From Methanobacteriota archaeon (lineage in GTDB: Archaea > Halobacteriota > Methanosarcinia > Methanosarcinales > Methanosarcinaceae), in contig JAENYU010000013.1 of the NCBI GenBank assembly GCA_016841625.1, positions 65,333 through 104,434 of the forward strand: DNA of 39,102 bases, read 5' to 3'. Each line of letters begins with the position of its first letter. Within the stretch, counting starts at the first letter, position 1. Both the position numbers and the translations under genes were made by a program. Of this stretch, positions 1 to 39,102 are shown piece by piece. The notes below the pieces were generated by a model that did not search any database, was not told where the DNA came from, and was given only the letters and a program-made list of their open reading frames with translations.

Positions 1-2
1 CA

Positions 3-1235
3 GATAAAGAAATGGCATGGGAAGACTTGCATAGACTGACAAATGATACTGAAGATGTCAGAATAGAAGCGGTGATTTCACTTGGATATGCCTTTCAGAA
101 TGTTCCTGATAAAAAACAATCGTGGGAGGATCTTGTTAAACTCACTGATGATTGGGAACAAAGTATTAGAGCACAAGCGAATCATCTTCTTGGAAAAATA
201 TCCATTTTCAAGGCATCTCAGGCAAAAAGTGAAGACGATTATAGAAAAGAACTGGAAATCGCTATTGAATTCTTTGGAAAAGCTACAGAAGAAGCCGACT
301 GGCGGTTTAATCCATCTCAATTTTGTCTTCCTTTCTACTACTCATTCTATGCAATAGTTTTCAAAAAAGAGGATGCAGAAGTAGATATTTACCTTGAAGC
401 AGCAAATGATGCAATTGAATACTCTATGAACAAGAGACTGCTTTTTGAAGCCCTTCAGAATCTTTCAAATGCACAAAAAGAAATTCAGAAACTAGAAAGT
501 ATGGATCTAGAATCCAAGAAATCTGAACTTAATTTTTATAGAAAATACTGTGAAAGTGCGGAAGAACTCATGAGAGATACAGAAGAAAAAACACCTTTCG
601 CAGTAGCCACAATGAGAAAAGGCCTCCCCATCCTCGATCGAAAACTAAAATCCCTCCTCGAAGAAATCCAGGAGAAAGCAAAGACCGCGTGCCAGGAATC
701 TAAAGGTACTGAGACGGAAGAAATTGCATGTGCTGTCAGTCGAGAAGTTCAGAAATGGGAAATGGGCACCGAAGAAGAAATGGTGCAAAAAATAGAAAAT
801 CTCATTTTCATTTTGAAATCAAAAATAGCAAACTCCCCTGAAAATAAATTTATCTTCGATAAAATTGAAGAAATCAGGCATGAGAGGAATATAACTAAAC
901 AATATGAGACTGTTGCGCTTATCATTGGAGCGATACCATCACAAGTGAGTTCTGAAAAGCCGAAAATACGAGAGGAACTTGTCATAACCACTGGTGTTCA
1001 GATAGCGGGTACAGGTGCACAACATGTAGTTACAATTCCTCTACAGGACATCTCTTACTCTGAGCTGCTGGATGATTTAGGAAAAATAAAGGGGAAAGGT
1101 GGAATTAAATTTTCAGACATCCCTGGAAAATTGGCTGAAAAACTTAAAGGCTGCTTGGGGAAAAATGAAAAGGACCACATTCTCGAGGAAGGATACCTGG
1201 AGATTTCAACAGAGTCCATACCTTTTGAAAAGTAA
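3..1235 (+). CDS. HEAT-repeat protein, 5' end outside window
   Basis: The reading frame is already open before the first ATG at 12 (codons for D-K-E precede it), and the first residues are in the middle of a repeat, so the gene starts upstream of the window. Residues around 1-60 hold two helical HEAT/PBS-type units recognisable by the repeated W-E-D-L and R-x-E/Q-A patterns about 38 residues apart. The rest is a long charged helical region with no catalytic motif, ending in a more globular part with T-G-V-Q-I and I-P-L-Q. HEAT proteins of this kind are common in Methanosarcina and act as protein-binding scaffolds; no partner can be named. The stop lies 16 bp before the DUF429 gene, suggesting co-transcription. 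Confidence is good for coding and modest for role. Confidence 0.8.
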   Translation, partial: DKEMAWEDLHRLTNDTEDVRIEAVISLGYAFQNVPDKKQSWEDLVKLTDDWEQSIRAQANHLLGKISIFKASQAKSEDDYRKELEIAIEFFGKATEEADWRFNPSQFCLPFYYSFYAIVFKKEDAEVDIYLEAANDAIEYSMNKRLLFEALQNLSNAQKEIQKLESMDLESKKSELNFYRKYCESAEELMRDTEEKTPFAVATMRKGLPILDRKLKSLLEEIQEKAKTACQESKGTETEEIACAVSREVQKWEMGTEEEMVQKIENLIFILKSKIANSPENKFIFDKIEEIRHERNITKQYETVALIIGAIPSQVSSEKPKIREELVITTGVQIAGTGAQHVVTIPLQDISYSELLDDLGKIKGKGGIKFSDIPGKLAEKLKGCLGKNEKDHILEEGYLEISTESIPFEK

Positions 1236-1251
1236 ATTTGCGGAATCATTA

Positions 1252-2091
1252 ATGCAGGAGTTTGAAAAATTGGCTATAAAATCCCAAATTTATGGAGTTG
1301 ATTTTAGTGGGGCTGAGGATGCATGCAAAAAGATATGGATCTGTAAATCTGTTGTTACAAAAGATGGTATAAAGATCGAAGATTGCTGGAATTTAAAATC
1401 CCTAAATGGCAACCGCAAAATCGATAGAGACCGATGTTTTGAAAAACTGAAAGATTTCATTGCAGAAAATAACAATGCAGCATTTGGTCTTGATTTTCCT
1501 TTTGGATTACCAAAAATTGTTGTAAATGAAGCTAACTGGATAACCTTCATAAAAAAATTTCCTAAAAATTACAATGATCCTGACGAATTTCGCCAAAAAT
1601 GCAAAGAGAAAGCCATAAAAGAAACCGGGAAAAAAGAATTAAGAAGAACTACAGATATAGAGACTGGCTCTCCATTTTGCGCATATAATCTTCGCCTTTT
1701 TAAGCAAACCTATTATGGAATAAATAACGTGCTTCGTCCTCTGGTAAAGGATGAATTAGCCAATATTTTACCCATGGAAGATCGACAAAATTCAAAACCA
1801 TGGGTGCTTGAGATATGTCCTGCTTCTACACTCAAAGATTTAAACCTATATTTTACTGGTTACAAAGGTAAAGAGAACAAATCCAAAAAACTCCGGGAAA
1901 CCATTTTAACAAGGCTAAAGGAAGACGGATTTGTAACTGAAATTGATCCAAAGGTGTGGAAATCTTCAGTTGAAGACAAAGGAGGAGACGCTTTAGATAG
2001 CGTAATAGCTGCAGTAGCTACTTGGAGAGGATTGAAGTTAGATCCTGGCACTGATGAGAATTACAATATTGAAGGTTACATCTACGTATAA
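1252..2091 (+). CDS. DUF429 family protein (RNase H-fold predicted nuclease)
   Basis: The 279-residue product has the DUF429 signature: G-V-D-F-S-G near residue 15 (D17), D-F-P-F-G-L-P near 81-87, E-I-C-P-A near 187-191 and G-G-D-A-L-D-S-V-I-A-A-V near 244-255. These acidic positions match the predicted metal site of the RNase H-like fold assigned to this family; activity is not experimentally established for most members. I chose the ATG at 1252 because the longer in-frame start at 1099 lies deep inside the upstream gene and family members begin a few residues before the G-x-D motif. No strong ribosome binding site is visible, which fits translational coupling to the HEAT gene 16 bp upstream. 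A second, divergent DUF429 gene lies at 28985-29911. Confidence 0.8.
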   Translation: MQEFEKLAIKSQIYGVDFSGAEDACKKIWICKSVVTKDGIKIEDCWNLKSLNGNRKIDRDRCFEKLKDFIAENNNAAFGLDFPFGLPKIVVNEANWITFIKKFPKNYNDPDEFRQKCKEKAIKETGKKELRRTTDIETGSPFCAYNLRLFKQTYYGINNVLRPLVKDELANILPMEDRQNSKPWVLEICPASTLKDLNLYFTGYKGKENKSKKLRETILTRLKEDGFVTEIDPKVWKSSVEDKGGDALDSVIAAVATWRGLKLDPGTDENYNIEGYIYV

Positions 2092-2145
2092 TTTTTAGTT
2101 TTTAAAGGGAATTAGACCAGCTTGCGTGAATATTATTTTGATAGA

Positions 2146-2527
2146 GCTAAGTAGCGAAAAGAGGTTGATCGGAGTCAGATCGAAGCAGCCCGTCTACCTA
2201 AAAAATATATTTTTACAGAATTGGGATCGAAAGGGAAAACGTGCTACTGAAATTAGAGAAACACCCCACGCAAAAAGTCGTATTGATTATCTAAAAGCAG
2301 CCCCGAGGGAAAACGATCGACGGGATTGAGGGAGGGGGAAAATGAGCGGGCTGGGAACTGCTTATTTTCTCTTCAAAAGCTCTCGGGTTTTCGATCTATC
2401 AATATCTAGACAGGTGGTTTCGGGAGAGATTGAAGTGAACCACCTACAGAAAAAATATATTTTAAATTATATGGATTTAGAAAAACACTCCACTGTAATT
2501 CAAAAAAGCCCCTCAGGCCAATACAGT
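2146..2527 (+). repeat. Interspersed repeat family, copies 1 and 2 (tandem)
   Basis: Two consecutive copies of the island repeat. The core is a GATTGAAG-like block followed by a variable 6-10 nt and AAAAAATATATTTT; it occurs at about 2177-2218 and again at 2427-2465, roughly 245 bp apart. Between them lie the other family blocks: CACCCCACGCAAAAAGTCG, TATTGATTATCTAAAAGCAG, GGGGGAAAATGAGCGG and TTTTCGATC. In copy 2 an 8-bp stem brackets the core (AGGTGGTT 2412-2419 with AACCACCT 2438-2445). Small open frames here (2126-2329, 2342-2605) are produced by the repeat and are not called as genes. Confidence 0.85.
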
Positions 2528-2656
2528 TGCGAAAGCTTTATTTTTTATCAGCAAAAATTATCAGCAAAAAGTGAGAGCATTTGCTTAAAACAACAACTGC
2601 TTTAAGTTTATAAGCTAAAACAATAAGTATATAATGGATTAAGTTTCATACTGTTT

Positions 2657-2722
2657 AACAGGTAAAGCCAATAAGGCAGTGTACCTTGAGGTGCACGACA
2701 AAGAGTCCTTATTGGTGCTGTT
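2657..2722. ncRNA. Candidate structured RNA (nested stem-loop)
   Basis: Three nested stems are visible: AACAG (2657-2661) with CTGTT (2718-2722), CCAATAAGG (2668-2676) with CCTTATTGG (2707-2715), and GTGTACC (2679-2685) with GGTGCAC (2690-2696) closing a TTGA tetraloop. The asymmetric internal loop is CA on the left and GACAAAGAGT on the right. Twenty-one pairs with one G-U are unlikely by chance in 66 nt. On the + strand the structure is followed by CTCTTTTTT (2729-2737), a good terminator tail that overlaps the DUF3800 stop codon. It could be a small RNA on +, the 3' end of the DUF3800 transcript on -, or a mobile-element end. No known RNA family is recognised. Confidence 0.45.
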
Positions 2723-2735
2723 GAATACCTCTTTT

Positions 2736-3350
2736 TTAGTCCCAAACGAGATACACCTCTTTTTTCACTTCAAGTACATCTATAAATTCACCGCTTCCAT
2801 GCTCGACTTTTTGAAACTTCGACCACGCTAAAACATCTGCAAACTGCAGACCATTCCAGGCATGGGAGTAACTATGATGTATCTCAATTTTCCTTAAGTT
2901 AGAATTCTCATTAATTTTCCTTTCAAAATACTGGTTAAAGTCATCTCTTAGCATTTGTTTACCTTTGGATTTATCTATCCTCACTAAAAGATCTACATCT
3001 TGTAATATAATGTGTTCTGCCAGTTTGCCAGCAACATAATTGTAAAGCTTATGCTTGTCATTTTGTAGGTAGTTACTATAGAGCTTACTTTTTTCCAAAA
3101 TGATATAACATACTCTTGTTTCAGGAATAACGTTGAGTTGATTAAGCATATACTTGACGATATCTGGGCTAGATTTATTTGCTTTAATCTCCTGTACTTT
3201 TTTTAGTTTTTTCTTGAATTTGTTTCTTCTCATATTCTTTATGATACGATCTAACGGAGCAGGATCCTTCACGATCAAAGCTGCAATCACGAAATGATTA
3301 GATTGCTGACCCAAATCTCCACTTTCGTCGATGAACATATGATACTGCAC
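2736..3350 (-). CDS. DUF3800 domain protein
   Basis: The product carries the DUF3800 hallmark F-I-D-E-S-G-D-L-G near its N terminus, a conserved acidic patch, and the C-terminal Q-F-A-D-V-L-A-W-S motif. DUF3800 is thought to adopt an RNase H-like fold with acidic active-site residues and is frequent in mobile and defence regions; its reaction is unknown. I prefer the GTG at 3350, giving 204 residues starting Q-Y-H-M-F-I-D-E, because family members begin four to six residues before the motif. An open frame continues to a TTG at 3452 and an ATG at 3338 is also possible. It stands alone between repeat copies, with the structured element at 2657-2722 just past its stop. Confidence 0.75.
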   Translation of the reverse strand: MQYHMFIDESGDLGQQSNHFVIAALIVKDPAPLDRIIKNMRRNKFKKKLKKVQEIKANKSSPDIVKYMLNQLNVIPETRVCYIILEKSKLYSNYLQNDKHKLYNYVAGKLAEHIILQDVDLLVRIDKSKGKQMLRDDFNQYFERKINENSNLRKIEIHHSYSHAWNGLQFADVLAWSKFQKVEHGSGEFIDVLEVKKEVYLVWD

Positions 3351-3640
3351 GTTTTCACGGTCTCTATCTTTCGATTTTTTTAAGTTTAAGCTTGTAATAG
3401 CAATATTTCTAATCTTCGACCACCAGGATTTGTCCCATTGATGTCGAAACAAACGTTTTTCCTTTTTGTTCCCAGTACATATAACATGCTGGGGCTTAAT
3501 AATGCTTTTTCATTTCATATCTGAATACAACCTATATCTCTTTGTTATCAATTCAGGTAAACATTGCAATGAGTCCATTGAGATCGTTTTTCTGAAATTT
3601 ACACATTAAGAACTAAAAATTATGATCGAAGGTGGAAAGA

Positions 3641-3722
3641 ATTTCGATCGCTAAAAGCTGGACAAGCGGATTCCTGGGACCAGATTGAAGTGTCCGCCGA
3701 CAGAAAAAATATATTTTAATTG
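3641..3722 (+). repeat. Interspersed repeat family, copy 3 (short)
   Basis: This copy keeps only the 5' block TTTCGATCGCTAAAAG, the GCGGA...GATTGAAG...TCCGC segment and CAGAAAAAATATATTTTAAT. GCGGA (3666-3670) can pair with TCCGC (3693-3697). It fills the gap between the helicase 3' end (3813) and the DUF3800 start. The remaining intergenic bases from 3351 to 3640 are AT-rich and show no gene I can support; they include an open stretch continuous with the DUF3800 frame. Confidence 0.8.
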
Positions 3723-3812
3723 AATTTAAAGTTTGATGGTTTTTTCACTGAAAAATTCCGAGAAGCTTGGAATAAATGTCAAACTATTATGAACTGCCAC
3801 CATTGATTTGCA

Positions 3813-6464
3813 TCACTCCAGTTCACAAATAGTAACTTTGTTTTCAATCTCGTCTAGGAATTTACTAACCGAATCTTTTTGGGTATAAATAATCAAGTCA
3901 CTCATAGCCCTCGTCACACCAACATAAAAAAGCCTTCTTTCTTCCTGGTATCGATCTTTTTTACTTGAGCGAGTTGCTGGTTCAAAAATATCGGGATTTT
4001 CTAATTCACAGGGGAAACCGTACAGGCCTTCCACCACATTCAGCAAAAAAACAACTTTTGCCTGCAAGCCTTTGCTTCTGTGAACCGTCATGAAAGGTAC
4101 TTTATTCGGGTTTTTACTTCCATCGAAGGAAATAGGAACGTTCATTTTTTCGGCGTATTCCCTTAATTGATTCTGCATCATTATATTTTTTCCAATCCTG
4201 GATAGAAGTAAAATGTCTTTTGCCTCATAACCTTCATCAAGATAAGACCTTATTAAATCGACACAGTGTTTGCTAATTTGGGAATAGTACCTGTATGAGG
4301 CCCTTTGACCATAATCTGAGATGTAAACCCTGATAGGACGTTCATCATTATTTTTAGCAAAAGTATCTTTTTCGATCTGGGAACCTTTATTGTATACTAT
4401 AATTTCAGCACCAGTATCCACTATAGACTTACAACTTCTATAATTTATAGAAAGGTCAGTCCTGGCCGGATGATCGAAGTACTTATGGAAGTCAACAAAA
4501 AAATCAAGGTTAGATCCTGAAAAACCCATTATGCTCTGCCAATCGTCGCCCACGCAAAACAACTTACACGCTTCGTTTTTCTTCATAAGTTCACTTATAA
4601 GTTCATATCTTTGAGCACTTATGTCCTGGTATTCATCAATCAAAATCTGGTCAAAAGAATCTTTGTATAATTCCTGGTTTTCTTTTAGTTCTTTTACAGC
4701 AAGATTGATCATATCAGAAAAATCAATTTTGTTTTCATTTCTTAATTCATTTTCATAAGTTTCATAAATATCTAAAGCGATGCTGGAAAACTTTTTTTGT
4801 TTTGCAGACCATCTCCCGTCTAACAGCCTTTGCTCAATATTTTTTGGGGACAGGTTATACGTTTTAGCAATTGTCATGAATCGGCTAATATTGAAAGAAA
4901 GACCTTTGACAGATTCTTTGCATTCAGCACTCAATCTATTAACAAGTTGTTCGTACGGAGCAGGGGTGAACTCAAAATCTTTATCAGGATACTTTGCTTT
5001 TAAAGCATTTGTCATCTTTTCGGTCAAAGATTCCTCAAAATCAGTTCCTTTGAATTCGTAATGCCTGGTTTCAACAAGAGCATACTTCTCCTGCTGCGAA
5101 AACTTCTCAATTTTTTTCTCCATCCCTTCTCTGTATTCTTCCGATGCATTTTCACCCTCAAACCAATCCGGCACATTGCCGTCTCTGTCTATTCCCCAAT
5201 GTTCAAGGTAGATGTCGTAATCAGGAAAGAAAAAATCAGGCATTGGAACTTTTTTATCGCCGTTTGCATCGGTATAAGCCATCCACTCCGCAGGATTTTC
5301 GTAAAATATCCTGAGCCTTTCTCCGTTTAAGTTGTGACTCAGAAAAAAGTTCAGTATACCCTTTTCAGCCTCACTTTTGACCTTAGTACCATCAAGGGAC
5401 GTATACGTTAGACCCTTCATGTATTTGTAAAATTCTTCTTTTTCTTCAAAATCATCTTTACTCTTAACTATCTCATAGTCATGGTAACGTTTCATGTAAT
5501 CTATAATTTTCTTCTGGAAATTCCCGTCCGTTTTTTTAAGATTGAATAGGGAATTAATATGGCTGGAGAATTCTTTTTCAAAATTGTAGCCAGAAAATTT
5601 TAATTCGGGGGTCTCTTTACCTGAGTTTTTGCAACCGTCTTCAAGAATTTTCTTCCCTAATGAATGAAAAGTCCTGACTTCTATGGCATCAATCCCAAAC
5701 CTTTCACCAAGTCTCTTCTTAACTTCTCCAGCCGCTTTATTCTGAAACGCAAGAATAAGTATCTTTTTAGAATCAACCCCATCAGGGGCTCTTTCCGTGA
5801 GGTAAGCAGCTCTAGTAATCAGGACTTCGGTTTTTCCAGAACCAGCACCTGCTACAACTAAATTATGTGTATCATCAATTACTATGGATCTTTTTTGTGA
5901 ATCGTCCAGAGGAAAGGGAGACTTCTGAAACAAAGAGTCGTATTTATGGATTCTTTCCTGTATGAAATCCTCATTGTCATATGCCTTAAGATCATTTAAT
6001 AAGCAGGTTAATTGCTCCACTGACTTTCCAATAAAGTCTTTCGAAGGCTCGTCCAAAATTTTACTTTTATGTGTATAAATAGAACAGGTGTCTAAACAAC
6101 TCTTGCAGGCATTGATTAATTTTTCCTTCTCATGATAAGTTAAGTAAGTCTCCCTTCCTATTTTGTACGATTCATATCTTTTGCCCAAGTCTAAAACAGT
6201 TTTTTCAATATTTTCTTTTGCTTCTTCACTTATGCTTTCCTTCTGTGATCTCAAAATTTTATATATATAGCTCGAATAACCTGCAAGATAATCTTTTTTA
6301 AGAATAACAAGCGAAAGTAAAAATAAAATTAAAAGTGGAATGACAAATTCAGGAAGAACAATTGCAGCTAGAAAAAATAAAAGCAACATATGCTTTAGTT
6401 TGAGCCTTGAATCACTATTATTTGCCTCATCTAGAGTTATCCCAACACCTTCTGAAAACTTCAA
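3813..6464 (-). CDS. Membrane-anchored UvrD/Rep-like SF1 helicase with nuclease-like insert
   Basis: The 883-residue protein has all SF1A motifs: Q motif near 190, Walker A A-G-A-G-S-G-K-T at 205-212, R-T-F-H-S-L-G near 264, Walker B I-D-E-Y-Q-D near 609, V-G-D-D-W-Q-S-I near 638, N-Y-R-S near 674, T-V-H-R-S-K-G-L near 793 and F-Y-V-G-V-T-R-A near 846. Two hydrophobic helices at about 25-55 should anchor it in the membrane. Between the motif Ia and II regions, residues about 409-470 contain P-D-F-F-F-P-D-Y-D-I-Y-L-E-H-W-G and a later V-E-T, reminiscent of a PD-(D/E)XK-type insert (inference). It resembles helicase IV-like proteins. Translation appears to begin at TTG 6464 without a clear SD; ATG 6389 is an alternative. 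It unwinds DNA with ATP; the cellular role is unknown. Confidence 0.85.
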   Translation of the reverse strand: MKFSEGVGITLDEANNSDSRLKLKHMLLLFFLAAIVLPEFVIPLLILFLLSLVILKKDYLAGYSSYIYKILRSQKESISEEAKENIEKTVLDLGKRYESYKIGRETYLTYHEKEKLINACKSCLDTCSIYTHKSKILDEPSKDFIGKSVEQLTCLLNDLKAYDNEDFIQERIHKYDSLFQKSPFPLDDSQKRSIVIDDTHNLVVAGAGSGKTEVLITRAAYLTERAPDGVDSKKILILAFQNKAAGEVKKRLGERFGIDAIEVRTFHSLGKKILEDGCKNSGKETPELKFSGYNFEKEFSSHINSLFNLKKTDGNFQKKIIDYMKRYHDYEIVKSKDDFEEKEEFYKYMKGLTYTSLDGTKVKSEAEKGILNFFLSHNLNGERLRIFYENPAEWMAYTDANGDKKVPMPDFFFPDYDIYLEHWGIDRDGNVPDWFEGENASEEYREGMEKKIEKFSQQEKYALVETRHYEFKGTDFEESLTEKMTNALKAKYPDKDFEFTPAPYEQLVNRLSAECKESVKGLSFNISRFMTIAKTYNLSPKNIEQRLLDGRWSAKQKKFSSIALDIYETYENELRNENKIDFSDMINLAVKELKENQELYKDSFDQILIDEYQDISAQRYELISELMKKNEACKLFCVGDDWQSIMGFSGSNLDFFVDFHKYFDHPARTDLSINYRSCKSIVDTGAEIIVYNKGSQIEKDTFAKNNDERPIRVYISDYGQRASYRYYSQISKHCVDLIRSYLDEGYEAKDILLLSRIGKNIMMQNQLREYAEKMNVPISFDGSKNPNKVPFMTVHRSKGLQAKVVFLLNVVEGLYGFPCELENPDIFEPATRSSKKDRYQEERRLFYVGVTRAMSDLIIYTQKDSVSKFLDEIENKVTICELE

Positions 6465-6651
6465 AGTAATTATATTGAGAATGTGATACAGTTACTACAC
6501 AAACAACGTATAAAAAATATAGGTAAACTGGAAAATAGAATTTATTTAATTGGCATTCAAATATGTAAGACAGAGTATAAGAGAACAATGAATTATGCAC
6601 TTAAGGAAGGTTGAGAAAATTGTGAAAGAGCATTTGTTTTAGGCATTATGT

Positions 6652-6975
6652 ACCGAATAGCTCAAATTCGGGCAAGCGGATGGGGGGTTCAGATCGAAGC
6701 AGCCCGCCTACAGAAAAAATATATTTTAATTTATATGGGTTTGAGAGGACAAACGTACCACGGTAATTCTAAAAAACACCCCACGCAAAAGGTCGTATTG
6801 ATTTTCTAAAAGCAGCTCCGAAGGAGTCGAAAAAGGAGAGGGGGGAAAATGAGCGGGGTGGGAACTGCTGCTTCTTAGCTGTACGTTGCCGGGGTTTTCG
6901 ATCGCTCAAATTCGGACATGCGGATTCTGGGGGTCGATTGAAGTGACCTCTGACAGAAAAAATATATTTTTACAG
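6652..6975 (+). repeat. Interspersed repeat family, copies 4 and 5 (tandem)
   Basis: Two core blocks (about 6691-6730 and 6936-6972) about 245 bp apart flank a full internal segment: CACCCCACGCAAAAGGTCG, TATTGATTTTCTAAAAGCAG, GGGGGAAAATGAGCGGGG, GGGAACTGCTGCTTCTTAGC and TTTTCGATCGCTCAAATTCG. The right copy ends within 10 bp of the hicB stop codon at 6985, so the gene end is joined directly to repeat sequence. The rest of the gap, 6465-6651, is the AT-rich helicase upstream region with a possible TATA box on the minus strand near 6510. Confidence 0.85.
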
Positions 6976-6984
6976 ATATGGGAT

Positions 6985-7227
6985 TTACACAGCTTCTGAA
7001 CTGGTAGAGGGTTTTTCAGCAATAGCCACATACTCGGCAAAGGATTCCGATTCCGGAATTGGCAAATTGTCTTCCAGCAGTCCCTGCACATGCATTTCAA
7101 TAGCCTCATGGATATTTTTCTCTACCTCGTCCCGGGTGGAGCCGGTAGCTACACAGCCTGGAAGGTCAGGGGAATATGCCGAATAATTGTTATTTGCTTT
7201 TTCGATCACAACAAGGAAACGGTACAT
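6985..7227 (-). CDS. hicB: HicB-family antitoxin (type 1)
   Basis: The 80-residue product begins M-Y-R-F-L-V-V-I-E-K and has the HicB/UPF0150 pattern Y-S-A-Y-S-P-D-L-P-G-C-V-A-T-G-S-T-R-D-E-V-E-K-N-I-H-E-A-I. HicB folds as a partial RNase H-like domain that covers the HicA active site; short members like this lack a separate DNA-binding domain. The ATG at 7227 is chosen because GGAGG lies 8 nt upstream inside the end of hicA; the TTG two codons earlier has no such site. Only 2 bp separate the hicA stop from this start, so translation is coupled. This HicB type is the usual partner of the preceding HicA. A 90+% identical copy without toxin is at 9975-10217. Confidence 0.88.
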   Translation of the reverse strand: MYRFLVVIEKANNNYSAYSPDLPGCVATGSTRDEVEKNIHEAIEMHVQGLLEDNLPIPESESFAEYVAIAEKPSTSSEAV

Positions 7228-7229
7228 GA

Positions 7230-7424
7230 TCAATCCTCCATTTTCAACTGAGCTTGCTTTAATATGCTGTTCAACGTCCCTGGTGCAAGATCATCTCGAC
7301 TATGACCTGCGATTGTTACCCTGCCTGGTTTGGTCGGGTGCTTATACTGTCGGTGACTACCTCTCGTAGCGACCAGATACCAGCCATCGGCTTCGAGGAG
7401 TTTTATAACCTCACGCACTTTCAT
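7230..7424 (-). CDS. hicA: HicA-family mRNA interferase toxin
   Basis: The 64-residue product M-K-V-R-E-V-I-K-L-L-E... contains the HicA double-stranded RNA-binding fold pattern with the catalytic-histidine motif G-S-H-R-Q-Y-K-H-P and the C-terminal G-T-L-N-S-I-L-K-Q-A. HicA toxins cut mRNA when free of HicB. The ATG at 7424 has GGTGG 4 nt upstream. It overlaps the end of the upstream hicB-type gene (7411-7674) by 14 bp and is followed 2 bp later by the second hicB, so one toxin is framed by two different antitoxin types in a single transcript. Confidence 0.88.
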   Translation of the reverse strand: MKVREVIKLLEADGWYLVATRGSHRQYKHPTKPGRVTIAGHSRDDLAPGTLNSILKQAQLKMED

Positions 7425-7674
7425 TTTCCACCACGATGTTTCCCGGTTCTTTGATAACATGCTCTCCGATCCGGGGCAGAAGTAGTCCATTCCTCAACCT
7501 GAAAATAATCCATTCATCGATGACTTCTTCCAGATTCCTGCGGCATTCCTCCAGGGTCATTCCGGTAGCCCATAAGCCCTCGAAACCAGGCACTTCTCCA
7601 TAATAGGGTTTTTCATCATCAATTATTTCGTATCCAGCTTTTTCAAGGGCTGCCTGGATATACTGGATAAGCAT
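7411..7674 (-). CDS. hicB: HicB-family antitoxin (type 2)
   Basis: The 87-residue product begins M-L-I-Q-Y-I-Q-A-A-L-E-K-A and carries the type with Y-Y-G-E-V-P-G-F-E-G-L-W-A-T-G, then L-E-E-C-R-R-N-L-E-E-V-I-D-E-W. It is a close paralogue of 9519-9770, where the same antitoxin type precedes a different HicA (G-G-K-H-P-F-M type). Its C terminus is altered relative to that paralogue, ending V-V-E-N-E-S-A because the sequence runs into the hicA start region. SD AGGTG lies 5 nt before the ATG. It is the first gene of the hicB-hicA-hicB operon. Whether it binds the adjacent HicA or is a leftover of an exchange is open. Confidence 0.85.
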   Translation of the reverse strand: MLIQYIQAALEKAGYEIIDDEKPYYGEVPGFEGLWATGMTLEECRRNLEEVIDEWIIFRLRNGLLLPRIGEHVIKEPGNIVVENESA

Positions 7675-7733
7675 GATTACACCTGTCCGAAAATGGTATA
7701 TCTAGTTTTATTATGTTTAAATCTTATATAGAT
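7675..7733 (-). promoter_or_regulatory. Promoter and SD of hicB-hicA-hicB operon
   Basis: On the minus strand a TATA-like TATATAAG (7723-7730) lies about 50 nt before the ATG, placing transcription start near 7700 with a leader of about 25 nt containing AGGTG. The same promoter block is conserved at 9771-9830 before the second hicB-hicA pair. Confidence 0.55.
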
Positions 7734-7789
7734 TCTGTGGAGAAGAAAAATAAAGTTTTTTAATTGTCGATTTTTCAGGTTTCTTAGAA

Positions 7790-8272
7790 GGGATTCGGGG
7801 ATGATTGAAGCTGTTCGTCAACTGAAAAAATATATTTTACAGAATTGGGGTCGGGAAAGCCCTCAATAATTCAGGAAAACACCCCACGCAAAAGGTCGTA
7901 TTGATTATCTAAAAGCAGCCCCGAAGGAAAGAGATCGACTGGTTCAGGCTAGCAGGTTAAGAAAAAGTATCAGTCCGCTTGAGCGAAGCGGAACTCGGGT
8001 GGAACTGCTGCTTCTTAGCTGACGTTGCCGGGCTTTTCGATCGCTCAAATTCGGACAGGCGGATGCGGGGGGAGGGTCAAATTGAAGCAGCCCGCCGACA
8101 GAAAAAATATATTTTAATTGATTTGGGGTCGGAAAAGCTCTCAATGATTGAGGAAAACCACCCCACGTCAAAAAAGATATTGATTATCTAAAAGCAGCCC
8201 CGAAGGAAAACGGTCGAGGAGATCAGGTTGCCAAGTTGAGAAAAATTATCAGTCCGCTTGAGCGAAGCGAAA
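7790..8272 (+). repeat. Interspersed repeat family, copies 6 and 7
   Basis: Core blocks occur at about 7803-7842 and 8078-8117, about 270 bp apart, with the complete internal segment between. A TCCGCTT/AAGCGGA hairpin (7974-7980 with 7986-7992) and a related one at 8251-8275 add structure not found in copies 1-5. GGCGG/CCGCC can pair around the second core. Together with 8273-8514 this makes about 840 bp without a gene; the open frames at 7944-8171 and 7979-8191 are repeat-derived. Confidence 0.85.
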
Positions 8273-8360
8273 CGGACCTCGTGCTGTTGCACTTGCAGTG
8301 CAACTCCCAGTAAATCTTCGATTTACTGTGATCCCGAAGCGAAACTCGGGAAGCGAAACT
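8273..8360 (+). repeat. 88-bp triple-hairpin block, copy 1
   Basis: Three consecutive perfect hairpins: GTTGCACT/AGTGCAAC (8286-8304), AGTAAATC/GATTTACT (8309-8327) and CCCGA/TCGGG (8333-8350). The block recurs at 9066-9153 with one base difference. It sits within the repeat family just downstream of the first zinc mini-protein gene. The remaining bases 8361-8479 are AT-rich 3' flank conserved among the three mini-protein modules. Confidence 0.8.
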
Positions 8361-8479
8361 CGGGGAGGGCAAAACTGAGCGAGCTTACGAAATTCGATTC
8401 CTCAAGCTGCAAAAGATAACGTGTTAAGAAAAAAGTATATTCCGGATCTACGGGAGATTCAAAAAAGTGGAAAAGAAAT

Positions 8480-8516
8480 AAGTGTTGGTGTAAACTCAGT
8501 TACACAAATGACACTT
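8480..8516 (-). terminator. Hairpin terminator of zinc mini-protein gene 1
   Basis: Read on the minus strand, AAGTGT...ACACTT encloses GTGTAA...TTACAC, followed by a T-rich TTATTTCTTTTCC tail. The outer stem starts inside the TAA stop codon. The same structure follows the other two copies (13475-13511, 15566-15602), with changes that keep the stems. Confidence 0.7.
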
Positions 8517-8694
8517 AGTATCTGCTGTTATCTCTGGGTGTCCTGTGGTTAGGAAGACACTCTCTGCAGTAAACCGGTCTTTCGGGGTCAGGTTTGAAAG
8601 GTACTTCGGTTTCAACACCGCAATCTGAACAGGTTGCCTTGTGCATTTCTCTGGGTGCGCCGAAATTATTTCCTCTGGATCTGTCGTTAAACAT
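8515..8694 (-). CDS. CxxC-x17-CxxC zinc-ribbon mini-protein, copy 1
   Basis: The 59-residue product begins M-F-N-D-R-S-R-G-N-N-F-G-A-P-R-E and has C-S-D-C, 17 residues, then C-R-E-C, ending N-S-R-Y. This is the CxxC-x17-CxxC domain known mainly from Methanosarcina-type archaea; four cysteines should bind one zinc ion. The function is unknown; the basic, Arg-rich ends suggest nucleic-acid binding (inference). The ATG at 8694 has AGGTGA 8 nt upstream. Longer open frames overlapping it lack the Cys pattern and are shadows. Copies at 13510-13692 and 15601-15783 are over 90% identical. It has its own long leader and terminator hairpin. Confidence 0.85.
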   Translation of the reverse strand: MFNDRSRGNNFGAPREMHKATCSDCGVETEVPFKPDPERPVYCRECLPNHRTPRDNSRY

Positions 8695-8853
8695 TTTTGT
8701 TTCACCTTGGTTTTAGTTGTTAGTTAATAGTTTAAAAATAAGAGTGTATAGAACTCTTTGATTAAAAACAAAAATTGGTTTTTAACAACAGATTATTATA
8801 CGTCTCTTGATTTTCAACACACATACATTGCACTTAAAATATATAAATATATC
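8695..8853 (-). promoter_or_regulatory. Promoter and long conserved leader of mini-protein gene 1
   Basis: A strong AT-rich TATA region (TTTATATATTTTAAG on the minus strand, about 8834-8848) lies about 140 nt before the ATG, implying a leader of about 115 nt. In the leader TTAAAAAC (8762-8769) pairs with GTTTTTAA (8778-8785). The leader and stem are conserved in all three copies although noncoding, which suggests post-transcriptional control. Confidence 0.5.
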
Positions 8854-8989
8854 TATAATTGCGGGAGTACACTCTCTCAAATGAGAGAACTCTTTCCAGG
8901 CATGACTTGAATAGGAGATAACAACCCATTTTCTGACATGTCCTGAAACCAGAATTGCTTGAAAAACCTACCAATATAATTTAAAAATA

Positions 8990-9275
8990 GCCACCCCTCA
9001 CCAAAAATATATTGCTTATCTAAAAACAGCCCCGACGGGAATCGATGAGGTCGAGAGGATCAGAACGGACCTCGTGCTGTTGCACTTGCAGTGCAACTCC
9101 CAGTAAATCTTCGATTTACTGTGATCCCGAAGCGAAACTCGGGAAGCGAAGCTCGGGTGGAACCGCTGCTTCTTACCTGACGTTGCCGGGGGTTTCGATC
9201 GCTCGGATTCGGACAGGCGGATGCGGGGGAAGATTGAAGTGACCACCAACCGAAAAAATATATTTAGACTTAAGT
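8990..9275 (+). repeat. Interspersed repeat copy 8, with triple-hairpin block copy 2
   Basis: It contains TATTGCTTATCTAAAAACAG, the 88-bp triple-hairpin block at 9066-9153, CCGCTGCTTCTTACCTGACG, TTTCGATCGCTCGGATTCGG and the core GATTGAAGTGACC...AAAAAATATATTT. It ends about 35 bp from the hicA stop at 9308. The stretch from 8854 to 8989 is upstream flank shared by the mini-protein modules. Confidence 0.85.
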
Positions 9276-9307
9276 TGAAATAAATAGAACCGAATTTTTC
9301 AGGAATC

Positions 9308-9526
9308 CTATTCTCCAAGCCACTCTTCCCTTGAGATTCGGGCTTGTTTAAGAATTCGGGTCAGAAGATCAACCCCAATTATGCCTTTGTGTGGATTGGG
9401 AATCGTCAAAACAAGATCTCCTTTTCTCATAAAAGGGTGCTTCCCGCCTGAATATGGTCCTTCGAAGCCCAGTTCCTGCAGCCTTTTTACGAGAAAACGC
9501 CAATCCACAGGAACCAATTTAGACAA
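9308..9526 (-). CDS. hicA: HicA-family toxin (G-G-K-H-P-F type)
   Basis: The 72-residue product begins S-K-L-V-P-V-D-W-R-F-L-V-K-R-L-Q-E-L-G-F and has the HicA/YcfA pattern G-P-Y-S-G-G-K-H-P-F-M with the conserved His, then T-I-P-N-P-H-K-G and L-L-T-R-I-L-K-Q-A. It is clearly a different HicA lineage from 7230-7424. A TTG start at 9526 is proposed: it overlaps the end of the upstream hicB by 8 bp and has GGGGGA about 8 nt before it. Toxin role is inferred from family: ribosome-independent mRNA cleavage, neutralised by the HicB encoded just upstream. Confidence 0.82.
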   Translation of the reverse strand: MSKLVPVDWRFLVKRLQELGFEGPYSGGKHPFMRKGDLVLTIPNPHKGIIGVDLLTRILKQARISREEWLGE

Positions 9527-9770
9527 CCGCAATATCCCCCGGTTCTTTGATCGTATAGTCACCGATCTGAGGCAGGGGCAGTCCATTTCTCAACCTGATA
9601 ATGATCCATTCATCAATAACTTCTTCCAGGTTTCTACGGCATTCTTCAAGGGTCTTGCCGGTAGCCCAAACGCCTTCAAGCTCGGGAACCTCTCCGTAAT
9701 AGGGTTCTTCGTCATCGATTATTTCATATTTTGCTTTTTCAAGGGCTGCCTGGATATACTGGATAAGCAT
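9519..9770 (-). CDS. hicB: HicB-family antitoxin (type 2), paralogue
   Basis: The 83-residue product is a near copy of 7411-7674, with Y-Y-G-E-V-P-E-L-E-G-V-W-A-T-G and L-E-E-C-R-R-N-L-E-E-V-I-D-E-W. Here it is followed by the G-G-K-H-P-F HicA type, the usual partner of this antitoxin type, so this pair looks like the intact ancestral arrangement. The ATG has AGGTG 5 nt upstream, and the promoter region matches that of the first locus. Overlap with the toxin start implies translational coupling. Confidence 0.85.
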   Translation of the reverse strand: MLIQYIQAALEKAKYEIIDDEEPYYGEVPELEGVWATGKTLEECRRNLEEVIDEWIIIRLRNGLPLPQIGDYTIKEPGDIAVV

Positions 9771-9828
9771 GATTACACCTGTCCGAAATGGTATATCTAG
9801 TTTTATGCTGTTTAAATCTTATATAGAT
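9771..9828 (-). promoter_or_regulatory. Promoter and SD of hicB-hicA pair
   Basis: A TATA-like TATATAAG (9818-9825, minus strand) and AGGTG before the ATG repeat the layout of 7675-7733. The conserved block extends to about 9945, showing that the promoter was duplicated with the gene. Confidence 0.5.
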
Positions 9829-9887
9829 TCTGTGGATAAGGGAATTAAAGTTTTTTAGTTGTAGATTTTTCATGTTTTTTGGAAAGG

Positions 9888-9945
9888 ATTCGGGAATGAT
9901 TAAAGCAGTCCACCAACCGAAAAATATGTTTTTAAAGAATTGAAA
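9888..9945 (+). repeat. Interspersed repeat family, copy 9 (core only)
   Basis: GGATTCGGGAATGATTAAAG, then CCACCAACCGAAAAATATG, matching the core of the other copies. It lies 30 bp past the stop of the solitary hicB and corresponds in position to the core at 7790-7842 upstream of the first locus. Confidence 0.7.
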
Positions 9946-9974
9946 AGGGTAAGGTTTTGAATTAGAAACATAAC

Positions 9975-10217
9975 TTACACAGTTTCCGAACCTGTAGAGG
10001 GTTTTTCAGCAATAGTCACATACTCGGCAAAGGATTCAGATTCAGGAATGGGTAAGTTATCCTCCAGCAGTCCCTGAACGTTCATCTCAATAGCCTCATG
10101 GATATTTTTCTCTACCTCGTCCCGGGTGGAGCCGGTAGCTACACAGCCTGGAAGGTCAGGGGAATATGCTGAATAATTGTTGTTTGCTTTTTCAATCACA
10201 ACAAGGAAACGGTACAT
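9975..10217 (-). CDS. hicB: HicB-family antitoxin (type 1), orphan
   Basis: The 80-residue product differs from 6985-7227 by only a few residues (for example M-N-V-Q for M-H-V-Q). No hicA precedes it. The bases just upstream still match the region around the hicA stop and hicB SD of the first locus (C-T-G-G-A-G-A-A-T-T-G-A before the ATG), which may be the remnant of a lost toxin or simply the conserved ribosome binding site. An RHH antitoxin-like gene ends 74 bp upstream on the same strand. It could act as a spare antitoxin against HicA 7230-7424. Confidence 0.85.
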   Translation of the reverse strand: MYRFLVVIEKANNNYSAYSPDLPGCVATGSTRDEVEKNIHEAIEMNVQGLLEDNLPIPESESFAEYVTIAEKPSTGSETV

Positions 10218-10291
10218 GTTCAATTCTCCAGTTGGGTAAAAATATGGGTGAATGATGATATTGTATAATTATCGACAGATTGAGATTTCGA

Positions 10292-10603
10292 TCAACGGAA
10301 CTGTTCCCAGTACCGAGCTGCTCTGACGTAGCTTTCCCAAATTATGAAATCATCCCATTCTTCGAAATCCTCTTCACCTGTTCTCGAATGGATCCTTTTT
10401 TCAAAAGCAGAAAAGTCCATACCGTATTTCTGTTCCATTTCCGCTATCATTTTTCCGTAGTAATCTATTTTTTGTTCAGCCTGGTCATGCACAAGACGTT
10501 TCAAGGCCTCCTGCTCATCTTTATACAGGCCTGCTTTCACCATATCACTAATGGGTTCAAAGATTTTTCTGGGGATTTTTACATATTCGATAGCATCGCC
10601 CAA
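10292..10603 (-). CDS. RHH-type antitoxin-like protein
   Basis: The 103-residue product has an N-terminal ribbon-helix-helix-like stretch (E-Y-V-K-I-P-R-K-I-F-E-P-I-S-D-M-V followed by Y-K-D-E-Q-E-A-L-K-R-L-V) and an acidic C-terminal part with E-E-D-F-E-E-W-D-D-F-I-I-W-E-S-Y. This layout is seen in antitoxins: DNA-binding N terminus, toxin-masking acidic C terminus. The proposed start is the TTG at 10603, which has AGGTGG 5 nt upstream; a GTG at 10612 overlaps that site. No toxin gene adjoins it, so it is either an orphan or works with a distant partner. Family assignment is tentative. Confidence 0.65.
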   Translation of the reverse strand: MGDAIEYVKIPRKIFEPISDMVKAGLYKDEQEALKRLVHDQAEQKIDYYGKMIAEMEQKYGMDFSAFEKRIHSRTGEEDFEEWDDFIIWESYVRAARYWEQFR

Positions 10604-10734
10604 TAGTACCACCTAATTACCAATTTGGCTCTCCAACCTTAAATGTATTTGTATACTCCCTGTGCTTCTCTTTTCCACCCAATTTTGTGGGAGGATAGGT
10701 ACTTGCGAAGAGGATTAAGGGCTAAATTTATAGA

Positions 10735-10850
10735 GATACAGACAACAAAAAAATATATTTCTACAGAAATGGGTCGAGTGGAAAAACGTACCACTGTAAT
10801 TCGAAAAATACCCTACACAAAAAAATCGTATTGATCATCTAAAAAAACAT
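10735..10850 (+). repeat. Interspersed repeat family, copy 10 (degenerate)
   Basis: CAACAAAAAAATATATTTCT, AAAACGTACCACTGTAATTC and TCGTATTGATCATCTAAAAA match consecutive blocks of the family. The open frame at 10643-10834 is made by this repeat. From 10850 to 11182 there is the hairpin at 10887 and AT-rich sequence with no gene I can support. Confidence 0.75.
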
Positions 10851-10886
10851 TCGTTAACTTGCTTATTTTAGATAGCCGGGGCGCCC

Positions 10887-10914
10887 ACCGGTCGGCGAAG
10901 ACGACCGGTCTTTC
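10887..10914 (+). terminator. GC-rich hairpin with T-rich tail
   Basis: ACCGGTCG (10887-10894) pairs perfectly with CGACCGGT (10902-10909) around a 7-nt loop and is followed by CTTTCCTT. It stands out in AT-rich surroundings. As no + strand gene ends here it may be a leftover terminator or a protein-binding palindrome. Confidence 0.45.
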
Positions 10915-11182
10915 CTTAATAGCTGCTTGAAAATAGAAGTGGATGTATAAATGTAAACAGCTTATTCGCTATTTTCATCACACTGGAACCTAATAATGTT
11001 TCTTCACATCAATTATGAATTTATCAGATTCATCCCCACTCTGGAAGTTAGAAATGAATGAGAAATTAACAGGAAACGTTTGAGGAAAATTCCCGCGAAG
11101 AAAAAAATCAGAGGAAAATGGAAACCTTCTAATAATCCAAACTTTCTATATGTTACAATGTAGTTGCTGCAGAATGCGGGTT

Positions 11183-11234
11183 ACTATAAAAAACATTGAA
11201 AAATAATTATTTTTAAAAAGGTTGGTGTAATAAT
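11183..11234 (+). promoter_or_regulatory. Promoter and SD of alcohol dehydrogenase gene
   Basis: A TATA-like ACTATAAAAAAC (11183-11194) lies about 45 nt before the ATG, so transcription should start near 11213. GGTTGGTG just downstream gives an SD ending about 9 nt before the start codon. Confidence 0.5.
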
Positions 11235-12296
11235 ATGAAAGGATTTGCAATGCTTGAAATTGGAAAAGTAGGCTGGATTGATACTGAAAGACCTTCGGCA
11301 GGCCCATATGATGCAATCGTGAGGCCTATTGCGGTCGCGCCGTGTACATCAGATGTCCATACTGTCTGGGAAGGTGCGCTTGGAGACCGCAAAAACATGG
11401 TTTTAGGGCACGAAGCTGTAGGTGTTATAGAAGAAATCGGATCAGAGGTCAAAGACTTCAAACCAGGCGATAAAGTAATTGTTCCTGCAATTACACCTGA
11501 CTGGCGATCCATGGAGGCACAGGATGGAATACCTATGCACTCAAATGGAATGCTTTCTGGATGGAAGTTTTCAAACTTCAAAAGTGGAGTCTTTGCAGAA
11601 TGTTTCCATGTAAATGATGCAGACATGAATTTAGCTCTAGTTCCAAAAGGAATGTCCCTCGAACAGGCTGTCATGCTATCAGATATGGCAACTACTGGAA
11701 TACAGGGTGCAGAAATGGCAAATATTAAAACAGGCTCTACAGTTGCAGTCATAGGAATTGGTCCTGTTGGTCTGATGGCAGTGGCAGGCGCATCTATTCT
11801 TGGTGCAGGTAGGCTCATTGCAGTAGGAAGTCGGAAAGTCTGTGTTGATCTTGCTCAGGAATACGGAGCATCTGAAATTATTGATTACAGAAACGGGGGA
11901 GTTGTTCAACAGATTCTTGAAAAGACGAATGGAAAAGGTGTGGACTCTGTAATCATAGCAGGAGGAAATGAAAACACAATTTCAGATGCAGTCAAAATTG
12001 TAAAACCTGGAGGCACGGTCTCAAACGTCAACTACTACGGAACCGGAGACACACTTCCTATTCCACGTATTGAATGGGGGTCGGGTATGTCTCACAAAGA
12101 CATACGTGGTGGCCTGACAAACGGAGGTCGTCTGAGAATGGAAAGAATGGCAGACCTGTGTACCTACGGAAGAATAAAACCAGAAAAAATGGTCACCCAC
12201 GTATTCGAAGGATTCGACAAAATGGAAGAGGCTCTCATGCTCATGAAAGAAAAACCAAGAGATCTGATCAAACCCGTTGTTCTTCTGGATGAATAA
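11235..12296 (+). CDS. adh: NADP-dependent zinc secondary-alcohol dehydrogenase
   Basis: The 353-residue product closely follows the Thermoanaerobacter brockii type secondary-alcohol dehydrogenase in length and sequence. The zinc ligands of that enzyme are all present at the same numbers: C37, H59, E60 and D150. The Rossmann motif G-I-G-P-V-G is at 174-179. The NADP-selecting residues G198, S199, R200 and Y218 are also retained, so the cofactor should be NADP(H). It would interconvert 2-propanol and similar secondary alcohols with ketones in the cytoplasm. It is the only intact + strand gene of the island, has its own promoter, and no partner genes. The match to thermophilic bacterial enzymes suggests transfer between bacteria and methanogens (inference). 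Confidence 0.93.
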   Translation: MKGFAMLEIGKVGWIDTERPSAGPYDAIVRPIAVAPCTSDVHTVWEGALGDRKNMVLGHEAVGVIEEIGSEVKDFKPGDKVIVPAITPDWRSMEAQDGIPMHSNGMLSGWKFSNFKSGVFAECFHVNDADMNLALVPKGMSLEQAVMLSDMATTGIQGAEMANIKTGSTVAVIGIGPVGLMAVAGASILGAGRLIAVGSRKVCVDLAQEYGASEIIDYRNGGVVQQILEKTNGKGVDSVIIAGGNENTISDAVKIVKPGGTVSNVNYYGTGDTLPIPRIEWGSGMSHKDIRGGLTNGGRLRMERMADLCTYGRIKPEKMVTHVFEGFDKMEEALMLMKEKPRDLIKPVVLLDE

Positions 12297-12308
12297 GCGA
12301 GTCAACTA

Positions 12309-12353
12309 CCCCTCCCTAAACTCTTCGCAAAGCTCAGAGTTTTGAGGACGGGG
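12309..12353 (+). terminator. Hairpin after alcohol dehydrogenase gene
   Basis: AAACTCT (12318-12324) pairs with AGAGTTT (12336-12342), extended by CCCC (12309-12312) with GGGG (12350-12353), then TATTCTCTCTTT. It lies 12 bp past the stop, so it can terminate adh. Compact hairpins of this kind also occur at ends of IS200/IS605 elements, but no such transposase is nearby. The sequence from 12354 to 12675 shows no gene I can support. Confidence 0.5.
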
Positions 12354-12675
12354 TATTCTCTCTTTATGGGATAAAGGATTGATCAGATAGATAGGATAGA
12401 GTCGGAAAAGTAGCTAATGGTTAGCCATCGTAAAATTTTCAGCGCCAAATTTTGAACTTCATTAATATACTCCAATTTTGAGAGGATTTTTCACTAAAAT
12501 GACTCATTCCTTTCATCCTTTTCTTTCAACTTTTCATTCTTCACACCTGTTTTTAGGAGTTTATCGATAGCCCCAGCTACTCACTGTACCTGATCTTTTT
12601 ACATTGACCACAATTGCACTTATTATTGCTTATAAGTTCATTTTGAGAAGTCCCCAATATTTTGCTCTTTGCAAT

Positions 12676-13104
12676 TGTCAACGGCGGTTAGGAATTCCTC
12701 ATTTTCGGCGGTTTAAAATTCCCCAATCCTCAATCCTTAAGATAAGTTCGAGGATTGAGAATCATGCTGAAAAAGGAGATATGGTTAGTGATACGAGATT
12801 TGTATTCACAAGGCTTGGGAATCAGTAAAATCTCAGAAATAACAGGTCATGATAGGAAAACTGTGAGGAAATATCTCCGCCTTAAGGCGGCCCCTGAACC
12901 TCAGAAACGTAAGACAAGACCGAGCAAACTTGATCCCTACAAAGATTACATAATACGAAAGCTTAATGAAGGTCCCTATACCGCGGCTCGTCTCTTTCGT
13001 GAAATCAAGGAAATGGGCTTTGATGGTGGGGAGACCATCGTTAAAGATTTTGTGAGAACAGTCAGATTTCAACAGGAAATGCCTGCGGTACTCCGTTATG
13101 AGCG
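12676..13104 (+). mobile_element. Truncated IS21-family element (left end and istA 5' part)
   Basis: The left part has two 20-bp direct repeats with 24-bp spacing, CGGCGGTTAGGAATTCCTCA (12682-12701) and CGGCGGTTTAAAATTCCCCA (12706-12725), like the repeated terminal transposase-binding sites of IS21 elements. An istA-like frame starts 38 bp later. About 110 codons in, the element is cut and joined to island repeat sequence (13105 on). No istB and no right end are present. Confidence 0.65.
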
Positions 13105-13120
13105 AGAAGGGCAAAACTGA
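12764..13120 (+). pseudogene. istA: IS21 transposase IstA, N-terminal fragment
   Basis: The 118-residue remnant begins M-L-K-K-E-I-W-L-V-I-R-D-L and has the IstA helix-turn-helix I-S-K-I-S-E-I-T-G-H-D-R-K-T-V-R-K-Y-L, then K-L-D-P-Y-K-D-Y-I and G-P-Y-T-A-A-R-L-F-R-E-I. It stops shortly after V-L-R-Y-E, just where full IstA enters its DDE catalytic domain, so it cannot transpose. The last few codons are read from the adjoining island repeat. The HTH part might still bind IS21 ends. Confidence 0.8.
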
Positions 13121-13243
13121 GTGGGTGGGAACTTCTAATGCTCAAATGTACAGTTGGGTTTTCGACCTCTAAAACTCGGAAAAAAGGTTTCCGGGGGTTA
13201 GATTGAAGCGCTCACCCACCGAAAAATATATTTTAAATGAATT
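13105..13243 (+). repeat. Interspersed repeat family, copy 11
   Basis: GGGCAAAACTGAGTGGGTGG, GGGTTTTCGACCTC, the GATTGAAG core and GAAAAATATATTTTAAATG. Its left edge is the junction with the truncated IS21. Between 13244 and 13474 lies degenerate sequence ending in the 3' flank shared by mini-protein modules (GCAAAAGCTCACGGGTTAAA). Confidence 0.8.
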
Positions 13244-13474
13244 GCTTATGGGCGAAGATTTTCATTTCTTGTTCGGCGGTCCAATTCATGACGATTTTTC
13301 TTAATTCATAACTCACCTGAAAAATGTCACTTTAATCAGAACCCTCCCAGAGGGAAAGAATCGCTTAACCTAAAGAAGCCCTGAAAAGTGCTCCTTCTAA
13401 ATCTGCAAAAGCTCACGGGTTAAAAAAAGTATATTACGGGTCCGGGATTTATCTAAAAAAAGTAGAAAAGAAAT

Positions 13475-13511
13475 AAGTGTTGGTGTAAACTCAGTTACAC
13501 AAATGACACTT
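13475..13511 (-). terminator. Hairpin terminator of zinc mini-protein gene 2
   Basis: Identical in stems to 8480-8516: outer AAGTGT/ACACTT, inner GTGTAA/TTACAC, T-rich tail on the minus strand, beginning in the stop codon. Confidence 0.7.
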
Positions 13512-13692
13512 AGTATCTGCTGTTATCTCTGGGTGTCCTGTGGTTAGGAAGACAATCCCTGCAGTAAACCGGTCTTTCCGGGTCGGGTTTGAAAGGTACC
13601 TCAGTCTCAACTTTACAGTCGGAACATGTAGCCTTGTGCATTTCTCTAGGAGCGCCGAAATTATTTCCTCTGGATCTGTCATTAAAAGCCAT
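13510..13692 (-). CDS. CxxC-x17-CxxC zinc-ribbon mini-protein, copy 2
   Basis: The 60-residue product M-A-F-N-D-R-S-R-G-N-N-F has C-S-D-C and C-R-D-C separated by 17 residues. It differs from copy 1 by an extra Ala after Met, K for G after the first pair and D for E in the second. An SD-like AGGTGA precedes the ATG. The function is unknown. The whole module, from the downstream flank near 13390 to the upstream flank near 13990, is duplicated with copies 1 and 3. Confidence 0.87.
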   Translation of the reverse strand: MAFNDRSRGNNFGAPREMHKATCSDCKVETEVPFKPDPERPVYCRDCLPNHRTPRDNSRY

Positions 13693-13845
13693 TTTTGTTT
13701 CACCTTGGTTTTGTTTGTAGTTAATGTTTAAAAATAAGATTGTATAGAATTCTTTGATTAAAAACTAAAATGGGTTTTTAATAACAGATTATTATACGTC
13801 TCTTAATTTTCAACAAACATACATTGCAGTTAAAATATATAAACG
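13693..13845 (-). promoter_or_regulatory. Promoter and conserved leader of mini-protein gene 2
   Basis: TATA-like region at about 13830-13842 (minus strand) and a leader of over 100 nt with the stem TTAAAAAC (13758-13765)/GTTTTTAA (13774-13781). Loop bases vary between copies while the stem is unchanged. Confidence 0.5.
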
Positions 13846-13964
13846 TTTCTATAATTACGGGATGCCCTCTCTCAAATTGGAGGTCACTTTCCAGATATGG
13901 CTTGCAGAGGGGCTAACAGCCCATTTTCTGATAGCTTCTGAAACCAGGATTGCTTGAAAAATTT

Positions 13965-14120
13965 CCACTATAATTCGAAAAGTCATCCCAGGCCAAAATC
14001 ATATTGTTGCAGTCAAAAAACAGCCCCAGGGGGAATCAATGAGACCGAGGAGATCGAGGGAGGGGATAAATGAGCGGGTCTGGGAACTGCGTCTCACTTA
14101 TCTTTCTTATTTTAACAGTC
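13965..14120 (+). repeat. Interspersed repeat family, copy 12
   Basis: CCACTATAATTCGAAAAG, CATATTGTTGCAGTCAAAAA, CAGCCCC, GATCGAGGGAGGGG and AATGAGCGGGTCTGGGAACT follow the family order without the AAAAAATATATTTT core. It lies between mini-protein module 2 and the membrane protein gene. Confidence 0.75.
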
Positions 14121-14163
14121 GGGTTGTGATTATTGTATTCACTGACAAGGTAAGCAGCCCAGC

Positions 14164-14481
14164 TTAGATGTTCCCTGCTAAAATCGCCGCAAAAAAGGTA
14201 ATAACCAGACATATAAAAGTAAAGGCAAGCTCAAGAATTGTTTTTCTCTCTTCTTCCTGAGGTAGGTGTGTTGGCATTTCGTTTACATATAACAGATACA
14301 CTAATGGTAATAAGAGCGGCAATATCCAGAAGAAATATTTGACATCATCATAGGAAACCACTTCCATTGCTGTCATTGCAATTAATGTGATTATCAACCA
14401 TCCTATAGCAAGATGAACCCTGATTATTGTCTTCTTTTTTAATGAAGGAAAATGTGACAAAACAGGAACATGTTCATTCAT
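14164..14481 (-). CDS. Small membrane protein, three predicted helices
   Basis: The 105-residue product M-N-E-H-V-P-V-L has three hydrophobic segments: about 25-45 (V-H-L-A-I-G-W-L-I-I-T-L-I), 50-70 (F-F-W-I-L-P-L-L-L-P-L-V-Y-L-L-Y) and 85-105 (A-F-T-F-I-C-L-V-I-T-F-F-A-A-I-L). The ATG at 14481 has AGGTG 6 nt upstream, better than the ATG at 14502. No family is recognised. It stands alone between repeat copies. Confidence 0.7.
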   Translation of the reverse strand: MNEHVPVLSHFPSLKKKTIIRVHLAIGWLIITLIAMTAMEVVSYDDVKYFFWILPLLLPLVYLLYVNEMPTHLPQEEERKTILELAFTFICLVITFFAAILAGNI

Positions 14482-14624
14482 AAATTTCACCTGTTTTAGC
14501 ATTCCATTAACACATTACACTAAAATATATGATGAAGTACTCCTTGAGTGACCACCTTCATTATCCGCAGCTATTGTTAGTTTGCAACCCCCAGGAGCCA
14601 GTAATGCACCAACTATCGAATTTA

Positions 14625-14665
14625 TGCAGTCAAAAAACAGCCCCGGGGGGAATCGATCGATTTAG
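14625..14665 (+). repeat. Interspersed repeat family, copy 13 (fragment)
   Basis: TGCAGTCAAAAAACAGCCCC, then GGGGGGAATCGATCGATT, matches the middle block of copy 12 and of 8990-9275. It is 33 bp past the stop of the next minus-strand gene (14698). Confidence 0.65.
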
Positions 14666-14697
14666 ATCGGTTTTCTACAAAGCCCTAAATATATTTA

Positions 14698-15186
14698 TTA
14701 TTCAATCTGCTCCAATAAAGCGGATAAAATATTTTGCTGGCTTACGAAGTGCTTTCTAAACCTAAAATACATTTCTGCACTGTCATTCGATGGTAACCGT
14801 TCGCTCATTTCGATCCATTTTCTGACGATTTCGGACTTTTCATCAAAAGCAGCCAATTTTTCAGGCAAAAATTTCTCAATCAGGTTTCTGGCAGATGAAG
14901 CCCAGCTTATATATTTCCTAAATAGTTCCTCCTGTTCAAGAAACTGGTCGTTAGTCAGTTTAAACCACCTGTAATGGAGAGGGGAAGGCTCTTCGTCATA
15001 GGGGTTGGTATCGCCTTCAAGGTCGTAATCCCACATTTGAGGCAGGTCAGATACGCTAAAGGGCCCAATACCAATGAAAGGGTCGTATTGAATGGGCACC
15101 GAATAAAAAAACTTACGTAAAGACTCCATCAGTTCATTGGATTCAGAAATCAAGTCTTCAATTTGCTTTTTAATTTCCTCAGACAC
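14698..15186 (-). CDS. Hypothetical protein
   Basis: The 162-residue product is acidic and largely helical, with an aromatic central part (Q-M-W-D-Y-D-L-E-G-D and L-H-Y-R-W-F-K-L-T). There are no membrane segments, cysteine pairs or recognised motifs. The GTG start at 15186 is preceded by GGAGAT about 8 nt upstream. I do not recognise a family. Its position among toxin-antitoxin and repeat units makes it cassette-like cargo. Confidence 0.65.
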   Translation of the reverse strand: MSEEIKKQIEDLISESNELMESLRKFFYSVPIQYDPFIGIGPFSVSDLPQMWDYDLEGDTNPYDEEPSPLHYRWFKLTNDQFLEQEELFRKYISWASSARNLIEKFLPEKLAAFDEKSEIVRKWIEMSERLPSNDSAEMYFRFRKHFVSQQNILSALLEQIE

Positions 15187-15480
15187 AGCTGTACATCTCC
15201 CAAGAAAGCAGGAATTCTTATTCTTTTATGGATTTGCCACTATCATTTTTGCATCAGGTAACTTTGATTACAGGAATAATTTGTAGAATGTATTTTATTA
15301 TGTAAAATATGTTGTCGGCCTTGATGAAACTTTTGTCATTAGACAGCTCAGCCGATCCGTAGAAGCTATTTTCAGGTCTTTACTCCTGATTAACTAAAAA
15401 TCATGGTATTGATGGCTCTAAAAAAATGTTCTCAAAAGAAATCTATCGCTAATAACAAAACTTATAGACCCTGCAAAGTG
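15187..15480. other. AT-rich intergenic stretch
   Basis: No gene or family repeat copy is seen. A loose palindrome TGTATTTTATTATGTAAAATA near 15290 could be a promoter or operator region for the minus-strand gene at 14698-15186. From about 15480 the 3' flank of mini-protein module 3 begins. Confidence 0.35.
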
Positions 15481-15565
15481 CTCCTTCGCAATCTGCAAAA
15501 GCTCACGGGTTAAAAAAAGTATATTCCGAGTATAAGGTATATTTAAAAAAAAGTAGAAAAGGAAT

Positions 15566-15602
15566 AAGTGTTGATGTAAACTCAGTTACACAAATAACAC
15601 TT
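15566..15602 (-). terminator. Hairpin terminator of zinc mini-protein gene 3
   Basis: The outer stem is AAGTGTT/AACACTT, one pair longer than in copies 1 and 2. The inner stem is TGTAA/TTACA. It begins in the stop codon and has a T-rich tail on the minus strand. Confidence 0.7.
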
Positions 15603-15783
15603 AGTATCTGCTGTTATCTCTGGGTGTCCTGTGGTTAGGAAGACAATCCCTGCAGTAAACCGGTCTTTCCGGGTCGGGTTTGAAAGGTACCTCAGTCTCA
15701 ACTTTACAGTCAGAGCAGATTGCCTTGTGCATTTCTCTGGGTGCGCCGAAATTATTTCCTCTAGATCTGTCATTAAAAGCCAT
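15601..15783 (-). CDS. CxxC-x17-CxxC zinc-ribbon mini-protein, copy 3
   Basis: The 60-residue product matches copy 2 except I for T before the first C-S-D-C. All four cysteines and the C-terminal R-T-P-R-D-N-S-R-Y are unchanged, so the protein is under constraint or the duplications are recent. AGGTGA lies upstream of the ATG. The leader, stem and terminator are shared with the other copies. Confidence 0.87.
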   Translation of the reverse strand: MAFNDRSRGNNFGAPREMHKAICSDCKVETEVPFKPDPERPVYCRDCLPNHRTPRDNSRY

Positions 15784-15936
15784 TTTGTTTCACCTTGGTT
15801 TTGTTTGTTAGTTAATAGTTTAAAAATAAGATTGTATAGAACTCTTTGTTTAAAAACAAAAATTGGTTTTTAACAACAGATGATTATACATCTCTTTATT
15901 TTCAACACTCCCACATTGCACTTACAACATATAAAT
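15784..15936 (-). promoter_or_regulatory. Promoter and conserved leader of mini-protein gene 3
   Basis: TATA-like region at about 15923-15936 (minus strand), leader over 100 nt, stem TTAAAAAC (15850-15857)/GTTTTTAA (15866-15873). Confidence 0.5.
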
Positions 15937-16074
15937 GTATCTAATCACATGACGCCACGCTCCCTCAATTGAGAGAACTCTTTCTTGACATGGTTTACGG
16001 AGGTGATAACAGCCCATTTTCTGATAGCTACTGAAAATATGACTCGCTTGAAAGCGATACTATAATTTGAAAAC

Positions 16075-16145
16075 ACGCCATGGGGTCTTCGATCTCTAAT
16101 ATTAAGAAGAGGATTCAGGGGTTGGATTGAAGCCGTGCTGTTGAG
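16075..16145 (+). repeat. Interspersed repeat family, copy 14 (fragment)
   Basis: GGGGTCTTCGATCTC, AGGATTCAGGGG and GGATTGAAGCC match the 5' block and core start. This is the last recognisable copy; the island appears to end here. The bases 16146-16403 are the upstream region of the U32 gene, with a GACCGG/CCGGTC palindrome near 16256 and AT-rich TATA-like sequence near 16272. Confidence 0.65.
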
Positions 16146-16403
16146 CAATACCTATCCGAGCATGGGAAAAAAGATGTTTGATTTTGGTTTAGATTTTGGT
16201 TTTCAGTCTTGAATTATCCGGGCTATAAAAACACCAACCATAAAGCAATGGACGACCGGACCGGTCTGGGATAAAATAATATAGAACCACCCCTTTTTAT
16301 GCTAAAAAAGCACCACTAAGTTCCAAAAACCTGATTTTTATCATTATCACCATCGTCTGTACGTATAAAAAAACCTTTTTTCCTGAAGAAACCCTGATTT
16401 GAT

Positions 16404-19019
16404 ATGTCTGAGAAAACATCCACCAACCTCTGCCCCCCGGAAATCCTGGCCCCGGCCGGGGACTACGACGCTTTCCTTGCTGCCATCAAAGGCGGAGCCG
16501 ATGCAGTTTACCTTGGAATCGGGGAATTCAACGCCCGCAGGGGCGCAAAGAACCTCAGTTCCAGGGAACTCGAAAAGGCAATTGACATGGCCCATTCCCG
16601 TGGAGTCAAAGTCTATCTCGCGTTTAACATCCCGATCAAGGAACACGAGTTGCAGCCTGCCCTTGATTTAATAGACAGCGCCTATGCCGCCGGCCTGGAC
16701 GCAATAATCCTCAGGGATCCCGGGCTGTTAAGGCTCCTGAAAGCGATTTACCCGGACCTGCCCCTGCACGCCAGCACCCAGATGACAATCCACAATAAGG
16801 CAGGGGTCCGTTTTGTGGAAGAACTCGGGGTTTCAAGGGTAATTGTTTCAAGGGAACTCAACAATACCGAGGTCAGGGACATCGTGGACTCCTCACAGAT
16901 TGGGATCGAGATTTTCGTCCACGGAGCCCTTTGCTACTCCTACTCGGGCAGGTGCCTTTTCAGCAGTTTCGTAAGCGACAGGAGCGGAAACCTGGGAGCC
17001 TGCGCCCAGCCCTGCAGGTGGAAGTACGAGCTTCTCGTTGACGGGCAGCCGCAGAACGAACTGATCGGGGGCGATTATCCGCTAAGCTGTGCCGAGCTCT
17101 GCACCCTTCCGGGCCTTGACAAAATTGTGGCAAGCGGAGTCGAAAGCCTGAAAATCGAGGGCCGGATGAAGAAGCCCGAATACGTAACCGGCAGTTCGGC
17201 AATTTACAAAGAGGCGGTCGAGCGGATCTGCAAAAGCGGGGAAAACCTGGGCAGGGAAGAGCTTGAGCAGAAAGAAAAGGAACTTGCAAAACTTTTCAGC
17301 AGAGGGTTTACCAGGGGTTTCATCCTCGGGGAACGTGCGGTCACTCATCTCGAATACGACTCGAACTACGGGGTTTACCTCGGGAAAGTCGCAAAAGTCA
17401 TCCGTTCCAAACCTTACGCCCAGATAAGCTTCACCCTCCATGAAGACATCGAGGTAAACGATGGGATAGGAATCCACACCCAGGTCAATACCAAGACCGG
17501 GATGCTCGGGTCCATAGTAAATGGCATCATCTCGAAAAACGGAACGCGCCTGGAAAAGGCAGGGAAAGGGGAAAAAGTAACCCTTGAGATCAGTTTCAAA
17601 ACCGGAGAGGTTGTCAACCCCCAGGACGAGGTATTCCTCTCTACCGACAGGAGCTTCCTGGAAGGGTTGCAGGAGATAAAATTAAAACCTCTGCCAGTAA
17701 ACATAAAAGTCAAAGCCAGGAAAGGCGAGCGGCTTAAGGTCACAGTCGAAAGCCCCCCTGAAGACCCTGTGGAGTTTGAGGACGAGTACGTTGTCCAGCC
17801 CTCCCAGAAATCCCCAACCACCGAAGAAAAGATCAAAAAAGCAATGGAACAGCTTGGAGAGACCCCTTACGACGTCGGGTCCATCGAGATAGAGACCGAT
17901 GAAGATATCTTCATCCCCGTCGGAGCCCTCAAAAGCGCAAGGCGGCAGGCTCTGGAATTGCTGCTGGAAAAAGCTACAGGTATACGGAAAAAAGAGCCGC
18001 TGCACCCTCAGCTTTCGGACCTTGCCTACCTTTGCAAAAACGAAGCCGAAGTTTCCCCGGTTGAAGCTCCCCAAACTGAAGTTTCCGGAGCCGAAGTTTC
18101 CCCTTCTGAATCTTCCCTGGCTGTTCAAGCAAAGCCCACAGAATCCACTGGATCCGAAAGCTCTGCTTCCGCAAATAGCCCACATTTCCCGCGCCTGAGT
18201 GTCGAGGTAAACAGCCCGGAAGGTCTTTTCCAGGCAGCAGACGGAAAGGCGGATATCGTTTACATCCCCGTTGAAAGCTTCCATGAGCTGAGATCTCCAG
18301 AATACCGGAAGAAACTGAGGTTCCTGCTTAAGAAAGGGCTTGAAATCGTCTTTACCCTCCCGCTGATTGCCCATGAACGGGAAATGGAGGCTCTTATCCC
18401 CCTCCTGAAAGATGTGAAAGAAGCCGGCTTCCCCGTAGCCTGTTCCGACTTCGGGATCATGCAGCTAGTAAAGGAACTGGGAATCCCCTTTGTCGCCCGC
18501 AAAGATTTGACTCCTTTTAATTCATTTACGGTCGACACCTTCAAAAAAGCCGGAGCCTACAGGGTTGGCCTTTCAAGCGAACTGAACCTGAAAGAGGTCC
18601 GGGCTGTTTGCGAGGCTCTCGAAGCCTGCGGAAAAACCGAGGAGATCGAACTTACGGTCCACGGCCGGGAACTCCTGCTCGTAACGGAAAACGACCTTCT
18701 CAAGCCACTTATTGACCGGGATGTCCTGAAACCCGAAAGCGATGTGTACCTCCTCGACCGGCAGGACAGAAGTTTCCCCGTAAAGCGCTGGGGCACCCGG
18801 ACCCTTATCTACAATTCGGAGGTGCTTTCCATGCTGAAGTACATTAAGGGCCTGAAAGCGAGTGGTGCTGATGTCCTGAGGCTGGACCTAACCCTGAACG
18901 ACGAAAAGGAAATAAAGGATATCGTCAGGGCATACAGCCTGGCTCTTGAAGGCAAAAGAGGGAAGCTTAAATATGCGGATGTGGAGTACAGCACAGGGCA
19001 TTATTTCCACGGAATTTAA
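16404..19019 (+). CDS. U32 peptidase-family protein, likely Fe-S RNA hydroxylase
   Basis: The 871-residue protein begins with a U32 TIM-barrel-like domain: P-E-I-L-A-P-A-G-D at 12-20, G-A-D-A-V-Y-L-G, and the signature region F-V-H-G-A-L-C-Y-S-Y-S-G-R-C with C177, C184, C200 and C204, which should bind an iron-sulfur cluster, then K-I-E-G-R-M-K near 250. A middle region resembles the DUF3656/collagenase-like insert, followed by a Ser/Glu/Pro-rich linker (about 550-590) and a second barrel-like domain. Bacterial relatives (TrhP, RlhA) hydroxylate tRNA or 23S rRNA, so RNA modification is more likely than proteolysis (inference). The gene is GC-richer than the island before it and stands alone. 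Confidence 0.85.
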   Translation: MSEKTSTNLCPPEILAPAGDYDAFLAAIKGGADAVYLGIGEFNARRGAKNLSSRELEKAIDMAHSRGVKVYLAFNIPIKEHELQPALDLIDSAYAAGLDAIILRDPGLLRLLKAIYPDLPLHASTQMTIHNKAGVRFVEELGVSRVIVSRELNNTEVRDIVDSSQIGIEIFVHGALCYSYSGRCLFSSFVSDRSGNLGACAQPCRWKYELLVDGQPQNELIGGDYPLSCAELCTLPGLDKIVASGVESLKIEGRMKKPEYVTGSSAIYKEAVERICKSGENLGREELEQKEKELAKLFSRGFTRGFILGERAVTHLEYDSNYGVYLGKVAKVIRSKPYAQISFTLHEDIEVNDGIGIHTQVNTKTGMLGSIVNGIISKNGTRLEKAGKGEKVTLEISFKTGEVVNPQDEVFLSTDRSFLEGLQEIKLKPLPVNIKVKARKGERLKVTVESPPEDPVEFEDEYVVQPSQKSPTTEEKIKKAMEQLGETPYDVGSIEIETDEDIFIPVGALKSARRQALELLLEKATGIRKKEPLHPQLSDLAYLCKNEAEVSPVEAPQTEVSGAEVSPSESSLAVQAKPTESTGSESSASANSPHFPRLSVEVNSPEGLFQAADGKADIVYIPVESFHELRSPEYRKKLRFLLKKGLEIVFTLPLIAHEREMEALIPLLKDVKEAGFPVACSDFGIMQLVKELGIPFVARKDLTPFNSFTVDTFKKAGAYRVGLSSELNLKEVRAVCEALEACGKTEEIELTVHGRELLLVTENDLLKPLIDRDVLKPESDVYLLDRQDRSFPVKRWGTRTLIYNSEVLSMLKYIKGLKASGADVLRLDLTLNDEKEIKDIVRAYSLALEGKRGKLKYADVEYSTGHYFHGI

Positions 19020-19368
19020 GGTTTTTTCGGGAAGTTGGGCCTCGATTTTTGTTTAAATCCGGCATATGGGAATCAGTCAAACTCTTTGGGCTGGTTCAGG
19101 ATTGTTGCCCATGCTTATTGTTGATTTTTGTTTCCAGGGAACCGGAGCAGTTGATCGCTTAAATCTGTTCCATAATTACCGGAATAGCTATCTCAAACCG
19201 TTTTTGTCACCGTGCGCAGCAAGGGCTTTTCCAGGACTGAAAAGCAAATGCACAATAAGCATACATAACCACGGGGAATGAGGTGAAAATTGAATATATT
19301 CGGATTCAAAGGTAGGAAACCTTAAGCCGGCCATATAAAAATTAAAACATCCTTGTCTATGAGTTTTT

Positions 19369-19461
19369 TTGAAAAGGCCAGTCGTCTACGACAGCCGGGG
19401 AGAAACCTGGGACCTCAAAGCCGATTTTTTCAAAGTTACTACGGGTAATGGAACAAAATGA
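19369..19461 (+). pseudogene. Short coding remnant with T7 run near its start
   Basis: A TATA-like CATATAAAAATT (19332-19343) lies about 20 nt before ATG 19359. From that ATG the frame enters a run of seven T and stops after about 29 codons. Removing one T would give M-S-F-L-K-R-P-V-V-Y-D-S-R-G-E-T-W-D-L-K and on to T-G-N-G-T-K, which looks protein-like. Whether this is a decayed gene, a peptide read by slippage or chance is unclear. Confidence 0.25.
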
Positions 19462-19589
19462 ACAAACCATGCAGGATACAAAAATATCGGATTGTTATAA
19501 TTTTGCTGATACCGATACTTCCTGATAAAAGGATCCGATTCACTCATACTGAATTACTTCTCAACGCTTGAAACCAGAATAACCCCTTA

Positions 19590-19663
19590 CATATAAATGA
19601 GTGGTTAGGCACTTAAGCAGCCATATATAAACAAATGGTTAGACACTTAAGCAGCTATATAAC
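19590..19663. repeat. Direct repeat of about 33 bp, two copies and a partial
   Basis: CATATAAATGAGTGGTTAGG, then CACTTAAGCAGC, is followed at 19622 by CATATATAAACAAATGGTTAG, then ACACTTAAGCAGC, and a third start TATATAACC. Noncoding; role unknown. Confidence 0.7.
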
Positions 19664-20061
19664 CACAAAACCGAGCTTACATTCCTATTTTTGCTGCTTC
19701 TATAACTCTTCGCAAAGAGCTCTGAATGTGGAAATAAACGAAAAAGTGCAGTTCTTTTTCCACTCCTCCCCCGATAACCCCCACTGCGTAAACTTTTTAA
19801 CCATGACGGGTATTATATTTAGAGGGGCGGCTTCGGAACTTCTCATCGTGTCCACAACAAGAATACTGGAGCTTGTTCCCAAAAAATCCATTTTTATTTA
19901 AATAGCATTCAGTATAACGAGCGATTTTGCCCTGAAACCTTTCATTATAGTGAAACTTATAAACCTGGACTAAGAGCCCCACTTCAAAAAATATTTCTCC
20001 AAAGTGGGTTTTTTTATCAACAGCCTGAAAAAGTACCTGCTCTAGCTGCAACAGGCTTTAA

Positions 20062-21372
20062 TCATTTCTTTTGCTCCTTTCTTTTCCCTGCTTTCTTTTC
20101 TGTTCCCTCTTCCTTTCTATCTCCCCATTTCCCCACATCTTTCCCGGTTTCTTCCCCTTTTTGCGCCTTCCTTGTCCATGTACTCCTCTTAATTTCCGGA
20201 CTACCCTCTTCTTTTTTACTTACCTTTCTATCTCCCCATTTCCCCACATCTTTTCTGGTTTCTTCCCCTTTTTGCGCTTTCCTTGTCCATGTACTCCTCT
20301 TTATTTCCGGACTGCTCTCTTCTTTTTTTCCGAACTTTTTCTCTCTTCCTTCAGCAGCGGTATTCTTAATTCCCACTCCTATATCCGCTTTCCTTGTCCA
20401 TGTACTCCTCTTTATTTCCGGCTTTTCCTCTTTCAATTTCTCTTTCAATTCCTCTTCCCATTCCCCTTCCATTTCCTCTTCATCCATTTCGACTCCGAGT
20501 TTGGAGCTTAAGGAGATTTTGGCTTTCCAGGCTTCAGCATAGTCCGGCTTGATCCGGAGAGCCCTTTCATAGGTTTTCAGGGCATCTTCCTCCTTTTTCA
20601 TCTGGGAGAGGGTCTCACCTTTATAGAACCAGGCCTCTGCAAAATCAGGCTTTATTGAGATGGCTTTATTGAAGGTAGAGAGAGCTCTTTTGTGCCTGCT
20701 GAGCCTGAGGTGGACAAGCCCTATGCCGACCCAGGTATTTGCATTGTTCGGATTTATTTTGAGGGCGGTATCGTATGCATTCAAGGCTTCCATAAACCTG
20801 CCCAGCTTGTAGAGGGCAAAAGCCTTGCCTTCCCAGGCCCTTGCAAGTTTCTGGTTGAGTTTGAGAGCTTCCCCATAAGCTTTGAGGGCTTCTTCGTACC
20901 TGCCAAGGTCAGAAAGTACAGTGCCTTTTGCGTTCCAGGCGCCCGCAATCCTGGGATTGGCAGCAAGAGCTTTTTCACAGGCTGCAAGAGCTTTTTCTTG
21001 CCGCCCGAGCCTGCAGAGGACCGAGGTCTTGAGGTTCCAGGTTTTGTCACTTTCCGGTTTTATTCCGAGCACCCAGTCAAAAGCCTGCAGGGCCTCTTCC
21101 TCCCTTTCGAGCTTTAAGAGCACGAACCCTTTTTCAAAGAGGTATCCGGGGTTTAAAGGCTCGATATCAAGGGCTTTATTAAAAGCCTCCAGGGAATCTT
21201 TGTACATGTGGAACTTTAGCAGCACCGCCGCTTTCCCTGCCCATGCGGCTGCATCCTCTGGATTTTTCCCAAGGGCTTTTTCGCAGGGCTCGAGGGCTTT
21301 CTTCAGGCGGCCGGATGCAGTATTACCTGTCTTATCCATCTTACCTGTCTTTCTTTTAGGGTTATTTGTCAT
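20062..21372 (-). CDS. TPR protein with repeated basic C-terminal motif
   Basis: The 436-residue product has seven to eight tandem 34-residue tetratricopeptide repeats between about 30 and 285, recognisable by A-W-x-x-K-G/A, A-L-x-A-Y/F and I-K-P at fixed spacing. These fold into a superhelix that binds other proteins. An acidic linker follows, and then a charged tail in which P-E-I-K-R-S-T-W-T-R-K-A occurs three times with K-D-V-G-K-W-G-D-R-K spacers. The tail should be disordered and could be a repeated docking or phosphorylation site (inference). No signal peptide. No operon partner; the divergent DUF998 gene starts 341 bp away. Confidence 0.85.
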   Translation of the reverse strand: MTNNPKRKTGKMDKTGNTASGRLKKALEPCEKALGKNPEDAAAWAGKAAVLLKFHMYKDSLEAFNKALDIEPLNPGYLFEKGFVLLKLEREEEALQAFDWVLGIKPESDKTWNLKTSVLCRLGRQEKALAACEKALAANPRIAGAWNAKGTVLSDLGRYEEALKAYGEALKLNQKLARAWEGKAFALYKLGRFMEALNAYDTALKINPNNANTWVGIGLVHLRLSRHKRALSTFNKAISIKPDFAEAWFYKGETLSQMKKEEDALKTYERALRIKPDYAEAWKAKISLSSKLGVEMDEEEMEGEWEEELKEKLKEEKPEIKRSTWTRKADIGVGIKNTAAEGREKKFGKKEESSPEIKRSTWTRKAQKGEETRKDVGKWGDRKVSKKEEGSPEIKRSTWTRKAQKGEETGKDVGKWGDRKEEGTEKKAGKRKEQKK

Positions 21373-21713
21373 AGTATCGGTCCGGTATTATTTTGTTAGC
21401 GGGAAATTATCCATTATTAGGGGCTACTCTTCTTTTTCCGATAAGATAATTTGCTACACCCCATCCCCCTGATGAGCGGCAAATTCTCGGATGAATCGTC
21501 TTTCAAAGTCATTGATCGTATTTAAGGTAATCCTGTAAACCTATTTTAAGCAGCCGGCTGTGAGATTTAGCCCTGCAGGTGGAAAACACCCTCCTCGATA
21601 GAAAAGGGTTCTAAAAGTCGAATAGTAAATTGCCCGAAACTTTCGCTCTTCATAGAAAGCCATCCCAACGTAACGAATAAATATCCGAGAATCTTTGGGC
21701 TTATCAGATTGTT
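21373..21713. other. Divergent intergenic region
   Basis: It separates the TPR gene (minus) from the DUF998 gene (plus). GAATAAATATCCG at about 21676 is a possible TATA element for the + strand gene, whose ATG at 21714 has no evident SD. No gene or repeat is seen. Confidence 0.4.
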
Positions 21714-22334
21714 ATGCTTGACAACTCACAATCCAATATACAGTACCGGAACATTGCCGGAGCACTGCTTTTCCTTACGGGCATGCTGGCTTTCCTGGGA
21801 ATAATTACGGCTGAGACCCTCTATCCCGGGTACAGCACGGCGCAGAATATGATAAGCGACCTGGGCGCAACGGAACCGCCAAACAGCATTATCATGCAGC
21901 CTTCTTCAACCATCTTTGGAGCCACAATGGCTGTTTCCGGCCTCCTGATAATCGCTTCCGCCTACTGCATCCAGCGAGCATTCGGGGACCGGGCTGTAAC
22001 TGTCTCTCTCGGTTTATTCGGGGCCGGCGTCCTCGGAGTGGGAATTTTCAATGGGAGCTACGGGGACATCCACGGAATCTTTGCACTTCTCGCCTTCGTT
22101 GCAGGAGGAGTAGCAGCAATTGCAAGCTACAGGATAGAAAGAGCCCCGATTAGCTATTTCTCGGTAGTACTCGGAGGCATTGCACTCCTTGACCTGCTTC
22201 TCTACTATTTTATGGGAGAGGCAAGTCCTTTTGCTGCGCTGGGCCCGGGAGGGTTGGAGAGGTGGATTGCGTATCCTATCTTGCTCTGGGTCACAGGGTT
22301 TGGCGGCTACCTGATGGGGAGTTCACAATCATAA
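21714..22334 (+). CDS. DUF998 family membrane protein
   Basis: The 206-residue product has about six hydrophobic helices (about 13-33, 68-90, 97-113, 118-136, 145-166, 183-200). The DUF998 pattern is visible: Y-P-G-Y-S-T-A-Q-N-M-I-S-D-L-G-A after helix 1, G-D-I-H-G-I-F-A-L-L-A-F near 116, and the final P-I-L-L-W-V-T-G-F-G-G-Y. The family has no established function. No SD is seen before the ATG. It is a single gene upstream of the DUF389 duplication. Confidence 0.82.
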   Translation: MLDNSQSNIQYRNIAGALLFLTGMLAFLGIITAETLYPGYSTAQNMISDLGATEPPNSIIMQPSSTIFGATMAVSGLLIIASAYCIQRAFGDRAVTVSLGLFGAGVLGVGIFNGSYGDIHGIFALLAFVAGGVAAIASYRIERAPISYFSVVLGGIALLDLLLYYFMGEASPFAALGPGGLERWIAYPILLWVTGFGGYLMGSSQS

Positions 22335-22350
22335 CCCCATGCTCATAACC

Positions 22351-22427
22351 CCTTTCCAATCAACATCTTCCCAATCAACCCTTTCCAATCAACGTCTTCC
22401 CAATAACCCTTCCCAATCAACCCTTTA
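22351..22427. repeat. Degenerate short tandem repeat
   Basis: CTTTCCAATCAAC and CTTCCCAATCAACC alternate about five times downstream of the DUF998 stop. It is noncoding and may be slippage-derived. Confidence 0.7.
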
Positions 22428-22652
22428 CTAATCTTTACGGGAAATTCCTATCCTTAGTGCTGAGCGTCGTATCCCAAAACACTCCTCCTTTTTACTCTTG
22501 TGAGGCTTTTTCCGTAGCTGTTGCCATATTTTGTCATAGCTATTCCAGCAACAAAGGATTTCTTCTTTTAGATTTCACATATTTAGATAAGTTAGTCTTT
22601 TTAAATTATTAACTACCTATTAAATTTCAAACTTAATTTAATAAAAATTAAT

Positions 22653-22680
22653 CTATATATTATAATAGCGCAATTATATT
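22653..22680 (+). promoter_or_regulatory. Promoter of DUF389 gene 1, probably leaderless
   Basis: CTATATATTATAA (22653-22665) ends only 15 nt before the ATG, and no SD is present. Archaeal transcription starts about 25 nt past the TATA box, so the mRNA should begin at or next to the start codon. Confidence 0.6.
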
Positions 22681-23979
22681 ATGCGTATTGTACAGGTACT
22701 CATTCCGGAAGGGAAGCGAGAGCCAGTACTGGCCGTGCTTGATGACGAGCAGATCGACTATGCGGTGTGGGATGAAACGGGGAGAGGGGAGTTCGAGGCC
22801 CTGGTCCAGTTCCCCATACCTCCGATCGGCGTCGAGCCGGTGATGGCCAGGCTGCGTGAAGCGGGAATCAGCGAGAATACATACACGATCGTACTGTCAC
22901 CCGAGACGGTTGTTTCCGCACGTTTAGAAGCGTTGAAAAAACGTTATTCCGGACTTCGCATTTCCCGGGAAGAACTCATCGCACGTGCGGAGGATCTCGC
23001 ACCCGCGACTTCTACTTTTGTTGCTTTTCTTGTTCTAAGCACTGTTATCGCTACGGCAGGGCTGCTGCTTGATTCTGCTGCAACAATCATAGGGGCGATG
23101 GTCGTTGCCCCGCTCATGGGCCCGGCAATCTCCGCCAGCGTCGGGACTGTCGTCGATGAACGGGAACTCGCCGCCCGCGGGGTTAGACTGCAGGTAATCG
23201 GGCTACTGCTGGCAATAGCGGTCGCTGCCGTGATAGGTACAATCATGAAGGGAACGCTGCTTTTGCCGCCAGGACTCGATATCCGCGAAGTAGGCCAGAT
23301 TGCCGAGCGTACCACCCCGAACTTCCTGTCCCTCTTCCTTGCGCTGGGATCGGGGCTTGCCGGCGGCATAAGCATTATGCGGGGCTCCGGGTCTACCCTT
23401 GTGGGGGTGGCAATTGCCGTAGCCCTTGTCCCCCCGGCAGCAACAGCGGGGCTCGGGCTTGCCTGGGGACTCTACGACGTGGCGGTAGAAGCGGCCGTGC
23501 TGGTGCTCGTAAACCTGCTTGCTATCAACATATCGGCCCTCATCCTGTTCTGGATTTCGGGCTTTCGCCCTGCTGAAAAAAAGGCTGTTGGTCGTGCCCG
23601 CGCCGCGGTGATCTCACGCGCAGCAGTCCTCGCTATTTCAATCGCCTTCCTCTCCATAGTTCTCGCTCTTGTCACCTACACCTCCTTCCAGGCCGCTCTG
23701 GTTGAACAGGAGGTTAACCAGGAACTGGAGGAAATGTTCAAGGAACCCGAGTATGCAGAAGCAGAGTTTATACTGGGAGAAAGCATAGAAGTCAATTATG
23801 GGCCCTCAGACTTCCTGTTAGGTGAACCGGTAGAGGTGACTTTTTTATTGGGGTATCAAGCCGGGCAAGAAATTCCCCCGGATATTGGCAGGGTAGCTGA
23901 CGACCGACTGAAAGAGGCTACTGGCAAAGAAGTTAAGATCACTGTCGGCTTCATTGTGGCTCAGCAAATCACCGATTAA
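22681..23979 (+). CDS. DUF389/TIGR00341 family membrane protein, copy 1
   Basis: The 432-residue product has an N-terminal soluble domain of about 80 residues (M-R-I-V-Q-V-L-I-P...), then the DUF389 core with A-P-A-T-S-T-F, S-A-A-T-I-I-G-A-M-V-V-A-P-L-M-G-P and G-I-S-I-M-R-G-S-G-S-T-L-V-G-V-A-I-A-V-A-L-V-P-P, spread over about six to seven membrane helices (112-345), and a C-terminal soluble domain. Function is unknown; family members are widespread in haloarchaea and bacteria. The GC-rich codon choice and general resemblance to haloarchaeal members suggest acquisition (inference). The gene is repeated in tandem at 24460, about 80% identical. Confidence 0.88.
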   Translation: MRIVQVLIPEGKREPVLAVLDDEQIDYAVWDETGRGEFEALVQFPIPPIGVEPVMARLREAGISENTYTIVLSPETVVSARLEALKKRYSGLRISREELIARAEDLAPATSTFVAFLVLSTVIATAGLLLDSAATIIGAMVVAPLMGPAISASVGTVVDERELAARGVRLQVIGLLLAIAVAAVIGTIMKGTLLLPPGLDIREVGQIAERTTPNFLSLFLALGSGLAGGISIMRGSGSTLVGVAIAVALVPPAATAGLGLAWGLYDVAVEAAVLVLVNLLAINISALILFWISGFRPAEKKAVGRARAAVISRAAVLAISIAFLSIVLALVTYTSFQAALVEQEVNQELEEMFKEPEYAEAEFILGESIEVNYGPSDFLLGEPVEVTFLLGYQAGQEIPPDIGRVADDRLKEATGKEVKITVGFIVAQQITD

Positions 23980-24210
23980 GCTACAGGGGCTGCCAACCCC
24001 GGAATACCCGGACTCCGGCCTGCCTTATGGCAGTTTCCCGCTTCGTAGAGCTATCCGGGCTGGATAAATATCTTCTATGAAAAAAAATCTTCCGTGAAAC
24101 CCTGCATAACCTTTTACTAATTTTTACTGTTAATTCCCAATCCTGAGTGCTGAGCCTCGTATTCCAAAATGCTCCTCTTCTGCATTCTGGTTAGGCTTTT
24201 GCAGCAGTTT

Positions 24211-24320
24211 TTGGCATACATTTAGAATAAGTTTGGCATACATTTAGAATAAGTTTGGAATAAGTTTGGAATAAGTTTGGAATAAGTTTGGAATAGTTTT
24301 GGGATAATTTTGGAATAGTT
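24211..24320. repeat. 11-bp tandem repeat between DUF389 copies
   Basis: GAATAAGTTTG occurs in direct succession, preceded by two longer units (GGCATACATTTA plus the 11-mer) and followed by degenerate units. It sits in the upstream flank of the second gene and is absent from the matching place in unit 1, so it expanded after the duplication. Confidence 0.85.
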
Positions 24321-24429
24321 TTTGCGGAGAAAAGGATTTCTTCTTTAATTTCCAATATATTTAGATATGTGTGTCTTTTTACAGAATTCACTGTCTACCA
24401 AATTTAATACTTGTTCATATAAAATAAAG

Positions 24430-24459
24430 CTATATATATTATAGTGGTACAATAATATT
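24430..24459 (+). promoter_or_regulatory. Promoter of DUF389 gene 2, probably leaderless
   Basis: CTATATATATTATA (24430-24443) ends 16 nt before the ATG with no SD, as in copy 1, although the bases around it have diverged. The conserved spacing supports a leaderless start. Confidence 0.6.
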
Positions 24460-25758
24460 ATGCGTGTTGTACAGGTACTCATTCCGGTAGGGAAGCGAGA
24501 GCCAGTTCTGGCTGTGCTTGATGACGAGAAGATTGACTATGCGGTGTGGGATGAAACAGGGAGAGGGGAGTTCGAGGCTCTTGTCCAGTTTGCCATTCCC
24601 CCGATCGGTGTCGAGCCGGTGATGGCCAGGCTGCGTGAATCGGGAATCGGCGAGAATACATACACGATCGTACTGTCACCCGAGACGGTTGTTTCCCAAC
24701 ATCTCGGAGCATTGAAGGAACGTTATTCCGGACTTCGCATTTCCCGGGAAGAACTCATTGCACGTGCGGAAGATCTTGCACCCGCGACTTCCACTTTTAC
24801 TGCTTTCCTTGTTCTAAGCACTATTATCGCTACGGGAGGGCTGCTGCTAGACTCTGCCGCAACAATCATAGGGGCAATGGTTGTAGCCCCGCTCATGGGA
24901 CCGGCAATCTCCGCAAGCGTAGGGACTGTTGTCAATGACCGAGAACTTGTTTCCCGTGGGGTAAAGCTACAGGTGGGAGGGCTACTGCTTGCAATCGCGG
25001 TTGCTGCCTTTATAGGTGCAATCATGAAGGGAACGCTACTTTTGCCGCCAGGACTCGATATCCGTGAAATAGGCCAGGTTGCCGAGCGCATAAGCCCTAA
25101 CTTCCTGTCCCTTTTCCTGGCGCTAGGCTCAGGGCTTGCCGGCAGCATCAGCATTATGCGGGGTTCCGGGTCAACCCTTGTGGGAGTAGCAATTGCAGTG
25201 GCTCTTATCCCCCCTGCAGCAACATCAGGGCTCGGACTTGCCTGGGGATTTTACGGAATGGCGATAACAGCGGCTGTACTGGTGCTCGTGAACCTGCTCA
25301 CCATCAACGTATCTGCCCTCATCATGTTCTGGCTTTCAGGCTTTCGTCCTGCTGAGGAAGGGGACGTTGGTCGTGCCCGCTCCGCGGTGATCTCGCGTGC
25401 GGCAGTTCTCGGCGTTGCGATTGCCTTTCTCTCCATAGTTCTCGCTCTTGTCACTTACGCCTCCTTCCAGACCGCTCTGGTTGAACAGCAGGTTGAACAG
25501 GAGTTGAAGGATATGTTTGAGGAACCCGAATATGTAGAAGCGGGGATTATACGGGGTGAAAATATAGAGATCAACTATGAACCTGCAGACCTCCTGTTAG
25601 ATAACCCGGTAAGTGTGGGTTTGTTCGTGGGGTATCAAGCCGGGGACGAAATTCCTCCGGATATTGCCCAAATAGCTGACGAACGCCTGAAAAAGGCCAC
25701 TGGCAAAGACGTTGAAGTCACTGTCGGTTTTGTCGTGGCTCAGCAGACCGCCGCCTAA
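24460..25758 (+). CDS. DUF389/TIGR00341 family membrane protein, copy 2
   Basis: It is the same length (432 residues) and domain order as copy 1, with identical core motifs in the membrane region. Differences gather in the C-terminal soluble domain (for example L-L-D-N-P-V-S-V-G-L-F-V-G against F-L-L-G-E-P-V-E-V-T-F-L-L-G), which suggests that this part has diverged in ligand or partner. Both copies are intact. Both could be made from near-identical promoters and might form mixed complexes (inference). Function unknown. Confidence 0.88.
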   Translation: MRVVQVLIPVGKREPVLAVLDDEKIDYAVWDETGRGEFEALVQFAIPPIGVEPVMARLRESGIGENTYTIVLSPETVVSQHLGALKERYSGLRISREELIARAEDLAPATSTFTAFLVLSTIIATGGLLLDSAATIIGAMVVAPLMGPAISASVGTVVNDRELVSRGVKLQVGGLLLAIAVAAFIGAIMKGTLLLPPGLDIREIGQVAERISPNFLSLFLALGSGLAGSISIMRGSGSTLVGVAIAVALIPPAATSGLGLAWGFYGMAITAAVLVLVNLLTINVSALIMFWLSGFRPAEEGDVGRARSAVISRAAVLGVAIAFLSIVLALVTYASFQTALVEQQVEQELKDMFEEPEYVEAGIIRGENIEINYEPADLLLDNPVSVGLFVGYQAGDEIPPDIAQIADERLKKATGKDVEVTVGFVVAQQTAA

Positions 25759-26470
25759 GCTCTCAGAGGCAGCCGGTTCTCCGATACCCAGGCTTCCTGC
25801 CTGCCCGGACGGCAGTCCCCTGCTTCGTGGATGTATCCTGTGCTGGAAAAATACCTTCTATGAATGGAGTTTTTCCTGGAAAGGGTACTGGAAACCCAGA
25901 ATAAAGTCGAAAAGCGTGACATAGCATAGATATCACTAAAATTGGCATAAATGGCATTAAGTATTACGTAATCTAACAAAAGTATTAAATAATACTTGGT
26001 CGTACAGGTATATGCTCTACCTGGTACAGACACAAATCTCCAGATACGCCTCCTGGATTTGTTGAAAGCACCTGAGTTCAGTTCTTGCCCCTGCCTGTGG
26101 AAATGAGCAGGTGGGGGCAGAAGGTGCAAAAATAAGAGCAGGAACCTGTAACTGACTGCAAGCTGCCTGTAACTGGCCAAATACTGCCTATAACCAGCTA
26201 ATCATCTTCCAGGGACAGCATTTTTTTTCTAGATTTTAATTTTGGGCCAGCTTAAAGAATGAAGCCGGAAAACTCCACTAAAAATTTGCATCACTTTTTT
26301 GAAAAATTCCGGACTGAAAACATGTGGACAATCATCCTTATAGATCACAGTGCCCCATTCCCAAAACAACTTTTTATAAATTTGAATTCTCGTAAAATAG
26401 AAAATATATAATACCCGCTTTACACTACATAAATAAAGATAGTGTTATCCACGAAAAAAAAGGTGATGTG
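25759..26470. other. Intergenic region after the duplication
   Basis: The first about 110 bp are the duplicated 3' flank. Short degenerate repeats of the type CCTGTAACTG / CCTATAACC lie near 26145-26200. AAAATATATAATA at about 26400 is a possible TATA box for the lipoprotein gene. Open frames here are poor and not called. Confidence 0.4.
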
Positions 26471-27079
26471 ATGAAAAAAATAGTACTTGGCCTATCTCTT
26501 GTCCTCATGATTCTCGTAAGCGGCTGCCTTACCCTGTCAGTAGATTCGAAGGTAAATAAGGAAGGGGAAATCGTTCAATGTCATATGATAATAGATACGA
26601 ACTCCTACGTATATTCAATACTGAATTCGGAGGCTTCCGAAGATGGGGAAACCCTGAGAGAAAGCATAATTTCGCAGGGAGGAGAATACGAAGAAGTATG
26701 GGACGGGGACGACGTTAAAATCACCATAAAGGGCCTGCCTCCGGAAAACGCATACACGGAAAAAAGTGAGGAGTACCTGATATACCGGGACTCGATCGGG
26801 GACTCTGCCTCAGATTATCAGAATGGTGTCCAGGCCCCCTTCAGGATGAGCGAATCCATGGATTCCGTCATGAAAATCCATTATTACCTGGAAATGCCGG
26901 GGGAAATCGTTGATTCGAACGCTGATTTCGTTGACGGAAACAAAGCCGAATGGCATATGGTTACTTTAAGCTCTATAAGGGATGTCTATGCCAAATCCGA
27001 AGTTCCTTCGTTACCGGGAATTGAACTGTTTGGCGCTGTCTGTATGCTCCTGGTCACGGCTTTATTTGTGAAACAGTGA
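26471..27079 (+). CDS. Lipoprotein with C-terminal membrane helix
   Basis: The 202-residue product begins M-K-K-I-V-L-G-L-S-L-V-L-M-I-L and has the lipobox V-S-G-C, so it should be lipid-anchored outside the membrane. The exported part is rich in beta-like segments (L-T-L-S-V-D-S-K-V-N-K-E-G-E-I) that recall LppM/DUF3153-type domains; this match is weak. A hydrophobic stretch near the C terminus (I-E-L-F-G-A-V-C-M-L-L-V-T-A-L-F-V) ending K-Q would give a second anchor. The ATG at 26471 is preferred to the GTG just before it, because AGGTGA is 4 nt upstream. No operon partner. Confidence 0.78.
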   Translation: MKKIVLGLSLVLMILVSGCLTLSVDSKVNKEGEIVQCHMIIDTNSYVYSILNSEASEDGETLRESIISQGGEYEEVWDGDDVKITIKGLPPENAYTEKSEEYLIYRDSIGDSASDYQNGVQAPFRMSESMDSVMKIHYYLEMPGEIVDSNADFVDGNKAEWHMVTLSSIRDVYAKSEVPSLPGIELFGAVCMLLVTALFVKQ

Positions 27080-27176
27080 TTTCGAACCTTTTCCTGCATT
27101 CCCTTTTTCAGGGAACAGGAATCTCATTTTCTTAAATCCGGCTACCTGATTTGCCGGCATCAAAAATTCAGCCGGT

Positions 27177-27923
27177 TCACACTTCCTTTGCCACTCTGAA
27201 CCCCAGGCTGTTGAAACGCCGGTCCTGAGCCGCAAAAAGCCTCTCTGCCGACCTGCAGCACCCGGCATTCCCGTTCCATCCTCCTCCCCGCCTGATCCTC
27301 ACAGGCTTTGATAAGGCTGAGGAAAAAGGATTTTCCCAGGCACTGCCGTCTGAGGGAGCGCCTTTGTAGCTGATGTGGTACTCATCCTGCACCCATTCCC
27401 CGACGTTTCCGTACATATCGTAAAAACCCCAGGGGTTGGGCTTTTTCAGGCCCGTGGGGTGCGTTCGGAGTTCGGAATTTTTAAGGAACCAGGCGTATTC
27501 GTAAAGTTTCGTGGCCTCTTCCCCGAAGGAGTAAACTGTCGTGGTCCCGGCCCTTGCTGTGCATTCCCATTCGGCTTCGGTGGGGAGGCGGTAGCTGCGA
27601 ACGTTTTCCATTTCGTTCAGTTTCCTCAGAAATTCCTGCACCTCTTCCCAGGAGACATTTTCAACCGGGAGCCCGTCTCCCTTAAAATATGAAGGGTTGT
27701 TTCCCATGATCCTCTGCCACTGGGCCTGGATGACCGGGTATTTGCCCAGGTAAAAGGGCTTTTCTAGCTTCACCCTGTGCACGGGGCTCTCCCAGAGCTT
27801 CCTGCGCTTTTCCCTCATCGAGGAACCCATATCAAATTCTCCCGGAGGGACCAGGATGAATTCCATTTCGGCAGAGTTGATGAAATTTTCAGGCAATGTT
27901 TTGTCCTTGTTCAGGGTACTCAC
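27177..27923 (-). CDS. SUMF1/formylglycine-generating enzyme-like protein
   Basis: The 248-residue product spans one FGE-sulfatase domain: M-E-F-I-L-V-P-P-G-E-F-D-M-G-S near 20-34, Y-P-V-I-Q-A-Q-W near 62, P-V-E-N-V-S-W near 85, Y-R-L-P-T-E-A-E-W-E near 110-120, W-G-F-Y-D-M-Y-G-N-V-G-E-W near 165 and R-R-G-G-G-W near 212, ending L-G-F-R-V-A. C-C-R-S-A near 221 supplies cysteines in the region used by true formylglycine-generating enzymes, but spacing is like the larger family of uncharacterised members. No sulfatase is nearby, so the modifying role is uncertain. It starts at GTG 27923; a start at the M of M-E-F is less likely. Confidence 0.83.
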   Translation of the reverse strand: MSTLNKDKTLPENFINSAEMEFILVPPGEFDMGSSMREKRRKLWESPVHRVKLEKPFYLGKYPVIQAQWQRIMGNNPSYFKGDGLPVENVSWEEVQEFLRKLNEMENVRSYRLPTEAEWECTARAGTTTVYSFGEEATKLYEYAWFLKNSELRTHPTGLKKPNPWGFYDMYGNVGEWVQDEYHISYKGAPSDGSAWENPFSSALSKPVRIRRGGGWNGNAGCCRSAERLFAAQDRRFNSLGFRVAKEV

Positions 27924-28185
27924 CGTAGAAGTTTAAATGTTGAAAAGGTATTTAGGGAGTTCTTACTTCATCTTCTTACTTTACATTCTCTCTTTTTCTT
28001 CTTACTTTATTTTCATGCACCTTATTTTACTTCCTTTTTTGTGTTGGTAGCTCACCTGTACCAAACCCGTTACATTCCAACATATGAAAAATATTAAATA
28101 TGGCAAGGAGGATAGTTAATAGGCCAAACGAAAAAGTTATTTAAACAAATACAAACAAGCAGGCTCCCAAAGAGTTAGAAAAAAA

Positions 28186-28980
28186 ATGGCACAGTCGCTA
28201 ATTGACCTTGCCCTCCTTTCCGAGAGGAGGAAAGACCTTCTCCTTCTCCTGAAAGAAGGCCCAAAGAATATCGACGAAATCAAGGAGTTGCTTGGCGTAA
28301 ATGCCGCTTCGATACAGCCCCATATCAAAAGAATGAAAAATGGCAATCTGATTATCGAAAAAAACAGGTCGTACAGGTTATCGGACATCGGAGAAATAAT
28401 AGTTGAAAACATGCAGCATCTCCTTGACACGGTGGGGGTTCTGGAAGAGCACATTGATTACTGGGTAAGCCATGACATGAGCCCGATCCCCGATTTCCTG
28501 CTGGACAGGATTGAAGAACTGGGCAGATATGAGATCATGGAACCCGATTCTGAGCACATGTTTGAAACCCCGGATTTGTTTCTGGAGAGTATAACGAGTT
28601 CAAATAAAATCTGCACCTTCGTTTCTTTCTTCCATCCGGAATCCCCCAAACTCTATGCAGGCCTTGTAGAGAAAGGGGCGAAAATGACCCTCTGTATGAC
28701 GGAAATCGTTGCAGAACGCCTGTTCAGGGATTTTCCGCAAGAAGCCGGACAGTTATCAGGGCTGGAAAATTCAAAACTCCTTATCTGCCATAAACCGGTA
28801 AACCTGCCCTCCATAGTCGTGACAGACCGGTTCATGATCCTCAAACTTATGGAAAATGACGGGAAATTGAGGGACCAGATGGTCCTGTGCTTCGAGGAAA
28901 GAGCTTTACGGTGGGGAAAGGAACTTTTCACCCACTACATGAAAATGTCGAAACCGCTGGACGAAAAAGAGTTCTTTTGA
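28186..28980 (+). CDS. HTH regulator with DUF1724 (FilR1-type) domain
   Basis: The 264-residue product has an N-terminal winged helix-turn-helix (residues about 5-75: L-S-E-R-R-K-D-L-L-L-L-L-K-E-G-P-K-N-I-D-E-I-K-E-L-L-G-V, then I-Q-P-H-I-K-R-M, then Y-R-L-S-D-I-G). A DUF1724/FilR1-type sensor domain occupies about 120-255, including S-I-V-V-T-D-R-F-M-I-L-K-L. Such proteins are numerous in Methanosarcina and regulate methanogenesis and related genes; the target here is unknown. No SD is seen before the ATG. The stop is 4 bp from the stop of the convergent DUF429 gene. Confidence 0.85.
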   Translation: MAQSLIDLALLSERRKDLLLLLKEGPKNIDEIKELLGVNAASIQPHIKRMKNGNLIIEKNRSYRLSDIGEIIVENMQHLLDTVGVLEEHIDYWVSHDMSPIPDFLLDRIEELGRYEIMEPDSEHMFETPDLFLESITSSNKICTFVSFFHPESPKLYAGLVEKGAKMTLCMTEIVAERLFRDFPQEAGQLSGLENSKLLICHKPVNLPSIVVTDRFMILKLMENDGKLRDQMVLCFEERALRWGKELFTHYMKMSKPLDEKEFF

Positions 28981-28984
28981 GGCT

Positions 28985-29911
28985 TCAGGCTCCGGGGTCC
29001 GCTACTTTTTCAAAATAGTTGCAGTAAACCAGCTGGATCCTTATACCCTCAGCGTCCTTTTCCGGTTCAACAGGCACATACTCAAACCCATACCCCTGCC
29101 CTATTTTTGCCGTGAAAGCCGCCACAAGGGCATCCAGGATATCGTCCCTTGCCACATCCTTTCGCCTGTACCTTGAAAGGGCAGTTTCGATAAGCTCATC
29201 AACAAACGCCTCACCCACAAAAGTTTCATCGGCTAACGGCTCGATCTTTTTCAGGACCTCCTTTCTCTCAAGAAAACCCTCTTCTTTCTTCTTCGAATAA
29301 TTCATAGGCCAGCCTGCAAAAGCCTGGAAACAGATTTCCGGACCGACCTCCCATATTAAGTCCCTGATAGCCGCACCTCCGGCCTTTCTCCCGCTTCCCG
29401 GACTGTTGATAATGTTGATAAGGAAGCCGTCAACATCCCGGATTTTGGGAAGGATGTTCCAGGCCTGTTTCGAGATGCGCTTGCCCGTAAACCTTTCGTT
29501 GACCTCGCAGGCCTGCTCGTAAGTTTCCGCGTAAACCGCCTCCCGGCAGGGTACGGGGAAAATGCTGGACTTCCGCGCCTTCAGGACTTTCCGGCCCCCG
29601 AGGTCCGAGAGCCGCTCCCCAGTACCCCCGGCTTTCAGCCCGATGGGGATGTCGATCAGGACCAGGGGCTCATAAGCCCCGTAACCGGTTTTCAGAAAGT
29701 CCCAGAGGACAGAAAACTCGTGGAAAAGGCCCATTTCCCACGTGCATTTTTTTCCATTACAGCCTTCTTCTTCTTCTTCTTCTTCTTCTTCGTTACAGCC
29801 CTTTTCAGCACAGCTTTTCCGACTATAGTTAATTTCATCCGCTTCGGTAAGAAATACGGCAAACCAGCCTGCACTGCAGCCATCCACGCCCACAAAGACC
29901 TTTTTGTTCAT
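28985..29911 (-). CDS. DUF429 family protein with poly-Glu insert
   Basis: The 308-residue product shows the DUF429 motifs V-G-V-D-G-C-S-A-G-W-F at 7-17 (D10), V-L-I-D-I-P-I-G-L near 86, E-V-G-P-E-I-C-F near 190 and D-D-I-L-D-A-L-V-A-A near 265, the acidic positions of an RNase H-like predicted nuclease. Between the first and second strands there is an insert with nine Glu flanked by Cys-Asn and Gly-Cys-Asn-Gly, encoded by a GAA run. It is not a close copy of the DUF429 gene at 1252-2091. It is convergent with the regulator gene, with only 4 bp between stops. Confidence 0.83.
   Translation of the reverse strand: MNKKVFVGVDGCSAGWFAVFLTEADEINYSRKSCAEKGCNEEEEEEEEEGCNGKKCTWEMGLFHEFSVLWDFLKTGYGAYEPLVLIDIPIGLKAGGTGERLSDLGGRKVLKARKSSIFPVPCREAVYAETYEQACEVNERFTGKRISKQAWNILPKIRDVDGFLINIINSPGSGRKAGGAAIRDLIWEVGPEICFQAFAGWPMNYSKKKEEGFLERKEVLKKIEPLADETFVGEAFVDELIETALSRYRRKDVARDDILDALVAAFTAKIGQGYGFEYVPVEPEKDAEGIRIQLVYCNYFEKVADPGA
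29764..29791. repeat. CTT/GAA trinucleotide run inside a gene
   Basis: About nine CTT units on the + strand, read as GAA (Glu) by the minus-strand DUF429 gene. Slippage would change the Glu count without breaking the frame. Confidence 0.9.
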
Positions 29912-30114
29912 GCTTACAGGTTTTAGGGGATTCCGGTTTAAAAGATTTTTTCAGGATTTGTGGGAGAGTTTGTGGGAGAGAAATAATTAATTACCAGTTC
30001 AAGCGTATCCGGGATCACATAATTGCAATGAATCATAAATTGCCATAAAATCACAGAATTGCCATTCTTGAAACTGTCATTCCGGACAGGAAGATTTTGT
30101 TGTGGAGGTATGAT

Positions 30115-30762
30115 ATGAATTTCTGGTTGCTCAAAGCTACAGGCACGGTAGAAGATGAAGATGCGATGCTGAAAAACAACGTGATAACCATAGGGTGGTC
30201 CGAGTTTCCGGATTTTTCAGGCATTGAAAATGAGGTTCAGGTAAAAAAAGTCATGCTCGACAAGTATCCTTCCATGCAGGAAGAACGCTGCAAAGCCTGG
30301 GCAGGGGAAATCTACTCTTTTATTAAAAAGATCGGGCAGGGAGACCTGGTAGCGGTCCCGCTCAAGACCCGGAGCGAGATGATTGTCGGAAAGGTAACGG
30401 AGGACTATGAGTACAGGCAGGTCAGTAATTTCATCACCCACGTCAGGAAGGTCAGGTGGATGAAAACTCTTCCGAAAGAAAACTTCGAGGAAGAATACGA
30501 TACGGACCTGAATTCTCCGGAGACGCTCTTGCAGGTAAAAGCCAGCCGGGAACAGCTTTCCGGGCTCCTTGGAATGAAAAGCCTGGGCAACCTCCTTGAC
30601 GAACTCACCAATTCCCTCCAGGACCTGGAATTATTAAGGGAAGAGATGAATGAGCTTGTGAAGAGGATCTATGAAGCAAAAGACCTTTCCGAAGCCAGAT
30701 TGATCGCAACGGAGATGGAAAAATTGTTGAGGGAAATACAACAGGGTAAAAAAATATTTTAA
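30115..30762 (+). CDS. PUA/EVE-like domain protein, restriction-associated type
   Basis: The 215-residue product begins M-N-F-W-L-L-K-A-T-G and runs through N-N-V-I-T-I-G-W-S-E, G-Q-G-D-L-V-A-V-P-L, M-I-V-G-K-V-T-E-D-Y-E-Y-R and H-V-R-K-V-R-W-M. This pattern is seen in the N-terminal PUA-like domain of Mrr/McrB-related modification-dependent restriction proteins, where it is thought to read modified bases. Here no nuclease domain follows; the C-terminal third is helical and coiled-coil-like. The ATG at 30115 has GGAGGT 5 nt upstream, so the earlier frame start at 30097 is rejected. Role is inferred only; it stands alone. Confidence 0.65.
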   Translation: MNFWLLKATGTVEDEDAMLKNNVITIGWSEFPDFSGIENEVQVKKVMLDKYPSMQEERCKAWAGEIYSFIKKIGQGDLVAVPLKTRSEMIVGKVTEDYEYRQVSNFITHVRKVRWMKTLPKENFEEEYDTDLNSPETLLQVKASREQLSGLLGMKSLGNLLDELTNSLQDLELLREEMNELVKRIYEAKDLSEARLIATEMEKLLREIQQGKKIF

Positions 30763-30791
30763 AAAATATTTAAAAAGAAAAGGGTTGAGTT

Positions 30792-30821
30792 GATTTCTTA
30801 ATTAAAAAAATTAAGAAAATC
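30792..30821. terminator. Bidirectional terminator between convergent genes
   Basis: GATTTCTTAATT (30792-30803) pairs with ATTAAGAAAATC (30810-30821) around an A-rich loop, with further TTAAGAAAT sequence to the right. It lies between the stops at 30762 and 30828 and can serve both genes. Confidence 0.6.
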
Positions 30822-30827
30822 AAAAAA

Positions 30828-32456
30828 TTAAGAAATAAGGTCGGCCAGATCGAACTCGAAGCCTACGACGGCATAGCCAAGTTCAAAGTTGCTAATGACC
30901 TCGGGGTGGAATTCTCCAAAGACTCCTATCTTTTTGCCTTTTACGTAGACATCAGCCCGTCTGCCTTCCAGGAAAGCCGGGTCTTCAGACTCTTTTACTT
31001 CGTACTCAAGCATCAGTTCCCTCATGAGGGCGTCCACGACCTCGTAGATTTCCGTGAAGTTCGACTGCGGGTGGATGGAGACGGCTGCTACGTGCTGCCC
31101 GGTTTTTTCGTTGACCACGACTTCCCCTACCTCAAAGATCTTCTGGGGAAGTTCCCTGTGCTGGTTCAGGGAGAGGATTTCCATGAGGTTCGGGAGCAGG
31201 GTTGTCCTTACCAGGGTCTGGTCTTCGCTTATCGGGTGGAGGACATAGGTTACGTCGTCGGTCTTCGGCCTGCGCATGTTTTCAAAGTGGACTTTTTCAC
31301 TGGTGAGGGTGAAGGGCATAACCTCATAGTAGCCAAGCCCCACAATGATCTCATTCAATGCGGAACGCATGAGGGAGATGGGGTGGGATTTTCCGACGGT
31401 GTAGGTCTCAGGGACCTTGATCTTGATGTTGCCGTAGCCAAAGCCCACGGCGATGTCTTCTATAAGGTCGAAGTTGTGCAGGATGTCCGCCCTGTAAGCG
31501 GGGACCTTGACCTCGATCGTTTCGTCGTCCAGGGCTTTTGCCCCGCAGCGCATCCTCTCAAGTTGCTTTACGATCTCTTCCACGGAGAGGTCCATGCCGA
31601 TAAGGGAATTTACCTCGCTCCGGGTAAGGGTCCTGGTTTCGGGGGAGAGGTCCGGGAGAACCATTTCTTCGCCGTCGGGCCGGACTACCCTGACAAACTC
31701 GACCTGCCCGCCGCGCTCGGCAAGGGCTGTGACCACGATGTTCAGGGCCGTGTAGACGGCTTCCCCGAGCCCCGTGACGTCGATGAAAAGCTCTGTTGTG
31801 GCTTCAGTCACGGTGGTAAGGGTCCCGTTGATGATGGGCGGGAAGGAAAGGACGTTGTCCTCGGAGTCAAAGATGATCGGGTATTTCTCAAAGTCCTTAA
31901 CGAGATGGGCGAAGCGTGTGCCTTTGGGGTGCTTTTCCAGGATCTCGGTCATGCTCATTTTTTCGGTGTAATCCAGGGGCACGAACTCGAAACCCGGGTC
32001 AACAGCGGTGTACCTGAATGGAGGTTTCACGTTCGAAAGGTTGTGCACCCCGATAGAAACCTTTTTCCGGTTCCTGCCAAGCCCCCAGTGCAGGTCTTCC
32101 TGCAGGTCCATCAGGGACTTGATGGATTCCGAATTGAACTTAACGCCCCGGACAATAGCACAGCCGAGGAAAGGCCTGATCTTTAAAATCTCCTCGCTGA
32201 CGGAAATGGAGACCTCATAAGGCTTTGCCCCGTATTCGGGAAGCCCGGTCTCGAGGTCCAGGAAACCCCGCATGGCCCGGGCAACCCCCTCCACGCTGTA
32301 GAGGTCCGGCCTGTCCGGGAAGAACTCGATATCAATGGACTCGTCTTCGATCCTTTCAATATCGGCCCCAATCATGGGCACCCTTTCGATGATGGTTTCC
32401 TTATCGGTTCCTGTGAGTTTTTCAAGGTCTTCGTAATGCAGGGTTATTATCGGCAT
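30828..32456 (-). CDS. pheT: Phenylalanyl-tRNA synthetase beta subunit
   Basis: The 542-residue product has the archaeal/eukaryotic PheT length and layout: N-terminal B1-like part with [10 protein letters not shown] near 63-72, B3/B4 domain ([11 protein letters not shown]), tRNA-synthetase B5 domain around 278-350 ([24 protein letters not shown]) and the class II core-like C-terminal domain with R-T-T-L-L-P-N-L-M and E-V-G. With PheS it charges tRNA-Phe in an alpha2beta2 complex; pheS is not in this window. The ATG at 32456 begins M-P-I-I-T-L, typical of the family. Confidence 0.96.
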
Positions 32457-32612
32457 GTGGAATTCATCTCGTCTCTAGCTAACTTAACCCCAAAAATAAC
32501 CAGCTTCAGATTTAATGTTTTTGTTCCCCTCCCCTAAAAGCCTGAAACCTTAAACCTGGGATCTTTAGACGAAACCATAAGACTGAAAGGCACAAAATTA
32601 CTCATGAGAGAT

Positions 32613-34100
32613 TTAGCGGAGCCTGTGATCCAGAAGTATTCTGGGGAGATACAACTCCATCACAGGCAATTCGAAAGTAAAAACAGAGCCTTTTCCAGGT
32701 TCGCTCTCTACCCGGACTGTTCCCCCGTGCATTTCAACGAACCTTTTGACCAGGGCCAGGCCGAGTCCTGTCCCTTCATAGCGGCGGTTCAGGAAGTAGT
32801 CGAGCTGCTTGAAAGGCTGGAAGAGATATTCCTGGTCTTTTTTCGAGATCCCGATCCCTGTATCCGCTACTGAGACCCGCAGCATCTTTTCTTCCTTTTC
32901 CGCAGAGACGGTTACGTTTCCTCCTTCGGGCGTGAACTTGATGGCATTGCTAATGAGATTGTAAAGAACCTGTTTGAACCTCATTTTGTCCGCGGTGACG
33001 GTTGTGAGCCGTTTGTCAACCCTGAATTTCAGGGTCAATTTCTTTGCGGATGCCCGCGGGCCGGTAACTCTCTCGATTTCGTCCAGTACATTCGCAACTT
33101 TGAATGTTTCGGGTTCAAGTTCTGTTGTTCCGGCTTCAACCTTGGAGAGGTCAAGGATGTCATTTATAACCTTCAGGAGCCTCTTTCCGCTGTTGTGTAC
33201 GTTCTGAATATATTTGGTCTGGCGTTCATTTAAGGGCCCTAATGAGCCTTCAATCAGCAGGTCCGAAAAACCTATGATGGAATTCAGGGGCGTCCTCAGT
33301 TCATGGCTCATAGTGGAAAGGAACTCGTTCCTGGTCCGGCTGGAATCTTCGGCAAGCCTCGCTTTTAACACCGCTTCTTCTGCCAGTTTCTTATCGGTAA
33401 TATCCCGGCTAACCCCCACAATCCCGATAAAGTTTCCGGCCTCACCATAAAGAGGGACCCTGACAGTCTGCAGGAGGACGTTGCTGCTGTCCGGGGAATC
33501 GATCCACTTTTCAACCGTGCTAATCTGCCCCCTTTCGAAGCATTTCTTATCCACGTCCCCGATAAAGTTCGCCATACTTTCAGGGTAAATGTCATGGGCC
33601 TTCTTCCCCACAACCTCTTCTTCCGGTCTCTTCACAAGCTTTGAAAAAGCAGGGTTGCATCCCAGGTAAGTCCCTTCGGCGTCTTTAAAGAAAACAGCAT
33701 CAGGAATTGATTTTAACAGCCCGGACAAAAACGACCTTTCCCTGCCCAGTTTCTCCTGGGCGATCTCCTTTTCCGAGACTTCATCTTTCAACTTTTCAAC
33801 ACTTGACAGCGTGGGCATCCATTTAAGCAATCCGGCTCCAACCAACAGGTAGCCGGCTATCCCCCCCAGGACATCTTCCAGGAAAGTTTCATAAACGGTG
33901 CCTTCCAGATATCCCTCCAAAAGCCAGTAATCGTCCCCTGCATCCGCTAGGCGGCCGACGAACATCAGAAACAAACCGGTAATAATCAGGAGACACCCGC
34001 TTCTGGAGATTTCCACACTTTTCTTCCCAAAACTCCATAAATAAAATATGATGGATAATAGAGTTAAAGCGCTTATAAGTTCCAGAGCCATGTTGCCCAT
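32613..34100 (-). CDS. Membrane PAS sensor histidine kinase
   Basis: The 495-residue product starts with three predicted membrane helices (about 4-22, 33-50, 75-92), then a coiled linker, a PAS domain (about 120-240, S-I-P-D-A-V-F-F-K-D-A-E-G-T-Y-L-G-C-N), HisKA with M-S-H-E-L-R-T-P-L-N (phospho-acceptor H266) and HATPase_c with N-A-I-K-F-T-P, D-T-G-I-G-I and G-T-G-L-G-L-A. It should autophosphorylate in response to a ligand or redox cue sensed by the PAS domain; no response regulator is adjacent. I chose ATG 34100 because GGTGG precedes it by about 6 nt; the frame to 34151 has no such site. Confidence 0.92.
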   Translation of the reverse strand: MGNMALELISALTLLSIIFYLWSFGKKSVEISRSGCLLIITGLFLMFVGRLADAGDDYWLLEGYLEGTVYETFLEDVLGGIAGYLLVGAGLLKWMPTLSSVEKLKDEVSEKEIAQEKLGRERSFLSGLLKSIPDAVFFKDAEGTYLGCNPAFSKLVKRPEEEVVGKKAHDIYPESMANFIGDVDKKCFERGQISTVEKWIDSPDSSNVLLQTVRVPLYGEAGNFIGIVGVSRDITDKKLAEEAVLKARLAEDSSRTRNEFLSTMSHELRTPLNSIIGFSDLLIEGSLGPLNERQTKYIQNVHNSGKRLLKVINDILDLSKVEAGTTELEPETFKVANVLDEIERVTGPRASAKKLTLKFRVDKRLTTVTADKMRFKQVLYNLISNAIKFTPEGGNVTVSAEKEEKMLRVSVADTGIGISKKDQEYLFQPFKQLDYFLNRRYEGTGLGLALVKRFVEMHGGTVRVESEPGKGSVFTFELPVMELYLPRILLDHRLR

Positions 34101-34246
34101 GAGCCACCACCTTGGGAATAAATTACTGATATTGCCGCCTTTTGGGATCAAAAGCAGAAGATATGAACAAATATAATCGACATCACCAAAGGTAAGATAA
34201 TAGATACCCCTCGGAAAATTTGAGTATGATCCTGCTTGAGACCCCG

Positions 34247-34262
34247 TATATATTTATATATA
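34247..34262. promoter_or_regulatory. Palindromic TATA region between kinase and rnhB
   Basis: TATATATTTATATATA is nearly self-complementary and lies in the 327-bp divergent gap, so it could support transcription both ways. Leaders would be over 100 nt on both sides. The rest of the gap shows no gene I support; the open frame to 34236 in front of rnhB lacks the family pattern. Confidence 0.4.
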
Positions 34263-34427
34263 GAATATGGATTACCAGATATAAATTTTGTTGTAAAGTA
34301 TATTGTAGTGTTGCATGAGACAGGAGGGAAAAGGACAGAAATAAATACAAAACACGTTTCCGGAAGCAAAACATCTTTAATAAACAAAACCTTCTTTTCC
34401 CTCTATTCAGGAGGCAGCATACTTTTG

Positions 34428-35087
34428 ATGATTGCAGGAATCGATGAAGCCGGAAAAGGCCCCGTAATCGGGCCCATGTGCATAGGAGGCGTCAAAATAG
34501 ATGAATCCAGAGCTCACGCTTTGAAAGTGCTCGGGGTTGCGGATTCCAAGAAGCTGACCCCGAAAAAAAGGGAGCATCTGGCAGCTCAGATCAGGAAGTA
34601 TGCCGATGAATGCTTTGTTCTGGAAGTCAGCCCCTCCCAGATCGACGAACTCCGGAAGCTCTTTACCATGAACGAGATCATGGTTCTCTGTTTTTCAAAG
34701 GTCCTTGAAAAACTCCAGCCTGACGTCGTCTACGTCGATGCCGCCGATGTGAAAGCCGAGCGTTTTGCCGAAAACCTGCGCAAACAGTACGCAAAAAGCT
34801 GCCCGGTAAAAGCGAAGGAAATTGAAATCACTTCCAGACATAAGGCCGATGCCATCTACCCCGTGGTCTCGGCAGCTTCCATCATCGCAAAGGTTCGCCG
34901 GGATGAGCTGATCGAGGAACTCAAAAAAGAATGGGGCGCGGATTTCGGGAGCGGGTATCCCTCTGACCCGAAAACGAAAGCTTTCATGCTTAAATGGGGA
35001 AAAGAACACGGGGGCGAGTTCCCGGAAATTGTAAGGCAGTCCTGGCAAACGGTGGAGAATATCAGGGCAGAGCTGAAAAAGGGCTGA
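34428..35087 (+). CDS. rnhB: Ribonuclease HII
   Basis: The 219-residue product has all RNase HII features: G-I-D-E-A-G-K-G-P-V-I-G-P-M at 4-17 with D6 and E7, A-D-S-K-K-L near 38, V-D-A-A-D near 103-107, and K-A-D-A-I-Y-P-V-V-S-A-A-S-I-I-A-K-V with its Asp, then G-S-G-Y-P-S-D-P-K-T. It cleaves RNA in RNA-DNA hybrids and at single ribonucleotides. ATG 34428 is the start that fits family members; AGGAGG lies 13 nt before it, and a TTG one codon earlier would be nearer. An upstream in-frame extension of 64 codons is noncoding in character. Confidence 0.95.
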   Translation: MIAGIDEAGKGPVIGPMCIGGVKIDESRAHALKVLGVADSKKLTPKKREHLAAQIRKYADECFVLEVSPSQIDELRKLFTMNEIMVLCFSKVLEKLQPDVVYVDAADVKAERFAENLRKQYAKSCPVKAKEIEITSRHKADAIYPVVSAASIIAKVRRDELIEELKKEWGADFGSGYPSDPKTKAFMLKWGKEHGGEFPEIVRQSWQTVENIRAELKKG

Positions 35088-35178
35088 ATTCTTGAATTTA
35101 AAGCAATCCTGATTTTTTTAAATTAATCTCAGCCCCTTTCCTCTCAGGTGCCTGGTCCTGTAAGCGTATTGTTCCCGC

Positions 35179-35347
35179 TCACATATGCCCGGTAGCTTCA
35201 TACGTTTTCATCTCAAACACGTCGGTTCCCACCTGCTTTCCAGGAATGGTCCAGTTTTCACCTTTGTGGGCAGTGTAGGTGTAGGCTTGATTGACCGGGT
35301 TCTGCGTTGTAGTAGATGAGCGAGCCGTAAGCTGCCCCGTCCAGTCC
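35179..35347 (-). pseudogene. Frameshifted 3' remnant of the PEP-repeat protein gene
   Basis: Past the stop at 35348, the minus strand still reads like protein in other frames: G-L-D-G-A-A-Y-G-S-L-I-Y-Y-N-A-E, then in a third frame P-V-N-Q-A-Y-T-Y-T-A-H-K-G-E-N-W-T-I-P and G-T-D-V-F-E-M-K-T-Y-E-A-T-G-H-M, with a stop at 35179. Two indels would restore one continuous domain after D-F-I-S-I-P-Y-V-L. Confidence 0.6.
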
Positions 35348-36103
35348 TTAGCTCACTGAGGAATTGTTCAGGACGTAAGGGATGGATATGAAATCCCAGT
35401 CCGGATAGAGCAGGACTCCGTCCTCTTCCAGGATAGGTTCAGGGATAGGTTCAGGGATAGGTTCAGGGATAGGTTCAGGGATAGGTTCAGGGATAGGTTC
35501 GGGGATAGGTTCAGGGATAGGTTCGGGGATAGGTTCGGGGATAGGTTCAGGGATAGGTTCGGGGATAGGTTCAGTGACAGGTTCAGGGATAGGTTCAGTG
35601 ACAGGGACCTCGCTGTCTCCCTGAATAGGGACCGGTTCCTCTTCGAAAGCTGAGGCATTCCCGTTGATGGAGTATGTGCCCTCGCTTGTGTTCAGGGACA
35701 GCTCCACGCCATAGACCACAGCATAGTTTTCTCCGGCTGCAAAGTTCCCTATCCAGACCCACTGCACTGTGAAAGGTTTGAAGGCAGCTCCGGCACCCCC
35801 AACCTTGCTTATGTTCCAGCCCTCGGGCAGGGCTTCTTCCAGGGCCGCTGCAACCATTTCAGCGTCCGCAGTTATATTGACAGTAGCCCTGAAGATATCC
35901 CCGGGGGCCAGGTAGCTTGCGGAAATGTTCCTGCTCGCATTAATTTCTCCCTCCGCCAGTCCGGGAACTGCCAGAAGCAGGATTGAAAATACGAAAATAC
36001 AGGACAGGAAAAATCCCTTCATAAATTTTGCCCTGCTTTTCCCTCCTGCCTGTTCTGCTTTTCTCCCATTTTCTATTTTATTCACGATTTCTATTTTATT
36101 CAC
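35348..36103 (-). CDS. Secreted protein with (EPIP)n repeat, truncated C terminus
   Basis: The 251-residue product has a signal peptide (M-K-G-F-F-L-S-C-I-F-V-F-S-I-L-L-L-A-V-P-G-L-A at 28-50), an exported beta-rich domain (about 55-155; typical P-G-D-I-F-R-A-T-V-N-I-T and N-A-S/N-I-S glycosylation-type sites), a run of about 15 E-P-I-P units, and the start of a C-terminal domain (D-W-D-F-I-S-I-P-Y-V-L) that breaks off. The GTG start at 36103 overlaps the frameshifted end of the peptidase frame. An ATG at 36022, right at the signal peptide, is the likelier functional start. An AAATCGTGAATAAAATAG sequence is directly repeated around the upstream start. Role unknown; cell surface expected. Confidence 0.7.
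   Translation of the reverse strand: MNKIEIVNKIENGRKAEQAGGKSRAKFMKGFFLSCIFVFSILLLAVPGLAEGEINASRNISASYLAPGDIFRATVNITADAEMVAAALEEALPEGWNISKVGGAGAAFKPFTVQWVWIGNFAAGENYAVVYGVELSLNTSEGTYSINGNASAFEEEPVPIQGDSEVPVTEPIPEPVTEPIPEPIPEPIPEPIPEPIPEPIPEPIPEPIPEPIPEPIPEPIPEPILEEDGVLLYPDWDFISIPYVLNNSSVS
35431..35606. repeat. 12-bp tandem repeat encoding (EPIP)n
   Basis: GGATAGGTTCAG or GGATAGGTTCGG recurs about 14-15 times on the + strand, giving Pro-rich extended spacer sequence on the minus strand. Confidence 0.9.
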
Positions 36104-36255
36104 GATTTCCCCCTTTATTCACTGTCACTTGCTGCCAGTCCAGAGCTTTATCAGTTCCTGCAGTATTTCCTGACTTAGCTCTGCCTGTCCCGGGTGCGGG
36201 CGTATCGGTCATCCAGGCGTTCCCCATAAGCTGGAGTTCAGCAAGCGTAATGGGA
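36096..36255 (-). pseudogene. Out-of-frame 3' end of the peptidase gene
   Basis: In the +1 frame the minus strand continues [18 protein letters not shown] and on through D-K-A-L-D-W-Q-Q-V to a stop at 36096. I-T-L-A-E-L-Q...W-M-T-D-T-P-A-P is a common C-terminal pattern of methanogen surface proteins. A single-base indel near the CCCCGGG run at 36262-36268 separates it from the main frame. Confidence 0.6.
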
Positions 36256-38697
36256 TCACTCCCGGGGAATCCGGTCATACCCCGGGTTCCAGTCTTCAGT
36301 TTCTGGTTCCGTGACATTGATGTAACCGGGTTTTGTGAGGGTATCCGAAACTGCGGTGTTATTGGCGGTCAGGGTAACCGTGTACAGGCCTGGCTCATTG
36401 TAGGTGTACACCGGGTTCGGATCGGTATAATCGGTGATGTTGTCCCCGTTTACGTCCCAGAAAAGGGAGCTTGCATTTTCCGACAGGTTTGTGAATAGCA
36501 CCGTCAGGGGTGCGGGTCCTTCCGTTTGGTTTGCAGTAAAATTGGCGATCGGTAGCGGCATAGCAGGGACGAGAAACTCATACATGGCAAGAGCGTCTGC
36601 ACGTCCGTACCCGAAGGTCCCATCCTTTCCGGGCTCCCCGAGGTCTACCGCACTCTCAAGGAGGGCTGTCCGGATTTCACTTCCCGGCTTTTCCGGAAAC
36701 CCGCTCCAGACAAGCCCTGCAAGCCCTGCAATGTGCGGAGCTGCGGCACTTGTCCCGTAAAAAACAGGAGGAAAACCGCCAGCACCCGAGACCTGCACCC
36801 CGTCAATGCCTGCAATTTCCGGCTTTTCCCGGAGTTCGAAAGAACCGTGGTAGATCGAAACCGGGCCCCGGGAAGAAGACATTTGTATGTCGTCATTTCC
36901 CGGGTCAGCGGCATTTATCGCTCCTACGCTTATGACCCCGGGTACTGCCGGGTGCCCGTAAACGGAGTCTTCCGAAACGAGGTTGTTGGCATACAGGAAA
37001 GCTCCTGAAAAGGGATAGATGAAGACCTCAAGCACCCCGGACACTCCGGTAACTTTCTGGACAAGGACTGCAACGTTTTTCCCTCTCTGCTCTGTGTTCT
37101 GGTATGCCAGCGCCTCCATCGGGAGCTCGTTTCCGTCCTGTACGTCAGTGCTCCAGGAAATAATTCTACTGCTAATCAGGTCGCCCAGATAGAGGTTATA
37201 GTCGTTCCCGGCTTTCCCCCATTCATCGTTCCACTGAAGGACAACGATAATCGACCCGCCGGGAGGGATAAAACCGTACAGCAACTCCAGATCCCCGGTC
37301 CCTCCACTGAAATCATGGAAATTTGCCCCAATAGGATCGAACTCTCCCTGATAATGGGTCAGGGCATCGTTTCCTGCAGCGCTTACATACAGGAGATCAT
37401 CGCTTTCGACCACGGCATATACATGCGACGCAACGATCCCGTCTTCAAAAAAAGGTTCGAAAATCCAGCCTATATCGTCGCAGATGATATCACAGCCCTC
37501 CCCTGCAAGGGCATCGACCGCATCATTGAACGCGATGACATTATTTCCGGAGTCATGAAAATACAGTTCTGCCCCGGGAGCGATGTCGTGCACGATTTCA
37601 AGCATTGCAGTCCCTTCGTTTCCTCCGACGGAATTGCTTAAGACGGTTACATTGGCAGGAAGGTCTCCGGTAGCCACGGCATCCGCAAGGTTGTCAACCC
37701 CGTTCGATATAATCCCGATCCTGATCCCCTCTCCTGTCAGGCCGTACCTGGCCCTGACCTCCTCGCAGTTGAGGATTGCATCCCCTTCCGTGGTGTACGT
37801 GCCTGTCCTTATAACCGGAGGCATCACCGTTCTAACGCTTTGCACGGATTCTATAGAGGCAAGCCGTTCGAGGGAATCGACCCTCACCCATGCCGCCAGG
37901 AGCTTGTTTTCTTCGTCCCGGCCCGTGACCTTTTCCACATATGGGTCAGCGCAGTCGGTCCCGTTTCCCGGATAGAAGCTCACATAGACATGGACCAGGT
38001 CGGCTCCCTGAAGCCCGATATAATTTTCTCCTTCAACAGGTCCATTCTCAGCAGGTTCACCCTCAACAGGTTCACCCTCAACAGGTCCATTCTCAGCAGG
38101 TTCACCCTCAACAGGTTCACCCTCAACAGGTTCACCCTCAACAGGTTCACCCTCAGCAGGTCCACTCTCAGCAGGTCCACTCTCAACGGATTCGTTTTCG
38201 ACATTTCCTTCAACGTACATATCGTTGACACTGGCATTATAGTCATCTGAATAGACAAAAAGGTCATTGTCATAGACAGGCTGCTCGTCAGCGCGGCCAA
38301 TCTGGTTGAAGCTTTCCATCCGCTCTATCAGGGCTTCACGGGTCGTGCCCGGAGGCAGGAAGCTATCATCGGTTAACTGGAGGAGATCCGTTGACAATTT
38401 TTTTCGGGCTTCCGTAAGGGATGGAAGGTTCATTGTGCCGGGTTTCACTGCTCCGGAGTCTAAAAACAGGTCGGGAGGCCCTGTGTAATTCTCTAAACCG
38501 GCAGCAGGAAATCCGTAGGGTACAGGTGATTCAACATCTACAAATGGTTCAACAGCTACAAGTGATTCATTGGATACATTCAATCCGGCAATAGATCCAT
38601 TTTCTGTTTTCAGATATGCCCCCTCAGTGCAGGGAATATTTGGAAGCAAAAAAACAAAAAGTATGACTGAAAATGTGAGGAGTTTTCCGGAAATCAT
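36256..38697 (-). CDS. Secreted sedolisin-like (S8/S53-like) peptidase with PKD domain
   Basis: The 813-residue product has a signal peptide (1-26), a pro-region, a G-E-P-V-E repeat spacer (about 180-225), a subtilase-fold catalytic domain (about 310-705) and a PKD domain (about 716-795). The Ser site is G-T-S-A-A-A-P-H (S650). Where classical subtilases have H-G-T, this has [12 protein letters not shown]367 and D371 give the E-x3-D spacing of sedolisins, and C-D-D-I-G (D407/D408) fits the oxyanion Asp. The usual S8 Asp motif reads I-I-S-N-G-V-D. It should be an extracellular, perhaps acid-type endopeptidase. The frame ends early by an apparent frameshift, so the last about 53 residues are lost. 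Confidence 0.82.
38036..38190. repeat. 15-bp tandem repeat encoding (GEPVE)n
   Basis: Units of the type AACAGGTTCACCCTC recur about ten times with small changes, encoding [10 protein letters not shown] or N-G-P-V-E on the minus strand: an acidic spacer between pro-region and catalytic domain. Confidence 0.88.
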
Positions 38698-38959
38698 CCC
38701 TCAAGACCCCAAAATGTGATTTTGTTTTTCAGATACTCAGCTTGCAGAAACTCCAACGTCCTGAATTCCCCCCAAACCAGAAGCAGAGTTCCGGCTACAA
38801 ATTTTCAAATTATAAAAAAATTAATATAAATACCATAGATTCTTAGCTTAAAAGAGATAAAGTTTTTGAAGTATATGTTCTGAAAACGGTTTCTGATCAT
38901 TGCGGGTTCTGAAAATGGGTTCTGATCAAGTACAGCTTTCGGAAACAGTAAACCAATAA
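38698..38959. other. Upstream region of the peptidase gene
   Basis: AT-rich sequence at 38805-38835 (minus strand TATTTATATTAATTTT) is a likely promoter. A 21-bp direct repeat, TCTGAAAACGGTTTCTGATCA and TCTGAAAATGGGTTCTGATC, lies at about 38879-38929. No gene is seen. Confidence 0.45.
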
Positions 38960-39102
38960 GGGGAACTAATAAAGGGAACTAATAAAGGGAACTAATAAAG
39001 GGAACTAATAAAGAGAACTAATAAAGAGAACTAATAAGGGGAACTAATAAGGGGAACTAATAAGGGGAACTAATAAGGGGAACTAATAAGGGGAACTAAT
39101 AA
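38960..39102. repeat. 13-bp tandem repeat (VNTR), eleven units, cut by window end
   Basis: Eleven consecutive units of GGGGAACTAATAA with variants at the first to third positions (AGGGAACTAATAA, AGAGAACTAATAA). The array runs to the last base, so the true copy number is unknown. Units of like sequence are clustered, indicating local copying. Confidence 0.95.

Follow-up and report, generated by a model that had tools for sequence, protein, structure and literature searches.

A predicted PD-(D/E)XK nuclease domain in the 1B region of a DNA helicase IV-family protein from Methanosarcina

Introduction

Several enzymes that process DNA resemble the protein described here in one part or another. 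In RecB, AddAB, AdnAB and DNA2 the nuclease is terminal on the motor and belongs to the RecB subfamily. T7 endonuclease I is a stand-alone dimer with an E-T-K motif, and GajB, from the Gabija system, has no nuclease insert and has GajA as its partner. An SF1 motor and a PD-(D/E)XK nuclease share one chain in RecB, AddAB, AdnAB and Bad/DNA2 (PMC7430649), and HelD of B. subtilis, which acts in RNA polymerase recycling, carries a clamp arm at the 1B position (PMC8655204). Known since 1987, DNA helicase IV is still little understood in its function (PMC8655204); the E. coli enzyme has been implicated in the RecF pathway together with RecJ, RecQ and UvrD (PMC2806897).

Here we describe a gene from a window of 39,102 nucleotides (the whole stretch of DNA that was analysed; all positions refer to it). 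The window comes from a Methanosarcina genome with Methanosarcina sp. KYL-1 and M. spelaei as close relatives. A sequence-only reading of this DNA had proposed a membrane-anchored SF1 helicase with a possible PD-(D/E)XK insert, suited to defence against incoming DNA.

Gene and helicase motor

The helicase-nuclease gene occupies positions 3813..6464 on the minus strand and is an intact open reading frame encoding 883 aa from a TTG start. Orthologues were found at 85–90% identity in two other genomes and at 87% in KYL-1, and they share the start: of four other Methanosarcina loci, three keep the TTG and one has ATG instead. Inspection of the sequence upstream of the TTG showed no Shine-Dalgarno site, in agreement with the earlier reading of translation from TTG without such a site. 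About 50 nt upstream of the TTG, at 6509..6517 (minus strand), inspection revealed an element that is similar in the orthologues and that, judged against the consensus, may be an archaeal TATA-like box. The dN/dS ratio was 0.14–0.22 over the nuclease insert and 0.04–0.14 over the helicase parts; such purifying selection over the insert argues that the frame is not a chance reading, and the two ranges together that the protein is made and selected.

The protein matched the Pfam domains PF00580 (1e-47) and PF13361 (1e-19), and all the SF1A motifs, I to VI, were present, so that the UvrD-type motifs are intact as first read. In particular, we identified motif I (Walker A), GAGSGKT, at residues 206–212 (5829..5849, minus strand), TFHS at 265–268, motif II (Walker B), DEYQD, at 610–614 (4623..4637, minus strand), GDDWQSI at 639–645, NYRS, VHRSKGLQ and EERRLFYVGVTRA; motifs V and VI fall at residues 794–853 (3906..4085, minus strand). 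The best named family for the whole protein was DNA helicase IV (NF008276, E 1e-83), of which it fails the curated cut-off (281.7 vs 543 bits), and the Pfam scan gave no match to PF12462, the helicase IV N-terminal domain. Motifs IV and V are only about 118 residues apart on inspection of the sequence, which indicates that the protein, like helicase IV, has no UvrD-type 2B domain. In a tree of the helicase core the protein clustered with helicase IV and apart from the UvrD-type rows, that is, in a broader helicase IV clade. The motor can thus be described as an SF1A helicase without a 2B domain that would unwind DNA in the 3'-5' direction, driven by ATP.

A predicted nuclease domain in the 1B region

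Between motif Ib and motif II, in the 1B region, the protein carries an insert of about 155 residues (about 345–500; 4965..5432, minus strand). This insert is absent from E. coli HelD (helicase IV) and present in the full-length relatives that were picked by whole-protein similarity and aligned, which comprise archaeal and bacterial plasmid proteins, proteins of archaeal genomes, and proteins of proviral or plasmid-like contigs in IMG/VR. The insert with P-D-F and Y-L-E-H-W-G that had been noticed before does exist, but its size had been put too low, at 60–70 residues.

S364, E367, I370, Y388, E389, P409, D410, F411, E421 and Y444 were invariant in 18 aligned relatives, and in a second set (n=33, mostly viral contigs) E367, Y388, E389, P409, D410, F411, E421, Y444 and K451 were invariant, together with the helicase motifs. 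Among the 55 insert-bearing rows of the tree, which were recognised by P-D-F so that this motif is no independent count, E367, D410 and E421 were present in all 55 and K451 in 50. The predicted active site begins with E367 in helix alpha-1 (5364..5366) and includes D410 of the P-D-F motif (5235..5237) and E421 of the E-H-W motif (5202..5204; all minus strand); the latter two had been singled out from the sequence beforehand, and both proved invariant. A third motif of that reading, V-E-T, has no place in the active site, since it varies among the relatives and belongs to a later strand. No tree row had the domain with broken acids: the domain was either complete or absent.

The E-H-W motif corresponds to the E-x-K of the superfamily minus its Lys, and in the insert family the Lys position of (D/E)-x-K is occupied by W, F, Y or L. 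Since certain PD-(D/E)XK families have a displaced lysine, the missing Lys does not exclude membership of the superfamily. A likely substitute is K451, a Lys in a helix (5112..5114, minus strand). The position held Ala in the remaining five of the 55 rows, four haloarchaeal and one from Hymenobacter (L026, L027, L028, L127 and L132), in which W-K-R is replaced by W-A-R with an Arg adjoining the Ala. Judging from the alignment, this adjacent Arg may stand in for K451 in that group, and the W-A-R proteins are a natural experiment on which of the basic residues is important.

The fold of the insert was predicted with AlphaFold. The whole-protein prediction, which used 33 sequences, reached a pLDDT of 84.8, with about 80–95 for the insert, and the insert predicted alone reached a pLDDT of 94.2 and a pTM of 0.88, with the order alpha-beta-beta-beta-alpha-beta. 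In the whole-protein model E367 lies in a helix at 365–375, D410 just before a strand at 411–413, E421 in a strand at 418–423, and Y444 and K451 in a helix at 440–456, followed by a strand at 462–467 and a helix at 476–491. Run against the PDB sequences, an insert profile matched T7 endonuclease I and nothing else (E 0.03 from the first alignment and 5e-4 from the second); E20, D55, E65 and K67 of that enzyme, whose roles in it we take as given, align to E367, D410, E421 and W423 of the insert, respectively. The PDB fold search with the insert gave no match under E 0.001, and its weak matches were mostly nucleases of the same fold (R2 retrotransposon endonuclease, RecE, AbaSI and Vsr). In a viral fold library 19 matches passed 0.001, and the nuclease-named ones were endonuclease I, VSR, homing and restriction enzymes. 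The Pfam scan of the single insert sequence gave no match, which indicates that profiles are needed; PF05367 (T7 endonuclease I) matched 5 of the 18 members weakly, with a best E of 0.001 and the scores shown being below the Pfam cut-off, and two PADLOC models named PD-DEXK or PDC-S69 matched 16–17 of the 18 inserts.

Taken together, the fold, profile and PADLOC matches make the assignment of the predicted domain to the PD-(D/E)XK superfamily firm. The insert suspected at the outset thus has a nuclease-like predicted fold and three invariant acids, where an unrelated fold with unconserved acids would have spoken against it. The domain would catalyse metal-dependent cleavage of DNA.

Weaker relatives of the nuclease domain were also found in or beside other SF1 helicases (AAA_11/AAA_12, Upf1-like) of Halobacteriota genomes (L139, L141 and L142), which suggests that helicases may have acquired the domain on more than one occasion. 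Two small proteins (L138:1138-1833 and L140:1486-1941) combine Cys-rich N-terminal motifs with an insert-like domain after them, and by appearance they look like PADLOC HEAT_CxxC_PDDEXK candidates.

N-terminal hydrophobic segment

The strongest hydrophobic stretch of the protein is one run of 30 residues at 26–55 (6300..6389, minus strand; Kyte-Doolittle 2.68), broken by P37-E38, which could form a membrane anchor as one helix or a short hairpin. The two membrane helices read earlier from the sequence correspond to this single run, and two helices (19–36 and 38–72) appeared only in the AlphaFold model of the N-terminus, at low confidence (pLDDT 31–64). A hydrophobic segment of 18–30 residues lies at the same place in most of the Methanosarcinales clade, although the surrounding sequence differs; in the relatives it is a single segment of 18–20 residues. 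Across the insert-bearing proteins, a segment with a Kyte-Doolittle value of at least 1.9 was present in 22 of 55, on several separate branches, and the other 33 are without it; beyond residue 200, no stretch of any of the 55 exceeded 1.7. The N-terminus of other family members holds PF12462 or no recognised domain. The proposed anchor is, at the level of sequence, a real and recurrent feature, and it lies outside the core definition of the family.

Genomic setting and distribution

Genes of the HicA/HicB type adjoin the helicase-nuclease gene in the window, and the toxin-antitoxin island that had been suggested as its setting is real in this respect, but HicAB is not a conserved partner. From one Methanosarcina to another the neighbours vary, and the variation is greater in other archaea, in which mostly metabolic genes surround it. 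Plasmid copies of the gene stand alone: their neighbours include some defence-like genes (a DUF262 pair, AbiE, Lit, a restriction endonuclease), many transposases and some genes for repair (umuD, ssb, UvrX). No conserved operon partner was found in Methanosarcinales or on plasmids, the gene being alone in every annotated context, and there was no GajA-like gene beside it in the window.

A full-strength match was found in 15 of 295 Halobacteriota genomes, and in two of the four genomes of the genus. The family is often located on plasmids or in provirus-like contigs, and the plasmid DNA search gave no near match. PADLOC assigned the defence labels Gabija, DRT and NERD-UvrD, which we rejected because the matches come from the generic helicase core; it returned generic helicase (UvrD) matches only, with no specific full-length match and no known defence partner gene.

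The window has further features of its own. The HicB/HicA-type genes form an odd multi-copy toxin-antitoxin cluster, being duplicated at 6985-7243 and 9975-10233 and at 7430-7692 and 9526-9788 (DNA 92% and 83% identical, respectively). Positions 2175-10858 contain several short scattered repeat families, mostly 49–119 nt long and 60–90% alike, which are intergenic and flank the helicase gene and the HicAB genes on either side; one copy used as a probe found eight genomic places, seven of them in this region. As borders of a mobile element these repeats were rejected, since they are scattered through the toxin-antitoxin region and not paired around the gene. Elsewhere, a HEAT-repeat-like frame (12-1235) and a DUF429 frame (1099-2091) share about 137 bases of the same strand, read in different frames, an overlap that points to a misplaced start of the second or to shortening of the first, and two highly alike tandem paralogous genes (22681-23979 and 24460-25758) encode a membrane protein of 432 residues.

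Proposed function

We consider it quite probable that the gene product is a helicase-nuclease in one chain that belongs to the DNA helicase IV family, with the following mechanism and an accessory role, as drawn from the sequence comparisons and the predicted model. A gap, fork or end would offer the motor single-stranded DNA to load on, and from there it would move 3'-5' by means of ATP. The nuclease, placed in the 1B arm beside the incoming duplex, would make metal-dependent cuts at or near the junction, with E367, D410, E421 and probably K451 as the cutting residues. In Methanosarcina, the N-terminal anchor would hold the enzyme at the membrane, where foreign DNA enters. The role would be the accessory processing of foreign or aberrantly branched DNA, and the patchy spread of the family together with its frequent occurrence on plasmids and in provirus-like contigs points to such a role.

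The role itself can be divided further. The sequence-only reading favoured a stand-alone, membrane-fixed nuclease-helicase directed against viruses or plasmids, which we regard as a serious candidate that falls somewhat short of an even chance. The mobile and patchy distribution, the restriction or abortive-infection neighbours in some cases (DUF262, Lit, AbiE, restriction endonuclease) and the anchor in 22 of 55 relatives are in keeping with it; on the other hand, other contexts are metabolic or IS-rich and without a defence gene, what PADLOC matched in the helicase part is generic UvrD, and the gene sits on plasmids that would themselves be targets. Without a conserved partner gene, defence stays unproven. 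A more tentative alternative is that the helicase-nuclease resolves branched DNA in recombination or repair and has no part in defence. Its appeal is that the nearest solved relative of the insert, T7 endonuclease I, resolves junctions, that umuD, ssb and UvrX are repair genes found among the neighbours, and that E. coli helicase IV has been implicated in the RecF pathway with RecJ, RecQ and UvrD (PMC2806897), but a gene found in 15 of 295 Halobacteriota genomes and two of four in its genus, often on plasmids or in proviruses, is unlike core repair genes. Overall, we would assign somewhat less than half of the weight to defence, roughly a third to recombination or repair, and about a fifth to plasmid upkeep.

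The 1B region is a duplex-binding arm in UvrD-type helicases, and an insert that keeps the nuclease fold could likewise only bind DNA, for instance by gripping the duplex ahead of the helicase; the W, F, Y or L at the canonical Lys position and the Ala at K451 in five relatives would agree with this. We find it improbable, because archaeal and bacterial members alike keep the three acids unchanged, a constraint that mere binding would not impose, and no member among the 55 rows has the fold with degenerate acids.

Origin of DNA helicase IV

The tree of the helicase core was built with the insert and the N-terminus left out. A C. homopropionicum locus (L003) had been dropped from the analysis as an AddA-like protein, and a partial one (L004) was left aside. 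E. coli helicase IV fell inside the nuclease-bearing rows, and this nesting was kept after adding the helicase IV of Proteus, Klebsiella and three Vibrio, and six further UvrD-type rows. Forcing the nuclease-bearing rows into one clade was rejected, with an AU p of 1e-4 for the first tree, to which the test was post hoc, and of 3e-4 for the enlarged one. The helicase IV branch is long in this tree; the E. coli core is 44% identical to that of a nuclease-bearing Vibrio plasmid protein and about 25–29% to the UvrD-type rows. PF12462, which from its name we take to be a mark of helicase IV, was found in nuclease-bearing proteins of Methylotuvimicrobium and Pseudomonas plasmids.

Such nesting within the nuclease-bearing family (AU p 3e-4) suggests that helicase IV probably lost the nuclease; the simplest reading of the sequences is that the nuclease is probably old in the family. 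That the insert was instead gained more than once, with no single loss in helicase IV, is unlikely in our view: without a root the tree costs two changes either way, and support is low on some deep branches, but the insert aligned at one site with identical invariant residues in all lineages, and helicase IV lies several supported nodes inside the insert-bearing rows, with the UvrD-type rows as outgroup.

To a broader proposal, built on the loss of the nuclease from helicase IV, we give about even weight: that these proteins form an unnamed, widespread bacterial and archaeal family with an endonuclease I/VSR-like domain with a displaced Lys in the 1B arm, which would cut branched or invading DNA, in many lineages from the membrane, and of which E. 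coli helicase IV would be a nuclease-less descendant. If the ancestors of helicase IV were helicase-nucleases, its role becomes testable by comparison with the nuclease-bearing relatives.

Comparison with known systems

No match in Pfam, NCBIfam or PADLOC describes a helicase with a nuclease in its 1B region, and no description of this architecture was found in a literature search that covered few of the subscription journals. The annotated records examined label the relatives only 'UvrD-helicase domain-containing protein', and the putative nuclease of many plasmids and archaea goes unseen in consequence.

The closest named family is represented by E. coli DNA helicase IV (HelD), which has, as the window protein does, an SF1A core without 2B, and whose PF12462 domain is common to some nuclease-bearing relatives; it is without the nuclease insert, whereas the window protein is without PF12462 and has a hydrophobic anchor instead. 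HelD of B. subtilis has a related SF1 core and also carries an unrelated module at the 1B position, but it has no nuclease, acts on RNA polymerase and matched the window protein more weakly (E 3e-14). GajB of Gabija shares the UvrD-type core; it works with GajA and is without the nuclease insert that the window protein has.

On the nuclease side, T7 endonuclease I (PF05367) shows the same order of motifs as the insert (S..E, Y-E, P-D-F, ..E). It is a stand-alone dimer with E-T-K, whereas the insert has E-H-W with a helix Lys and lies inside a helicase. The Vsr/DUF559-type endonucleases match in fold and, like the insert, are small PD-(D/E)XK domains, but they stand alone without a helicase.

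Helicase-nucleases are already known, and what sets this one apart is the position of the predicted nuclease in the 1B arm instead of at the motor end. In RecB, AddAB, AdnAB and Bad/DNA2 the nuclease belongs to the RecB subfamily and sits at a terminus of the motor, whereas that of the window protein is T7 endonuclease I/VSR-like and lies within the 1B region. With a layout different from that of RecB, AddA, AdnA and DNA2, the enzyme could cut at the junction itself and not behind the motor.
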